In this document: piece after piece, positions 1 through 64,000 of the stretch
How the letters are laid out: every line of letters starts with the position of its first letter
Position numbering within the stretch: the first letter of the stretch is position 1
Assembly (NCBI RefSeq): GCF_023150235.1
Contig: NZ_JAKLLH010000010.1
Span: forward strand, 62,001-126,000
Direction: 5' to 3'
Length of the DNA: 64,000 bases
From: Azonexus sp.
Lineage (GTDB): Bacteria > Pseudomonadota > Gammaproteobacteria > Burkholderiales > Rhodocyclaceae
Program-made: the position numbers and the translations under genes
Notes under the pieces: model-generated
Databases searched by the model: none
Told to the model about the DNA's origin: nothing
The model's input: the letters and a program-made list of their open reading frames with translations, nothing else

Positions 1-1836
1 ATCCTCGAACGGGTCGAGGCGATCCACAAGGAAACACTACGTGGTCGCGTCTTCGTCGCGCTGCACATGCATGCCGGCGACGGCAACGTGCATACCAACA
101 TCCCGGTCAACTCCGACAACTACGAGATGCTGCAGACGGCGCACCAGGCCGTCGAGCGGATCATGCACCTGGCGCGTGGCCTCGACGGGGTGATTTCCGG
201 CGAACACGGGATTGGCATCACCAAGCTCGAATTCCTCACCGACGAGGAACTCGGCCCGTTCCGCGCTTACAAGCAGAAGGTCGACCCGGAAGGGCGCTTC
301 AACAAGGGCAAGCTGATGCCCGGCGGCGACATGGGCAATGCCTATACCCCGTCGTTCAGCCTGCTCGGCACCGAATCGCTGATCATGGAGCAATCGGAAA
401 TCGGCAAGATTTCCGACATGATCAAGAACTGCCTGCGCTGCGGCAAGTGCAAGCCGGTCTGCTCGACCCACGTGCCGCGCGCCAACCTGCTCTACAGCCC
501 GCGCAACAAGATTCTCGGCACCTCGCTGCTGGTCGAAGCCTTCCTCTACGAAGAACAGACCCGGCGCGGCATTTCGCTGAAGCATTTCGACGAATTCAAC
601 GACGTCGCCGACCATTGCACGGTCTGCCACCGTTGCGTCAAGCCCTGCCCGGTCGATATCGACTTCGGCGATGTTTCCGTCGCCATGCGCAACTTCCTGC
701 GCAAGCAGGACAAGAAGCGCTTCAGCCCCGGTACGGCGGCAGCGATGACCTACCTGAACCTGAAGGATCCGGCGACGATCAAGCTGATGCGCGGCGTGAT
801 GATGGACTTCGGCTTCAAGGCCCAGCGTCTGGCGCACAAGGTGGCCAAGGCGATCGGCCTGGTCCAGGACAGCCGCGCGCATCCACCGGCAACGGTCGGC
901 GCGCCGACGGTCAAAACCCAGGTCATCCACTTCCTCAACCGGCCGATGCCGGGCAACCTGCCCAAGCGCACCTCGCGCGGCCTGCTCGACATCGAGGACG
1001 ACAAGGTCATCCCGGTGATCCGCAATCCGAAGAAAACCACGGCCGACTCCGATGCCGTGTTCTATTTCCCCGGTTGCGGCTCCGAGCGCCTGTTCTCGCA
1101 GGTCGGTCTGGCCACCCAGGCGATGCTCTACGAAATCGGCGCGACCACGGTGCTGCCGCCGGGCTACCTGTGCTGCGGCTATCCGCAGAATGCCTCGGGC
1201 GACGAAGCCAAGGGCCAGCAGATCACCACCGACAACCGCGTGCTCTTCCACCGCGTTGCCACCACGCTCAACTATCTCGACATCAAGACGGTGATCGTCT
1301 CCTGCGGCACCTGCATGGATCAATTGCAGAAATACCAGTTCGAGAAGATCTTCCCCGGCTGCCGCCTGCTCGACATCCACGAGTATCTGATGGAGAAGGG
1401 GGTCAAGCTCGAAGGCGTCGAGGGCACGCGCTACATGTACCACGACCCCTGCCACACGCCGATGAAGGCCTACAACCCGCTCGCCGTGACCAAGGCGCTG
1501 ATGGGCCAGGAAATGCCGCTGAACGACCGCTGCTGCGGCGACTCCGGCTCCTTCGCCTATTCGCGTCCGGATATCGCGACGCAGGTCAAGTTCCGCAAGC
1601 AGCAGGAAATCGAGAAGGGCGCCGACAAGCTGCGGGCCGACGGTTTCACGGGCGAGGTCAAGATCCTGACTTCCTGCCCGGCGTGCTTGCAGGGTTTGAG
1701 TCGCTACGACGACGATGCCGGCACCCAGGCCGACTACATCGTGGTCGAAATGGCCAAGCACCTGCTCGGCGACAACTGGCTGGCCGATTATGTCGGCAAG
1801 GCCAACCAGGGCGGGATCGAACGCGTCCTGCTGTAG
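1..1836 (+). CDS. FAD-linked oxidase / Fe-S oxidoreductase fusion, 3' part
   Basis: The reading frame is open from the first base, so the 5' end lies outside the window. The visible start is the end of a GlcD-type FAD-oxidase C-terminal domain (HMHAGDGNVHTNI, SGEHGIG, and the DPEGRFNKGKLMPG tail). It is followed by two 4Fe-4S ferredoxin motifs (CLRCGKCKPVC and CTVCHRCVKPCP) and two CCG-type cysteine-rich domains (LCCGYP, RCCGDSG) as in GlpC/heterodisulfide-reductase-like proteins. The fused architecture resembles the large DUF3683-type oxidoreductases of betaproteobacteria (family knowledge). It probably oxidises a 2-hydroxy acid and passes electrons through Fe-S clusters to the respiratory chain; the substrate is not evident. 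Confidence 0.85.
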   Translation: MLERVEAIHKETLRGRVFVALHMHAGDGNVHTNIPVNSDNYEMLQTAHQAVERIMHLARGLDGVISGEHGIGITKLEFLTDEELGPFRAYKQKVDPEGRFNKGKLMPGGDMGNAYTPSFSLLGTESLIMEQSEIGKISDMIKNCLRCGKCKPVCSTHVPRANLLYSPRNKILGTSLLVEAFLYEEQTRRGISLKHFDEFNDVADHCTVCHRCVKPCPVDIDFGDVSVAMRNFLRKQDKKRFSPGTAAAMTYLNLKDPATIKLMRGVMMDFGFKAQRLAHKVAKAIGLVQDSRAHPPATVGAPTVKTQVIHFLNRPMPGNLPKRTSRGLLDIEDDKVIPVIRNPKKTTADSDAVFYFPGCGSERLFSQVGLATQAMLYEIGATTVLPPGYLCCGYPQNASGDEAKGQQITTDNRVLFHRVATTLNYLDIKTVIVSCGTCMDQLQKYQFEKIFPGCRLLDIHEYLMEKGVKLEGVEGTRYMYHDPCHTPMKAYNPLAVTKALMGQEMPLNDRCCGDSGSFAYSRPDIATQVKFRKQQEIEKGADKLRADGFTGEVKILTSCPACLQGLSRYDDDAGTQADYIVVEMAKHLLGDNWLADYVGKANQGGIERVLL

Positions 1837-1860
1837 TTTTTGCCGAAATTCGGCGTTGAC

Positions 1861-1890
1861 CGTGGAAGGGCACGATGTTGCCTTTCCACG
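1861..1890 (+). repeat. Hairpin upstream of HIT gene
   Basis: CGTGGAAGGGCA pairs with TGCCTTTCCACG through a short loop (12-bp stem with one G-T pair). It lies between the oxidoreductase stop and the ribosome binding site of the HIT gene. There is no T-run, so it is not an obvious terminator. Its left edge, TTGACCGTGG, is a one-base variant of the GTCGACCGTG half-site found across this window. Confidence 0.5.
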
Positions 1891-1906
1891 CCTGCCAGGA
1901 GAACGC

Positions 1907-2344
1907 ATGAGCCCGCTCGCTCCCGTCTGTCCCTTGTGTGCCGAAGACGGCGGCACCGTCCTCTGGCGCAACGCGCAACTCCGCGTGATCCGGGTCAACG
2001 ATCCCGATTATCCCGGCTTCTGTCGCATCGTCTGGCAGGCGCATGTGCGCGAAATGAGCGATCTGGCGCCGGCCGAGCGGCAGCAACTGATGGCCGCGGT
2101 TTTCGCCGTTGAAAGCGTGGTGCGCGAGTTGTTCGCACCCGACAAGATCAATCTCGCCAGTTTCGGCAACATGGTGCCGCATCTGCATTGGCACGTGATT
2201 CCCCGTTGGCGGGACGACCGGCATTTTCCCGAGCCGGTCTGGGGTCAGGTTCAGCGCCCCGCATCACCCAATCGCCGGGAAATACCCGACACCGTTCTCG
2301 GCTCGGCGCTGGCAGCCGCGCTCGGCGCCCCGCCGCAAGCCTGA
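1907..2344 (+). CDS. HIT family protein
   Basis: A 145-residue histidine-triad protein. The signature H92-L-H94-W-H96 sits in PHLHWHVIPRW near residue 95, and the N-terminal CPLC may be a metal or structural cysteine pair. HIT proteins hydrolyse or transfer nucleoside monophosphates from dinucleotide-type substrates; the true substrate here is unknown. The ATG at 1907 is chosen because CAGGAG lies 6 bases upstream; the frame is open further upstream but would overlap the preceding gene and the hairpin. It may be co-transcribed with the oxidoreductase, whose stop is 70 bases away. Confidence 0.85.
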   Translation: MSPLAPVCPLCAEDGGTVLWRNAQLRVIRVNDPDYPGFCRIVWQAHVREMSDLAPAERQQLMAAVFAVESVVRELFAPDKINLASFGNMVPHLHWHVIPRWRDDRHFPEPVWGQVQRPASPNRREIPDTVLGSALAAALGAPPQA

Positions 2345-2453
2345 GCATTCCCTTTCAGCGCCGATGGCGCGGCATGCCTTGCCGGGCAGCACCGCTAAAG
2401 TCCGGCATGTATTTTGCATCATTCCTGTTCCTCAATGTCATCGGGAGCAGATC

Positions 2454-3092
2454 ATGATCATTACCAGCCGATTCGCGGTCAGCCAGGTTTCAAGCGGGGC
2501 CACTTACTTACAGGCACGGCAGACAACGCCGATGGCCGCCATGCCCCGGGCAAGCAGCGAAGTCAGCATTTCCACGACGGCCCGCGCACTGCTCGCCAGC
2601 GAACAGACATCAGCCAACGCCGAAGTGGCGCAGCGCCTGGCCGAAATCAAGAAGCGGCCAGGGGTCGAGCGCAGTCCGGCCGATTACGACTATCTGCGGG
2701 CGCACGATCAACGCTTTGTCGAGCTGGGCGAGCGGGATCCGAAAACCTGGACTGCCGACGAGGTCGATTACATGCAGCAGGCCGGCGGCTTCGTGAATAC
2801 GATGGCCAAGCTCAGCCCCAAGGAAAAAGCGATGTACGACCAGCTGGTTGCCGAGGGCAACCACGAGGCAGCTGCGGGGCTCAATCTGGTGGCGATGGCG
2901 CGGATGCTGCCAGATGACCAGGAGGTCACTTTGCCCGATGGCAAGGTCTTCAACCCGAACCGCACCGAAGTCACGGCGGACAACATTCGCAAGCTGTTCC
3001 GGCAGATGTTCGTCGATCCCAGCGGCCAGACCGACCGGAGCTTCGAGGCGCTGGCCAGTTGGCTGGACCGGCAGGCACCGGCGAGCGTCTGA
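2454..3092 (+). CDS. Hypothetical protein, 212 aa
   Basis: I do not recognise this protein. It begins MIITSRFAVSQVSSG, is Ala/Ser/Thr-rich for about 50 residues (reminiscent of the disordered N-termini of small alpha-helical cytosolic proteins), then has a mainly charged helical region (AEVAQRLAEIKKRPG, SPKEKAMYDQLVAEGN). No signal peptide or membrane segment is visible. GGGAG about 8 bases before the ATG at 2454 supports this start over the longer upstream frame. It stands alone, between the HIT gene and icd, and a complete copy of the CACGGTCGACCGTG palindrome follows its stop. Confidence 0.6.
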   Translation: MIITSRFAVSQVSSGATYLQARQTTPMAAMPRASSEVSISTTARALLASEQTSANAEVAQRLAEIKKRPGVERSPADYDYLRAHDQRFVELGERDPKTWTADEVDYMQQAGGFVNTMAKLSPKEKAMYDQLVAEGNHEAAAGLNLVAMARMLPDDQEVTLPDGKVFNPNRTEVTADNIRKLFRQMFVDPSGQTDRSFEALASWLDRQAPASV

Positions 3093-3121
3093 GCATCGAT
3101 CCGGCATTTTTTGCCATGATT

Positions 3122-3135
3122 CACGGTCGACCGTG
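3122..3135. repeat. CACGGTCGACCGTG palindrome, full copy 1
   Basis: A perfect 14-bp palindrome 30 bases after the stop of the 212-aa protein. The flanks TTTTGCCA and TGGCAAAA are also complementary, so an RNA copy could form a longer stem followed by AACCGGATTTTT. It may act as a terminator for the upstream gene. Confidence 0.75.
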
Positions 3136-3289
3136 GCAAAACCGGATTTTTCCCGAGCTGGCCCTCACCTCTCCGCTGGCTGACATGGCGACCGGATTTG
3201 CTCCATAATTTGCCCGACCGGCGCGCAGCAAATGCCTCCGGGGCAGGGGCCGACGGCCCCGTCGCCTGCACACAGACCAAGGAGTAGCC

Positions 3290-4531
<1,242 letters not shown>

Positions 4532-4557
4532 TCCGGGCGCATTTATGGTTGAATGAG

Positions 4558-4580
4558 GCCCCCGCGCGCGGGGGCTTTTT
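4558..4580 (+). terminator. Rho-independent terminator of icd
   Basis: GCCCCCGC and GCGGGGGC form a GC-rich stem around a short loop, followed immediately by TTTTTCTTT. It lies 27 bases after the icd stop and just before murI. Confidence 0.9.
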
Positions 4581-4601
4581 CTTTGCCCAGCCTTTGATTC
4601 C

Positions 4602-5387
4602 GTGAACGCTCGCCCGATTGCTGTCTTCGATTCCGGCCTTGGTGGCTTGACCGTGTTGCGCGCCCTGCAGGCGCGCCTGCCGCACGAAGACTATTTCTAT
4701 TTCGCCGACACCCGGCACTTGCCGTATGGCGACAAGCCCGAGGTGTTCTTGCGCGAGCGCGGGGTCAGCATCGCAACCGCGCTCGCGGCACAAGGGGCCA
4801 AGGCGCTGGTGATCGCCTGCAACACGGCGACGGCGGCAGCGGCCGAAGCGATCCGGGCCGCGACCGCCTTGCCCATCGTCGCCCTGGAGCCTGGCGTCAA
4901 GCCGGCCTGCAATCTCAGCCGCAGCGGCATCATCGGTGTTTTGGCGACGACGCGGACGCTGGCCAGCGAACGCTTTCAGCGGCTGGTTGCCGAGCATGGC
5001 CGAGGCCAGCAGGTGCTCGCCCAAGCTTGCCCCGGCCTGGCCGAAACAATAGAGCGCGACGGGCCGGGCAGTGCTGCGGTTGAAGACTTGCTGGACCGCT
5101 ACCTGGCGCCGCTCAACGCCGCCGGCGCCGATGTCGTGGTCCTCGGCTGCACGCATTACCCCTGGGTCGCCGAGGCGATTGCCCGCCGCATGCCGGCCGG
5201 CACCCAATTGCTCGATACCGGCGCCGCAGTCGCCCGTCAGCTCGAACGCCTGCTTGCCGCTGGCGGCCTGCTCGGCGGCGGCAGCGGCCGCTGCCAATTG
5301 GCGACCAGCGGCGGGCCGGAGCGGGTCGCCGCCACGGTCGACCGGCTCTTCGGGCAAAAAATCCCGGTCGCGCACTGGGAACCCTGA
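4602..5387 (+). CDS. murI: Glutamate racemase
   Basis: A 261-residue enzyme that converts L- to D-glutamate for peptidoglycan synthesis. The hallmark FDSGLGGLTVL at the N-terminus holds the catalytic Asp/Ser pair, and both catalytic cysteines are present: C73 in VIACNTATAAA and C183 in VLGCTHYPW. The start codon is GTG, just downstream of the icd terminator. A half copy of the window-wide palindrome (CACGGTCGAC, 5333-5342) lies in the last codons, read as TVDR. Directly downstream is the AT-richer ATPase/TOPRIM pair, which appears to be inserted after this gene. Confidence 0.96.
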   Translation: MNARPIAVFDSGLGGLTVLRALQARLPHEDYFYFADTRHLPYGDKPEVFLRERGVSIATALAAQGAKALVIACNTATAAAAEAIRAATALPIVALEPGVKPACNLSRSGIIGVLATTRTLASERFQRLVAEHGRGQQVLAQACPGLAETIERDGPGSAAVEDLLDRYLAPLNAAGADVVVLGCTHYPWVAEAIARRMPAGTQLLDTGAAVARQLERLLAAGGLLGGGSGRCQLATSGGPERVAATVDRLFGQKIPVAHWEP

Positions 5388-5418
5388 ACGAGTTCAAAAT
5401 CCTGTATTGTCAAAGACT

Positions 5419-6597
5419 ATGAGTCATCAGGAATCGGTAATAGATATGTCGAAATACCCTCTGGAGCAGATTGAAGTCGACGGATTTCGTGGCTTTCGAG
5501 AGTTCACTCTTGCCGGGCTGGGTGCTGTAAATGTTTTGGTCGGTGGCAATAACTGTGGAAAAACGAGCCTACTCGAAGCGATATCGGTGTTGTCAGCACC
5601 TGTTGACCCAGACAGCCTCATGGAGATGATTCGTGGGAGAGATTCCGGGGGGATAGACGAGTCCAGGTTGGATTCATTGCGTTGGTGTTTTCGCCGCGAT
5701 GCCCCTTTTACTGACCCCGAGGAGTTGGTTTCTGCCTGTTGTGAAATTCGGGTTAAAGGCTTGTTTAAGCTAGAACAGCTGCGGATTACTCTGATTGAAC
5801 TTTTGGGGGAGCCTGGCTCTCGGGAATTGGAACGGGGCAGGCGATTCGGCCGGCTGACTGACTCTGAAAAACTGGACCAAGCGTGGCGTGGTTCAAGTGT
5901 CCGTTACGAGCCTATTTTTTCCAGTGAGCTGGAGTTGGCCGAGAAATATTCCATGCTTGAAATGCTGGTTTGGGAGGGCTTGCCGATTACGCGGGCGGCA
6001 GGATTAAAAAGAAAAACCGGACCACATCTGGCTTGCGCAATGATTTACCCCCATGCATATCGAATCAACGCGGTCCAGGTGCAGTTGTTGTCACGCCAAC
6101 GTTTCCAGCAAGGGGAAAACCTGGAAACGGAGTTGCTCCGGCATTTCGATCCAGAGATTGAGGAGGTAATTGTTGGATCGAGCCGAGGCTTGCGGCCATC
6201 AATTTATCTTCGGCATAGACGTCTTGGCGTGGTTCCTCTCTCTGTGTTTGGTGATGCGATGCGTCGTTCGGTACTGCTCGCCTCCACTTTGAGTGCCTTG
6301 CCACCTGGTGGGGTGTTGTTGATTGATGAGGCGGAGGCAGGCATCCATGTTGAAGCTCAGGCAAAATATTTTGCCTGGCTGATGGGGGCTGCACGCCAGC
6401 GCCAGGTCCAGGTATTCATGACGACGCACAGTCTGGAGGCGCTGGATGCGATTTTGATGGGGCAGGACAGTTCATCGGAAGATGGGGCGGTTGTCGTCTA
6501 TCAGCTCAAGCGCGATGGGGCTGATATCCACAGCAAACGCTTTGCCGGTGACTTGTTGCACCGCTTGCGCTTTGAGCGCGGCCTCGACTTGAGGTAA
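5419..6597 (+). CDS. AAA family ATPase (OLD/RecF-like, AAA_15/AAA_21 type)
   Basis: A 392-residue SMC/RecF/OLD-like ATPase. Visible features: the N-terminal beta strand EQIEVDGFRGFREF typical of the family, Walker A GGNNCGKT (residues 42-49), a signature-like segment LSVFGDAMRRS near 274-284, Walker B VLLIDEAEAGIH with D303-E304, and a switch histidine in MTTHSLEAL (H337). It overlaps no neighbour and is followed 6 bases later by a TOPRIM-type gene. This two-gene layout matches ATPase plus TOPRIM nuclease anti-phage modules such as PARIS or split OLD systems (family knowledge); function here is inference. Base composition is visibly more AT-rich than murI or the CoA-transferase. An alternative ATG lies at 5446; neither has a strong ribosome binding site. 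Confidence 0.88.
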   Translation: MSHQESVIDMSKYPLEQIEVDGFRGFREFTLAGLGAVNVLVGGNNCGKTSLLEAISVLSAPVDPDSLMEMIRGRDSGGIDESRLDSLRWCFRRDAPFTDPEELVSACCEIRVKGLFKLEQLRITLIELLGEPGSRELERGRRFGRLTDSEKLDQAWRGSSVRYEPIFSSELELAEKYSMLEMLVWEGLPITRAAGLKRKTGPHLACAMIYPHAYRINAVQVQLLSRQRFQQGENLETELLRHFDPEIEEVIVGSSRGLRPSIYLRHRRLGVVPLSVFGDAMRRSVLLASTLSALPPGGVLLIDEAEAGIHVEAQAKYFAWLMGAARQRQVQVFMTTHSLEALDAILMGQDSSSEDGAVVVYQLKRDGADIHSKRFAGDLLHRLRFERGLDLR

Positions 6598-6603
6598 GGG
6601 TTG

Positions 6604-7416
6604 ATGCGCAAATATGGTTATCTTGTGGTCGAAGGACCGCATGATGTCGAGTTTTGTTATCGCCTGCTGAGTGGTGGCAATCGCGCTTCTGGCTTACAGC
6701 GAGTTCAGAGTCTGGCTGACTTGGATAAAGAGTTGAAAGTCTTGGTGCCGGATAAATTTCCTCATAAAGGTGATTTGCAAAAGCGGGTTCCTGTACCGCT
6801 ATTTTTGCAAAGCAAGACACACAGCATTGCAATTCATAGTGCTGTTGGGGATTCAAATCTGGTGGACAGGCTGGAAGAAACTGTTGCGATGCTGAATAAG
6901 TTCCCCTTCACTGGCTTGGGGATCATGCTCGATTCTGACAGTCAGGAAACCTCTGCAAAGCGTTATAGCCAATTGCGTGAGCGAGTGAAGAAAACAAGCA
7001 TGGGGCTGAGCTTCCCGGTATCTCCGGGGGCGGTTGCATCAGGCCCACCGCGTTGCGGCGCATTTGTTTTGCCCGACAATGCCAGCCAAGGTACGCTGGA
7101 AGATCTATTACTTGAGAGTGCGGCTGTTCAGTATGCCAATCTGCTGCCTGTTGCAAAGAACTATGTCGATGCTGCAATAAGAGAAAATTTGATTCCCCAA
7201 AATCACCGTCAGGACATTGACAAACCTGCCGGGCGTAACAAGGCCGTGATTGGGGCTATGGCCACCTTGTTCAAGCCGGGAAAAGCCATACAGACCTCGA
7301 TCCAGGATAATGCCTGGTTACGGGCAGAAGCGCTTTCCATTCCGAAGATCAAGGCCGTGCAGCAGTTCCTGGCCGACTTGTTTGATTTGCCCATCGAACA
7401 CAGCAGTGAATCTTGA
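6604..7416 (+). CDS. DUF3226-like TOPRIM-domain protein, ATPase partner
   Basis: A 270-residue protein with TOPRIM-fold hallmarks: YLVVEGPHDVEF with the conserved Glu (E10) and Asp (D14), and GIMLDSDSQ with the D-x-D pair (D110, D112) that binds metal in DnaG, topoisomerases and OLD nucleases. FVLPDNASQGTLEDLLLE (residues 154-171) matches the PDN...LED signature I associate with DUF3226. It probably supplies nuclease activity gated by the upstream ATPase (inference). The ATG at 6604 has GAGGTAAGGG directly upstream; a TTG lies one codon earlier. Its stop is separated by one base from the CoA-transferase start, and its composition is AT-rich. Confidence 0.82.
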   Translation: MRKYGYLVVEGPHDVEFCYRLLSGGNRASGLQRVQSLADLDKELKVLVPDKFPHKGDLQKRVPVPLFLQSKTHSIAIHSAVGDSNLVDRLEETVAMLNKFPFTGLGIMLDSDSQETSAKRYSQLRERVKKTSMGLSFPVSPGAVASGPPRCGAFVLPDNASQGTLEDLLLESAAVQYANLLPVAKNYVDAAIRENLIPQNHRQDIDKPAGRNKAVIGAMATLFKPGKAIQTSIQDNAWLRAEALSIPKIKAVQQFLADLFDLPIEHSSES

Positions 7417-7417
7417 A

Positions 7418-8617
7418 ATGAGCGAAAAGCAAAAACCTTTGGCCGGGCTCAAGGTGGTCGAACTTGGCACCTTGATCGCCGGCCCGTTCTGTACCCGGAT
7501 CATGGGCGAGTTCGGTGCCGAGGTGATCAAGGTCGAGGCGCCGGATGGCGGCGATCCGCTGCGCAAATGGCGCAAGCTCTACGAGGGCACCTCGCTGTGG
7601 TGGTACGTGCAGGCGCGCAACAAGAAGTCGGTGACCGCCAACCTCAAGCACCCGGACGGGCGCGAGTTCGTGCGCCGGCTGATCGCCGAGGCCGACATCC
7701 TGGTCGAGAATTTCCGCCCCGGCGTGCTCGAGAAGCTGGGCCTCGGCTGGGAGGCGCTCAAGGCCGCCAATCCCGGCCTGGTCATGGTCCGTCTCTCGGG
7801 CTTCGGCCAGAGCGGGCCGTACAAGGAGCAGCCGGGCTTTGGCGCGGTCGGCGAGTCGATGGGCGGGTTGCGCTACATCACCGGTTTTGCCGACCGGCCG
7901 CCGGTGCGCACCGGGATTTCGATCGGCGATTCGATTGCCGCTTTGTGGGGCGCCATCGGCGCGCTGATGGCCTTACGCCACAAGGAGGTCAATGGCGGGG
8001 CCGGACAGGTGGTCGATGTCGCACTCTACGAAGCGGTGTTCGCGATGATGGAATCACTGGTGCCGGAGTTCGACGTCTTCGGCTTCGTCCGCGAACGCAC
8101 CGGCAACATCATGCCCGGCATCACCCCATCGAATACCCATACCACCCGCGACGGCAAGCACGTGACCATCGGCGCCAACGGCGATGCGATCTTCCGCCGC
8201 TTCATGCTCGCCATCGGTCGTGCCGACCTCGCCGACGATCCGGCGCTGGCCGACAACGCCGGCCGTGACGCGCGGCGCGACGAAATCTATGCCGTGATCG
8301 ACGGCTGGTGTGCCGCCCACGACGAGGCCGAGGTGCTGGCGGTGCTCGAACAGGCCGAGGTGCCGGCCTCGCGCGTCTATTCTGCGGTCGACATGTTCGC
8401 CGACCCGCAATTCATCGCCCGCCAGATGTTCGCGACGGCGCAGCTGCCGGACGGCAAGGCCTTCAAGATGCCGGGGATCATCCCCAAGCTGTCGGAAACG
8501 CCCGGCGCCACCGAGTGGATCGGCCCGACGCTGGGCGAGCACACCGATACGGTGCTTGCCGCACTGGGTTACAAGGCCGAAGAAATCGCCCGACTACACC
8601 GGGAAGCGGCCGTTTAG
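7418..8617 (+). CDS. CaiB/BaiF CoA-transferase family III protein
   Basis: A 399-residue class III CoA-transferase. LAGLKVVELGTLIAGPFCTRIMGEFGAEVIKVE is the family N-terminus; VENFRPGVLEKLG, RLSGFGQSGPY and GQVVDVALYEA (containing the probable catalytic Asp) follow. The enzyme moves CoA between carboxylic acids; donor and acceptor are not predictable. The start at MSEKQKPLAG begins one base after the stop of the TOPRIM gene and has no clear ribosome binding site of its own, so it may be translated by coupling. Codon and GC usage return to the high-GC norm here, unlike the two preceding genes. Confidence 0.93.
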   Translation: MSEKQKPLAGLKVVELGTLIAGPFCTRIMGEFGAEVIKVEAPDGGDPLRKWRKLYEGTSLWWYVQARNKKSVTANLKHPDGREFVRRLIAEADILVENFRPGVLEKLGLGWEALKAANPGLVMVRLSGFGQSGPYKEQPGFGAVGESMGGLRYITGFADRPPVRTGISIGDSIAALWGAIGALMALRHKEVNGGAGQVVDVALYEAVFAMMESLVPEFDVFGFVRERTGNIMPGITPSNTHTTRDGKHVTIGANGDAIFRRFMLAIGRADLADDPALADNAGRDARRDEIYAVIDGWCAAHDEAEVLAVLEQAEVPASRVYSAVDMFADPQFIARQMFATAQLPDGKAFKMPGIIPKLSETPGATEWIGPTLGEHTDTVLAALGYKAEEIARLHREAAV

Positions 8618-8681
8618 GCGGCACTTCCCTTCGCTTCCCGAGCGCCCCCGGTTTCGGGGAATCACGATTCCGGCAGCGGGT

Positions 8682-10316
8682 TCAGGTTCGGAAGCGCCCG
8701 ATCTGCTGTGTCAATTGGTTGGCGATACGTTCCAAAGTGTTGGCGGCATCGGCCGTATTGCGAATGGTGCCGGAAGTTTGCTCGACCATTTGCGCAATTT
8801 CTTCCACCCGCTGGGCAATTGCAGTACTGGTCGCACTCTGTTCGCGCGTCGCACTGGCAACATCGCCGATGCGTTCCAGAGTCTTGCCGGTCTCGGTTTC
8901 GATCAGACGCAGGGCTTCCGAAGCCTCGCCGGCAAGAGAAACCCCGTTACCGACCTCGGGCAGGGCTGAACTCATGGCCACAACGGCTGCCGCCGTATCG
9001 CGCTGGATACTCTGCAACATCTCCTCGATTTCCCCGGTGGCTTTGGTCGTACGCTCGGCCAGCGTCCGTACCTCGTCGGCCACCACGGCAAAACCGCGCC
9101 CCTGATCGCCGGCGCGGGCAGCCTCAATGGCGGCGTTGAGTGCCAGAAGATTGGTCTGGCCGGCGATATCCTTGATCACCAGGGCAATGCCCGAAACCTG
9201 ATTGGCACGCTCGGCCAGGGCGTGAATCCGGCCCGAGGCATCGTTGACCGTGTGCGCAATGTTCTCGATGGCCTTGCTGGCCGCCTCGACACGCTGCCGG
9301 CCCTCATCGGCCTGCTGCAGGGCGCTGCGCGAATTGCGCTCGGTATCGCCCGCATTGTCCGAGATGTGGCTGGAGCTGACCGTCAGTTCCTCAATCGCCG
9401 CCGCCATCGAGGAGGTGGCATCCGACTGCTGTTCGGCGGCACGGCTGACCTCATCGGCGGCATGCCGGATATTCTCGGCATTTGCCGCCAGTAGCGCGGC
9501 GCTGCGGCGGACTTCGTCGATCAGCCCGCGCAACGAAGCCAGCATGTGGTTCAGCGCGGCCAGCAGACTCCCCGGCGGGGCCTCGATCGCTACCGTCAGA
9601 TCGCCGTCCGCCACCTGCTGCATCACTGCCACCGCCTGCGCCGGCTCGCCGCCCAGCTGGTCAACGATACTGCCACGTATCCACCACGCCGCAAGACCTT
9701 GCAGCGCCAGCAGGGTAAAGGCGATCCCCCCGAGCTGCATCAGGTAGGTACGGAACACGGTATCGACATCGTCAATATAAATACCGGTGCCGACGATCCA
9801 GCCCCAGGGTTTGAAACCCTTGACATAGGCAAGCTTGGGAACGGCAGCATCAGACCCGGCGCCTGGCTTGGACCACAGATAATCGACGAAGCCACCTCCC
9901 TGCGCCTCGACGACCCGGACGAATTCGACATAGAGCTGCTTGCCGTTGGGGTCACGGTTGTCGGTCATGTCGCGACCCTGAAGCTCCGGCTTGATCGGAT
10001 GCATCACCGAGCGAGGATGGAAGTCGTTCAACCAGAAATACTCTTTCTCGTCGTAGCGCGCCCTGCGCAGACTCTCCTTGGCGTGGGCCTGCGCCTCCTC
10101 CTGCGTCATCCGGCCAGCGCGCTGAAGCTCCTCGTAATAAGCCAGCTGCGTGTGTGCATATTCGGTCAGATTGCGGATTTTGGCCTTGCGGTCCTCAAGC
10201 ATCGAATCGCGCAAAAGGAAGAGGGCGAACAGACAGAGCAAGCCCACGCCAAGAATGCTCACCACACCGAGCAAATACATGCGCGACGATACCGACCAAT
10301 GCTGAATGCCTTTCAT
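8682..10316 (-). CDS. Methyl-accepting chemotaxis protein with single Cache domain
   Basis: A 544-residue chemoreceptor. It has an N-terminal membrane helix ([22 protein letters not shown]), a periplasmic sCache-type sensor ([19 protein letters not shown] and [18 protein letters not shown] are typical), a second membrane helix, a HAMP-like linker and a long cytoplasmic coiled coil with the signaling hairpin [34 protein letters not shown]. There is no CheR-tethering pentapeptide at the end (GRFRT). The start is placed at MKGIQHW because GGGAGGGT precedes it by a few bases; a longer frame starts ten codons earlier. The ligand is unknown; small carboxylates are common for this sensor type (family knowledge). 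Confidence 0.93.
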
Positions 10317-10511
10317 GCCACCCTCCCGTTTCCCTATTGAAGACAAACGCCATCTATTACTTTCAGCATAGCTGCAAGGCCTTCGTTAAGCAATTTTCCT
10401 CTGGAAGCAGCGCTTCCCGCAAAATTTTGTCAATCAAGGGAGAAATAAAATCGAGTCACTTTTGGAAGGCGACAAATGAAGATATCAAAACGAGCGGTGC
10501 CGGAATGCTCG
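10317..10511. other. AT-rich spacer between chemoreceptor and mnmE
   Basis: About 195 bases, AT-richer than its surroundings. It probably carries the promoter of the chemoreceptor gene (minus strand), but I could not define -35/-10 boxes with confidence. I see no gene or RNA in it. Confidence 0.4.
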
Positions 10512-11858
10512 CTATTTTCCAATGCAGAAACGGCTGAAGATGACGCCTAGCAAATCGTCGGCGGTGAATTCGCCGGTGATTTCGCCCAGTGCCTGCTGCG
10601 TCAGACGCAGTTCTTCGGCAAAAAGATCGAGGGCGGGGCAGGGGTGGCGGGCCAGGATGCCTGCCGTTAGCAGGTGCTCCTGCGCTTGTGCCAGGGCACG
10701 CAAATGGCGCTCGCGGGCGATGAAGACATCTTCGGTTTGATGCCAGCCGGCAATACGCAACAATTCGCCACGCAGCAGATCGACGCCCTTGCCGTCGCGA
10801 GCGGAGAGAGAAATGGCGATGCCATCATCTTCTTCATGGCGCTCCGGCTGGCGGTCGGCCAGGTCGATTTTGTTGTACACCACGATGCGCTGCAGGTGTG
10901 GCGGCATTTTTTCGAGAATTTCACGGTCGACCGTGGATAAACCACAATTTGCCTCGACCAGGAGCAGTACGACGTCGGCGCGCTCGATTTCCTGCCAGCT
11001 GCGTTCGATGCCGATTTTTTCGACCAGATCGTCGGTCTGGCGCAGGCCGGCGGTGTCGATGATGTGCAGTGGAATGCCCTCGATCTGGATGGTCGAGCGC
11101 AGCGCGTCGCGGGTGGTCCCGGCAATCGGCGTGACAATCGCCAAGTCGTCGCCGGCGAGGCGGTTGAGCAGCGAGGATTTGCCGACATTCGGCTGGCCGG
11201 CGAGCACGACGTGCAGGCCGGATTGCAGCAGCTTGCCCTGCCCGGCCCGGTCGAAGGTCGCGGCCAGCTGTGCCTGCAGGCGATCGAGACGGCCGAAGGC
11301 GTCGGCGGCTTGCAGGAAATCGATGTCTTCCTCGGGAAAATCGAGGGTCGCCTCGACCAGCATGCGCAGGTTGATCAGTTCCTCGTTGAGCGTACCGATC
11401 GCGCGCGAGAATTCGCCCTGCAGCGAACGCACCGCCGAACGCGCGGCGCTGGCGGTAGCGGCATCGATCAGGTCGGCGACTGCTTCGGCCTGAGCCAGGT
11501 CCATCTTGCCGTTGAGGAAGGCGCGGCGGCTGAATTCTCCGGGTTCGGCCAGGCGGGCGCCGAGGTCGAGACAACGGGCGAGCAGCAGTTGCATCACCAC
11601 CGGGCCACCGTGGCCCTGCAGTTCGAGCACATCCTCGCCGGTAAAGGAATGCGGGCCGGGGAAAAACAGCAAAATTCCGCTGTCGACCGTGGAACCGTCG
11701 GCCGCTTTGAAATCGGCCAGCGTCGCGTAGCGCGGTTTCGGCGTTTTGCCGCTCAGTGCAAAAGCAAAGGGCAGCAAATTGCTGCCCGAAACCCGGATCA
11801 CGCCGACACCGCCCCGCCCGGGGGCGGTAGCGATGGCGGCAATCGTCTCTTGGTTCAT
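10512..11858 (-). CDS. mnmE: tRNA modification GTPase MnmE
   Basis: A 448-residue GTPase that acts with MnmG in 5-carboxymethylaminomethyl modification of wobble U34 in tRNA. The N-terminus [22 protein letters not shown] is the folate-binding dimerisation domain; the G domain carries [14 protein letters not shown] (P-loop), DTAGLR and NKIDL; the protein ends FSRFCIGK, the conserved C-terminal cysteine motif. The start is set at MNQETIAA, 11 bases after the yidC stop. A full palindrome copy (10922-10935) and a half copy (11682-11691) lie inside the gene, encoding STVDRE and STVDS in variable parts. It is last in the rpmH-rnpA-yidD-yidC-mnmE block. Confidence 0.96.
10922..10935. repeat. CACGGTCGACCGTG palindrome, full copy 2 (inside mnmE)
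   Basis: A complete 14-bp palindrome inside the G domain of mnmE, translated as STVDRE between the VEANCGL strand and the NKIDL motif. It is the only complete copy within a gene in this window and shows the element is tolerated in coding sequence. Confidence 0.75.
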
Positions 11859-11869
11859 TCTTATTGCAT

Positions 11870-13519
11870 TTAGACCTTGGCGTCGTTGGCAGCCTTGCCA
11901 CCGGCGTCGATCATCCGCGTGATGTGCCATTGCTGGGCAATCGACAGCACGTTGTTGACCACCCAGTAGAGGACCAGACCGGACGGGAACCAGAGGAACA
12001 TCACGCCGAAGATGAAGGGCATCGCCATCATCACCTTGGCCTGGATCGGATCCGGCGGGGTCGGGTTGAGCTTGGTCTGGACGATCATCGAAGCAATCAT
12101 GATCACCGGCAGGATGTAGTACGGGTCAGCTGCGGCGAGGTCGGTAATCCAGCCGATCCACGGCGCATCGCGCATTTCGACGGCGCCGAGCAGCACCCAG
12201 TACAAGGCGATGAAAACCGGGATCTGAACCACGATCGGCAGGCAGCCGCCGAGCGGGTTGATCTTCTCGGTCTGGTACAGCTTCATCATTTCCTGGTTCA
12301 GACGCTGGCGGTCGTCGGCGTAACGTTCCTTCAACTGCATCAGACGCGGCGTGACCACGCGCATCTTGGCCATCGACTTGTACGACGCGGCCGAGAGCGG
12401 GAAGAAGGCGAGCTTGATCAGGATGGTCAGGACGATGATCGCCCAGCCCCAGTTGCCGACGATCTTGTGAATTGCTTCCAGCGCCCAGAAGATCGGTGCG
12501 GCGACAACCGTCAGCCAGCCGTAATCGACGACCAGGTCGAGCCCCGGCGCAATCTGCTTGAGCTGTGCCTGTTCCTGCGGACCGGCGTAGAGGCTGACCG
12601 CCGACTGCGCCTTGTTGCCGTCGGCCACCACCGGCACGATGATCCCGGCTTGGTAGGCGTTGCCGCTTTCCAGCTTGCGCATGTAGAACTCGCGCTGGAC
12701 CTTGTCCTGCGGCACCCAAGCGGAGACAAAGTAGTGCTGAACCATCGCCAGCCAGCCATTGTCGGCCGTCTTGGCAAACTTCGCCTTACCCTTGGCGACA
12801 TCGGCGAAATCGATCTTCTGGTACTTGTCGGCTTCGGTATAGACCGCCGGACCGGTGAAGGTCGAGACCATCTTGCTTTCGCCTTCAGGGGCCAGGTCGT
12901 CGCGCTGGAGCTGGTAGTAAGCGTGCGCGTTGAGCGCCTTGCCGGCAGCGTTGTCGATTTCCCAGGCAACATCGACCAGGTAGGAATTGCGCTTGAAGGT
13001 CAGGATCTTTGCCACCTTGACCCCGTCGCCGCCAGCAGCTTCCAGGCGCACCTTGAGCTCGTTGGCACCGGCGGCCAGCTCGACCGGGCCGGCAACGCGA
13101 TTGAACACGGTACGATGATTGGGCAGGCCATCGCCAATCAGGCCGCTCTGGGCCAGATACTGGTGCTTGCTGTCGAAGAGCACGAAATTCTTGCTCTTGT
13201 CGCTGTGTTCCTTGTAGTTCAACAACTCCAGGCCAACAATATCGCCGCCTTGAGTCGAAATCGTTGCCTTCAGCAGGTCGGTGGTGATGCTGAAGGTTTC
13301 GCCGGCACGCACGCTCGGTGCAGTTGCGGCTGTCGCCGCCGCGCCGGTGGTACCGGCTTGCAACGCCGTACTCGGCGTCGGGGTGCCGGCTGCGGCACCG
13401 GGCGCGGTCGCCACGGCTGCGGCTGCCGGCTGCGGCTGGTTGTACTTCTGCCAGTTTTCCCACAGCATGAAGCTGGAGAACGTGAAGATCATTACCAGTA
13501 TCAGGCGTCGAGTATCCAT
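11870..13519 (-). CDS. yidC: Membrane protein insertase YidC
   Basis: A 549-residue inner-membrane insertase. It has an N-terminal signal-anchor ([20 protein letters not shown]), an Ala/Pro-rich linker to about residue 70, a large periplasmic beta domain to about residue 340, then the five-helix insertase core ([42 protein letters not shown]). It integrates membrane proteins with or without SecYEG. Its position after yidD and before mnmE is the classical order near oriC. The core is clear and the length is normal for Gram-negative YidC. Confidence 0.97.
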
Positions 13520-13545
13520 GTACGGCCTACGAGAGAGTTCTTGAG

Positions 13546-13755
13546 TCAGGGAACGGGATCATACCCGCCCGGATGCCACGGGTGACAGCGGCAAATGCGT
13601 TTTGCGCCCAGCCAGCCACCTTTTACTGCGCCATGTTTCTGGATCGCCTCGACCGTGTATTCCGAACAGCTGGGAAAATACCGGCAACGTCGACCAAGCA
13701 GCGGACTGATCGCGTATTGGTAAATCCGTACCAAACCGACCAGCAGCAGCTTCAT
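13546..13755 (-). CDS. yidD: Membrane protein insertion efficiency factor YidD
   Basis: A 69-residue protein with the hallmark [22 protein letters not shown] and the [13 protein letters not shown] tail. The amphipathic N-terminus probably associates with the inner membrane, assisting YidC. Its start overlaps the rnpA stop by 4 bases, indicating translational coupling. Confidence 0.96.
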
Positions 13756-14123
13756 TTTTCCTCCCGTTTTCCACCGGGCCGGCGCAGGCGGCCCAACAGA
13801 TGCAGGAAATCGGCCGCCAGGGCCTGGCCTGCCGGAACCTGCGGCCGGGCGTGCAACCTGACCACCAGATCATAGGCGGGCAGATCGGCACGGCGCAGAC
13901 GAAACTGCTCGCGAACGATGCGTTTGACCCGATTACGGTCAACCGCCCGTTTGAGCAATTTTTTGCCGACAACCAGACCGAGCCGGGCCGAGTCGAATCC
14001 GGCGGGACGCGGCTGAAAATGCAACATCAGCCATTGCCCGCGAATCGCCCTCCTGAAACCAAAAACGGATGAATACTCATCCGTTTTGGTCAGTCGGTGG
14101 CGTCTGGCGAAGCTGAAATTCAC
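13752..14123 (-). CDS. rnpA: Ribonuclease P protein component
   Basis: A 123-residue basic protein that binds RNase P RNA and helps mature tRNA 5' ends. [12 protein letters not shown] at the N-terminus and [24 protein letters not shown] (the RNR motif) are diagnostic. It lies between rpmH and yidD, overlapping yidD by 4 bases. The C-terminus (about 25 residues, Arg/Pro-rich) is longer than the core fold but within the family range. Confidence 0.96.
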
Positions 14124-14144
14124 TTCGCCTATCGTCCGGGCTGC

Positions 14145-14279
14145 TTAAACAGCCAGACGCTTGCGGCCCTTGGCGCGGCGAGCAGCCAGAACGGCACGGC
14201 CGCCCTTGGTGCGCGAACGAACCAGGAAGCCATGGGTGCGCTTGCGGCGCACGACCGACGGTTGATACGTGCGTTTCAT
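14145..14279 (-). CDS. rpmH: 50S ribosomal protein L34
   Basis: A 44-residue highly basic protein reading [19 protein letters not shown] and ending AKGRKRLAV, the near-invariant L34 sequence. It is the first gene of the minus-strand block and is divergent from dnaA. Its promoter must lie in the 14280-14499 spacer. Confidence 0.97.
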
Positions 14280-14364
14280 GTCGTAATCCCTTGATGTGCT
14301 AAGAAAAACACGTTATTACACATTGACGCAAGCTAGTCTGTCAAGGAAATTTATTTACCAACGC

Positions 14365-14373
14365 TGTGGATAA
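14365..14373 (-). promoter_or_regulatory. DnaA box (perfect)
   Basis: TGTGGATAA, reverse complement of the consensus TTATCCACA, about 125 bases upstream of the dnaA start. Confidence 0.7.
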
Positions 14374-14376
14374 CTT

Positions 14377-14385
14377 TGTGGATGA
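14377..14385 (-). promoter_or_regulatory. DnaA box (one mismatch)
   Basis: TGTGGATGA, reverse complement TCATCCACA, 12 bases from the perfect box and in the same orientation, so nearly one helical turn apart. Confidence 0.55.
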
Positions 14386-14499
14386 GCTGTAGAATTCTCC
14401 CCCTTCCCGGCCGCACACGGTCAATCGGAATTCCGATAATTTTTCAATAAATCAAATAATTAGCCTTTGCCAACGGCACCGGCTGGAGTCTTTTTTCCT

Positions 14500-15942
14500 A
14501 TGGCCGCATTCTGGGAATCCTGTCTCACGCGTTTTGAACAGGAACTGCCGACCCAGCAGTTCAACACCTGGATCAAACCCTTGCGGTTTGAAGGTGAAGC
14601 CGCCCCGGCGGAAGAAGGCCTGCGCCTGATCGCACCCAACAGCTTCATCCTCAAATGGGTGCGCGACCGCTACCTGTCGCGGATCGAGGAATACGCCCGC
14701 AGCTTCTACTCGGCACCGGTCAGCATCGCACTGGTGATCGGCAACACCAAGCCGCCGGTCGCCCGCGGCGAACAGCCGGCAACCGCAGCCCCCGCGCCGG
14801 CTCCCGGACTTGCCGAGCCCGCGGCCACTGGCGTGACTTCGACCAAGGCCATGCAACGGGTAGTTTCGCCGGCAGCCCCGGCTTCCGGCAGCGACAAGCC
14901 GCGCAGCCGAATGAGCAATTACGAAAAATCGCGCTTGTTCTCGACCTTCACCTTCGACAACCTGGTCGTCGGCAAGGCCAACGACCTGGCCCGCGCCGCC
15001 GCCGTGCAGGTCGCCGGCAACCCCGGCGGTGCCTACAACCCGCTGTTCATCTACGGCGGTGCCGGTCTCGGCAAAACCCACCTGATCCACGCCATCGGCA
15101 ACGCCATCCTGCGCGAGAACCCGGACAAGGTCGTCCGCTACGTGCATGCCGAGGACTACTACTCCGACGTCGTCCGCGCCTATCAGCAAAAATCCTTCGA
15201 CAGCTTCAAGCGCGCCTACCGCACGCTAGACGTGCTGCTGCTCGACGACGTGCAGTTCTTCAACGGCAAGAACCGCTCGCAGGAAGAGTTTTTCTTCCTC
15301 TTCAACGCGCTGATCGAAGCCCGCAAGCAGATCATCCTGACCTGCGACACCTATCCCAAGGACATCAACGGTCTCGATGACCGGCTGGTCACCCGTTTCG
15401 ACTGGGGTCTGACCGTGCAGATCGAGCCGCCCGAACTGGAAATGCGGGTCGCCATCCTGAAGAAGAAAGCCGAAGCCGAAGACCTGCAGTTGAACGACGA
15501 AGTCGCTTTCTTCATCGCCAAGCACCTGCGCTCGAATGTCCGCGAACTCGAAGGCGCCTTGAAGAAGGTCCTCGCTTATTCCTCCTTCCACGGCCGCCCG
15601 ATCGCCCTCGACCTGGCCAAGGAGGCGCTGAAGGATGTCATCGGCTCGGTCCGCAACGTCGGCATGGATTACATCCAGAAGACCGTCGCCGACTACTACA
15701 AGATCAAGGTCGCCGACCTGTTCTCGAAGAAGCGCACGCGGGCGATTGCCCGGCCGCGCCAGGTGGCGATGTGGCTGTGCCGCGAAGTCACCTCGCACAG
15801 CTTCCCGGAAATCGGCGATGCCTTTGGCGGCCGCGATCACACGACGGTGATTCACGCGGTCAAGACCATCGATTCGCTGCGCACCAAGGAAAACGAACTC
15901 AACCACGATCTGCACGTGTTGTTGCAGGTCCTGAAGGGCTGA
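14500..15942 (+). CDS. dnaA: Chromosomal replication initiator DnaA
   Basis: A 480-residue AAA+ initiator. Domain I is FWESCLTRFEQELPTQQFNTWI; an Ala/Pro-rich linker runs to about residue 140; the ATPase has YGGAGLGKTHLIHAI (Walker A, residues 185-199) and LLLDDVQFF (Walker B); domain IV ends with the DnaA-box reading helix GGRDHTTVIHAVKTI. The start MAAFWES is chosen by homology and a TGGAG sequence upstream; a TTG frame extension of 11 codons is less likely. It initiates replication at oriC and is probably autoregulated through the boxes upstream. Confidence 0.97.
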   Translation: MAAFWESCLTRFEQELPTQQFNTWIKPLRFEGEAAPAEEGLRLIAPNSFILKWVRDRYLSRIEEYARSFYSAPVSIALVIGNTKPPVARGEQPATAAPAPAPGLAEPAATGVTSTKAMQRVVSPAAPASGSDKPRSRMSNYEKSRLFSTFTFDNLVVGKANDLARAAAVQVAGNPGGAYNPLFIYGGAGLGKTHLIHAIGNAILRENPDKVVRYVHAEDYYSDVVRAYQQKSFDSFKRAYRTLDVLLLDDVQFFNGKNRSQEEFFFLFNALIEARKQIILTCDTYPKDINGLDDRLVTRFDWGLTVQIEPPELEMRVAILKKKAEAEDLQLNDEVAFFIAKHLRSNVRELEGALKKVLAYSSFHGRPIALDLAKEALKDVIGSVRNVGMDYIQKTVADYYKIKVADLFSKKRTRAIARPRQVAMWLCREVTSHSFPEIGDAFGGRDHTTVIHAVKTIDSLRTKENELNHDLHVLLQVLKG

Positions 15943-15960
15943 TTTCAGGCAAAAGTCGAA

Positions 15961-16175
15961 CAAGTCTGGGGAAAAGCTGTCGGCCAGTTGGGGAAAGAAG
16001 GGCTTGCGGCGCACAACGCAAAAATTGCCCGCAATCCATCCACAGCCAATCCAGAGGCTTTCGCAGACCCTTTTTTGTTATTCAAGTTACTGAAAAAAAT
16101 GGAAAAAATCGACTTGTCCACAGAGTAGTTCCTTGCTTATTCATTATTGTCTTTTTATATACAGTTCTTACTAAA
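15961..16175 (+). repeat. Origin duplication unit A (decayed)
   Basis: Aligned column by column with unit B at an exact +300 offset: CAAGTCTG at 15961, AAAATTG at 16021, the identical 20-mer CACAGCCAATCCAGAGGCTT at 16041, a DnaA-box-like TTGTCCACA at 16114, TTTTATAT at 16153 and GTTCTTA at 16164. The dnaN start codon position reads ACA instead of ATG. Confidence 0.7.
16114..16122 (+). promoter_or_regulatory. DnaA-box-like site, unit A
   Basis: TTGTCCACA, one mismatch to TTATCCACA, in an AT-rich context. Confidence 0.55.
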
Positions 16176-16266
16176 GGACCAAGGGAAAACGTCGAGGAAG
16201 CAGAAACTGCGACCTGAAGGCAAAAAACCGGGAACGGCCTGAGCTGGGAACTGCTGTACACAAGTC

Positions 16267-16275
16267 TGTGAACAA
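16267..16275 (-). promoter_or_regulatory. DnaA-box-like site, minus strand
   Basis: TGTGAACAA, reverse complement TTGTTCACA, one mismatch to TTATNCACA. Confidence 0.45.
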
Positions 16276-16413
16276 GCTGTCTTTCCATTGGGGATGAAAC
16301 GACTGAAGCCAGTTTGTGGGAAAATTGTCCCGTTTTCGTCCACAGCCAATCCAGAGGCTTTTACAGACTCGAAAAATGATTGTAAGTAGATGATTTTTAA
16401 TTGAAATTCTGAG

Positions 16414-16422
16414 TTATCAACA
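16414..16422 (+). promoter_or_regulatory. DnaA-box-like site, unit B
   Basis: TTATCAACA, one mismatch to TTATCCACA, 300 bases from the equivalent site in unit A and 38 bases before the dnaN start. Confidence 0.55.
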
Positions 16423-16460
16423 GACTTGTTCCCGATATAGTCTTAGAAGGAATTTTATAT

Positions 16461-20103
<3,643 letters not shown>

Positions 20104-20130
20104 TGGGGTGTAGGATCCCACGAAGGTCTA

Positions 20131-20170
20131 GATTTTTCCCAAAAGTCTAGATTTTTTGGGAATTAGCTGA
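20131..20170 (+). repeat. 40-bp repeat, copy 1
   Basis: GATTTTTCCCAAAAGTCT followed by R-GATTT-NN-TGGGAATTA-N-CTGA. It matches copy 2 at 20931-20970 with four or fewer differences, exactly 800 bases away. Since copy 2 sits in the 3' end of the transposase frame, copy 1 probably marks the tail of another, almost wholly deleted, IS copy. Confidence 0.65.
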
Positions 20171-20204
20171 ACAAAGAGGTCACTTGCATAGATGGCCTCT
20201 TTGT
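20171..20204 (+). terminator. Hairpin, possible gyrB terminator
   Basis: ACAAAGAGGTCA pairs with TGGCCTCTTTGT (12 bp with one G-T pair). Only a short T-containing tail follows, so termination is uncertain; it is the first strong stem after gyrB. Confidence 0.4.
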
Positions 20205-20462
20205 GTTGGAGCGTCAAGTTGAGTGGTAGTTGTTCGGCTAGACCGTTCGCTCTTCGATGACTTAAGCAAAAACTGCTTTACACAAAATTCCGGTCCCCCT
20301 GACGACAACTGCTCCGTCATGGCAATTTTTATGTCATGGTAACCTACAATATTCGAAGCGCGTGTTAGCCGACTTGCACGCTAGCTCTTGAAGATCCGTT
20401 AACGATGAGATCAATCAACTGTTTAAAGAAACTGTGTCTGGATAGTAGGGTGTATCGCAGGA

Positions 20463-20996
20463 TTGGAAGATGAAGCGGGCCCGGGTTTCGCCCTCTTACA
20501 CCACCGAGTGGAGCCAGCTTATCCGCTGAAGCCGCGCATGACGGCGGACATTGTGACGGATGCGCTGACCATGGCCTGGTTCCGCAAGAAACCGGCAGCG
20601 GGATTGTTGCACCACTCCGACCGGGGCAGCCAATACGCCAGCCATGCATTCCAGAACAAGCTCAAGGAATACGGCATGACCTGCTCGATGAGTCGAAAGG
20701 GAAACAGCTGGGATAACGCGCCGACGGAGAGTTGGTTCAACAGCTTCAAAAACGAGCGGGTGCATGGGATGTGCTATACCCATGCCGACATGAAGGCCAC
20801 CAGCTTCGAGTACATCGAGGTCTTCTACAACTGGAAACGCCAGCATTCGACCCTCGGCTACAAGTCGCCTATGCAGTTTTTAGCGGATTGGCTCAGCAGG
20901 CAACATCAGGAAAAACCGAGGGAACCTCAAGATTTTTCCCAAAAGTCTGGATTTCGTGGGAATTACCTGAAAGCTCTCGTCTCGATGGAATCTTGA
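20463..20996 (+). pseudogene. IS3-family transposase (OrfB), N-terminally truncated
   Basis: The open frame covers the C-terminal part of an rve-type integrase core. HHSDRGSQYAS holds the second catalytic Asp, and NSWDNAPTESWFNSFKNE holds the catalytic Glu; YNWKRQHSTLGYKSPMQFL is the usual OrfB tail. The region with the first catalytic Asp and all of OrfA are absent, and the sequence before residue about 20 does not look like transposase. The last codons overlap the second copy of the 40-bp repeat. It is a dead remnant. Confidence 0.85.
20931..20970 (+). repeat. 40-bp repeat, copy 2
   Basis: Inside the 3' end of the transposase remnant (encoding DFSQKSGFRGNYL). Same 40 bases as at 20131-20170 apart from a few changes, 800 bases apart. 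Confidence 0.65.
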
Positions 20997-21023
20997 ACAA
21001 AGGGGCGATAGAGGAAGCACGAC

Positions 21024-21083
21024 GTAGCGAAATACGGACAAGCATTCAAAGACAAAGTGGTGGAGAGCTTGTTTTTCGAGTAC
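21024..21083 (+). pseudogene. Possible IS3 OrfA fragment
   Basis: The frame starting at 21024 reads VAKYGQAFKDKVVESLF, which resembles the N-terminus of IS3-family OrfA proteins (a Y-x-x-x-F-K-x-x-V-V pattern). It runs out of similarity after about 20 residues. It suggests that a second element once began immediately after the first remnant. Confidence 0.35.
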
Positions 21084-21268
21084 GAAAATTCCATTTGCTA
21101 TCCAAGTCCATAGCGCGTATTGTGCACCGCAGCGATTTCTAGTTGTGTTGTTGTCTTGTCGGTTTAGTACCCGTAGTTCTACGGCGCCATTCCCCATTTT
21201 TGCCTCGCCCTCTTGATCTCGCCCCACCCAGGGGCAATCCGCCCCGCAATTTTTCGGAGATTCAAGAT

Positions 21269-21472
21269 ATGGCAACAGGTAGCGTCAAGTGGTTTAACGA
21301 TTCCAAGGGTTTTGGCTTCATTACTCCCGACGGCGGCGGCGAAGATCTCTTCGCTCATTTTTCCGCAATTCAATCCAATGGCTTCAAGACCTTGGCCGAA
21401 GGCCAACGGGTGAGCTTCGACATCACCACCGGTCCCAAGGGCAAACAAGCCAGTAATATCCAGATCGCCTGA
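21269..21472 (+). CDS. Cold-shock domain protein
   Basis: A 67-residue CspA-family RNA chaperone. RNP1 (KGFGFI) and RNP2 (DLFAHF) are present, and the sequence starts [16 protein letters not shown]. It binds single-stranded RNA/DNA and melts secondary structure. The ATG follows CGGAGA by 8 bases. The region upstream is open for a long 5' leader of the type found in cold-shock mRNAs, but no conserved leader element was identified. Which Csp paralogue it is cannot be told from this window. Confidence 0.95.
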
Positions 21473-21600
21473 TTTCGCGGGCGTTCTCTCTGGCAGTCGC
21501 CTTGGCGCGATTGCCAGCCTCCTCGCGCCGACACGCAATGTCTCGGCAAGGGGAGCCGGACCGGATACCGCCGGTTTTCGGGAAAATACCGAAAAATCAA

Positions 21601-21771
21601 ATGAATATGGAAGGGAAACGAGTCCGAGCCGAAGGGCTGTCCGCCGACTCGGGTATTTCCATCCTGCCCTACGGCAATGCCTGGTGCTTGCTGGGCCGGG
21701 GCATCAGCCGGGTGGTTGGCGAATTGGCCGGACTTTCCCACTCGGACCTTTGTCGCTATCAATTCACCTAG
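21601..21771 (+). CDS. Small hypothetical protein, 56 aa
   Basis: MNMEGKRVRAEGLSADSG leads to ISILPYGNAWCLLGRGISRVVGELAGLSHSDLCRY, which looks like a genuine small folded unit rather than random sequence. A longer frame begins at 21502. No ribosome binding site is strong. I do not recognise a family. It lies between the cold-shock gene and a zinc-ribbon-like protein. Confidence 0.4.
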   Translation: MNMEGKRVRAEGLSADSGISILPYGNAWCLLGRGISRVVGELAGLSHSDLCRYQFT

Positions 21772-21839
21772 TGACAAGACTCAAGCGGCGGGGCGGTGGC
21801 ATTCGGACCCGGCCGTTTCAAAACGACACGGAGAACAGC

Positions 21840-22202
21840 ATGACCCAAGCCATTCAGCGTACCGAGCTCAAGACTTTTTACTACACCCCGGTTCATTGTC
21901 CGTTCTGCGGCACCCGGGTAATGGGGGCCGACCCGGTGGACGAGACGCTCATTACTGCCTGCCCTCACACGCTGTTCATCGCCCATGACATGGCATTTGA
22001 ATACCGTTCGGAGCGCTTGAACCAAAACCTCGGCCTCAATGGCCTGAGCGACAAGGAAGTCGAAGAGCGATGGCTGGGAGAGGCCGGTGGAATCGATGGT
22101 TTCACCAACCGAGTCACCTTGGCGGATGCGATCAAGGTTGCTGCGTATGCGCCGGCGCCGTCGGCCTATGGCTCCTACTATGGCTTTGCTCCAGTCGCAT
22201 GA
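21840..22202 (+). CDS. Hypothetical protein with zinc-ribbon-like N-terminus
   Basis: A 120-residue protein. CPFCGTRV near residue 20 and CPHTLFIAHD near residue 41 give a C-x2-C...C-x-H pattern that could hold zinc. The C-terminal half is acidic, then ends AYAPAPSAYGSYYGFAPVA, a Tyr/Ala/Pro tail. CGGAGAACAGC precedes the ATG. I do not recognise a named family. Nothing in the neighbourhood gives a function. Confidence 0.6.
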   Translation: MTQAIQRTELKTFYYTPVHCPFCGTRVMGADPVDETLITACPHTLFIAHDMAFEYRSERLNQNLGLNGLSDKEVEERWLGEAGGIDGFTNRVTLADAIKVAAYAPAPSAYGSYYGFAPVA

Positions 22203-22492
22203 CTGGTGGTGGCAGGTAATTTTCCGGCAAGTATCGCTTGCTCGTTCATATCCGCTGCGGCGTACTGTATTGGCCCAGCAGGACCGGCTCAACTCATCCC
22301 GACCAAGCATGCACCTGAGCCAGGCTCTTCGTACCGAATGCCTGATGCCGGCGTTCAGGGTGATCAAGCTTGCTGCAGTTGCCAATCAATCGTCATCCAC
22401 ACGGTCAACCCGCCTTTTTAACGAAAAAGGCTTGAATATCCGCTGCTTTCTGTGGGGATAATCGGCTTTTTTCCAGTAATCGGGAGTTCTTG
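22203..22492. other. Spacer with an 8-bp stem hairpin
   Basis: 290 bases without a credible gene. GCCTTTTT-AACG-AAAAAGGC at 22412-22431 forms a perfect 8-bp stem and may end transcription of the zinc-ribbon-like gene or mark a leader of the lipoprotein gene. Confidence 0.4.
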
Positions 22493-22750
22493 ATGCTGCG
22501 ATTTGGATTGCGCCGGTGCGCTGCCCTTGCCTTCCTCCCCCTTTCCGCCTGCGCCTTGTTCCAGTCGAACTGGCAGTGGGAGAAGGCCGGGGCGTCGCTG
22601 GCCGATTACGATGCGGATGTGCGCTTTTGCAAGAGCCAGACCGGCCAGTACAACGACGGTACGGTGACCGAGACAACGGTGCGGCGGATTCATGCCTGCC
22701 TTGAGCAGCACGGCTGGCGCAAGCTGAGTCGCGAGGCAGGCGGGCGTTAA
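22493..22750 (+). CDS. Small putative lipoprotein
   Basis: An 85-residue protein with a lipoprotein signal: basic start (MLRFGLRRC), hydrophobic stretch and lipobox LSAC near residue 20. The mature part is about 66 residues with two further cysteines (FCKSQTG, HACLEQHGWRKL), ending charged. The HACLEQHGWR pattern is common in small bacterial outer-membrane-associated lipoproteins of unknown role. GGGAG precedes the ATG by about 6 bases. Confidence 0.7.
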   Translation: MLRFGLRRCAALAFLPLSACALFQSNWQWEKAGASLADYDADVRFCKSQTGQYNDGTVTETTVRRIHACLEQHGWRKLSREAGGR

Positions 22751-22759
22751 CGGAGCAAG

Positions 22760-22780
22760 CCCCGGTTTTGGAGGCCGGGG
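22760..22780. terminator. Possible shared terminator hairpin
   Basis: CCCCGG-N9-CCGGGG with outer CAAGC/GGCTTG pairing, between the lipoprotein gene and the convergent Ala/Pro-rich gene. There is no clean T-run on either side. Confidence 0.35.
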
Positions 22781-22807
22781 GTTGGCTTGGGGTTACGGCG
22801 TCAGGGT

Positions 22808-23239
22808 TTATTTACCGGCCGGTGCGCCAGCGGCGATCGGTGCGACAGCCGGGGCCGGGGCTGCCGGCTTGGCTTCGGTCTTTTCACGCTTGGCGTGCTT
22901 TTCGTGCTTCTCGCCCTTGTGGGCATGTTCCTTGGCCGGCTTGGTCACCGGTTTTGCGGCTTCTGCCTTGGCCGTGTCGGCCTTTACTTCGGGTTTTGCT
23001 TCAGGCTTGCTGGCCTCGACTGGCCTGGCTGCTTCCACCTTCTTTTCGACCGCTGCCGTGGCTGCCGGTGCAATTGCCGCGACGGCCGGTTTGGCTGCCG
23101 ATGCTGCCTGCGGGGCCGGGGCGGCAACTTTGGCGACCGGGCTGGCTTGCGGCGCAGGGGCGGTATTGCCCTGGGCGAAGGCAGCGGAAGCGAAGCCGGC
23201 GGCAACAGTCAGAGCCACGATCTGTTTGGAAACTTGCAT
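22808..23239 (-). CDS. Secreted Ala/Pro/Lys-rich low-complexity protein
   Basis: A 143-residue protein with a clear Sec signal (KQIVALTVAAGFASAAFA, cleavage before QGN). The mature chain is almost wholly Ala, Pro, Lys, Val and Glu with no folded domain, and includes a His/Lys patch (KEHAHKGEKHEKHAKREK) near residue 105. It resembles PAKKK-type disordered envelope proteins. Candidate roles are a periplasmic spacer or metal/DNA-binding tail; the sequence does not decide. CAGGAGATACAAA precedes the ATG. Confidence 0.7.
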   Translation of the reverse strand: MQVSKQIVALTVAAGFASAAFAQGNTAPAPQASPVAKVAAPAPQAASAAKPAVAAIAPAATAAVEKKVEAARPVEASKPEAKPEVKADTAKAEAAKPVTKPAKEHAHKGEKHEKHAKREKTEAKPAAPAPAVAPIAAGAPAGK

Positions 23240-23542
23240 TTTGTATCTCCTGGATTGGGTAGGTTGTTGCTTGGTTTTCAGGTGCTGACAACCCGATGCA
23301 GCGCCATGTGCCGAATAACGTGGGGGGTGACGCGGCCGATGTCAGGAGAAAGGTAAGTCTATGTATCGGGAGGTAAGCGATTGGTGACCAAACTATTCCG
23401 CTTCCGGCGCGATGCTGGATTTGGCGCTGTGTGCTCAGACTTGATTCTGGTCACGATCCAGTCGGGAAATTGAGCGCCCTGCTTGTAATTACCGGGTTCT
23501 GCTTGCTGACTGAGGGGGGCGGGTACGGTAGGATGCGGGACC
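23240..23542. other. Divergent spacer
   Basis: About 300 bases between the secreted low-complexity protein (minus) and the DUF3079 gene (plus). It must carry both promoters; I see no gene, RNA or strong repeat in it. Confidence 0.4.
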
Positions 23543-23764
23543 ATGGCCAAGAAATTTCCCTTGCATCCCAAGCATCCCGAACGTATTTGCTGGGGCTGCG
23601 ATCGCTATTGCGCAGCGGATGCGTTGATGTGTGGCAATGGTTCGGGACGAACTCAGCATCCGGTCGAGATGTTGGGTGACGATTGGTACGAATGGGGCGA
23701 CTGGGGTATCGAGCCGGATGAAAACGATCCCTCGGTGATTGTCCGCACTCCGGAACCCAAGTGA
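23543..23764 (+). CDS. DUF3079 family protein
   Basis: A 73-residue protein. MAKKFPLHPKHPERICWGCDRYC and GDDWYEWG are the pattern I associate with DUF3079, a small cysteine-containing family of proteobacteria of unknown function. Four cysteines near the N-terminus (CWGCDRYC, CGNGS) suggest a metal site. No signal peptide is present. Confidence 0.8.
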   Translation: MAKKFPLHPKHPERICWGCDRYCAADALMCGNGSGRTQHPVEMLGDDWYEWGDWGIEPDENDPSVIVRTPEPK

Positions 23765-23832
23765 TATGAAAAAGCCGAAGAACCTGATTGCTCTTCGGCG
23801 GGTAGCGAGCGCTTGCGGTGGAAAGCCCGGCT

Positions 23833-24024
23833 TCAACTGCCGTTCAACGGACTCAAGCCTCGCGCCGGCACGATGTAGCGTTTCATCTGGCTACCCTGCA
23901 TTCGCTGCACTTCCCACATGGGCTGGCCCTTGACCGTGGCTACTTGCTGCAGGGCCGTGACTATTTCACCCAATTTGACGCAGAGATAGTTTGCATCACG
24001 CTCGATCAACACCGTCGACTTCAT
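23833..24024 (-). CDS. Small hypothetical protein, 63 aa
   Basis: Begins MKSTVLIERDANYLCVKLGEI and ends RYIVPARGLSPLNGS. AAAGGAGG lies 8 bases upstream of the ATG at 24024, a strong ribosome binding site, which supports a real gene and this start over the longer frame. I do not recognise the family. It faces the DUF3079 gene tail to tail. Confidence 0.6.
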   Translation of the reverse strand: MKSTVLIERDANYLCVKLGEIVTALQQVATVKGQPMWEVQRMQGSQMKRYIVPARGLSPLNGS

Positions 24025-24180
24025 CGGAGAACCTCCTTTGGATGGAACGTAGGACAAAACGAACGCTTTTATCCTACGCCGGACGGCAGCTTTTGTTGAG
24101 CGTAGATGGATTTCGGTAAAAACTGATTGTTACCGTTATCTTTCTGTGTTTTCCACTAGGCGGGGGGAGGAGAAATCTCT

Positions 24181-24196
24181 GTGTAACTTAGGTTAC
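24181..24196. promoter_or_regulatory. 16-bp palindrome upstream of outer-membrane gene
   Basis: TGTAACTTAGGTTACA, a perfect inverted repeat with 4-base centre, 64 bases before the start of the outer-membrane protein gene. It has the form of a dimeric regulator operator; the regulator is unknown. Confidence 0.45.
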
Positions 24197-24259
24197 AGAC
24201 GCATCGTGTGCTTGGGATCGAGAATGCACGTCTTCCAATAGCTCGATACGAGGAAAGAA

Positions 24260-24811
24260 ATGCACAAGAAAATTTTTGCCGGATTGATGTTTGCCACCCT
24301 TTCGGCTGCGGCCATGCCGGTTCTGGCCGATGGTTTCAAGCTCTTCCCCATTCTGCAGCCGGGTTTCAAGGCCGAGCCGACCGTGGCGGTGACTGCCGGC
24401 ATGATGAAGGTTTCCGGCAATCGCGATGACCAGATCGGCGTTTATGGCCTGGAATTCAGCATGAACTGCGGCCTGTTTCAGACAGCAGATCAGCGGATTC
24501 GCACCCACCTGGCGTTCAATCGTGCCGATGAATCCGGTCTGAAGTACACCTCGCTCGAGTTGTCCCCACGCTATACCGTACCCTTGGGTGGTGGTTTCTC
24601 CTTCGGTGCTGGTCCGGCGCTGGCCTGGGTCAAGGCGGATGTTTCCCGTGGCGACAAGGATTTGTTCGGTTACGGTGCGGCAGCCGGTGTGGCTTATCGC
24701 AGCGGTGCCTATTTCTCAGGGCTTGACCTGCGCTATCTCAATACCGATCGCCGCGAGGAGATTGGCCTTGAGAACTGGGCCGTCAACTTCAAACTCGGCG
24801 TTAATTTCTGA
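24260..24811 (+). CDS. Outer-membrane beta-barrel protein (porin-like, small)
   Basis: A 183-residue protein with a signal peptide (MHKKIFAGLMFATLSAAAMPVLA) and alternating short strands ending in a C-terminal aromatic residue (FKLGVNF), the BAM recognition pattern. ELSPRYTVPLGGGFSFGAGPALAWV and YRSGAYFSGLDLRYLNTD look like barrel hairpins. The length would fit about eight strands, as in OmpW/OmpX-sized barrels. CGAGGAAAGAA precedes the ATG. Cargo and role are unknown. Confidence 0.8.
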   Translation: MHKKIFAGLMFATLSAAAMPVLADGFKLFPILQPGFKAEPTVAVTAGMMKVSGNRDDQIGVYGLEFSMNCGLFQTADQRIRTHLAFNRADESGLKYTSLELSPRYTVPLGGGFSFGAGPALAWVKADVSRGDKDLFGYGAAAGVAYRSGAYFSGLDLRYLNTDRREEIGLENWAVNFKLGVNF

Positions 24812-24870
24812 CCCGCTTTCTTCCTTGGAAGAAAATTGCCAGATTGGGCGCTCCGTGTGGGCGCCCATCC

Positions 24871-25341
24871 TTATTGCAATGAGCCCTGCGCCGCCAGGGT
24901 GCGGAGGATGCGGACGCAATCGAGGTCGGACTGCTGGTAGGCCGACTTGACGTAGTCGATGTAGGCCCGCTCTTCCGAATTCGGGTTGGCGGCAAAACCC
25001 GTGGCGTAGGTAAAGCGCAGGAACAGCGCACCGACTTCGGGTTCCTCGATGGTGATGGTCAGGCTGCCGCCGGCGTGCTCGGCGTTGGCCTCGATCTCGA
25101 AACGGACCCAGTGCTCATGGGCGAGGGTGACCCGGTCACGGATGATGGCGGCGCCGAAGTTCAGCTCGCGCAACAGGTAATCGGCATGACGTTCGACGAT
25201 GGTGCAGCTTTCCAGCCCAGGAAGAAAAGGGGTGGCATCCTCGACGCGGTGCAGCAATCCTGCCCAGATCTGGGGGCGAGTCAGGGTTTCGGTCAGGGGG
25301 TTGTTCAGATCGTTGATCTGGATAAGGTGCTCGAAGTTCAT
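24871..25341 (-). CDS. DUF1857 / SRPBCC family protein
   Basis: A 156-residue cytosolic protein. MNFEHLIQINDLNNPLTETLTRPQIWAGLLHRVEDA matches the start of DUF1857 (AtaL-like) proteins in the SRPBCC hydrophobic-ligand fold. It is divergent from rsuA with only 23 bases between starts, so the promoters must overlap or lie in the coding sequence. Function is unknown. Confidence 0.8.
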   Translation of the reverse strand: MNFEHLIQINDLNNPLTETLTRPQIWAGLLHRVEDATPFLPGLESCTIVERHADYLLRELNFGAAIIRDRVTLAHEHWVRFEIEANAEHAGGSLTITIEEPEVGALFLRFTYATGFAANPNSEERAYIDYVKSAYQQSDLDCVRILRTLAAQGSLQ

Positions 25342-25364
25342 CCCGGAATGGTAGCATCCTGCCC

Positions 25365-26072
25365 ATGCAACTCGAACGACTCCTGCAAAAACACGGCTTC
25401 GGCACCCGCAAAGGCTGCCGCTCTCTCATCCGCCAGGAACGCGTCGGCGTCAATGGGGTCGTCTGCGACGATCCTTTTGCCGATGTCGACACCGACGGCC
25501 TGATGTTCACGGTCGACGACGTCGAATGGCCATTTTGCGAGCATGCCTCGCTGCTGCTGCACAAGCCGGGCGGCTACGAATGCTCGCGCAAGCCGCAGCA
25601 CCATCCTTCGGTGCTTGAACTGCTGCCTTTGCCCTTGTGCGAACGCGGCGTGCAGCCGATCGGACGGCTCGACGAAGACACCACCGGCTTGCTGCTGATC
25701 ACCGACGACGGCCAACTCAACCATGTCCTGACCTCGGCCAAGCGCAAGGTGCCCAAGGTCTATCTGGCGACCACCAAGCATCCGCTTGATGCCGGCCAGA
25801 TCGAACAATTGCTGGCCGGGGTCGAATTACACGATGATCCCGAGCCGGTCACTGCCGCCGGGGCCGAGATCGTCGAGCCGCACTTGCTGCGCCTGACGAT
25901 CACCGAAGGCAAGTACCACCAGGTCAAACGGATGGTTGCCGCCGTCGGCAATCGGGTCGAGGCGCTGCATCGCGAGCGGATCGGCGAGTTGAGCTTGCCG
26001 GCCGATCTCAAGCCCGGCGAATGGCGCTGGCTATCCACGGTCGACCTGCAAAAGCTCGGATATTTGCCATGA
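25365..26072 (+). CDS. rsuA: 16S rRNA pseudouridine synthase RsuA
   Basis: A 235-residue enzyme. The N-terminal S4-like domain starts MQLERLLQKHGFGTRKGCRSLIRQERV; the catalytic Asp is in GRLDEDTTGLLLITDDG; KVYLATTKHPL and GKYHQVKRMVAAVGNRVEALHR follow. It should modify U516 of 16S rRNA. Two palindrome half-sites lie in the gene (25508-25517 and 26036-26045), encoding FTVDD and STVDL. Its stop overlaps the start of the OxyR gene (ATGA). Confidence 0.9.
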   Translation: MQLERLLQKHGFGTRKGCRSLIRQERVGVNGVVCDDPFADVDTDGLMFTVDDVEWPFCEHASLLLHKPGGYECSRKPQHHPSVLELLPLPLCERGVQPIGRLDEDTTGLLLITDDGQLNHVLTSAKRKVPKVYLATTKHPLDAGQIEQLLAGVELHDDPEPVTAAGAEIVEPHLLRLTITEGKYHQVKRMVAAVGNRVEALHRERIGELSLPADLKPGEWRWLSTVDLQKLGYLP

Positions 26073-26986
26073 CCCTGACCGAGATGCGCTACATCGTCGC
26101 GCTCGCTCGCGAGCGTCACTTTGGTCGTGCTGCCGAGGCTTGCCACGTCAGCCAGCCGACCTTGTCGGTCGCGTTGAAAAAGGTCGAGGGGCAACTCGGC
26201 GCGCCGCTTTTCGAGCGAGCTGCGAGCGAGGTGCGGATCACGCCGCTGGGCGAACGCATCGTCGCCCAGGCGCGGCGGGTGCTTGACGAGGCCGTGCGCC
26301 TGGAAGAAATCGCCAGCAGCGTCGGCGACCCGCTGACTGGCTCCTTGCGCGTCGGGGTGATCTACACCATCGCCCCGTACCTGCTGCCGCAACTGATCCC
26401 GGCGCTGCATCGCGAGGCGCCGAAGATGCCGCTCTTCCTCAAGGAAGACTTTACCGGCAACCTGATTCCGGCGCTCAAGGCCGGCGATCTCGATGTGATC
26501 GTGATCGCGCTGCCGCTGGTGGAACCTGGCCTGGTGGCGCAGCCGGTTTACCGCGAAGCTTTCCGCCTCGTCGTGCCGGCAGAGCACCCTTGGGCAGTGC
26601 GAGATGCGGTCGATAGCAGCGAGCTCGACGGTGAAAATCTCCTCTTACTCGGCCAGGGCAACTGTTTTCGCGATCAGGTACTGGAATCTTGTCCGCGACT
26701 TTCCAGCGAAAATGCCTTGCAGCATGCGATTGAAGGCAGTTCGCTGGAGACCATTCGCCACATGGTCGCCAGCGGTGCCGGTGTGGCGGTAATGCCAAGT
26801 ACGGCGGCCGATCCCCTGGTAAAACGCGAAGCCTTGGTCAAGGTGCTTCCCTTGACCGCCAGTGAGCTACCGCATCGTACCGTGGGCCTGGTCTGGCGAG
26901 TCAGCTTTCCCCGACCGCAGGCTATCGACGCACTGCGGGCCGCGGTGCTGTCCTGCCAATTGCCCGGAGCGGCGCCGGTACGCTGA
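26069..26986 (+). CDS. oxyR: Peroxide-sensing LysR regulator OxyR
   Basis: A 305-residue LysR-type regulator with the winged-helix MTLTEMRYIVALARERHFGRAAEACHVSQPTLS. The redox pair C199 and C208 in GQGNCFRDQVLESC has the same numbering and spacing as in E. coli OxyR, so peroxide sensing by disulfide is likely. The start ATG at 26069 overlaps the rsuA TGA; coupling to rsuA is unusual since OxyR is more often divergent from a catalase or peroxiredoxin gene. No such target gene is beside it here. Confidence 0.93.
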   Translation: MTLTEMRYIVALARERHFGRAAEACHVSQPTLSVALKKVEGQLGAPLFERAASEVRITPLGERIVAQARRVLDEAVRLEEIASSVGDPLTGSLRVGVIYTIAPYLLPQLIPALHREAPKMPLFLKEDFTGNLIPALKAGDLDVIVIALPLVEPGLVAQPVYREAFRLVVPAEHPWAVRDAVDSSELDGENLLLLGQGNCFRDQVLESCPRLSSENALQHAIEGSSLETIRHMVASGAGVAVMPSTAADPLVKREALVKVLPLTASELPHRTVGLVWRVSFPRPQAIDALRAAVLSCQLPGAAPVR

Positions 26987-27093
26987 GTGACGCCTGGAGC
27001 AAGCTCGCATCCGAAGCGGATCGAGAAAAATCCGCGTCATTGATCCGCGTTGAAACCTAGCCTTCGCGAAACCAGGCCCTCGTTTTTGGTGGC

Positions 27094-29628
27094 TCAGGTT
27101 TCGCTGGTTTCCGTCTTCTTGCTGGCGGGTGCTTTTTTTGCCGCCGGCTTGCGCGCCTCGAACTCGAAGCCGACCTTGCCGTCCTTGCCCAGCACCAGGA
27201 AGGCCGAGAATTTGCGGCGGGTGCGGTTGGAGACGAATTCCTTGAGCAGGTCGGTCTTGCCTTCGCCCAGCAGCTTCTGCATCTGGGCGGCTTCGATCGG
27301 CTGCTGCAGAATCACCTTGCCGGAGCGGAAATCGCAGGTCTTGCCGCTGCCGACGGCTTTTTCACAGACGTAGTTGCTGTTGTTGTCATAAACGCTGGCG
27401 GCGCATTTCGGACACTTGCCAAGTGCGGTCTGAGCGGAAAAATCGACCGGCTCGGCGTTTTCGTCGTCATCCTTGCCCTGGCCGAAGTCGAATTCCGGCA
27501 TTTTTTCCGGATTGAGCTTGATCGCGGCGGCGAAACTGCGGCCCATCTTGTTGCGGAAACCGGTCAGCGGGCCGACCTGGCCTTCGGTGAGCAAGGTTTC
27601 GATTTCGGCCGGCTCGAACTGGCGGCCGGCGACGATCTTCCACAGCGCGTAGTCGCAGCCGCCGCACTGGAATTTCTTGTAGGTCTCGCGGATCTGGCCG
27701 CCGCACTTGGGGCAGGGCACGGTCAGAACGCCGAAGTCACCCGGGATGGTGTCGGCTTCGTAGCTCTTGGCGCGCTCGACGACGTGGCGGGTCATCTCGG
27801 CGATTTCGCGCATGAATTCGGCGCGGGTGAATTCGCCCTTTTCGATGCGCGACAGCTTGGCTTCCCACTCGCCGGTCAGTTCCGGCTGGGTCAGTTCGTT
27901 GACGCCGAGACCGTTCAACAGGGTCATCAGCGAGAAGGCCTTGGCCATCGGAATCAGTTCGCGGCCTTCGCGCAGCATGTATTGCTCGCCGATCAGGTTT
28001 TCAATGATCTGCGCCCGGGTGGCCGGGGTGCCGAGACCGCGCCCGGCCATCGCCGCCTTGAACTCCTCGTCGTCGACCATCTTGCCGGCACCTTCCATCG
28101 CCGAGAGCAGGGTCGCTTCCGAATAACGCGGTGGCGGCTTGGTGGCGTTGGCCTTGACCGTGACTTCTTCGGTTTTGACCTTTTCCTTGGGGTTGACCGC
28201 AACCAGCGTGCCTTCGCCGTCTTCCTGACTGTCCTTGCCGTACACCGCCAGCCAGCCCGGTTGCACCAGCACCTTGCCTTCGGTCTTGAACGGATGGCTG
28301 GCGACGCGGGTGATGCGGGTGGTGACCAGGTATTCGGCGGCGGGGAAGAAGACCGCGAGGAAGCGCTTGACCACGAAGTCGTAGAGCTTCTGCTCGGCTT
28401 CGTTGAGATTCTTCGGCGCTTGCGGCGTCGGGATGATCGCGAAGTGGTCGCTGACCTTGGCGTTATTGAAGATGCGCTTGTTCGGGATCACCCAGTTGCG
28501 CGCCAGCACCTGGTGCGCGAACGGCGAATAACGCGAGAGCAGGACTTCGTCGTGGCCCTTGCCGGCGCCTTCGCCGGTGAGCACCGACAGCGTCGCCTTG
28601 ACCGTCGCCAGGTAGTCTTCCGGCAGGTAGCGCGAGTCGGTCCGCGGATAGGTCAGGACCTTGTGTTTTTCGTACAGCGCCTGCGCCAGCGACAGCGTGG
28701 TCTTGGCCGAGAAGCCGAAGCGGGAGTTGGCCTCGCGCTGCAGGCTGGTGAGATCGAAAAGGAGCGGCGAGAGGCGGGTTTCCGGCTTGGATTCCTCGCT
28801 GACTTCGCCCGGCTGGCCGCTGGTCGCGGCGCGGATGGCTTCGGCGCGGGCTTGTTCCCAGAGGCGGTCGGCGCGCGCATGCTCGTCGTCCTGCTTGCCC
28901 TTGTAGCCCTCGTCGAACCACTTGCCGATGTAGTTGCCGGCAGCGGCACCGAATTCGGCTTCGACTTCCCAGTAATTGCGCGGCTTGAATTCGCGGATTT
29001 TCTTTTCACGCTCGACCACGATGGCCAGCGTCGGGGTTTGTACGCGGCCGACGGTGGTCAGGTGGAAACCGCCGGTCTTCGAGTTGAAGGCGGTCATCGC
29101 GCGGGTGCCGTTGATCCCGACCAGCCAGTCGGATTCGGAACGGCAGACGGCGGCATCGGCCAGGCCTTGCAGTTCGCTGCCCGGACGCAGGCGGGCGAAG
29201 CCGTCGCGGATCGCCTGCGGCGTCATCGACTGCAGCCACAGGCGCTGCACCGGCTTCTTGCTGCCGACGTGCTGGGCGATGTAGTTGAAGATCAATTCAC
29301 CTTCGCGCCCCGCGTCGCAGGCGTTCACCAGGCCTTCGACGTCCTTGCGCTTGATCAGCTTGGTCAGCACCTTGAGCCGGGCGGCACTTTTCTCGATCGG
29401 AGACAGAGCAAAGTGCGGCGGAATCACCGGCAGGTGGGCAAACGACCATTTGCCGCGCTTGACCTCGAATTCTTCCGGGCAGGCCAGTTCGAGCAGGTGG
29501 CCGACCGCCGACGAGAGGACGAATTGCTCGCTCTCGAAATAGTCGTCGTGCTTGGTGAACCCGCCCAGTGCCTTGGCGATGTCGCTGGCGACGGAGGGTT
29601 TTTCGGCGATGATCAGCTTCTTGCTCAT
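27094..29628 (-). CDS. topB: DNA topoisomerase III
   Basis: An 844-residue type IA topoisomerase. The TOPRIM begins KKLIIAEKPSVASDIAKALGG, the catalytic Tyr is in VLTYPRTDSRYLPEDY, and the C-terminus has zinc-binding CPKCGGQIRE...CGGC and CPKCAASVYDN...C motifs, ending in a basic Lys/Ala tail. It decatenates DNA during replication and recombination. Length is greater than E. coli TopB, mostly from the C-terminal zinc region. It precedes dprA on the same strand (transcribed after it, about 90 bases). Confidence 0.95.
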   Translation of the reverse strand: MSKKLIIAEKPSVASDIAKALGGFTKHDDYFESEQFVLSSAVGHLLELACPEEFEVKRGKWSFAHLPVIPPHFALSPIEKSAARLKVLTKLIKRKDVEGLVNACDAGREGELIFNYIAQHVGSKKPVQRLWLQSMTPQAIRDGFARLRPGSELQGLADAAVCRSESDWLVGINGTRAMTAFNSKTGGFHLTTVGRVQTPTLAIVVEREKKIREFKPRNYWEVEAEFGAAAGNYIGKWFDEGYKGKQDDEHARADRLWEQARAEAIRAATSGQPGEVSEESKPETRLSPLLFDLTSLQREANSRFGFSAKTTLSLAQALYEKHKVLTYPRTDSRYLPEDYLATVKATLSVLTGEGAGKGHDEVLLSRYSPFAHQVLARNWVIPNKRIFNNAKVSDHFAIIPTPQAPKNLNEAEQKLYDFVVKRFLAVFFPAAEYLVTTRITRVASHPFKTEGKVLVQPGWLAVYGKDSQEDGEGTLVAVNPKEKVKTEEVTVKANATKPPPRYSEATLLSAMEGAGKMVDDEEFKAAMAGRGLGTPATRAQIIENLIGEQYMLREGRELIPMAKAFSLMTLLNGLGVNELTQPELTGEWEAKLSRIEKGEFTRAEFMREIAEMTRHVVERAKSYEADTIPGDFGVLTVPCPKCGGQIRETYKKFQCGGCDYALWKIVAGRQFEPAEIETLLTEGQVGPLTGFRNKMGRSFAAAIKLNPEKMPEFDFGQGKDDDENAEPVDFSAQTALGKCPKCAASVYDNNSNYVCEKAVGSGKTCDFRSGKVILQQPIEAAQMQKLLGEGKTDLLKEFVSNRTRRKFSAFLVLGKDGKVGFEFEARKPAAKKAPASKKTETSET

Positions 29629-29719
29629 GGTTCCTGCCTTTGGTTTTGCCGGCGCATGTTAGTGTCCGGTGGACGCCTTGGCAAGTTGTCGTAGGGGTGC
29701 CGTGATGGAAGAGGGGGTC

Positions 29720-30838
29720 TCAGGCGCTCAGCCGCTGGTAGCGGTTACCGGGGAGTGGTGCAATTTTGCCCGCCAGTTCGAGGTCGAGCAGGGCCGCGGA
29801 CAAGGCGCTGCTGCCAAGGCCGGAGCGGACGGCAAGTTCGTCGAAAGTGCAGGGGTCGTAGCCGAGCGCGGCAAGCAGCGGGGTATCGGCTTCCGCGCCA
29901 TCGACGGCGGCGGACCCGCTCTCGGCGATCCGGCTGGCGCGCTTCTCGAGAAGCGCGGGTTGAGTCAGTTGCGCCGTCAATTCTTCGAGGATGTCGGCGG
30001 CGCTTTCAACCAGCTTGGCGCCCTGCTTGAGCAATCGGTGACAACCACGGGCCAGCGGCGAGTGGATCGATCCGGGAATGGCGAAGACCTCGCGCCCCTG
30101 TTCGCCGGCCAGGCGGGCCGTGATCAGCGAACCGGATTCCGGCGCCGCCTCGACAACGAGCACGCCAAGGGAGAGACCGGCAATGATCCGGTTGCGGCGG
30201 GGAAAGTGGTGTGCCATGACCGGCGTGCCGAGTGGAAACTCGGAGACGATCGCGCCATGCTCGGCGATCGCCAGCGCCAGATCCTTGTTGCGGGCGGGGT
30301 AGACGCGGTCGACACCGGTGCCGATGACCGCGATGGTGGCCCCGGTCGCGGCCAGGGCGCCACGATGGGCGGCCGCATCTATCCCCAGCGCCAGGCCGCT
30401 GGTGATGGTCAGTCCGGCACCGGCCAGCGTCCGGGCAAAATCCTCGGCGTTACGCAATCCTTGCGCGCTTGCGTTGCGGCTGCCGACGATGCCCAGGCCA
30501 GTGCTGTGCAACAGTTCCAATCGGCCGCGTACGTAGAGGAGAGTTGGCGGATCGGGAATTTGCAGCAGGGCCGGCGGGTAAGCGGCATCGGCCAGGGTGA
30601 CGATGTGTTGCCCCGGCGCTTGCGCCCAGTCCAATCCACGGTCGACGGCTTCGCCGGGGCAAAAATCGAAGAGCGTGTCCGCGCGCGCACCGATCACCTG
30701 TCGTACGGCTTCCCGGTCGGCGGCATAGATCGCTTCCGGCAAGCCGAAGGCCGCCAGCAACTTGCGCTGGCTTTCGCCGCCGATACCGGGCGTCCGGGTC
30801 AGGCGCAGCCAGGCGGCGAGGGCGTTCGGATCGCGCAT
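29720..30838 (-). CDS. dprA: DNA-processing protein DprA
   Basis: A 372-residue DprA/Smf protein. An N-terminal helical domain (AAWLRLTRTPGIGGESQRKLLAAFG) leads to the Rossmann core (GLGIVGSRNASAQG, SGLALGIDAAAHRGAL, VIGTGVDRVYPARN), with a C-terminal winged-helix-like end (DELAVRSGLGSSALSAALLDLELAGKI). It loads RecA on incoming single-stranded DNA in transformation. It follows the LysM gene by 18 bases, a pairing common in betaproteobacteria. A palindrome half-site at 30637-30646 encodes AVDRG. Confidence 0.94.
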   Translation of the reverse strand: MRDPNALAAWLRLTRTPGIGGESQRKLLAAFGLPEAIYAADREAVRQVIGARADTLFDFCPGEAVDRGLDWAQAPGQHIVTLADAAYPPALLQIPDPPTLLYVRGRLELLHSTGLGIVGSRNASAQGLRNAEDFARTLAGAGLTITSGLALGIDAAAHRGALAATGATIAVIGTGVDRVYPARNKDLALAIAEHGAIVSEFPLGTPVMAHHFPRRNRIIAGLSLGVLVVEAAPESGSLITARLAGEQGREVFAIPGSIHSPLARGCHRLLKQGAKLVESAADILEELTAQLTQPALLEKRASRIAESGSAAVDGAEADTPLLAALGYDPCTFDELAVRSGLGSSALSAALLDLELAGKIAPLPGNRYQRLSA

Positions 30839-30856
30839 GTCCGGTTTTCTGCCAGC

Positions 30857-31882
30857 TCAGGGATTGCGTGCGGCATCGCCGACGATCACCGAGCGCGACG
30901 ATTCCATGACTAGCGCGTAGGCAACGCGCTCGAAGATGCGGAAGACGAAAACCAGGGCGTAGCGCTGTTCGGGCAGCGTTGTGCTGGTTCTCCGGCCATC
31001 GCTGTCGTGGTCGGCGGCGTTGCGCTTGCGGAAAAGGGCCAGGACATGGCCGACTTCCAGGCCGTCGCGCTCGCCCCGGTTGAGCGAGATGACCGAACCG
31101 GCAGCCGCTTCGTTGAGTCCGCCGTAGATGGACATCACGCGGGCGGTGATTTCGGTTTCCGGCCGGTGTGGGGCGTAGGTGATCATTTCCTGCGGTGGGG
31201 TCGGCAGGAGGCGGTCGCCCCGGGTGATTTCCTCCTTGGCGCGCACGATCCTGACCACGGCCGGTTCGCCGGCCTGGATCAGGCGGGCATCGCCGAGGAA
31301 AAAGGCCTCGTGGGCCACGATCTGACCGGTTTCAGGGTCTTTCAAGGGCTTGCCGGGGCGGAAAACCTGCCATTTTTCGATATCGTCGCGTTGCATGCCC
31401 TTGATGAAAGCCAGGTCGCCGGCAGCGATCAGTACCCGGTTTTCCTCGGCGGCGAGAATGCGCGGTACCTTGTCGAGCTCTCCAGCTTCGATGATCAGGG
31501 GGCGCGAGATGAAGGGTTCGATCACGTTCGGCGGGATGCTCGGGATGCTGACGGGCAGTTTCTCGCTATGGACCTGGGGTTGCAGGCGTGCCGTGCCCAG
31601 GGGTTTGGCCAGCTTGAGCTGTGGCTGCCCCCGGGAGAGGTCAAGAACCACGACATCGCCGGGGTAGATGCGGTGCGGATTGGCAATCTGCTCCCGGTTC
31701 ATGCGCCAGATATCGGGCCAGCGCCAGGGCTGCTGCAGGAATTTTCCCGAAATTCCCCAGAGCGTATCGCCGGAAACGACGATGTGGCGTTCCGGCGGAT
31801 TGGCGACGAGTGCTGGGCCGTCGTCGGCCGTCGCGGCGACCATCGTCGCGGCCAGGAGCAGCGCGGATATAATGCGGAGCAT
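30857..31882 (-). CDS. LysM-domain envelope protein
   Basis: A 341-residue exported protein. The signal LRIISALLLAATMVAATA precedes a LysM motif (HIVVSGDTLWGISGKFLQQPWRWPDIWRMNREQIANPHRIYPGDVVVL) at residues about 33-80; the remaining 250 residues are beta-rich and end RSVIVGDAARNP. It probably binds peptidoglycan. The ATG is placed at the signal peptide start; a longer frame of 48 codons upstream lacks signal character. It is divergent from def and is followed by dprA. Confidence 0.85.
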   Translation of the reverse strand: MLRIISALLLAATMVAATADDGPALVANPPERHIVVSGDTLWGISGKFLQQPWRWPDIWRMNREQIANPHRIYPGDVVVLDLSRGQPQLKLAKPLGTARLQPQVHSEKLPVSIPSIPPNVIEPFISRPLIIEAGELDKVPRILAAEENRVLIAAGDLAFIKGMQRDDIEKWQVFRPGKPLKDPETGQIVAHEAFFLGDARLIQAGEPAVVRIVRAKEEITRGDRLLPTPPQEMITYAPHRPETEITARVMSIYGGLNEAAAGSVISLNRGERDGLEVGHVLALFRKRNAADHDSDGRRTSTTLPEQRYALVFVFRIFERVAYALVMESSRSVIVGDAARNP

Positions 31883-32043
31883 ATTGATAGACCTCGTGTG
31901 CCGCTGGAACGCGGCGCCGTTGCGGCTGTCCGAAACGGGAGCGGGCGGCATGCCCTGCCTCCATCCCTGGTTCAAGCCCTTGGAATCCCCGCCGATTCTG
32001 CCACAAACCGTTATCCGAGCAAGCATACTGCGTTTTCATCATC

Positions 32044-32547
32044 ATGGCCCTGCTACCCATTCTGCGTTATCCCGATCCCCGTCTGAAAAAAATCGCCCAA
32101 CCCGTCGTCGAGATCGACGAGCGCGTCCGTCGTCTGGCCGCCGATATGGCCGAGACCATGTACGAAGCGCCGGGCATCGGCCTGGCGGCCACCCAGGTCG
32201 ATGTGCATCTGCAACTGGTGGTGATCGATGTCAGCGAGGACAAGAGCGACCTGCACGTTCTCCTCAATCCCCGCATCGAGCGAACGGAGGGTTCTCATCT
32301 TGGCGAGGAGGGTTGCCTCTCGGTACCGGGTATCTACGAAAAGGTCGAACGTGCCGAGAAGCTGACCGTGCATTACCTCGATCTCGAGGGCAAGAAGGTG
32401 TCGCTGCTTGCCGAGGGTTTGCTCGCGGTGTGCATCCAGCATGAAATCGACCATCTCAACGGCAAGGTTTTCGTCGATCATCTTTCCCAGCTCAAGCAAG
32501 GGCGGATCAGGAACAAGCTGGCCAAGCAGGCACGGGTAACGGCATGA
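32044..32547 (+). CDS. def: Peptide deformylase
   Basis: A 167-residue metalloenzyme with all three motifs: [17 protein letters not shown] and [11 protein letters not shown]. It removes the N-formyl group from nascent proteins. Its stop overlaps the fmt start by 4 bases (ATGA), the classic def-fmt operon. The LysM gene lies divergently, 161 bases away. Confidence 0.97.
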
Positions 32548-33503
32548 AGCTGATTTTTGCCGGGACACCGGAATTTGCCGCCCAGGCCCTGGATGCGATC
32601 CTGGCCGCGGGCCACGAGGTGCTGCTGGTATTGACCCAGCCCGACCGCCCGGCCGGGCGCGGCATGAGCTTGCAGCCGTCGCCGGTCAAGCAAAGGGCGC
32701 TGCTGGCGGGAATCGAGGTATTCCAGCCGCCGGGTCTGAAAGAAGCCGAGGCTCAGGCGCGGGTGGCGGCAGCGGTCGCCGACGGGGCCGAGTTGATGGT
32801 GGTGGTGGCCTATGGCTTGCTCCTGCCGCAGGCGGTGCTCGATCTGCCGCCCATGGGCTGCATCAATATTCACGCCTCCCTGCTGCCGCGCTGGCGCGGT
32901 GCGGCGCCGATACAGCGGGCGATCGAGGCCGGAGATGACGAAACCGGGGTCTGCATCATGCAGATGGAGGCCGGTCTCGATACCGGCCCGGTACTTTTGT
33001 CCGCTGCCTTGCCGATTGCTGCGGACGATAACGCGGCCAGCCTGCACGACAAGCTGGCCGAACTGGGTGCCAGGCTTTGCGTCGAGGTCTTGCGACGCTG
33101 GCCGCTGCCGGCCACACCACAAGCTGCCACGGGGGTGACCTATGCCCGCAAGATCGACAAGGCGGAAGCCATGATCGATTGGCGGCGGACGGCCATCGAA
33201 CTGGATCGCCATGTGCGTGCCTTCAATCCCTTCCCGGGGGCGCAAACGCGCTTTGCCGGGCAGAACATCAAACTCTGGCGAGCTTGGCCACTTGCCGTCG
33301 CTGGCGAGCCGGGTTGCATCCTGGCGCTGGACCGGGAGCAGATCGTGGTGGCCTGCGGCGAGGGGGCGCTGGCCATTGGCGAGTTGCAGAAGGCTGGTGG
33401 CAAGCGCTTGCCGGTACGGGAATTCCTGGCCGGGCGCCCGCTCAAACCGGGTGATTTTTTCGAGTTCGCTACCGCTGCGGCGGGCGAGAATCCGGCGGAA
33501 TGA
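32544..33503 (+). CDS. fmt: Methionyl-tRNA formyltransferase
   Basis: A 319-residue enzyme that formylates initiator Met-t[28 protein letters not shown] is the family N-terminus; [22 protein letters not shown] contains the catalytic N/H, and [16 protein letters not shown] the catalytic Asp; the OB-fold C-terminal domain follows. The gene stop is followed 8 bases later by a perfect 32-bp palindrome. rsmB, often next in this operon, lies about 2.5 kb away, with the cyclase and nuclease genes in between on the other strand. Confidence 0.97.
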
Positions 33504-33511
33504 GGAAAATC

Positions 33512-33543
33512 CCGGTTTTTCACGGTCGACCGTGAAAAACCGG
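33512..33543. terminator. Perfect 32-bp palindrome, bidirectional terminator (full copy 3)
   Basis: CCGGTTTTT and AAAAACCGG flank the CACGGTCGACCGTG core in complete mirror symmetry. It sits between the stops of fmt (plus) and the diguanylate cyclase (minus), 8 and 6 bases away, so it should fold into a hairpin in either transcript. Confidence 0.75.
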
Positions 33544-33549
33544 AAAAAA

Positions 33550-35037
33550 TCAGGCGCTGCCGATGCCTTCGGCAACTGCGGTATCTTCGCCGGCGACCTG
33601 ATTGCGGCCGGCGTTCTTCGCGCGGTAAAGCGCGAGATCGGCACGGCTCAGGGTCTGCTCCGGATTTTCGCCGGGGCGATACTCGCTGACGCCGATACTG
33701 ACCGTGGCGTGTAGATCCGCGATGCTGGTACTGAGCGAGGCTTCGGCCAGCGCCGTACGGATTTTCTCCGCCACCTGCAGTCCTTGTTCGCCATCGCAAT
33801 CCTGGAGGACGAGGAGGAATTCCTCTCCACCCCAACGCACGGCAAAGTCCGATGCGCGCAGCGATTGACGGAAGATTGCGGCGGCCTTGCGTAGCACTTC
33901 GTCGCCGACGCTGTGCCCGTGGCGGTCATTGACCTGCTTGAAATGGTCGAGGTCGGCGAGCAGGAAGCAGAAAGGTTGGCCGCTGCGGCGCTGGCTGCCC
34001 AGCAATTTGTCGACCAGCGCGCTGGCGGCGTGGCGGTTGAGCAGGCCGGTCAGCTTGTCGGTCGTGGCAGCCTGTTCGATGTGCCGGTGGTAGCGGGCCA
34101 GGGTCAGGTGGCTGAGTCCGACGATCAGGACGGTGACGCCGAGGCTGATCAGAAGGTTGAAGAGCAGGGTTTGACGGATGTCGGCCAGCGCCACGTCTTC
34201 GTTAAGCTCGACGAAGAGCCGCCACTTCAGTTCCGGCAGATAGTTCATGTGCAGGATGTATTGCTCGCCGTTGGCAGTGTACTGGTAGGAGCCGCTTGCC
34301 TCGCCGAGGATGCTGTCCAGGTGATCGCGCAATCCCGGGATGTCGCGCAGCAGGATGCCGTGGTTGCGCTGGCCGCTGCCGAGCACGATTTCGCCTTGGG
34401 CATCGACAAAGTAGATGCTGCGCCGGAAGCGTTTTTCGTAGTCGGCGATCAAGGTTCGCACCGCTTCGACGGTGAGCCCGATGCCGGCAATGCCGAGGTA
34501 GCGGCCGTTGTAGTCGTAGACCCGGTAGTTGATGAAGATGGTCAGGGCGTTGCGATTGGCGTAATCGAGATCGACGTTGATTTCGTAATCCGGTTGCATG
34601 ACGCGGACGCGGGCGTACCAGGCATCGCGTTGCTCCTGGGGCTCGACCTGACGCAGGATGCCGTTGGCGGTGTAGTAATTGCGCGTCTTGTCGGAGATGA
34701 AATAGCTGCTGAAGGCGCCGTAACGGCTGCGGATTTCGCTCAGATAGCGGCTGATGGCATCGGCGTCACGCTCGCCGTTCAGCACCCAATCGCGGAGAAA
34801 GGTGTCGCTGGCCATGGTCGAGGAAATCAGGATCGGTCGAATCAGGTCCTTCTGGATTTCCGAGTAGATGTTGCTCGAGGTGAGCGGCAGATCCTGGCCG
34901 ATCAGGGTATTGCGGATCGCTGCCCGCGAGCTGTAATAGCCGAAGAGGGCGGTGGCGATGAAGCCGGCGCCCAGCAGCAGGCTCAGGAGCAGCAGCAGTG
35001 AGCGGCGTTGATTGAAAAAGCGCGGTCGGCCAGACAT
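33550..35037 (-). CDS. Diguanylate cyclase with Cache sensor
   Basis: A 495-residue membrane protein. One N-terminal membrane helix (LLLLSLLLGAGFIATALFGYY), a periplasmic dCache-like domain to about residue 280, a second helix (LLFNLLISLGVTVLIVGLSHL) and a GGDEF domain with the active GGEEF (VRWGGEEFLLV). An RASD inhibitory site five residues before GGEEF suggests c-di-GMP feedback. It synthesises c-di-GMP in response to a periplasmic ligand. It is convergent with fmt and precedes the nuclease gene on the same strand. Confidence 0.94.
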   Translation of the reverse strand: MSGRPRFFNQRRSLLLLLSLLLGAGFIATALFGYYSSRAAIRNTLIGQDLPLTSSNIYSEIQKDLIRPILISSTMASDTFLRDWVLNGERDADAISRYLSEIRSRYGAFSSYFISDKTRNYYTANGILRQVEPQEQRDAWYARVRVMQPDYEINVDLDYANRNALTIFINYRVYDYNGRYLGIAGIGLTVEAVRTLIADYEKRFRRSIYFVDAQGEIVLGSGQRNHGILLRDIPGLRDHLDSILGEASGSYQYTANGEQYILHMNYLPELKWRLFVELNEDVALADIRQTLLFNLLISLGVTVLIVGLSHLTLARYHRHIEQAATTDKLTGLLNRHAASALVDKLLGSQRRSGQPFCFLLADLDHFKQVNDRHGHSVGDEVLRKAAAIFRQSLRASDFAVRWGGEEFLLVLQDCDGEQGLQVAEKIRTALAEASLSTSIADLHATVSIGVSEYRPGENPEQTLSRADLALYRAKNAGRNQVAGEDTAVAEGIGSA

Positions 35038-35076
35038 GGGAAGGTGTCGATTGCGGTGATCGATGAAATATCGATT

Positions 35077-35976
35077 CTAACGCGGGGTTTCACGTGAAAC
35101 TCCCCGGCCGCAGATTTCTTCCAGAATCCAGCCCAGGCGATAGCCGGCATCGGCCAGGCGCCGCCGGGCCAGCGCTTGCGCCCGAAGGTGGAATTCCGTA
35201 TCGATCAGCGGCAGCAGGCTGCCCTGGCGCGATGGGTAGGCGGATTCCAGCAACTGCCGGCTCTCCTGGCGCCAGAGGCGGACGCTGCCGTGCACAGGTG
35301 GGTCGAATTCGGCAAGCAGGGAGCGCAGGCGGGCGGGCAGGCGTTTGCCGCGCAGGGAGTCGCGTCCCGGCAATTGATCCCAATAGCTGTGCAGATTGGT
35401 GAAGGGCCGGCGCGGATCGGTGAGATTTTCCACCTCGAAGCGGTTGCCGCCCTGGTCCTCCGCATAGCCGGTGTGCAGCGGCTGGTGCAGGTCGCCAATC
35501 AGGTGCAGCAGCCAGGGAAGCGCCCAGACGGCACGCTCGCTCTCCCGGTCCCGGTGCAGCAATTGCATCAGGGCCTCGCTCTGTCGTTCCAGTTCGCCCT
35601 GATCCGCGCCTCCTCGTGCGTCCCGGTCGACGTAGTGCCAGTGCCGATGCCGGCGGTTATCGACCAGGCCAGGCGGCGGTGCCAGCGGCGGGTCGCGGTC
35701 CTCGTCGTAGTAGCGCGGATCGTCGCGGATGGCGTCGGCCCAGGTGGCGGCTTCGGCAAATATCGCCAGCGGCGAGGTCGACCGTGTTTTTTCCGCCCAG
35801 TGCGGATGATCGGGGTGGCGCGCAAGCAATTCGCCGCAAGTGGCACGGGCTTCCGGCGACAGGCGTTCCCAGGCCAGCCCGGCGATCAGGCGATGACCGT
35901 TGGCGTTCCAGGCGGTGGCCGGCCCGGAAAGACAGAGGCTGCAAAGCAGACAAAAACGAAGCAGAAGGGTGAGCAT
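35077..35976 (-). CDS. S1/P1-type nuclease
   Basis: A 299-residue secreted nuclease. After the signal peptide (LLRFCLLCSLCLSGPATA) the mature chain begins WNANGHRLIAGLA, supplying the trinuclear-zinc W1/H residues; ATWADAIR, HRHWHYVD, WLLHLIGDLHQPLH and GGNRF give the other zinc ligands of this family. It should act on single-stranded nucleic acid in the periplasm. Its last codons (VSRETPR) are encoded by a consensus parS-like palindrome, so the 3' end has double duty. Confidence 0.9.
   Translation of the reverse strand: MLTLLLRFCLLCSLCLSGPATAWNANGHRLIAGLAWERLSPEARATCGELLARHPDHPHWAEKTRSTSPLAIFAEAATWADAIRDDPRYYDEDRDPPLAPPPGLVDNRRHRHWHYVDRDARGGADQGELERQSEALMQLLHRDRESERAVWALPWLLHLIGDLHQPLHTGYAEDQGGNRFEVENLTDPRRPFTNLHSYWDQLPGRDSLRGKRLPARLRSLLAEFDPPVHGSVRLWRQESRQLLESAYPSRQGSLLPLIDTEFHLRAQALARRRLADAGYRLGWILEEICGRGVSRETPR
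35087..35100. promoter_or_regulatory. parS-like site (perfect GTTTCACGTGAAAC)
   Basis: Exact core of the ParB-binding palindrome TGTTTCACGTGAAACA (family knowledge). It lies inside the 3' end of the S1/P1 nuclease gene, about 20 kb from dnaA, as expected for origin-proximal parS sites. Confidence 0.85.
35777..35786. repeat. Half-copy of GTCGACCGTG palindrome
   Basis: Within the nuclease gene, encoding TRSTS in a different frame from the usual TVD. One of at least a dozen such partial copies in this window. Confidence 0.55.
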
Positions 35977-36011
35977 GGCGGAGATTATGCACCGTGCGAT
36001 AATGGCGATCT

Positions 36012-37379
36012 ATGCGCAAAGTCCCTCCTCTTCCACCCGCCGTGCCGATACGCACGGGGTCACGCCGTCCGGGCGACTCACCGTGGGCGAATTCATCCAT
36101 GAATTCATCGGCCCTTTCATCCGTGACTCCGCCCGATTCCCTGGCCTTTGCCTTGCTGCGGGCGGCGACCATCGTTGCCGGCGTGCTCGCCGGGCGCAGC
36201 CTGGCCGAAGGCCAGATCGGCCAGGTGGAGGCGCCTGCCCGTCCGGCGGTACAGGACCTGGTTTATGGCAGCCTGCGCAGTTACGGACGGGGAGATTTCT
36301 TTCTCTCCCGGCTGCTCGACCGGCCATTGAACGATGAAGACATCCACGCCCTGCTGCTGCTTGCCCTGTATCGACTCGAAACCCGCCCCGATGCCGTGCA
36401 TACCGTCGTCGATCAGGCGGTGCTCGCGGCTGGCAGCCTTGCCGGCGGGCGTTGTCGCGGCCTGGTCAATGCCGTGCTCCGGCAGTTTCTCCGTCGCCAG
36501 CCGGAACTGCTTGCCGCCGCTTCGAGCGACCCGCTGACCGCCGCGCAATTGCCGGCGTGGTGGCTGGCGGAATTGCAAGCCGATCACCCCGAGCACTGGC
36601 CGGCCCTGGTGGCTGCCGGCAATGCGCCGCCACCAATGGGTTTGCGCGTCAATCTTCGTCATCATTCCCGTGCCGGATACCTGCAGCAACTGGCGGCATC
36701 CGGTATCGAAGCCCTGCCCTGGGGCGAGGCTGCGGCGCTGTACCTGCCACGGCCCCTGGCGGTGGAGCGGCTACCGCATTTTGCCGATGGCGGGGTGTCG
36801 GTCCAGGATCCCGGTGCCCAGCAGGCGGCGGAATGGCTGGCGCCGCTTGCCGGCGAGCGTGTCCTCGATGCCTGCGCGGCACCCGGCGGCAAGACCGCGC
36901 ACCTGCTGGAAATGGCCGATCTCGATCTGCTCGCGCTCGATCTCAAGCCCTCGCGTTGTCGTCGCATCGAAGACAACCTGCGGCGGTTGGGGCTGACGGC
37001 CACGGTTCGCGTCGCCGACTGCGCGCAGCCGGAAAAATGGTGGGATGGTCGGCCCTTCGACGCCATTCTGGCCGACGTGCCTTGCACCGCCAGCGGCGTG
37101 GTGCGCCGCAATCCCGATGCCAAGTGGCTGCGGCGGGCCGAGGATGTGGCCAGTTTTGTCGCTACCCAGGCGCGCATCATCGATGCCCTCTGGCCCCTGC
37201 TGCGTCCCGGTGGTCGCATGCTTTACGCCACCTGTTCCCTGTTCGCCGCCGAAAACGGCGGGCAGATGGAGCGTTTCCTCGCCCGTCACCCGGATGCCCG
37301 GTGCCGGCGCCGGGAACAGTTGCTACCTACGGATGCCAGCGATGGTTTCTTCTACTGCCTGCTTGAGAAAACCTGCTGA
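36012..37379 (+). CDS. rsmB: 16S rRNA (cytosine-967-C5)-methyltransferase
   Basis: A SAM-dependent rRNA methyltransferase. The N-terminal NusB-like helical domain is followed by the catalytic domain with DACAAPGGKTAHLLE (SAM site), ADVPCTASGVVRRNPDAKW and YATCSLFAAENG, the two cysteines required for C5 methylation. The start is uncertain: ATG 36012 or 36099 or GTG 36123; family N-termini begin near VTPPDSLAFALLRAATIV, so the first 37 codons may not be translated. It starts the block rsmB-DUF4390-ntrY-ntrX-trkA-trkH. Confidence 0.92.
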   Translation: MRKVPPLPPAVPIRTGSRRPGDSPWANSSMNSSALSSVTPPDSLAFALLRAATIVAGVLAGRSLAEGQIGQVEAPARPAVQDLVYGSLRSYGRGDFFLSRLLDRPLNDEDIHALLLLALYRLETRPDAVHTVVDQAVLAAGSLAGGRCRGLVNAVLRQFLRRQPELLAAASSDPLTAAQLPAWWLAELQADHPEHWPALVAAGNAPPPMGLRVNLRHHSRAGYLQQLAASGIEALPWGEAAALYLPRPLAVERLPHFADGGVSVQDPGAQQAAEWLAPLAGERVLDACAAPGGKTAHLLEMADLDLLALDLKPSRCRRIEDNLRRLGLTATVRVADCAQPEKWWDGRPFDAILADVPCTASGVVRRNPDAKWLRRAEDVASFVATQARIIDALWPLLRPGGRMLYATCSLFAAENGGQMERFLARHPDARCRRREQLLPTDASDGFFYCLLEKTC

Positions 37380-37980
37380 ACGCCGTGCTCCGGTCTGGCT
37401 CGCCCTCTGGCTGCTGCTTTTCTGGCCGCTGCTGGCGTTGACCGCGGAAATCGAGATTACCGGCCCGCAATTGAGCGCTGGCGACGAGGGTTATGTTCTG
37501 TCGGCCGACTTTTCCTTCGAGCTCGGACCTCGCCTCGAAGAAGCGGTGAGCCGGGGCGTTTCGCTGCATTTCGTCGCCGATTTCGAGCTGACTCGGCCGC
37601 GCTGGTACTGGCTCGACGAAAAACTGGTCAGCCGCAGCCAGACCTGGCGCCTGTCGTACAACGCCCTGACCCGGCAGTACCGCTTGGCCAACGGCGGTGG
37701 TCTGCACCAGTCGTTCACGACCCTGGCCGAGGCGCTGCAGGTTCTGTCGCGCCTGCGCCACTGGCTGGTGATCGACAAGGGGGCGCTTGCCGGCGAGCGC
37801 AGCCTGCGTCCGGGCGAGACTTATTTCGCAGCCTTGCGCCTGCGTCTCGACATCACGCAGTTGCCACGCCCCTTCCAGATCAGTGCCCTGGGCAACCGCG
37901 AATGGAATCTCGCTTCCGACTGGCGTGCATGGCAGCAGACCCTGCCGGCGGCAGCCGCTGCCTGGAGCGAGGGACGATGA
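37342..37980 (+). CDS. DUF4390 family protein
   Basis: About 212 residues. A short N-terminus leads to a signal or membrane anchor (VWLALWLLLFWPLLALTAE) and a soluble periplasmic beta-domain (EIEITGPQLSAGDEGYVLSADFSFEL) that I associate with DUF4390, which is found beside ntrYX in betaproteobacteria. The ATG at 37342 overlaps the rsmB 3' end by 38 bases; the true start could be later. The stop overlaps the ntrY start by 4 bases. Confidence 0.82.
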   Translation: MVSSTACLRKPAERRAPVWLALWLLLFWPLLALTAEIEITGPQLSAGDEGYVLSADFSFELGPRLEEAVSRGVSLHFVADFELTRPRWYWLDEKLVSRSQTWRLSYNALTRQYRLANGGGLHQSFTTLAEALQVLSRLRHWLVIDKGALAGERSLRPGETYFAALRLRLDITQLPRPFQISALGNREWNLASDWRAWQQTLPAAAAAWSEGR

Positions 37981-40133
37981 CATTACGACGCATCGTCGCC
38001 GGCGGCAGCGCCCTCGCAGCCGCGATTGCCGGCATTCTCTGGTTCCTGATGCTGGTGTCTACCGGTGCCGACACGGTCATCTTCTTCCGCAATTATCCGC
38101 TGCTGATCGGGCTCAACATCGTTCTTGCCCTCGGCATGCTGGCCCTGGTCGGCTGGCAGTTGCGCTCGCTGTGGCGCGACTACCGCGCCCAGGTTTTCGG
38201 CGCCCGCCTCAAACTGCGCCTGATGCTCATGTTCGGTGTCATCGCGGTACTGCCGGGCACCCTGGTCTATGGTGTTTCGGTGCAGTTCGTCACGCGCTCG
38301 ATTGAAAGCTGGTTCGATGTCCGGGTCGAGAAGGCGCTGGAATCGGGCCTGCATCTCGGGCGTTCGGCGCTCGATTCGATGCTCTCCGACCTCAGCGAAA
38401 AGGGACGCTCGATGGCGGTCGAGCTTTCCGATCTGCGCGAGGCTTCGCGGCGTTCGGCCCTGCTGCGCCTGCGCGAGGAACGCGGGGTCCAGTCGGCGGC
38501 CCTGTTCTCGGTCGGCGGCCAGCTTCTATCCAGCGCCAGCGCCGAATTGGGCAGCCTGTTGCCGGAACTGCCTTCGCAAGCCCAGTTGAAGCAGGCCCGC
38601 ACGCGTGCCCAGGCCAGCGTCGAGGGGGAGGGCGAGAAATTGCATCTGCGCGTGCTGGTGCCGGTCGCCGCCCGCGACGTATTCGAGGAGCCGCGCATCC
38701 TGCAGTTGATCCAGCCGGTACCGGCCTCGCTGGCGCTTGATGCCGACGCGGTCGAGGCGGTCTATCGCGATTACCAGGAGTTGCAGCTGGCCCGCGAGGG
38801 ATTGACGCGAATTTATGCCCTCACCCTGACGTTGACCGTGTTGGTCGCTCTTTTCGGCGCCTTTGCACTGGCTTACCTGATGGCCCGTTCGCTGTCGGCA
38901 CCGCTCTACATCCTGGCTGAAGGGACGCAGGCGGTGGCGCAGGGCGATTTCTCGCCGCGCCAGGCGATTTATAGTGGCGACGAACTCGGTGTCCTGACCC
39001 AGTCGTTCAACCGCATGACCCGCCAGCTCGACGATGCCCGCCGCGAAACCGAGCGCAATCGTGCCGATCTGGAAGCGGCGCGCGGCTATCTCGAATCGAT
39101 CCTCGCCAACTTGTCGACCGGCGTGCTGGTTTTCGACCGTCGTTTCATGTTGCGCACGGTCAACGAAGGCGCACTGACCATTTTGAACGACGATTTCGAG
39201 GGGCTGATCAACGTTGCCGTCGACGAATGGCCGCGCCAGCATGCGCTTGGCGAATTCATCCGTCAGCATTTCGCGACCGCGCAGGAGCCGGAATGGCAGG
39301 CCCAGCTCGAACTGGAGCGTCCGAACGGCATGCCGCAGGTGCTCTTGCTGCGCGGCTCGCGCCTGCCGGAAGCCAGCGGTGGCGACATCGTCGTTTTCGA
39401 CGACGTCACCCGGCTGATCGCGGCCCAGCGCAGCGCGGCCTGGGGCGAGGTGGCACGGCGGCTGGCGCACGAAATCAAGAACCCGCTGACGCCGATCCAG
39501 CTTTCGGCCGAGCGCCTGCAGTTCAAACTGGCCGACAAGCTGGCCAATGGCGATGCCGAGATGCTGGCACGCGGCACGCAAACGATCATCAACCAGGTCC
39601 AGGCGATGAAGCGGATGGTCGATGATTTCCGCGATTACGCGCGCCTGCCGGCCCCGGAGCTGGCGCCGCTCGATCTCAATGCCCTGATCGCCGAGATGCT
39701 CGGACTCTACGAAAGCTCGTCGGCCCGCATCGAGCCGCACCTGGCGCCGGTGTTACCGATGCTGCTTGGCGATCCGACGCAGATGCGCCAGGTCATTCAC
39801 AACCTGTTGCGCAATGCCGAGGATGCCCTCGAAGGACGCGACGATCCGCGCATCGAAATTCATACCGAGGATTGCGGGCGATGCGCCCGGCTGCTGATTG
39901 CGGATAATGGACCGGGCTTTCCGGTCGAGTTGCTGCCGCGAATTTTTGAACCCTATGTAACGACCAAGGCGAGGGGGACCGGGCTGGGCCTGCCCATCGT
40001 CAAGAAGATTATCGAAGAACACCTGGGCACGATAGAAATCGGGAATGCGCCCAATGGCGGCGGGCGGATCGACATCCGCCTGCCGCTGCTCAAGAAGGAG
40101 GAAGGCAAGCATGGCCATCATACTGGTCGTTGA
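37977..40133 (+). CDS. ntrY: Sensor histidine kinase NtrY
   Basis: A 718-residue membrane kinase. Several N-terminal helices (GGSALAAAIAGILWFLML, LLIGLNIVLALGMLALVGW, MLMFGVIAVLPGTLVYG, LTVLVALFGAFALAYLM) and a periplasmic portion are followed by HAMP (SAPLYILAEGTQAVAQGDFS), PAS, the phosphoacceptor in ARRLAHEIKNPLTPIQ, and an ATPase with NLLRNAEDALEG and ADNGPGFP. It probably senses nitrogen or redox status and phosphorylates the following regulator. ATG overlap with DUF4390 and 23-base overlap with ntrX indicate coupling. Confidence 0.92.
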   Translation: MTLRRIVAGGSALAAAIAGILWFLMLVSTGADTVIFFRNYPLLIGLNIVLALGMLALVGWQLRSLWRDYRAQVFGARLKLRLMLMFGVIAVLPGTLVYGVSVQFVTRSIESWFDVRVEKALESGLHLGRSALDSMLSDLSEKGRSMAVELSDLREASRRSALLRLREERGVQSAALFSVGGQLLSSASAELGSLLPELPSQAQLKQARTRAQASVEGEGEKLHLRVLVPVAARDVFEEPRILQLIQPVPASLALDADAVEAVYRDYQELQLAREGLTRIYALTLTLTVLVALFGAFALAYLMARSLSAPLYILAEGTQAVAQGDFSPRQAIYSGDELGVLTQSFNRMTRQLDDARRETERNRADLEAARGYLESILANLSTGVLVFDRRFMLRTVNEGALTILNDDFEGLINVAVDEWPRQHALGEFIRQHFATAQEPEWQAQLELERPNGMPQVLLLRGSRLPEASGGDIVVFDDVTRLIAAQRSAAWGEVARRLAHEIKNPLTPIQLSAERLQFKLADKLANGDAEMLARGTQTIINQVQAMKRMVDDFRDYARLPAPELAPLDLNALIAEMLGLYESSSARIEPHLAPVLPMLLGDPTQMRQVIHNLLRNAEDALEGRDDPRIEIHTEDCGRCARLLIADNGPGFPVELLPRIFEPYVTTKARGTGLGLPIVKKIIEEHLGTIEIGNAPNGGGRIDIRLPLLKKEEGKHGHHTGR

Positions 40134-41376
40134 TGACGAAGTCGGAATCCGCGAACTGCTGTCGGAAATCCTGATCGACGAGGGTTACGACGTGCGGCTC
40201 GCGGAAAATGCCGGTGCCGCGCGCCGCTTGCGTAACGAGCTGCGGCCGGATCTGGTCCTGCTCGATATCTGGATGCCGGACATGGACGGTATTTCGCTGC
40301 TCAAGGAGTGGCATGCCGCCGGGCACCTGACCATGCCGGTGGTGATGATGTCCGGGCACGGAACCATCGATACCGCCGTCGAGGCTACCCGTTTTGGTGC
40401 CTGCGATTTTCTGGAAAAGCCGATTGCCCTGCAAAAACTGCTGTCGACCGTGCAAAAGGCCCTGAAACACGATAAGCCGGTACAGCGCCCGCCGCTGACC
40501 TTGGAGGCTTTTGCCCGTGCCGGCTTTGTTCGGGAGTTTCGCCGCCGCCTCGAACAGGCGGCAGCGCGGACCTCGTCCCTGCTGCTCAAGGGAGTTACCG
40601 GCGGCATGGCAGAAATCTGTGCCCGTACCTTGCAGGCGGCGCGTGCGCCCTGGCTCGACCTGACCACGCTGAGCAGCGCCCTCACCCAGGAAATGCTGGA
40701 AAAGCTCGCCGGTGGCGTGATCTTCGTTCCGGACCTGGCGGCGTTGGGGAAGATGCAGCAGATGAATCTGTCTTTCGCCCTGGATCGACTGGAAAAGCAG
40801 CATCTCCTGTTGATTGCCGCCACGGGGACACCGTTGCCGGTGCTGGCCGAGTCGGGTTGGGACAGTAAATTGCTGGCTCGCCTCGGGGAAATCTGGGTCG
40901 CCTTGCCGGCGGTGGCCGGGCATGTCGACGATGTGCCGGAAATCGCCAATTTGCTGCTCAGCAATTTCATCGAGCGCGGCGAGGTGCCGCTGCGGCGTTT
41001 TTCCACCGCTGCGCTGAATGCCCTGCGGACCTTGCCCTGGCATAAATGGTCGGAGGCCGGCTGGGGCGAGTTGTACACCCTGGTGCGCAATCTGGCACTG
41101 ACCTCGCTCGACGAGGAAATTGGCGCCGAAGACGTGCTCCGGGTGATGCCGGCGCAGGCTGTGGCCGATGCTGGGGAAACCTTGTTGCTGCCCCTGCTCG
41201 ACCAGCCGCTGCGCGACGCGCGCGACGCTTTTGAAAAACTATACTTCGAGCATCATCTGCGGCGCGAAGGCGGCAACATGACTCGTCTGGCCGAACGTTC
41301 CGGTCTCGAACGCACGCATCTTTACCGCAAGCTCAAGCAGCTGGGCGTGGTGCTCGGCAAGCGGGGCGAGGATTAG
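40111..41376 (+). CDS. ntrX: NtrX-type response regulator with degenerate AAA+ domain
   Basis: A 421-residue regulator. The receiver is intact (VDDEVGIRE, LLDIWMPDMDG, FLEKPI). The middle domain, residues about 135-350, lacks the Walker A GESGTGKE and the sigma-54 loop GAFTGA of NtrC-like proteins; VTGGMAEICARTL stands where the P-loop should be. The C-terminus has a Fis-type helix-turn-helix (MTRLAERSGLERTHLYRKLKQLG). It therefore binds DNA but probably cannot hydrolyse ATP or activate sigma-54 promoters. A palindrome half-site lies at 40443-40452. Confidence 0.88.
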   Translation: MAIILVVDDEVGIRELLSEILIDEGYDVRLAENAGAARRLRNELRPDLVLLDIWMPDMDGISLLKEWHAAGHLTMPVVMMSGHGTIDTAVEATRFGACDFLEKPIALQKLLSTVQKALKHDKPVQRPPLTLEAFARAGFVREFRRRLEQAAARTSSLLLKGVTGGMAEICARTLQAARAPWLDLTTLSSALTQEMLEKLAGGVIFVPDLAALGKMQQMNLSFALDRLEKQHLLLIAATGTPLPVLAESGWDSKLLARLGEIWVALPAVAGHVDDVPEIANLLLSNFIERGEVPLRRFSTAALNALRTLPWHKWSEAGWGELYTLVRNLALTSLDEEIGAEDVLRVMPAQAVADAGETLLLPLLDQPLRDARDAFEKLYFEHHLRREGGNMTRLAERSGLERTHLYRKLKQLGVVLGKRGED

Positions 41377-41607
41377 TAGCCCGCCAGGCGGACGGTATCG
41401 CCGGGAGGAGCCGGCTTTGGGGGCATGCAGGGAGAGCGTGTGCCTGGAAAAGCCGGGGTTAACGCAGATTGTGCGGATCAAAAACGGATGACGCGGATTT
41501 CATGGGCTGCTCCGGCCACTTGTCCGGGGGCGATACGGCCGTTGCCGGCCAGCCTTTGAAAAGTTGCTGCTTATCCGTGGCATTTTTATCCAAATGGGGG
41601 TTTCAGG
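41377..41607. other. Spacer between ntrX and trkA
   Basis: 231 bases. It contains AACGCAGATT...AACGGATGACGCGGATTT at about 41461-41500, similar to a second spacer at 50113-50143. No gene or clear terminator. Confidence 0.4.
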
Positions 41608-43041
41608 ATGAAAGTGATCATTCTCGGTGCCGGCCAGGTCGGCGCCAGTGTGGCCGAAGGCCTGGTTTCGGAAGAAAACGACATCACCATCGTCGACCAG
41701 GACGCGGCGCGGCTGGCGCAGTTGCAGGACCGGCTCGACTTGCGCACGGTGGTTGGCAATGCCGCGACGCCCTCGGTACTCCGGAATGCCGGCGCCGAAG
41801 ATGCCGACATGGTGATTGCCGTGACCCAGAGCGACCAGTCCAACTTGGTGGCCTGCAAACTCGCGCACAGCATCTTCAACATTCCGACGCGGATCGCCCG
41901 CTTGCGTTCGCATGATTTCCTGTCCGACGCCAGCTTGTTGTCGACGGACAATTTCGCCGTCGATTTCGCCCTCTGCCCGGAGCAGGTGATTACCGACTAC
42001 ATCTGTCGCCTGATCGAGTTTCCCGAAGCCTTGCAGGCGCTGCAGTTTGCCAAGGGGCGCCTCAGCCTGGTGGCGGTGCGCGCCTACGAAGGAGGGCTGA
42101 TGGTCGGCCGGCCGATCCGGGAAATGCGCGAGCACCTGCCTTGGGGCATGGAGGCGAGGATTGCGGCGATTTTCCGGCGCGATCAGCCGGTGGCTCCCGA
42201 TGGCGATACCTTGATCGAGGATGGCGACGAAATTTTCCTGCTGGCGGCGGCTGAAACCATTCGCCCCGTGCTGCGCCAGTTGCGACGGATGATGAATCCG
42301 GTACAGCGGATCATGATTGCCGGCGGCGGCAACATCGGCTTGCGCCTGGCGCGCACCCTGGAAAAACGTTACGAGCTCAAGGTGGTCGAGAATCGGCGCG
42401 AGCGCGCCGAATTCCTGGCCAACGAGCTGGACGAAGCCCTGGTCTTGCTCGGCGATGCCACCGACGAGGATCTGCTGGAGCAGGAGAACATTCGCGAAAT
42501 GGACCTCTTCCTGGCCATGACCAACGACGATGAGGACAACATCATGGCCGGGAGCCTGGCCAAGCGTCTCGGCTGCAAGCGGGTGGTCGCGCTGATCAAC
42601 CGCCGTGCCTACGCCGAGATGATCGAAGGCGGGCCGATCGATATCGGGATTTCGCCGGCGCAGGTCTCGATCGGGACCTTGCTCGCGCACGTCCGCCACG
42701 GCGATGTCGCCGAGGTGCATTCGCTGCGCCGGGGAGCGGCCGAAGCCCTGGAAATCGTCGCCCACGGCGATCCGGCGACTTCCAAGATCGTCGGCAAGCG
42801 GATCGATCAGATTGACTGGCCGGCCGGCGCCACGGCTGCGGCCCTGGTGCGCAATTTCGACAAGGCGGTGATCGTCGGTCAGACCGACGACTGGACTTCG
42901 ATCACCCGCTACGGCGAAGTGGTGATTGCGCATCACGATACGGTGATCGAGGCCGGCGACCATGTGATTGTCTTCTGCACCAGCAAGAAGCTGGTGAAGA
43001 AGGTCGAGAAGCTGTTTGAAGTTGGTTTTCACTTTTTTTAG
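41608..43041 (+). CDS. trkA: Trk potassium-uptake regulatory subunit TrkA
   Basis: A 477-residue cytosolic protein with two NAD-binding RCK domains (VIILGAGQVGASVAEGL near residue 3 and IMIAGGGNIGLRLARTLEK near residue 235), each followed by a TrkA_C domain. It gates TrkH by nucleotide binding. The stop is followed within 3-9 bases by the trkH start. GGGGGTTTCAGG precedes the ATG. Confidence 0.96.
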   Translation: MKVIILGAGQVGASVAEGLVSEENDITIVDQDAARLAQLQDRLDLRTVVGNAATPSVLRNAGAEDADMVIAVTQSDQSNLVACKLAHSIFNIPTRIARLRSHDFLSDASLLSTDNFAVDFALCPEQVITDYICRLIEFPEALQALQFAKGRLSLVAVRAYEGGLMVGRPIREMREHLPWGMEARIAAIFRRDQPVAPDGDTLIEDGDEIFLLAAAETIRPVLRQLRRMMNPVQRIMIAGGGNIGLRLARTLEKRYELKVVENRRERAEFLANELDEALVLLGDATDEDLLEQENIREMDLFLAMTNDDEDNIMAGSLAKRLGCKRVVALINRRAYAEMIEGGPIDIGISPAQVSIGTLLAHVRHGDVAEVHSLRRGAAEALEIVAHGDPATSKIVGKRIDQIDWPAGATAAALVRNFDKAVIVGQTDDWTSITRYGEVVIAHHDTVIEAGDHVIVFCTSKKLVKKVEKLFEVGFHFF

Positions 43042-43044
43042 GCG

Positions 43045-44529
43045 TTGACCGTGAATTCCGTTGCTTCCCCCGCCGATAACCGCTTTGCACCGGTCTTCCG
43101 GGCCTTGGGCATGATCGTCATACTCTTCGGCTTGACCATGCTGCTGCCCCTGGTCTGTTCCTACCTCATGGATGACGGGGCGCAGACCGCTTACGACGAG
43201 GCCTTTGGCCTGACCATGTTTTCGGGCCTCTGGCTCTGGTATCGCTACCGCCGTTGCCGGCGCGAGCTGAACATCCGCGACGGCTTTTTGATGGTGGTGC
43301 TGGTGTGGACCGTGTTACCGGCCTTCGCCGCCATTCCGCTGATGCTACAACTCGGGATCAGCCATACCGATGCCTATTTCGAGGCCGTTTCCGGGCTGAC
43401 CACTACCGGTTCGACGGTGCTGGCCAATATCGACCGCTTGCCGATGTCGATCAACCTCTGGCGGCACCAGCTGGTCTGGGTCGGCGGCATGGGCTTGATC
43501 GTGCTGGCGATTGCGATCCTGCCGCTGCTGGGGATCGGCGGGCGGCAGATGTTCAAGGCGGAAACACCGGGTCCGATGAAGGACAGCAAGATGACGCCGC
43601 GCATCGCCGAAACCGCCAAGGGGCTATGGCTGGTCTATCTCGGGGTGACCGTGGCCTGTCTGTTGAGCTATCGCTGGGCTGGCATGGAGTGGTTCGACGC
43701 GGTCTGCCATACCTTCTCGACCATGGGTCTGGGCGGCTTCTCGACGCACGATGCGAGTTTCGGCCATTTCGATTCGCCTCTGATCGAAGGGATTGCCATT
43801 GTCTTCATGCTCATCGCCGGGATGAATTTCGGCACCCTGTTCCTCGCCGTCAACGGCCGCAGCCTGCGCCCTTACCTGACGGACCCGGAAGCCGTCTGGT
43901 TTATCGGGGTGAGCCTGTTGAGCATTTTCGCGATCGCGATCTACATCTGGAAGGATGGAATGTATGTCGATTTCAATACCGCTCTTCGGCATGCGGCATT
44001 CAACGTCGTTTCCATCGCCACGACTACCGGTTATGCCAGCGTGGACTATGCCTTGTGGCCGATTTTTGCCCCGCTGTGGATGCTGTTCCTGTCGAGTTTC
44101 GTCACCAGCGCCGGATCGACCGGTGGCGGGATCAAGATGATGCGGGCGATCCTGCTCTACAAGCAGGTCTATCGCGAACTGCTGCGGGCGATGCATCCGA
44201 ACGCCGTCTATAACGTGCGGATTGGCGGGCAGGTGGCGCCGCAACCCATCCTCTTCGCGGTCCTCGCCTTCGGCTTCATGTACATGGTCAGCATCGTCTC
44301 GCTGACGCTGCTCCTGGCCTTCACCGGGCTCGACATCGTCACGGCCTTCACCGCCATCGTGGCCAGCGTGAACAATACCGGCCCCGGCCTTGGCTTGGTC
44401 GGGCCGGCAACGACCTACGAAGTACTGGAGGATTTCCAGACCTGGATCTGCATTTTCGCCATGCTGCTCGGGCGCCTGGAGATCTTCACTTTACTGGTGG
44501 TACTGACGCCGGCTTTCTGGCGGAAGTGA
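43045..44529 (+). CDS. trkH: Trk potassium transporter TrkH
   Basis: About 494 residues, ten or so membrane helices ([37 protein letters not shown] and others) with four pore-loop P segments: [32 protein letters not shown] and [12 protein letters not shown]. With TrkA it takes up K+. The start could be TTG 43045 or GTG 43051; the GTG has AGG 8 bases upstream. The codons TTGACCGTG here are a one-base variant of the palindrome half-site. Confidence 0.94.
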
Positions 44530-44590
44530 CCTGCGGCCCGGAAAGGCGGATAATTCCGCCTTTCGACTTTTTCCTAGAGCGGAGCCCATT

Positions 44591-45670
44591 GTGAGCCGAC
44601 CCCGCAACGACACCTTCCTGCGTGCCCTCCTCAAGGAGCCGACCGAATACACGCCGCTGTGGCTGATGCGCCAGGCCGGCCGCTATCTGCCTGAGTATTG
44701 CGAGACCCGCAAGCGTGCCGGCAACTTCCTCAATCTGTGCAAGTCGCCGAGCATGGCCTGCGAGGTCACGCTGCAGCCGCTGGCGCGCTACGACCTCGAC
44801 GCCGCGATCCTGTTTTCCGACATCCTCACCGTGCCCGACGCGATGGGCCTCGGCCTCTACTTCGCCGAAGGCGAGGGCCCGCGCTTCGAGCGGCCGCTGC
44901 GCGAGGAATGGGCGATCAACAACCTGACCGCGCCGGACCCCTACGAGCACCTCGGCTACGTGATGGATGCGGTTTCCGAAATCCGCCGTGCGCTGGATAA
45001 CTCGGTGCCGCTGATCGGCTTCTCCGGCAGCCCGTACACGCTCGCCTGCTACATGATCGAAGGCCAGGGTTCGAGCGATTTCCGCCACATCAAGGGGATG
45101 ATGTACAGCCGCCCGGATCTGCTGCACAAGATCCTGTCGGTGACCGCCGATGCCGTGACTGCCTACCTGAACGCCCAGATCGACTGCGGCGCGCAGGCGG
45201 TGATGATCTTCGACACCTGGGGCGGTTCGCTGTCGAACGCGGCCTACCAGGAATTCTCGCTGGCCTACATGCAGCGCATCGTCGCCGGCCTGAAGAAGGA
45301 GGTTGGCAAACCCGGGGACGGCCAGCGCATTCCCAGCATCGTGTTCACCAAGAACGGCGGCCTGTGGCTGGAGAAGATCGCCGCCATCGGCTGCGACGCG
45401 GTCGGCCTCGACTGGACCATCGACATCGGCGAAGCCCGCCGCCGCGTCGGCGACCAGGTCGCGCTGCAAGGCAACCTCGACCCCAACGTGCTGTTCGCAC
45501 CGCCGGAAGTCGTCGCTGCCGAAGCGAAGAAGGTGCTCGACAGCTTTGGCGCTGGCAATACCGGCCACGTCTTCAACCTCGGCCACGGCATTTCGCAATT
45601 CACGCCGCCCGAGAGCGTCACCGCGCTGGTCGAGGCGGTGCACTCGCACAGCCGCACGCTGCGCAAGTAA
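44591..45670 (+). CDS. hemE: Uroporphyrinogen decarboxylase
   Basis: A 359-residue haem-pathway enzyme that removes four carboxyl groups from uroporphyrinogen III. N-terminal [15 protein letters not shown] (substrate arginine loop), [12 protein letters not shown] (catalytic Asp) and [16 protein letters not shown] are diagnostic; LGHGIS is near the C-terminus. Start GTG with CTAGAGCGGAGCC upstream. It is followed by priA in the same direction after 81 bases. Confidence 0.97.
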
Positions 45671-45751
45671 ACGCACCGGCGCACCGACCGGGACGGGCCT
45701 GCGGCCCTTTCCGGCGGTCGCCGACTGCTTGTTTGCTGGCTTCCGTCCGGC

Positions 45752-47734
45752 ATGCCCGTCCTCCGCGTTGCCCTCGATGTTCCCCTTTACCGGCTGTTTG
45801 ATTATTGGTCGGAATCGGCGTCGACCGTGGATGTCGGCCGCCGGGTGCGGGTGCCCTTCATTCGCGGCGAAAAAATCGGCGTCATCGTCGCCGTCCTCGC
45901 CGAAAGCGAGTGGCCGCGCGAGCAACTGAAGGACGCGCTGGAAATCCTCTGCGACCTGCCGCCGCTGCCGCCCGACTTTCTCGATCTCTGCGCCTTTGCC
46001 GCGACCTATTACCAGGCGCCGCCGGGCGAGGCCCTGCTGCAGGCGTTGCCGGCCGGGCTGAAGAAACTCAACCCCCCCAAGCGCCAGGCTGGCCGCAAAG
46101 CCAAGGCCGCCAAGCCGCTGCCTTCGCCGTCACTGACTGACGAGCAGGTTGCCGCCGTCGCCGCCGTCGAGCCGGGCGGCGGCTTTGCGGTGACCCTGCT
46201 GCACGGCGTCACCGGTAGCGGCAAGACCGAGGTCTACCTGCAGCTGATCGCCAAGGCGTTGGCGCAAGGCCGCCAAGTTTTGCTGCTGGTCCCCGAAATC
46301 AACCTGACGCCGCAGTTGGAAGAGCGGGTGCGCGGACGCTTTGCCGAGGTCGAGGTGGTCGCGCTGCATAGCGAACTCGCCGATGCCGCGCGCGAGCGCC
46401 ACTGGCGGGCGGCTTTTTCCGGCAGCGCCGGGATCGTGCTCGGTACCCGCTTGGCAGTTTTCGCGCCCTTGCCACGGCTCGGGCTGATCATCGTCGATGA
46501 GGAGCACGACCCGTCGTTCAAGCAGCAGGACGGGATGCGCTACTCGGCGCGCGATCTGGCCGTGGTCCGTGCCTGCCAGCGCGATGTCCCGATCCTGCTC
46601 GGTTCGGCAACCCCATCGCTGGAGTCCTGGGCCAATGCCGGGCTCGGCCGCTACCGGCTGCAGACCCTGGCCAAGCGGGCCAATCCGGCGGCGGTGCTGC
46701 CGCAGGTGCGGCTCTACGACACCCGCCGCATGCCCCTGCGCGAGGGCGTCAGCGACGGCCTGCTGGGGGCGATCCGCGAGCGGCTGGAGCGCGGCGAGCA
46801 AAGCCTGGTCTTCCTCAACCGCCGCGGCTACGCGCCGGTGCTGGCTTGCCCGGCCTGCGGCTGGGTCTCGCGCTGCAAGCGCTGCGCCGCCAACCTGGTG
46901 CTGCACCTGGCCGACCGCCGTCTGCGCTGCCACCACTGCGGTTTCGAGCATCGCGTGCCGCCGGCCTGCCCAACCTGCGGCAACCAGGACATCCATCCTT
47001 ACGGGCGCGGCACCCAGCGGCTCGAAGCCTGGCTCGCCGAAACCTTTCCCGGCGCCCGCGTGCTCCGCGTCGACCGCGATTCGGTGAAGAGCCGCAAGCA
47101 GTGGGAGGCGGTGCTCGAACGCATCCACGGCGGCGAGGCCGACATCCTGGTTGGCACCCAGATGCTGGCCAAGGGCCACGATTTCCCGAAGCTGACCCTG
47201 GTCGGCGTGCTCGGCGCCGATTCGGCGTTGTTCGCCGCTGACTGGCGCGCACCGGAGCGGCTTTTTGCGCAGCTGATGCAGGTCGCCGGGCGGGCCGGCC
47301 GGGCGGAGTTGAAGGGCGAGGTGATCGTCCAGACCCAGTACCCGGATCACCCGCTGTTCGCTGCGCTGGTTGCCCACGACTACCCCGGCTTTACCGCCGG
47401 CCAGTTGCGTGAGCGCGAGCAGGCCGGTTTCCCGCCGTATTCCTTCCAGGCCGTGCTGCGTGCCGAGGCGCCGGAGATGGCCGACGCCATCGCCTTTCTC
47501 AAGGCCGCCAGCGGCCTGCCGCCGGTCGCCGAGTTTCCCGACGTGTTGGTCTACGACCCGGTGCCAATGCGCATGGCGCGGTTGGCCAACCTGGAGCGTG
47601 GTCAGCTGCTGGTCGAATCGCATTCGCGGCCGCTGTTGCAGGCCTTCCTGCCGCGCTGGCGCGAGGCGATCGAGCAACTGCGCACGCCGGGCAAGCTGCG
47701 CTGGCATCTCGAAGTCGATCCCTTCGATTTCTGA
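45752..47734 (+). CDS. priA: Primosomal protein N' (replication restart helicase)
   Basis: A 660-residue helicase. The N-terminal 3'-DNA-binding domain starts PVLRVALDVPLYRLFDY; Walker A is LLHGVTGSGKTEVYLQL, the DEEH box is IIVDEEHDPSFKQ, and two zinc-binding clusters are in CPACGWVSRCKRCAANL and CHHCGFEHRVPPACPTCGN. It restarts stalled forks. The half-site GTCGACCGTG (45820-45829) encodes STVDVG in the N-terminal domain. Confidence 0.97.
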   Translation: MPVLRVALDVPLYRLFDYWSESASTVDVGRRVRVPFIRGEKIGVIVAVLAESEWPREQLKDALEILCDLPPLPPDFLDLCAFAATYYQAPPGEALLQALPAGLKKLNPPKRQAGRKAKAAKPLPSPSLTDEQVAAVAAVEPGGGFAVTLLHGVTGSGKTEVYLQLIAKALAQGRQVLLLVPEINLTPQLEERVRGRFAEVEVVALHSELADAARERHWRAAFSGSAGIVLGTRLAVFAPLPRLGLIIVDEEHDPSFKQQDGMRYSARDLAVVRACQRDVPILLGSATPSLESWANAGLGRYRLQTLAKRANPAAVLPQVRLYDTRRMPLREGVSDGLLGAIRERLERGEQSLVFLNRRGYAPVLACPACGWVSRCKRCAANLVLHLADRRLRCHHCGFEHRVPPACPTCGNQDIHPYGRGTQRLEAWLAETFPGARVLRVDRDSVKSRKQWEAVLERIHGGEADILVGTQMLAKGHDFPKLTLVGVLGADSALFAADWRAPERLFAQLMQVAGRAGRAELKGEVIVQTQYPDHPLFAALVAHDYPGFTAGQLREREQAGFPPYSFQAVLRAEAPEMADAIAFLKAASGLPPVAEFPDVLVYDPVPMRMARLANLERGQLLVESHSRPLLQAFLPRWREAIEQLRTPGKLRWHLEVDPFDF

Positions 47735-47792
47735 TCCGGCGGCAGGCATGCTGCTTGCGTGATCTTCCTCCCAGTCACGTTGAGGAGTGATC

Positions 47793-48818
47793 ATGAAAAT
47801 CCAGGAATCCAGCCTGCAATTGCAGGCCAGTCACGACGCCAAGCGGACGCACAAGGTCGAAGAGACGATGCAGCGCGAGTTCCGCCGGGTATTTTCGGAC
47901 TTGAAAGCCGCCGAAGGAGAAAACGCCGAGGCGGCGAAAAAGCGGGTGCAGAAAATGCTGCAGTCCCTGATCGATGCAATCATTGCCGCGGTCGACGGCA
48001 AAAAATGCACAAAATCCGCAAACTTGCCGGAAGCGGCGGAAACCTCCGGGACGGCAAGCGGCAGCGGGGAACTTCCACGCCTGCCGGGGGTGGGTGGGGA
48101 AATCGACTGGCGTTCGACGCGCATCGAATACCTCTACGAAAGCGAGACGAGCCAGGTCTGCGGTCAGGGGCGGGTGGTCTGCAGCGATGGCCGTAGTCTG
48201 GAATTCGAGTTTTCCTTCAGTCGTGCTCGTGAATTCGAAAAAACCTCGCTTGAGCACAGCGAGGGCACGATCAAGTTGCGCGATCCCCTGATTCTGAGTT
48301 TTCCCGGCTGCGCGTCGGAGTTGAGCGAGGAGCGTATCGATTTCGATCTCGATGCCGATGGCCGGGCCGAGCGCATTCCCGCTCTCAATCGCGGTTGCGG
48401 CTTTCTCGTTTTCGACCGCAATGGCAACGGCAAGGCCGATAACGGCAAGGAGCTGTTCGGGGTCGCCAGCGGCGATGGCTTTGCCGACCTGGCCCAGCTC
48501 GATCGCGACGGCAATGGTTGGGTCGATGAAGGCGATCCCGATTTTTCACGTTTGCGGCTGTGGACCGTGGATGGCAGCAAAACCCTGGCCGAAGCCGGGA
48601 TCGGGGCGCTGGCGACGGCGCGGGTGAGCGCACCGTTTTCATTGAAGACGGCGGATAACGCTTTGCTTGGCGAAATCCGCGCTGCCGGCATTTATCTCAG
48701 CGAAACCGGCGAGGCTGGCCGCATGGCGCAGGTCGACCTCGCCGTCGAAGAGACGTCAGCTACCTTGCCGGCGACTGGCGAGAACAAGCCAGGCGAGCGC
48801 CAGCAATTGACCGCCTAG
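47793..48818 (+). CDS. EF-hand-like calcium-binding protein, role unknown
   Basis: A 341-residue protein with no signal peptide. Three Asp-rich loops are visible in the middle: DLDADGRAE, DRNGNGKADNGKE and DRDGNGWVDEGD (residues about 188-245), matching EF-hand/dockerin-type calcium loops. A basic coiled N-terminus (KAAEGENAEAAKKRVQKML) precedes. GAGGAG lies 5 bases before the ATG. Its 3' end overlaps the convergent MFS gene by 63 bases. The family is not recognised further. Confidence 0.75.
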   Translation: MKIQESSLQLQASHDAKRTHKVEETMQREFRRVFSDLKAAEGENAEAAKKRVQKMLQSLIDAIIAAVDGKKCTKSANLPEAAETSGTASGSGELPRLPGVGGEIDWRSTRIEYLYESETSQVCGQGRVVCSDGRSLEFEFSFSRAREFEKTSLEHSEGTIKLRDPLILSFPGCASELSEERIDFDLDADGRAERIPALNRGCGFLVFDRNGNGKADNGKELFGVASGDGFADLAQLDRDGNGWVDEGDPDFSRLRLWTVDGSKTLAEAGIGALATARVSAPFSLKTADNALLGEIRAAGIYLSETGEAGRMAQVDLAVEETSATLPATGENKPGERQQLTA

Positions 48819-50009
48819 AAGGAGCGCAAAGGTCAGGCGGAAGGCGCTGCCGCCTTCCAGGCCGGTGGCGCGCAGGGCATCGACGACAATGCCGATGCCC
48901 CATTGCAGGCCGAAGGCGCCGGCAAAGATGAGCAGGTTGAGGGCGGTGGTGGCGCGGCCGGAGAGTGTCGGCGGGAAGGCTTGCGCCACCAGCGAGTAGG
49001 AGAGATTGGAGAGCGAGAAACAGGCACCCAGTACCGGCCATAGCAAGTAGGCGGCAAAATCCGGCTGGATAACGATGAGAACGAAAATCGCGGTGGCCAC
49101 GCTCATGGCCTGCAAGTACAGCCTGGCCATGCTCACACCCCGGCGTACCAGGGCGGTGGCGAAGAAGCCCATGAACAGGAAACCCGCGAGCATGGCGACG
49201 CTGATCCAGGTCAGGCGGGCGGCGACGGCGGCGGCATCGAGTCCTTCGAGCACCATCAGCCAGCGCGATACCCAGAGGCCCTGAATGGCCATGAATCCAC
49301 CGGTGAAGAAAAATCCCATCGGGGCGTAGCGCCAGAAATGCGGGTGCGAAAAGACCTGGACAACACCGGCCAGTTGCTGACCAAGCCCGGCTGCATGCGT
49401 CTGTTCGTCCTTCTTGTCGGGAACGAAGAGCCAGAGCAGCAGGGCCACGGCGACCGTTGCCACGGCGAGTGCGAGCACGATACTGCGCCAGTTGGCAAAA
49501 CCGAGGGCAAATTCGAGCGGCTTGGCGGCGGCGAGCGCCCCCAGGCCACCCGCCGCCATGACCCAGCCGGTGAGCGAGGCATGGCGTTCTGCCGGGAACC
49601 ACTGGGCAAACGCCTTGAGCGAAGCCATCAGGCAGGCGGAAACGCCGAGACCGATCAAGGCGCGGCCGGCGGCCAGCCCGGCGAGGCCGTCGGCGAGCGC
49701 AAAGCAGAGGGTGCCGCTGGCGGCGATCAGCAGGAGCAGGGCTTCGACCCGGCGTGGTCCGAAGCGGTCGAGCAGGATGCCAAGCGGCAATTGGGCTGCG
49801 CCGAAGGCAAGAAAATAGGTGCTGGTCAGCAGGCCGAGGGCGTTGTCGGGCAATGCCAGCTCACTGGCCAGCACTGGTCCGATGACGGCGTTGGCCGTCC
49901 GGTAGAGGTAGGAGAGGAAATAGCCGGCGGCAAAGGGCAGGAAAAGGCGGAGGTAAAGACGGGTCAGCTGACCGCGGTCCAGGCTCGAGGAGATCATGGG
50001 CAGACGCAA
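48756..50009 (-). CDS. MFS transporter
   Basis: A 417-residue inner-membrane carrier with about 12 membrane helices. The MFS loop 2-3 signature LDRFGPRRVEALL follows the second helix; AGRALIGLGVSACLMASLKAFAQWF, typical of the family, follows. It ends SRRQGS. The substrate cannot be assigned. Tail-to-tail overlap of 63 bases with the preceding gene is unusual. It is followed upstream by a 260-base spacer with no gene. Confidence 0.92.
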   Translation of the reverse strand: MRLPMISSSLDRGQLTRLYLRLFLPFAAGYFLSYLYRTANAVIGPVLASELALPDNALGLLTSTYFLAFGAAQLPLGILLDRFGPRRVEALLLLIAASGTLCFALADGLAGLAAGRALIGLGVSACLMASLKAFAQWFPAERHASLTGWVMAAGGLGALAAAKPLEFALGFANWRSIVLALAVATVAVALLLWLFVPDKKDEQTHAAGLGQQLAGVVQVFSHPHFWRYAPMGFFFTGGFMAIQGLWVSRWLMVLEGLDAAAVAARLTWISVAMLAGFLFMGFFATALVRRGVSMARLYLQAMSVATAIFVLIVIQPDFAAYLLWPVLGACFSLSNLSYSLVAQAFPPTLSGRATTALNLLIFAGAFGLQWGIGIVVDALRATGLEGGSAFRLTFALLLGGQLLALAWLVLASRRQGS

Positions 50010-50271
50010 AGGGGCAAGGGGGAGCGGGAAAGACGCGGGGAGAGGCGCCGGAGGAAGAGCGGATAAGTGGGTGGAGAGAAAGGACGGGTGAATCTGAATA
50101 TCTCATTTCAGAGACAGATTACGTGGATAAACGCGGATTTCTCAGGGGTTTTCCGGGGGGGGCGGGCGGCTGGATATCGGCCTGGACCCCGGAAAACTGG
50201 CCTCGTCGGCGTCGAAGCTGCTTTTTCCAGGGAGAACAGGCGGAAAGAGCGCTCGATGGTCTCGGAGGTGT
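50010..50271. other. Spacer upstream of MFS gene
   Basis: 262 bases with no convincing gene. It contains GACAGATTACGTGGATAA and ACGCGGATTTC at 50112-50142, related to a stretch after ntrX. Confidence 0.4.
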
Positions 50272-50976
50272 TCAGGCCGGGTCCGGTTTCACGTGGAACG
50301 TGGTGACCGGTGGCGGGGCGCTGTCGGGGTTGGCGCGTAGCCAGGCCGCCCGGCGCACGATCTTGTCCTGCCAGTGCTGGGCGATGCCAGGGGTGGCGGC
50401 AATGGCTTCCAGGGCTTCGGGCGTGGGGCGATGTTCCTGCCAGCAACGCATGGCGGCGCGCAGGCCGGGAGCGCCAGGCGGACGGTCAAGCGGGCGTAGA
50501 CGGTCGCCGCTACGTGCCTCGCCGGTCTGGCTGACCCGGAAATACCAGCCGGTCAGTCCCTGTTCGGCAATAAAGGCCGCCATGCCATCGACGTCGAAGC
50601 GTTCGTCGATTTTCCAGCAGGGGTTGCGCGGCTGACAGAGTTGCAGGATGGCGCCGCCGAGGGCAAATCGCTCGCCGACGAAGACTTGGCTTTCGTCCAG
50701 GTCGTCCAGGGAAATGTTTTCTCCCATGCTGCCGGGCAGGAGTTGTGCTGCTGCAGTCGGGAAGGCCTGTGCGAGGCGTGCGTAATGTCGGGCCGGATAG
50801 AGATGGACTGCTTTTTCCGGTCCACCGTGAACGCGCAGGTCCGCCTGCTGGTCGCCGGCAAGACCCAGTGGGCCGATGAGAACGGAAGTTTCCAGGGCCT
50901 GCTTGTAAAAGCCGGTCGGTCGCCGGGATTGCGGCAGGGGGCGAATTTCGCCGATGAAGAGTTGGGTTTCGTGCAT
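50272..50976 (-). CDS. MOSC-domain protein (YiiM-like)
   Basis: A 234-residue protein of the MOSC (molybdenum cofactor sulfurase C-terminal) family. GLAGDQQADLRVHGGPEKAVHLYP is the metal/sulfur-handling motif, and CQPRNPCWKID contains the conserved cysteine. YiiM-like proteins reduce N-hydroxylated compounds with molybdenum cofactor (family knowledge). Its last codons (TFHVKPDPA) overlap a parS-like site. It is adjacent to, and transcribed in the same direction as, the ROK kinase gene, 15 bases away. Confidence 0.9.
   Translation of the reverse strand: MHETQLFIGEIRPLPQSRRPTGFYKQALETSVLIGPLGLAGDQQADLRVHGGPEKAVHLYPARHYARLAQAFPTAAAQLLPGSMGENISLDDLDESQVFVGERFALGGAILQLCQPRNPCWKIDERFDVDGMAAFIAEQGLTGWYFRVSQTGEARSGDRLRPLDRPPGAPGLRAAMRCWQEHRPTPEALEAIAATPGIAQHWQDKIVRRAAWLRANPDSAPPPVTTFHVKPDPA
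50286..50299. promoter_or_regulatory. parS-like site, one mismatch
   Basis: GTTTCACGTGGAAC, 13 of 14 bases of the symmetric core. It is inside the MOSC gene 3' end. Confidence 0.6.
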
Positions 50977-50991
50977 CGCCCGATTGTGCCA

Positions 50992-51957
50992 TCAATCCGC
51001 CTGTCCTGCCTCCTCCGGTGGCCAAGGTGGCGGATCGAGCCCTTCGCCCGTCAGGGGCCAGAGGCGGGCGGCCCCACGAACGCCGGATGCGTCGCCATGG
51101 CGGGGGGCGAGAATGCGCGTGGCAAGGTGGTCGGAAAAGACGTGCGGTGCGCAGTGGGCGGGCAGGTTGCGATAGAGATGCGGCATGTTCGATAGTCCTC
51201 CGCCAAGAACGATCACTTCCGGGTCGAGCAGGTTGATCACGGTTGCCAGGGCCCGGCCCAGGCGGATTTCGTGGCGCTCCAGGCTGGCCTGGCAGGCGGC
51301 ATCGCCGGCTTCGGCCCGTTCTTCGATTTCCTTGGCGGCGAGCCGCTGGCCGTGGTGGCGGAAATGATCGGCAGCCAGTCCCGGCCCCGACAGCCAGGTC
51401 TCGATGCAGCCGCTGCGGCCACAGTAGCAGGGTGGGCCCGGCCATTCGTCGAGACTGGCCGGAGGTAGCGGGTTGTGCCCCCATTCGCCGGCAATTGCCT
51501 GGTGTCCGGTGAGAAGATGTCCGTCGATGACGATCCCACCGCCGACCCCGGTGCCGAGGATGACGCCGAAAACGCTGCGCGCTCCGCGCCCGCTACCGTC
51601 GCAGGCTTCGGAGAGGGTGAAGCAGTTGGCATCGTTGGCGAGGCGGATCTCACGCTGGAGCAGCGTCTGGAGATCGTGGCGCAGGGGGCGGCCGATCAGG
51701 CAGGTCGAGTTGGCATTCTTGATCAGTCCGCCCGACAAGGATTCGGCACCGGGAATGCCGATGCCGATGCTGCCGGGCTGACCCAGGCTGTTTTCAAACG
51801 CCGCGACCAGCCCGGCTATGGCGGCCAGTGTTGCCGGATAGTCGCCCCGCGGGGTGGCGATGCGTCGGCGCAGCAGTTCGCGGCCATCGGCGGCGAGTGC
51901 CAGGATTTCAATCTTGCTGCCGCCAAGGTCGATGCCGATGCGTGGCGGCGGCATCAT
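50992..51957 (-). CDS. ROK family sugar kinase
   Basis: A 321-residue sugar kinase. The N-terminal ATP site is RIGIDLGGSKIEILAL; the phosphate motif GVILGTGVGGGIVIDG and the zinc-binding GHNPL...CYCGRSGCIETWLSG (ROK signature) follow. Such proteins phosphorylate fructose, glucose, GlcNAc or similar sugars; which one is not settled. ATG ATG start overlaps the stop of the TPR gene by 4 bases. It is followed by the MOSC gene. Confidence 0.9.
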   Translation of the reverse strand: MMPPPRIGIDLGGSKIEILALAADGRELLRRRIATPRGDYPATLAAIAGLVAAFENSLGQPGSIGIGIPGAESLSGGLIKNANSTCLIGRPLRHDLQTLLQREIRLANDANCFTLSEACDGSGRGARSVFGVILGTGVGGGIVIDGHLLTGHQAIAGEWGHNPLPPASLDEWPGPPCYCGRSGCIETWLSGPGLAADHFRHHGQRLAAKEIEERAEAGDAACQASLERHEIRLGRALATVINLLDPEVIVLGGGLSNMPHLYRNLPAHCAPHVFSDHLATRILAPRHGDASGVRGAARLWPLTGEGLDPPPWPPEEAGQAD

Positions 51958-53360
51958 GGTGTGCGCCCGGCCGGCCGGGTATCGATCCAGTGGCCGAGTT
52001 CCGCCGCGACCTGGGCGATGAGGGCGGGCCAGTCGCCGGTCCGGGGTTGCCGGAAAATCCGCATTACGCCGGGGTACCAGGGGCTGTCGTTGCGCCGTTT
52101 CAGCCAGCGCCAGTCGGGAAGGTGATCCGCCAGCAGCAGCCAGCAGGGGCGGGCAAGGGCGCCGGCAAGGTGAATGACGGCGGTGTCCACGCTGATCAAG
52201 AGATCGAGTTGCTGGAGAATGGCGGCGGTATCGGCAAAATCGTCGATGTCGCTTCCCAGTTCGTGGACGCCGGGAAGCGCCGAGGCGCCGTCCTTGTGCA
52301 GGGCCAGGAACTCGATGTCCGGGTAGGCCAGCAATGGGGCCAGCAAGGCGGGCGTGGGCAGGGAGCGCTGGCGGTCGTTGGCAAAGGCCGGGTTGCCCTG
52401 CCAGACCAGGCCAACCCGGAGCTTGCCGCGATCCGTCAGGCGGGCTTGCCAGCGTTCGCGCGCGGCTGCCGGTACCTGCAAGTAAGGCAGGCTTGCCGGT
52501 AGCGTGTCGGCCTGGCTGGCAAAACGTTGCGGCAGGCTGAGCGGGGCGATCCAGCAATCCCAGTCGCCGGGCTGTAGGGGCGTGCCGAGCGGCAAGACAC
52601 GGTCGACTCCGGGCAAGGTGGCAAAAAGCCGTTCCAGTCCGGGATAGGCAAGAATGCCGACGCGGCTGGCTCCGGCAGCCTTGAGCATGGGCGCGTAGCG
52701 GCAGAAATGCAGCATGTCGCCGTAGCCGGCCTCGCAGCCGACGAGGATGCCGCGCCCGGCAAGCGATTCGCCCTGCCAGCAGGGCAGTGCCAGTTCGCGC
52801 TGCATCCAGCTCTGGCTCGTGCGCGCTTCCAGGCATTGCCAGCCTTCTTCGTAGCGAGCCTGGCGCAGGAGCAGGTAGGCAAGGTTGAATTGTGCGTTGC
52901 GATGTGCCGGATCGATTTCCAGTGCCTGGCGATAACAGGCTTCGGCGCGCACCTCGCGCTGCTGGCTGGCGTGGAGAACGCCGAGGCTGGACCAGGCTCC
53001 CGGATGGTCTGGAGCCGATTCGAGGGCCTGGAGGCAGACTGCTTCTGCTTCGGCAAGGCGCTGGCAGCGGCAAAGGAGAGCGCTCAGGTTGAGAAGGATC
53101 TGCGTGTTTCCGGGGGCTAGCGTCAGGGCAACGCGGCAGGAGTCCAGTGCAGCTTCGTACTGGCCGCAATCTTCCTGGGCCAGGGCGAGATTGGCGTGGA
53201 TTTCGGGAACCTCCGGCGCCATTGTCCGCGCTGCGGCGAAGGCCTCCCGGGCGGCGGAGGAATCGCCGGCCTGGAGGCAGTCGAGGCCGTGGGCGAAGAG
53301 GGCTTCCGGATCGTCGCCGACGGGCGCCTTGCCGGCCTGCCCCGGCGGGAGCGGGTTCAT
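51954..53360 (-). CDS. TPR-repeat protein with glycosyltransferase-9-like domain
   Basis: A 468-residue protein. Residues about 15-180 hold four or five TPR motifs (EIHANLALAQEDCGQYEAAL, AWSSLGVLHASQQREVRAEACYRQALEIDP). The C-terminal half has a heptosyltransferase-like fold: GILVGCEAGYGDMLHFCRYAPML, RVGLVWQGNPAFANDRQRSLP, ISVDTAVIHLAGALARPCWLLL. It may be a glycosyltransferase of envelope or protein glycosylation; acceptor unknown. Half-site at 52598-52607 encodes GVDRV. Confidence 0.85.
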   Translation of the reverse strand: MNPLPPGQAGKAPVGDDPEALFAHGLDCLQAGDSSAAREAFAAARTMAPEVPEIHANLALAQEDCGQYEAALDSCRVALTLAPGNTQILLNLSALLCRCQRLAEAEAVCLQALESAPDHPGAWSSLGVLHASQQREVRAEACYRQALEIDPAHRNAQFNLAYLLLRQARYEEGWQCLEARTSQSWMQRELALPCWQGESLAGRGILVGCEAGYGDMLHFCRYAPMLKAAGASRVGILAYPGLERLFATLPGVDRVLPLGTPLQPGDWDCWIAPLSLPQRFASQADTLPASLPYLQVPAAARERWQARLTDRGKLRVGLVWQGNPAFANDRQRSLPTPALLAPLLAYPDIEFLALHKDGASALPGVHELGSDIDDFADTAAILQQLDLLISVDTAVIHLAGALARPCWLLLADHLPDWRWLKRRNDSPWYPGVMRIFRQPRTGDWPALIAQVAAELGHWIDTRPAGRTP

Positions 53361-53379
53361 CGTAAGACTAACTCCGGTT

Positions 53380-53437
53380 TGAAACCCCGCCCTTCAGGGC
53401 GGTGGGAGCCGACCCCGGCCTGAAGGCCGGGGTTTCA
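53380..53437. repeat. Double-hairpin REP/IS605-end-like element
   Basis: An outer inverted repeat TGAAACCCCG/CGGGGTTTCA encloses two stems: CCGCCC-TTCA-GGGCGG (53387-53402) and CCCCGGCC-TGAA-GGCCGGGG (53413-53432). Each has a TTCA/TGAA tetraloop. It resembles a REP or an IS200/IS605 subterminal end. No transposase gene is beside it. Confidence 0.6.
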
Positions 53438-53486
53438 GGCGACCGTTTCGGGAGGGGATGCAAACCTCTTCCAAAACATGTTTGAC

Positions 53487-53508
53487 CGACAGGCATGAAT
53501 GCCTGTCG
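53487..53508. repeat. Third TGAA hairpin
   Basis: CGACAGGCA-TGAA-TGCCTGTCG, a perfect 9-bp stem with the same TGAA loop, 55 bases after the second. It may be part of the same repeat or a terminator of the methyltransferase gene at 53536-54180. Confidence 0.55.
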
Positions 53509-53535
53509 CTAATTTCTTGCTTGCCGCTCTTTCCT

Positions 53536-54180
53536 TCAGATGCGTCCGCCGACTGCCTTGACGCTGCCGTAGGAGGTGGTCATCGTGCGCAGTACGCTGG
53601 CGCCGGATTCGAGCAGGAGCATGAACAGGTCGCGCTCCGAGTAGAGGCAGATGTCGCTGTCGATGCCGTACTTGCGGGCCATGCTTGCCGCAAGCGGGCC
53701 GAAGCGCCGGGAGATCGGTTGATCCACCGCACTGTAGCCATCGCCCAGTTCCGAGTGCAGGCCGAGGATGGAGAGATAAATCCTGCCGCCGATCTTCAGT
53801 TTTTGCAGCAACTGGCGGACGATTTGCTTGGCTTCCGGGTAGGGCAGTGCGCAAAGGCCGCGCCGGATGAACACGATGTCGTAAGGCTCGCCCGGCAAGA
53901 CCTCGGCCACCCCGCGCAGGTCGCCGCCGATGAAACGGATGTCGCCGTTGCAGCCACTGGCAAGGATCCGGCCTTCGAGCTCCTGGCGCGAGTCGGCCCG
54001 ATCGACGATATCGACACCGGCACCCATGCGGGCAAATTTGGCCGCCAGCTCACAGCGGCCGGCAGGGGTAACGAAAACGCTGACCGTGTGGTCGTGGCGC
54101 TTCCGTTTGAAACATTCTTCAAGTGCCAGACGTTCCAACTCGTCCGCGCCCGTTTCAAGATGAACAGCGTTAATATTCAT
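53536..54180 (-). CDS. Class I SAM methyltransferase-like protein
   Basis: A 214-residue protein. The Rossmann-like start is less canonical, but VSVFVTPAGRCELAAKFARMGAGVDIVDRADS, DIRFIGGDLRGVAEVLPGEPYDIVFIRRGLCALP and LLQKLKIGGRIYLSI follow the strand-helix order of SAM methyltransferases. The usual GxGxG is replaced by TPAGRCEL, so activity is uncertain. The substrate is unknown. Confidence 0.7.
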   Translation of the reverse strand: MNINAVHLETGADELERLALEECFKRKRHDHTVSVFVTPAGRCELAAKFARMGAGVDIVDRADSRQELEGRILASGCNGDIRFIGGDLRGVAEVLPGEPYDIVFIRRGLCALPYPEAKQIVRQLLQKLKIGGRIYLSILGLHSELGDGYSAVDQPISRRFGPLAASMARKYGIDSDICLYSERDLFMLLLESGASVLRTMTTSYGSVKAVGGRI

Positions 54181-54337
54181 CGCATCGCTCCTCTGGCTCT
54201 AACCGCATTCTGCATGATGCGACAGGAGGATGACAACCGTGTTGCAGCTTGTGTGCTGTCGCTTGCCAGCCGGCGGGGTACGCCCCGATGGTGTCCGGCA
54301 AGTCTGTTGACGATGATTTGCCCCTGGGAGAAATCGA

Positions 54338-54670
54338 TTGCTGGTCAGATTTGAATCCTCCGAAACCGGAGAAATCCTGATGTACGCCGAAACGGCGCGT
54401 GCCTTGCTGCAGGCGATGGGTAAAGAGTGCACCGCCCGTGGCGTTTTCCTGCAGCCGGAAATGCTGTCGGCCGCGCTGGCCTTGCGAGCGGCGATCAAGA
54501 CGGCTGCTCCGGCAGCGGATGACGAGGAAGAGGCCGAGTGCCGACGGGAGAAAAAGCCCTTGCCGATCAGCTTCGGCCAGCGTGCCTGGCCTTTGCTCGA
54601 TGCCCTGGAGCGCACCGCCAAGGCCGGCCCGGAAGCCAGCATTCTCTGGGAAGCCACCAGCGATTTCTGA
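54338..54670 (+). CDS. DUF1840 family protein
   Basis: A 110-residue protein. MLVRFESSETGEILMYAETARALLQAMGKE is the N-terminus pattern I associate with DUF1840; an acidic linker (ADDEEEAE) and the SFGQRAWPLLDALERTAKAG end follow. The start is TTG with GGGAGAAATCGAT directly upstream. It is convergent with the Hpt gene, separated by a full palindrome copy. Confidence 0.8.
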   Translation: MLVRFESSETGEILMYAETARALLQAMGKECTARGVFLQPEMLSAALALRAAIKTAAPAADDEEEAECRREKKPLPISFGQRAWPLLDALERTAKAGPEASILWEATSDF

Positions 54671-54672
54671 CT

Positions 54673-54694
54673 TTTTCACGGTCGACCGTGAAAA
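54673..54694. terminator. 22-bp palindrome, bidirectional terminator (full copy 4)
   Basis: TTTTCACGGTCGACCGTGAAAA, 3 bases after the DUF1840 stop and between convergent genes. Same core as the palindrome at 33512. Confidence 0.65.
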
Positions 54695-54774
54695 GGGGGC
54701 AAAACCGGTGGCCGGTACGACGCACGGGGAGCGGCTGCCGCCTCAACCGGTTTCCGTCCGGCCTCTCTCCGGTC

Positions 54775-55134
54775 TCAGTCGGGAAAAGCCTGGCGTATGC
54801 CCTGCAGTACGCGCGCGAGTTCGGCGGCAAAGCAGCCGAGTTGATCCGCATCCGGCGCCTGGCCGCCGCGCAATGGGGTTTCGAGCTGGCGTGCCGCATC
54901 CTGCAGGTCGCCGGCGCCGATGGTGCCGGCCAGACCCTTGGCACTGTGCACGCGATGCGCGGCCTCGTCGTAGTTGGCGCTGTCCAGCAGGGCTTGCAGC
55001 TGCGCCATTTCGTTGATGAAGCGGGTATGGAAATCGCGCAGCACCTTTTCGTAGAGGCTGGGCTTGTTCATCATCCGCAACAGCCCGTCTTCGGTGTCGA
55101 TGCCGGGAATCTGCGGAAAGTTCGAGGTGCTCAT
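54775..55134 (-). CDS. Hpt-domain phosphotransfer protein
   Basis: A 119-residue protein consisting of one HPt four-helix bundle. The phosphoacceptor H63 is in AHRVHSAKGLAGTIGA; acidic and amphipathic helices surround it. It should shuttle phosphate between a hybrid kinase and a response regulator. A hybrid kinase without its own HPt (58042-60813) is only 3 kb away and is a candidate partner. It is followed by the CheZ-like gene, 25 bases away. Confidence 0.9.
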   Translation of the reverse strand: MSTSNFPQIPGIDTEDGLLRMMNKPSLYEKVLRDFHTRFINEMAQLQALLDSANYDEAAHRVHSAKGLAGTIGAGDLQDAARQLETPLRGGQAPDADQLGCFAAELARVLQGIRQAFPD

Positions 55135-55159
55135 GCGGGTTCTCCTGTCCTGTCCGGCA

Positions 55160-55732
55160 TCAGAACAATTCGATGTCGTCGCTTTTTTCCTTCATTTCCG
55201 CCATGAAGCGTTCAACCGCTTCCTCGACCGGAACCCCATGCATTACGGCATCGAACATCGCCACTTCTTCGGCGGTGGTGTATTTGCCACGGATGCGCCC
55301 CTGCAATTCAACCCATTCGCCGGGATTGAAGAGGCGGCGGGTATCGCCGACCAGATCGCTGAGATCGCCCAGGCTGTGGCCGACGTGGGCCAGGCGTTGC
55401 ACCAGCTTGTCGTAAAACTGGAAGGCGATGATGGCTTGATGGACCATGCCGGAAACGCTGGCGCTGATGCCTTGCAACTCGTTCTTGGCGCTGCCGGCTT
55501 CGCCGCTGTCGGGAAGGGCGTTCAGGGTTTCGCCGATCTGCTGCATGTAGCCGGCCATGGTGGTGAACGAAGCGGTGAGAACCTCGACCGAGGAGTGACT
55601 ATCCTTCATCGCCGCCTCGATCTGCATGGCGGCTAGTTCGAGCATCAACACGGTTTCGCGAACCTGACTCCAGTTCAGGTCGGGGGCGTGGGCGGAGGTG
55701 CCGCGCGCCGGCAGGCTGGAAGATTCGTTCAT
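55160..55732 (-). CDS. CheZ-like protein, probable chemotaxis-associated
   Basis: A 190-residue mainly helical protein. VHQAIIAFQFYDKLVQRLAHVGHSL resembles the CheZ long-helix QFQD region, and the C-terminus DDIELF resembles the acidic/aromatic CheY-binding tail of CheZ. The conserved DxxxQ pair is only partly apparent (FQFYDKLVQR), so phosphatase activity is inference. It is transcribed before the Hpt gene, consistent with signalling. Confidence 0.55.
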   Translation of the reverse strand: MNESSSLPARGTSAHAPDLNWSQVRETVLMLELAAMQIEAAMKDSHSSVEVLTASFTTMAGYMQQIGETLNALPDSGEAGSAKNELQGISASVSGMVHQAIIAFQFYDKLVQRLAHVGHSLGDLSDLVGDTRRLFNPGEWVELQGRIRGKYTTAEEVAMFDAVMHGVPVEEAVERFMAEMKEKSDDIELF

Positions 55733-55773
55733 GATGAGACGGCCCGGAAATGATCCGCGGAACTATAACCCAT

Positions 55774-56136
55774 TCAGGGGGTGGCTTGCATCACGACGTA
55801 GTACTTGCGTACCGGGCTCAATACCTCGAAGGTGCCGGTGAAGCCGCCGGGAATGACGCAGGCGTCGCCCGGACCGAATTCGTGGGCAAGGCCCTGCTCG
55901 TCGCTGATACGGATACGGCCTTCGATGAGGACGAAAAATTCGTCTTTACCCTCGGCGAAGGCAATCTGCCAGGCACCGGGTTCGCAGTGCCAGATGCCGG
56001 CGCTGCGGCTTCCGTCCGCGGTGGCGAAGCATTCCCGGGTGGTGCGTAGCGGGTTGCCGGCGACCAGGCGGTCGGGGCGGGGGCGGTCGAAGACGGCTTC
56101 GGTTCGGCAGTGGGAAAAAACGGTCAGTTCGGGCAT
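55774..56136 (-). CDS. Cupin-domain protein (DUF861-like)
   Basis: A 120-residue single-cupin protein. GIWHCEPGAWQIAFAEGKDEFFVLIEGRIRISDEQG and FGPGDACVIPGGFTGTFEV are the two cupin motifs. It has no His-rich metal site like canonical cupins. It probably binds or isomerises a small compound. The ATG at 56136 is chosen; a 20-codon longer frame exists. Confidence 0.85.
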   Translation of the reverse strand: MPELTVFSHCRTEAVFDRPRPDRLVAGNPLRTTRECFATADGSRSAGIWHCEPGAWQIAFAEGKDEFFVLIEGRIRISDEQGLAHEFGPGDACVIPGGFTGTFEVLSPVRKYYVVMQATP

Positions 56137-56228
56137 GGCATGGGCGGTGTCGGGGCGGTTTCGGCGAGGCGCGGAATCCGGGGCGGATGCGCCCATGTTA
56201 GCCTTGAGTGCTTGCTGGAAGGTCCGCG

Positions 56229-56948
56229 ATGATAATCCGTTCCCTGTGGTTTTTTCTGTTTTTTGCCCTGTCGACCGTGTTTGTCCTTGCCGGTCCGCCG
56301 CCGCCGACGGTGGCGGTCGATGTCGGGCATGGCTGGCGCGATGGCGGTGCGCTTAGTGCGCGCGGCCGTAGTGAATTTGCCTTCAATCTCGAACTGGCCC
56401 GTCTTCTGGCCGGCGCCCTGCCCGAACATGGCCTGGCGGTACGGCGGGTGAATTTTTCCGGCGATATCGAGCACCTGGCGCAGCGGCCACGGCAGGCGGA
56501 CGGCAGCGATTTCTTCATCTCGATTCACCATGACTCGATAGGCGAGGAATATCTGCAATTCTGGGATTGGGATGGCGAGGAGCAGAGCTATACGGAGCAC
56601 AAGCGCGGCTTCGGCCTCTTCGTCTCGACTGAGAATCCCGATTTGCCGACCAGCCTGCGTTGCGCATCGGCGGTGGGGCAGGCCCTGCGGCGGGCGGGTT
56701 TCATCCCGACCCCCTGGCATGGGCGCAAGCACCTGGCGGCCGACGCCGAAAACGGGGTTTGGTATTACGACAGGCCGGTGGTTCTCTACCGCACCCGCTT
56801 GCCGGCCATTTTGTTCGAGGCCGGAGTCATCAAGCATCGGGAGGAGGAATTGGAACTGCGCGATCCCGAGCGCCAGCAGAAAATGGCGACCACCCTGGCG
56901 GCAGCGTTGGCTGCCTGCTTGCTCAGAGAAACACCGGTTCTGGAATGA
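56229..56948 (+). CDS. N-acetylmuramoyl-L-alanine amidase
   Basis: A 239-residue exported amidase_3. The signal ([19 protein letters not shown]) precedes [15 protein letters not shown]; the zinc ligands are H in DVGHG, E in [12 protein letters not shown] and H in FISIHHDS, and the catalytic Glu is in ILFEAGVI. It cleaves the amide between MurNAc and the stem peptide. The half-site GTCGACCGTG (56270-56279) lies in the signal peptide codons. It overlaps murB by 26 bases tail to tail. Confidence 0.92.
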
Positions 56949-57939
56949 GCTCGACGCCGAAACTGCTGCGTACGGCCTCCTGCACGGCCTGCATCGTGCG
57001 CTCGACCTCGGCGCCGGTGGCGCCGCCGCGATTGACCAGGACCAAGGCCTGTTCTTCGTACATTCCGACCGGGCCGAGGTCGCGTCCCTTCCAGCCGCTT
57101 TGTTCGATCAGCCAGCCGGCCGCCAGCTTGGTCCGCCCGTCGTTCTGCGGATAGCGCGGCATGTCGGGATGGGCGGCGAGCAATGCTGCACATTTCTCGC
57201 GCGAGACGACTGGGTTCTGGAAGAAGCTGCCGACGTTCGGTAGCGTCGCCGGGTCGGGCAGCTTGCGCCGGCGGATGGCGACGATGGCGTCGGCAATCGC
57301 CTGCGGGCTCGGGGTTGCGATCCGCTGCGCGGCCAGTTCTTCGGCGACGTCGTGGTAGCGGCAGTTGGCCTGCCAGGCCTTGGGCAGGCGGAAGACGACG
57401 CTGACGATCACCATCCGGCCGTCGGTATGCCAGCCGTGCTGCTTGAAGACGCTGTCGCGGTAGCCGAAATGGCAGCCTTTACGGTCGACCGTGATCAAGG
57501 CCCGTTTCTTGAAATCCCAGACCTGCAGCGAATGGATGCGCTCGCCGACTTCCTGGCCGTAGGCGCCGATGTTCTGGATCGGGGCGGCACCGACACTGCC
57601 GGGGATCAGGGCCAGGTTTTCCAGGCCCGGCCAGCCCTGGTCGAGGGTCCATTGCACGAATTGGTGCCAGTTCTCGCCGGCGCCGGCTTCGACGTACCAG
57701 GCTTCGGCATCCTCGCGCAGCAGCCGGCGGCCGGCGATCGCCATGTGCAGCAGCAGACCGTCGAAATCGCCGCGCAGCACGATATTCGATCCGCCGCCGA
57801 GGACGAAGCGCCGGCTCGCCTGAAGTTCATCCACGGTCAACTGGCCGGCATCGCTGATTTTCAGGTAGCGGGCGGCGCGGCCAGGGAGCGCCAGCGTATT
57901 GAACGGCGTCAGGTCTACGGCAGCAAGAACAGCAGGCAT
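56923..57939 (-). CDS. murB: UDP-N-acetylenolpyruvoylglucosamine reductase
   Basis: A 338-residue FAD enzyme of peptidoglycan synthesis. The FAD-binding [19 protein letters not shown] is near residue 60; [27 protein letters not shown] and [10 protein letters not shown] (catalytic Ser and Glu region) follow. A 12-bp palindrome core (57481-57492) encodes TVDRKG. Its 3' end overlaps the amidase gene. The start follows ATG at MPAVLAA; the frame continues upstream without homology. Confidence 0.95.
57481..57492. repeat. 12-bp palindrome core ACGGTCGACCGT (in murB)
   Basis: The full symmetric 14-mer except that the leftmost base is T instead of C. It is translated as TVDR between two conserved murB segments. 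Confidence 0.6.
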
Positions 57940-58041
57940 CGGGTATGCAAAATGGAGAATTGGGCCGGCAGGCAGGGTATCATCACGGGGCTGGGAGTGG
58001 GGGAAATAAGTGGGGAAAATTACACGCGGGAGAGCGGTGGC

Positions 58042-60813
58042 ATGAGCGGGACAGAGCGTTCGGCATGGAGTAGTCCGTGGGTCTGGATGGTGACATTGAG
58101 CCTGCTTTTGCTGCTTGCCCAGTGGTTGCCGGCCAGCCGTTTCTTTTCCTCGCCGACGCATTACCTGCCGTTGCATACCGCGCTCGAACTTTTTTCCATG
58201 GCGGTTTCGGCGATGGTTTTCGCCCTCGCCTGGAATCTGCGCCGGCAACCCGCCAGCAGCCACGCCTTGCTGCTCGGCTGCGCCTTCCTCGCGATCGGGC
58301 TGATCGACCTGGCGCATACCTTGTCATATACCGGCATGCCCGAACTGGTCACGCCCAGCGGCCCGGAAAAGGCGATCAATTTCTGGCTGGCCGGGCGTTT
58401 CATCGGAGCTTTTGCCCTCTTTGCCGTGGCCTTGTTGCCCAAGGTTCGCTGGCCGGCACCGGCGGCCTGGGGCGGAGTCGCCGGCGCCTTGCTGCTGGCC
58501 GTCGGGGTGTGGTGGATCGGCTTGTTTCATGCCGAGTTGCTGCCGCGGACCTTCATCCCCGGCCAGGGCCTGACCGCACTCAAGATCGGTAGTGAATATG
58601 CCCTGACCGCCATCTATCTGCTGGCCGCGCTGCTCCTGCTGCGGCGCGCCTACCGCGAGTACGGCGAGCCGCGCAGCAATCTCGAATGGCTGGCGGCGGC
58701 GGCCTGGGTGCTCGGCCTGGCCGAAATGTTCTTCACGCTGTACCAGGATGTCACCGACCTCTTCAACTTGCTCGGCCACATTTACAAAACCCTGGCCTAC
58801 CTGCTGATCTATCGGGCGCTGTACGTCGCCGGTGTGCGCGCGCCCTACCGCGAATTGCAGGACAACTATGTCGCCCTGAACGACATCCTCCGCGCCTCGC
58901 TCGACGGTTTCCTGCGCATCGACCGCAGCGGCCGCATCCGCGAGGTCAATAGCGCCTATGCCGAGGTTTCGGGCTATGCCGCCGACGAGATGTTGGGTAC
59001 GTCGCTGGCCTCTCTGGAGGCGCACGAGGATGCGGCGGCGGTGAGCGCGCATATCGAGCGGGTATTGACCAGCGGCAGCGACCTGTTCGAGACCCGCCAT
59101 CGGCGCAAGGACGGTAGCGTCTGGGATGTCGAAATCAGCGTCGTGTACAGCACCCGCGAAGGCGGCTTGTTCTACGTCTTCGTCCGCGACATCAGTGCCC
59201 GCAAGCACGCCGAAGCGAGTTTGCGCCTGCAGGGCGAAATCACCGCGCAGGCGGCCGAGGCCGTCAGCCTGGTGCGCGCCGCGGACGGCCAGTTGCTGTA
59301 TTGCAACCGGCGCTTCAAGGAAATGTTCGGCTATGCCGCCGACGAGCAGCCAGCGCTCTCGGTCGTCTCCCCCCTGGTCGGTTCGCCGGAGCGCAGCAGC
59401 AGCCATGTCGTCGCCTGTCTGCGCCGCGACGGCTGGTGGCGCGGCGAAATCCTCAACCGACGCCAGGACGGCAGCAACTTCTGGTGCGCAGTCAATATCA
59501 GCGCCTTTCAGCACCCGGAACTGGGCGAGGTGTGGATTAGCCATCAGGCCGATATTTCGGAGCTGAAAAAGGTCGAGTTCGAGTTGCGGCAATTGAACGA
59601 AACGCTGGAGGAGCGCATCGCCGAGCGGACCGCCGAGGCCGAAGCGGCACGCCAGCAGGCGGAAGGCGCCAGCCGCGCGAAAAGCGTTTTTCTCGCCAAC
59701 ATGAGCCACGAAATCCGCACCCCGATGAACGCGATCATCGGCATGGCCGGCGTGATGCGCCGCGAAGGGGTGTCGGCCCGCCAGGCAGAGCGGCTCGACA
59801 GCATCGACATGGCGGCGCGGCATTTGCTCGGGGTGATCAACGATATTCTCGATTTTTCCAAGATCGAAGCCGGAAAATTCCGCCTCGAATCCTTGCCGCT
59901 GCATCTCGCCGCGGTCATGGGCAACGTCGCCTCGATGCTGTGCGATACCGCGCGGGCCAAGCAGGTCGAATTGCTGATCGAGGCCCCGGCTGATACGCAG
60001 CCGCTGCTCGGCGACCCGTTGCGCCTGCAGCAGGCGCTGCTGAATTACGCCGGCAATGCGCTGAAATTCACCGCGCAGGGGCAGGTCAGCCTGCGTGCGC
60101 TGTTGTTGGCGGATGCCGGGGATAGCGTGACGATCCGTTTCGAAGTCAGGGATACCGGGATCGGCATCGCCGAAGAGCATCTGCAACGCCTGTTCTCGCC
60201 GTTCGAGCAGGGCGACAATTCGACGACCCGGCGCTTTGGCGGAACCGGGCTGGGCTTGATCATCACCCGCAAGCTGGCCGCGATGATGGGCGGCGAGGTC
60301 GGAGTCGAAAGCCGGGTTGGCGAAGGCAGCCTGTTCTGGTTCTCGGCCTGCCTGAAAAAAGCCGACCCGCAGGCGCTCAAGACCCAGCTAATCGGTAGCC
60401 GCCATCCCGAAGCCCAGCTTCGGCAGCGCCATATCGGCCGGCGGGTCCTGCTGGTCGAGGACGAACCGATCAACCGCGAAGTCGGCCAGGTATTGCTCGA
60501 AGACGTCGGCCTGCGCGTCGACCTGGCCGGCGACGGTGGCGAGGCGCTGCAGCGGATTGCCGAGACCGCCTACGACCTGGTCCTGATGGACATGCAGATG
60601 CCGAACATGGACGGTCTCGAAGCCAGCCGCCGCATCCGTCAGCAGCCGGCGCTCGACTCCCTGCCGGTGATCGCGATGACCGCCAATGCCTTTGTCGAAG
60701 ACCGGGCGCGCTGCCTCGATGCCGGGATGAATGATTTTGTCAGCAAGCCGGTCGATCCGCAGGCGTTGTACGCGACCCTGCTGCGTTGGCTTGAGCACCG
60801 CCACGAAGGCTAG
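58042..60813 (+). CDS. MASE3-domain hybrid sensor histidine kinase
   Basis: A 923-residue membrane kinase. An N-terminal MASE3-like module with about seven helices (residues 12-270; [34 protein letters not shown]), two PAS domains ([18 protein letters not shown] and [16 protein letters not shown]), HisKA with H in [18 protein letters not shown], HATPase with DTGIGI and GGTGLGL, and a receiver with [11 protein letters not shown] and [11 protein letters not shown]. It has no HPt of its own, so the Hpt protein nearby may complete the relay. GGGAGAG precedes the ATG. Signal and output are unknown. Confidence 0.94.
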
Positions 60814-60835
60814 CGGCGCCCTTTGTGCTGGCCGC

Positions 60836-61462
60836 TCAGGCGCCCCAGCGCTGCTGCAGCGCGTGTGGAATACGCAACTGGTCGAGGATGCGGGCGACGA
60901 CGAAGTCGACCATTTCGCCGACGCTTTGCGGGTGCTGGTAAAAGCCCGGGCTGGGCGGCAGGATCACGGCACCGGCGCGGGCCAGACGCAGCATGTTTTC
61001 GAGGTGGATCACCGAGAACGGGGTTTCACGTGGAACCAGAACCAGTTTGCGGCCTTCCTTGAGCGCCACGTCGGCGGCGCGTTCGATCAGGTTGTCCGAC
61101 AGGCCCTGGGCAATCGCCGCCAGCGTCCCCATGCTGCACGGGCAGACGACCATCGCGTCGGGCGGGTTGGAGCCGGAAGCCACTGGGGCAAACCATTCCT
61201 CGCGGCCGAAAACCTGCAGTTTTTCGCCGTCGACCGTGGGAAAACGTTCGAGCAGCCGGGCGTGCGCGTCAGCCGGTCGCGACGGCAGCTCGAATGCGAG
61301 TTCCTGGCGGGCGACGATCTGTGCCGCCTGCGAATACAGCAATTGCACCCGGCAGCCGGCGGCGAGCAGGCATTCGAGCAGGCGCAGGCCGTAAGGCATG
61401 CCGGAGGCACCGGTCAGGGCCAGGCAAATGGTCGGGGAAGTGGCTTGGCTGGGGAGCATCAT
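60836..61462 (-). CDS. ubiX: Flavin prenyltransferase UbiX
   Basis: A 208-residue enzyme that makes prenyl-FMN for UbiD decarboxylases. [19 protein letters not shown] is the FMN-binding start, [44 protein letters not shown] is typical of the family. The stretch RETPF overlaps a parS-like site, and GTCGACCGTG (61229-61238) encodes PTVDG in a variable loop. It is the last gene of a minus-strand block with rapZ and two transport genes. Confidence 0.94.
61023..61036. promoter_or_regulatory. parS-like site, one mismatch (in ubiX)
   Basis: GTTTCACGTGGAAC, same one-base variant as the site at 50286. Third parS-like site in the window. Confidence 0.6.
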
Positions 61463-61464
61463 GG

Positions 61465-62004
61465 TCAGTCGTGGACAGGCGGAGCGGGCACCGGTTCCTC
61501 CTGCAGCAGGCGGGCGGCGACCAGACCGTTGAGCGTACCAAAGAACAGCGCGGCGGCGGCGAACAGCGGCACGAGCAGGAGTACCCCGTCGTGCGGGATC
61601 AGCCACAGTCGGGCCAGTAGCAGCTGGCCGCCGATGTGGGCGAGGGCAGCGAAGATCGACAGGCTGACCGGTCCGAACCAGCGGGGCGGCAGGTGGCGGG
61701 CGAGGCCGAGCGTCAGCAGGCTGCAGACGGTGCCGCTCAGCGACAGGAAGAAACCGGGAGCGAGGAAATAGCCGAGCAGCAGACTGGCGGCGAGCACGCG
61801 CAGCAGGCTGACCCAGACCGCCGTGCCCCAGCCGTGGCGCAACAGCACGACCAGAATCACGATATTGGCCAGGCCCGGCTTGATCCCGGGCAAGGGCGAA
61901 GGCACGGCCGCATCGACCAGCGACAGTAGAACGGCCGCGCTGGCCAGACCGGCGATCCGCCGGTCCTCGTCGCTGACCGGCAGTTCAATAACTGAGCGAG
62001 TCAT
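61465..62004 (-). CDS. Gx transporter family protein
   Basis: A 179-residue integral membrane protein with about five helices. [26 protein letters not shown] is the start of the Gx transporter/HepS component I family. It may be part of an energy-coupling or isoprenoid-related transport system. It overlaps the NusG_II gene by 20 bases and precedes ubiX by two bases. The substrate is not known. Confidence 0.85.
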
Positions 62005-62359
62005 AGATGCGGGTGCGGCCGGTGATTTGCAGGCTGACGCGGTTCGGGGCGCAGATCGCGATTTCGCCGGGCCGGCTGAGCCAGCCCTGGCGCACGCAAT
62101 ACTGGCGTGGGCCAGGGTCGGAAACGACGCGGGCGCGGCCGGGTTCGACCGCGATCAGGGTGTTGCCGAGCGGACCGCTGACTTCGATCTGGCGGGGTTG
62201 GCCGAGGTCGAGGGTGGCGAAGATCCGCCCTTCCTGGCGGATTACCGCGTGCTCGCCGATTCCGGCCTGCCACAACAGCGGCAGGCTGGCGGTGACGGCG
62301 GCGGCGGTGGCGAGCAGAACCAGCCAGTCGCCGGGGCGCAGCAGGGATAACCAGGGCAC
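61985..62359 (-). CDS. NusG domain II protein
   Basis: A 124-residue protein with one membrane anchor (DWLVLLATAAAVTASLPLLW) and a NusG_II domain containing RQYCVRQGWLSRPGEIAICAPNRVSLQI. It pairs with Gx transporters in many genomes (family knowledge). The start is GTG at 62359, 4 bases after the rapZ stop. Role unknown; perhaps exported electron-transfer accessory. Confidence 0.8.
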   Translation of the reverse strand: MPWLSLLRPGDWLVLLATAAAVTASLPLLWQAGIGEHAVIRQEGRIFATLDLGQPRQIEVSGPLGNTLIAVEPGRARVVSDPGPRQYCVRQGWLSRPGEIAICAPNRVSLQITGRTRIYDSLSY

Positions 62360-62363
62360 CGGC

Positions 62364-63212
62364 CTAGTGTCCGGCCAGCGAACGGTGGCGCACCAGCACG
62401 CGGGCCTGGCCGGCGAATTCGCGGGCCAGCCATTCGGCAATGAAGACCGAGCGATGCTGGCCACCGGTGCAGCCGATGGCCACGGTCAGGTAATTGCGGT
62501 TGTCGCGGACGTAGGCCGGCAGCCAGTCGGCGACAAAGCGGCGGATGTCGCCGCGCATCCGGCAGACCTCGGGCTGGCCTTCGAGAAAGTCGATTACCGG
62601 CTGATCGCGGCCGGTCAGCGGGCGCAGGCTGGCTTCGTAGTGCGGGTTGGGCAGGCAGCGGACGTCGAAAACCAGGTCGGCATCGAGCGGCAGGCCGTGC
62701 TTGAAGCCGAAGGATTCGAACATCAGCGTCAGGCCCTGGCCGGGCTCCGACTCGATGAACTGGCGGACCCATTCGCGCAGCGCGTTGGCTTTCAGGTTGC
62801 TGGTGTCGATGCGGTGGCCGAGGCTGGCAATCGGTTCGAGCAGCCGGCGCTCCTGCTGGATGGCCTCCAGCAGCGAGATGCCCTCGCCGCTGAGCGGGTG
62901 GCGGCGGCGCGATTCGGAATAGCGCTTGAGCAGGATCTCGTCGCCGGCGTAAAGGAAGAGAAAAGTCGGCCGGGTGCCTTCGTCGGCCAGCAACTGCAGC
63001 TTTTCCGGCACCTGTTCGATGCCGAGGCCACCGGAGCGCGAGTCGATCGCGACCGCGACGCGGACCACGCCTTCGTTGCGCAGCATCCGTACCAAGGTTG
63101 GCAGCAAGACCACCGGCAGATTGTCGACGCAGTAATAGCCGGCATCTTCGAGCAGATGCAGGGCAACCGACTTGCCGGAGCCGGAGAGGCCGCTAATGAG
63201 AACGAGTTCCAT
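62364..63212 (-). CDS. rapZ: RNase adapter protein RapZ
   Basis: A 282-residue protein with Walker [29 protein letters not shown], Walker-B-like VAIDSRSGG, and the C-terminal [16 protein letters not shown] domain. RapZ binds glucosamine-6-phosphate and guides RNase E to GlmZ-type sRNA in enterobacteria; here its role is inferred. It is not linked to ptsN/hprK in this window, unlike many betaproteobacteria. It precedes NusG_II and is divergent from the amidohydrolase. Confidence 0.95.
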
Positions 63213-63334
63213 GCCCGGCAGGATAATCAAGGCGGCAGCAGGCGGCAAGCTGCGGCATAATCCACGGATGCTCTGCAACGAAGAAGCCCGCGCTCTGCGG
63301 ATCGCGACGGCCACGCCACAGGAGACGATGATTC

Positions 63335-64000
63335 ATGCCCCACGCCCCGACTTTTCCCTTTCTTGCCGAGTTGACCGCGTTGCGCCGCGATATCCATGCG
63401 CACCCGGAACTGGCTTTTGACGAACACCGTACCGCCGACCTGGTCGCCAGCGAACTTGAGAGTTACGGGCTGGAAGTGCATCGCGGGATCGCCCGCACCG
63501 GTGTCGTCGGCGTGCTGCGCGCCGGCAATTCGGGGCGGATGATCGGCCTGCGTGCCGACATGGACGCGCTGCCGCTGCCCGAACTCAACGAATTCCCGCA
63601 TCGCTCGAAGCACGCCGGCAAGATGCACGGCTGCGGCCACGACGGGCATACCGCGATGCTCCTCGGCGCCGCCCGCCACCTGGCCGCGCACCCGGACTTC
63701 GACGGCGTTGCGGTATTCATTTTCCAGCCCGCCGAGGAGTCCGAAGGCGGGGCGGCGGTGATGATCGAGGACGGCCTGTTCGAGCGCTTCCCGGTCGAGT
63801 CGGTCTATGGCCTGCACAACTGGCCGGGTATTCCGGTCGGCGAGATGGCGGTGATGCCGGGGCCGGTGATGGCCGGCACCTGTGGTTTCGAGATCATTGT
63901 CCGTGGTCACGGCTGCCACGCGGCGATGCCGCACCAGGGCGTCGATGCCATCGTTGCCGGTGCGCAACTGGTGCAGGCGCTGCAGACCGTGGTCAGCCGC
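63335..64000 (+). CDS. M20 family amidohydrolase, 5' part
   Basis: The first 222 codons of an M20D amidohydrolase (hippurate/aminoacyl hydrolase type); the rest runs past the window. RRDIHAHPELAFDEHRTADLV, GLRADMDALPL (metal Asp), GKMHGCGHDGHTAMLLGAA and FIFQPAEESEGGAAVMIEDG are the metal-binding and catalytic segments. It removes acyl groups from amino acids. The start follows CAGGAGACG at 63319-63327. Confidence 0.92.
   Translation, partial: MPHAPTFPFLAELTALRRDIHAHPELAFDEHRTADLVASELESYGLEVHRGIARTGVVGVLRAGNSGRMIGLRADMDALPLPELNEFPHRSKHAGKMHGCGHDGHTAMLLGAARHLAAHPDFDGVAVFIFQPAEESEGGAAVMIEDGLFERFPVESVYGLHNWPGIPVGEMAVMPGPVMAGTCGFEIIVRGHGCHAAMPHQGVDAIVAGAQLVQALQTVVSR

Follow-up and report, generated by a model that had tools for sequence, protein, structure and literature searches.

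A foreign ATPase–DUF3226 TOPRIM gene pair between murI and a CoA-transferase gene of Azonexus sp., a candidate two-protein defence module

Introduction

PARIS consists of an ABC ATPase (AriA) and a TOPRIM nuclease (AriB) encoded by separate adjacent genes, and AriB carries DUF4435, as described in passages of PMC9122126; the PARIS biology used here for analogy is taken from these passages and from the introduction of PMC12409363. In the OLD proteins of classes 1 and 2, such as P2 Old, BpOLD and GajA, the ATPase and the TOPRIM domain are on one polypeptide. Other relevant pairs are AbiL, with the proteins AbiLi and AbiLii, and Septu, in which PtuA is accompanied by the HNH protein PtuB. The database PADLOC-DB 2.0.0 (2023) also lists a two-protein candidate system, PDC-M38, composed of an ATPase (PDC-M38A) and a TOPRIM protein (PDC-M38B). 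Our search of the open literature found no experiment on the DUF3226 family or under the name PDC-M38.

Here we analysed a stretch of 64,000 nucleotides of Azonexus sp. (the window), in which an ATPase gene and a DUF3226 TOPRIM gene separate murI from a CoA-transferase gene. A preliminary description had taken the two genes for a two-protein defence module whose TOPRIM family is not usually listed as defensive. The two-gene, OLD-like ATPase/TOPRIM module stands, but the second part is not supported, as PADLOC-DB has models for both proteins.

Results

Insertion site and origin of the pair

The two genes are intact open reading frames, the first encoding an OLD/RecF-type ABC ATPase of 392 residues and the second, which starts 6 bases later, a DUF3226 protein of 270 residues (Table 1). 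The murI stop at 5387 is 31 bases before the ATPase start at 5419, the CoA-transferase ATG at 7418 is one base past the TOPRIM stop, and the insert has no space for a third gene. These spacings, like the motifs and coordinates, had all been given correctly in the preliminary description. An in-frame ATG at 5446 is an alternative start of the ATPase and fits the start of most relatives.

Table 1. Features of the inserted cassette and its flanks, in window coordinates.
Feature	Position	Strand	Basis or conservation
murI, upstream flank	4602..5387	+	
Inserted cassette between murI and CoA-transferase (murI TGA / insert / ATG)	5388..7417	+	
OLD/RecF-type ABC ATPase (PDC-M38A-like)	5419..6597	+	Pfam, PADLOC, AF2 model
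Walker A GGNNCGKT, residues 42–49	5542..5565	+	G42, N44, G47, K48 kept in 43/43 rows
Walker B LLIDEAEAG, residues 300–308	6316..6342	+	D303, E304, G308 kept in 43/43 rows
Switch residues H337-S338	6427..6432	+	kept in 43/43 rows
ATPase C-terminal D-L-R tail, last residue Arg	6586..6594	+	family form E-x-R
DUF3226 TOPRIM protein (PDC-M38B-like), predicted nuclease, 270 aa	6604..7416	+	
TOPRIM motif 1, E10 and D14	6631..6645	+	each in 42/43 rows, one gap; pattern like BpOLD E400/E404
Insertion of ~45 residues in TOPRIM domain	6676..6819	+	alignment gap in every one of the 21 relatives shown (42 in total)
TOPRIM motif 2, D110-x-D112	6931..6939	+	43/43 rows
E166 (TLED), first helix past last strand	7099..7101	+	43/43 rows; order and context like BpOLD E508
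K213, C-terminal helical part	7240..7242	+	43/43 rows; order and context like BpOLD K562
CoA-transferase, downstream flank	7418..8617	+	

As had also been noted, the pair is more AT-rich than its flanks: GC and GC3 are 53% and 56% for the ATPase gene and 50% and 52% for the TOPRIM gene, compared with 70% and 82% for murI and 66% and 86% for the CoA-transferase gene. A search of 40 genomes of the genus located murI in 37, with 30 loci given. When the genome under study is excluded, the CoA-transferase gene adjoins murI in 29/29 congener loci, and at none of these 29 junctions was a match to the ATPase or the TOPRIM protein found, so that the expected absence of the pair from related genomes was observed; a conserved housekeeping synteny of homologues was not seen. 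In the 11 relatives whose junctions were displayed, the end of murI and the start of the CoA-transferase gene overlap or are a few bases apart, and the window insert occupies precisely this gap. In the genus, one genome out of 60 has DUF3226 and the other 59 lack it, and the window TOPRIM protein, used as a query against 399 genomes of the order, matched 4, its own genome included. From its GC3, its rarity in the genus and the empty junctions of the congeners, the pair is foreign and was horizontally acquired by this genome. The two flanks of the insert have no more than short, partial repeats in common, and no tRNA gene was found in the window. Other GC dips, down to 42%, are seen in the window at 15751–16750 and 14001–14750.

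A terminator-like site was detected at 4555–4578, ahead of murI, and none between murI and the pair. Because the 31-base gap between murI and the ATPase gene contained no promoter-like site, the two genes are probably expressed as part of the murI transcript.

The ATPase

The ATPase matched the Pfam families AAA_21 (1.5e-20) and AAA_15 (1.8e-15) and the PADLOC model PDLC04608 (1.3e-58, covering residues 15–392), and the solved folds nearest to its AF2 model (pLDDT 73.9) are those of Rad50, SMC and PtuA. Residue conservation was scored over 43 aligned rows, among them the window proteins. The Walker A, Walker B and switch residues named in Table 1 are kept throughout these rows, and the OLD/RecF-like assignment made in the preliminary description is borne out.

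The C-terminal residue is exactly Arg in 83 of the 84 relatives' ATPases, mostly in the form E-x-R. All six Arg codons are used for this residue, both with and without an overlap of the two genes. Extra residues beyond the terminal Arg were seen in the more distant pairs L017, L024 and L028 and in the archaeal pair L185, and three ORFs that we took as AriA have no such exact ending. We guess that the E-x-R tail may touch the TOPRIM partner. A correspondence between the last Arg and an Arg of the fused OLD proteins was considered and is unsupported by the alignment.

The window ATPase stands extremely far apart from the rest of this family. Its identity to any of the 84 other tree rows is at most 24%, or 27% by local BLAST, and its branch is 6.26 changes per column long, which makes its placement in the tree unreliable.

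The TOPRIM protein

The second protein matched DUF3226 with 82.3 bits (cut-off, 27) and contains the VVEGPHD, LDSDS and PDN..LED motifs. The TOPRIM hallmarks and the DUF3226-like signature had been proposed from the letters of the sequence, and both hold, with E10 kept in 42/43 rows and D110, D112 and E166 in 43/43; the acidic triad is in register. Together with the open frames, the Pfam matches and the GC contrast, these motifs are not due to chance. The predicted TOPRIM fold is of the OLD type, and the lowest-confidence part of the structure model falls in the insertion of ~45 residues. The window protein does not have some residues of the family, such as W154, M156, W221 and Q222.

As judged from the alignment and the model, the DUF3226 protein appears to have, in matching order, the residues by which class 2 OLD nucleases bind metal, and also their lysine. 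E10, D110 and D112 are the Glu and DxD of the OLD TOPRIM domain. D14, E166 and K213 have the same order and secondary structure as BpOLD E404, E508 and K562, residues that the profile alignment stopped short of. The match beyond E10 and DxD thus rests on order, spacing and secondary structure, because the profile alignments to one GajA (22 columns, E 0.12) and to three AriB proteins (59 columns, E 0.005) were weak. When the structure model was searched with Foldseek, only PDB 2p62 ranked below E 0.001, and OLD structures were absent among the best 50 rows. This entry is PH0156 of Pyrococcus horikoshii, titled a hypothetical protein, with 12–14% identity. The alignment profile searched against PDB sequences gave AriB at 0.09 only and neither 2p62 nor any OLD protein.

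Comparison with described systems

The pair most resembles PDC-M38. The ATPase match to PDLC04608 is full-length, the TOPRIM protein matches six PDC-M38B models (best 1.1e-10, mostly over partial length), and the two genes are adjacent on one strand in the same order as in relatives. All 43 aligned rows match PDC-M38 on each side, and all 43 TOPRIM rows match PDLC04624. The window pair differs in its outlier ATPase and in the ~45 extra residues of its TOPRIM domain. By these profile matches, it is a very diverged member of the already listed candidate system.

PARIS shares with the window an ABC ATPase and a TOPRIM protein, predicted to be a nuclease in our case, in separate adjacent genes. 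The AriA model matches the window ATPase at 1.1e-21, but the PDC-M38A and AbiLi models match it better; three of the 43 TOPRIM rows match an AriB model, weakly (best 3.6e-4), and no AriB model was found among the PADLOC matches of the window TOPRIM protein. DUF3226 was the sole Pfam family listed for this protein at E up to 10, and as the partner has no DUF4435 the pair is not PARIS as defined. PARIS is further marked by an ATPase hexamer that sequesters the effector and by cleavage of tRNA. In addition, the three ORFs upstream of AriB matches, which we took as AriA, end soon after the switch His, whereas the window ATPase continues for ~40 residues more.

The pair does not belong to OLD class 1 or 2, whose ATPase and TOPRIM parts are fused, and the next gene downstream encodes a CoA-transferase instead of the helicase of class 2. 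The AbiLi model matches the window ATPase at 1.8e-31, and 43/43 rows at 1e-20 or better, but no AbiLii model is among the partner's matches at E up to 10, and AbiL was rejected for the lack of this partner. The likeness to Septu is limited to the PtuA-like fold of the ATPase; PtuB is missing, the partner matches DUF3226 only, and Septu was also rejected.

Relatives, mobile elements and gene neighbourhoods

A scan of genome contigs matched at least 586 stretches, at least 558 of which are relatives. We kept 80 loci from genome contigs, which come from Cyanobacteriota, Bacteroidota, Pseudomonadota, Chloroflexota and others, and added 5 from viral contigs. An ATPase gene is directly upstream of the TOPRIM gene, on the same strand, in 84 of these 85 loci; at the exception (L105), the nearest ATPase frame is short and 1.5 kb upstream. 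In a phylum sample, DUF3226 matched at 19 places in 15 of 398 genomes, and an ATPase adjoins it in 15/15 places above the Pfam cut-off and 16/19 overall. In a class sample, PDLC04608 matched at 1e-20 in 5 of 274 genomes, with a DUF3226 match alongside in 6/6 places. Two ATPase–DUF3226 pairs stand in tandem in one genome (L015 and L022, contig C199 of G611). The ATPases of L115 (Erysipelotrichaceae) and L132 (Limnohabitans) group inside Bacteroidota clades, by transfer or because of misbinned contigs.

Relatives are carried by mobile elements. A plasmid search with one family member returned 9 records, from Acinetobacter, Plesiomonas, Klebsiella and Citrobacter, and the ATPase gene precedes the DUF3226 gene in all three plasmids that were opened. 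The pair is almost the sole cargo of a 6.4 kb ColE10-type plasmid, sits after phage tail genes in the Plesiomonas plasmid, and has its ATPase annotated in two pieces in the mobilizable Acinetobacter plasmid, as it has in a plasmid of the archaeon M. jannaschii. The 41 other proteins of the five viral contigs include baseplate, tail fibre, P2 GpU, Zot-like and integrase families, one restriction endonuclease and one DNA methyltransferase, families that were assigned to individual contigs for a few only. The window proteins themselves reached little: for the TOPRIM protein no close relatives were found by tblastn in plasmids and phages or by pattern scans of genome and viral contigs, and the ATPase gave none in viral contigs and two partial matches in plasmids. 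Family-level queries did reach relatives. Two further members of the family were searched for in phages and matched nothing there.

The preliminary description had proposed a survey of DUF3226 neighbourhoods for ATPases and defence genes. An ATPase stands beside the TOPRIM gene in the 84 loci above, but known defence models were not enriched near the pairs. The survey used crude gene calls and covered 45 of the 85 loci, all chromosomal and chosen non-randomly by similarity to alignment A2. From these it took 110 of 167 genes near the pairs and, for comparison, 110 of 110 far genes, which lie at least 5 kb off; every gene was below 900 aa. At 1e-15, PADLOC models matched mad2 in 2 and mad3 in 1 of the near genes, and 15 families, including mad3 in 4, in the far genes, that is, more than near. 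Many housekeeping families are among the near neighbours (25 of 135 families shown), but the far genes are ordinary too.

The upstream gene shares the strand of the pair in 53 of 81 loci, compared with 469 of 709 background neighbour pairs, and same-strand gaps below 60 bases make up 26% upstream and 16% downstream, compared with 30% in the background. As these rates resemble or fall below the background, the tight docking at murI and purH (below) is no family rule, and a family preference for such docking was rejected.

A second pair and the purH–purD junction

The same genome contains a second ATPase–DUF3226 pair, on contig C6 (L014, 329–2163), after the end of purH and just before purD. Its DUF3226 protein has 222 residues, its GC3 values are 45% and 40%, and its identity to the window pair is ~26% over the aligned parts. 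In both pairs there is one base between the TOPRIM stop and the ATG of the next gene. In 29/29 other loci of the genus examined, purH precedes purD and neither pair was matched there. In the congeners L152, L154, L163 and L171 the gap is taken up by other inserted sequence whose end is similar; the junction is variable in the genus.

A pair between purH and purD was also found in four Competibacteraceae contigs and in the proteobacterial locus L107; in L084, L092, L093, L095 and L107 the TOPRIM gene ends within the start of purD (overlap ATGA), and the pair of L082 follows purH. In the ATPase tree, the purH–purD position requires 3 changes, of which the starred branches force 2, and the second ATPase groups with the viral contig L145 (100/99); the rows from Competibacteraceae make up a separate clade (100/100). 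We read this as at least two separate arrivals of such pairs at the purH–purD junction; a common descent of the insert of this genome with those of Competibacteraceae is unsupported by the ATPase tree.

Discussion

We consider it probable that the two horizontally acquired genes encode a split OLD-type module, in which one protein, the ATPase, controls the other, a TOPRIM nuclease that acts against invaders. A role in anti-phage defence is likely by analogy. The idea is not new, because PADLOC-DB already lists both proteins as a candidate system. New here are the clean insertion private to this genome, its second and dissimilar pair, the recurrence of such pairs at purH–purD, the terminal-Arg signature, the OLD-like residue set in DUF3226 and the outlier ATPase.

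If PARIS and OLD are a guide to complex formation, sensing, cleavage and defence, the ABC ATPase would assemble into an oligomer, bind the TOPRIM protein and keep it switched off. When a phage or plasmid invades, a signal would then change the nucleotide state of the ATPase, by which the TOPRIM nuclease would be freed or switched on, and cutting of nucleic acid by two-metal catalysis would stop the invader or the infected cell. We lean slightly to DNA as the substrate, because the solved nucleases that the protein most resembles are OLD nucleases; an RNA or tRNA target like that of PARIS has nearly the same probability.

The pair might instead be a selfish, toxin–antitoxin-like addiction cassette, in which the TOPRIM nuclease is the toxin and the ATPase restrains it, so that the cassette is kept since its loss is harmful or a plasmid is stabilised, and any protection from phage is incidental. 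The 6.4 kb plasmid with almost no other cargo would suit this explanation, as would the scattered occurrence of relatives and the rarity of known defence models nearby. In passages of the AbiE paper (PMC3985639), one AbiLii homologue was toxic on its own, but its AbiLi partner gave no antitoxicity. For PARIS, passages of PMC9122126 report that the loss of either gene caused no toxicity, and a toxin–antitoxin system was ruled out by the authors. We therefore find an addiction cassette unlikely.

Still less likely, in our judgement, is a horizontally gained function in cellular DNA metabolism, such as repair or cell-cycle control, for which the model would be Cran1 of Sulfolobales. According to passages of PMC12796447, this OLD-family enzyme has a cell-cycle role and no antiviral effect, and is apparently uninvolved in virus defence, which counts against a defence reading. 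The ATPase model indeed resembles the heads of Rad50 and SMC, and many housekeeping families stand beside the relatives, though far genes were similarly ordinary. However, the Cran1 clade is conserved across Sulfolobales in the same passages, whereas one of 60 genomes of our genus has the DUF3226 family, and two dissimilar copies in one genome and carriage on plasmids do not fit a core function. That the cassette is an inactive remnant of a transfer, as the very long ATPase branch and the missing family residues of the partner could suggest, is highly improbable, since both frames are open, the catalytic positions are intact and the C-terminal Arg is kept.

Returning to an ATPase-controlled nuclease of the split OLD type, we put forward more tentatively, and as a rather doubtful proposal when taken as a whole, that the DUF3226 pairs form a separate split OLD class, that the E-x-R tail and the 40-residue C-terminal extension of the ATPase might control the nuclease, and that some cassettes might spread as promoterless inserts that dock seamlessly in housekeeping operons and revisit purH–purD in unrelated lineages.

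If the defence reading is right, DUF3226, a TOPRIM family, would join the ATPase–nuclease defence systems. The E-x-R tail and the OLD-type residues offer point mutations to probe the control of the nuclease by the ATPase. That one genome has two dissimilar pairs, in a genus where 59 of the 60 genomes searched are without the family, shows the ease with which such pairs can enter core-gene operons.
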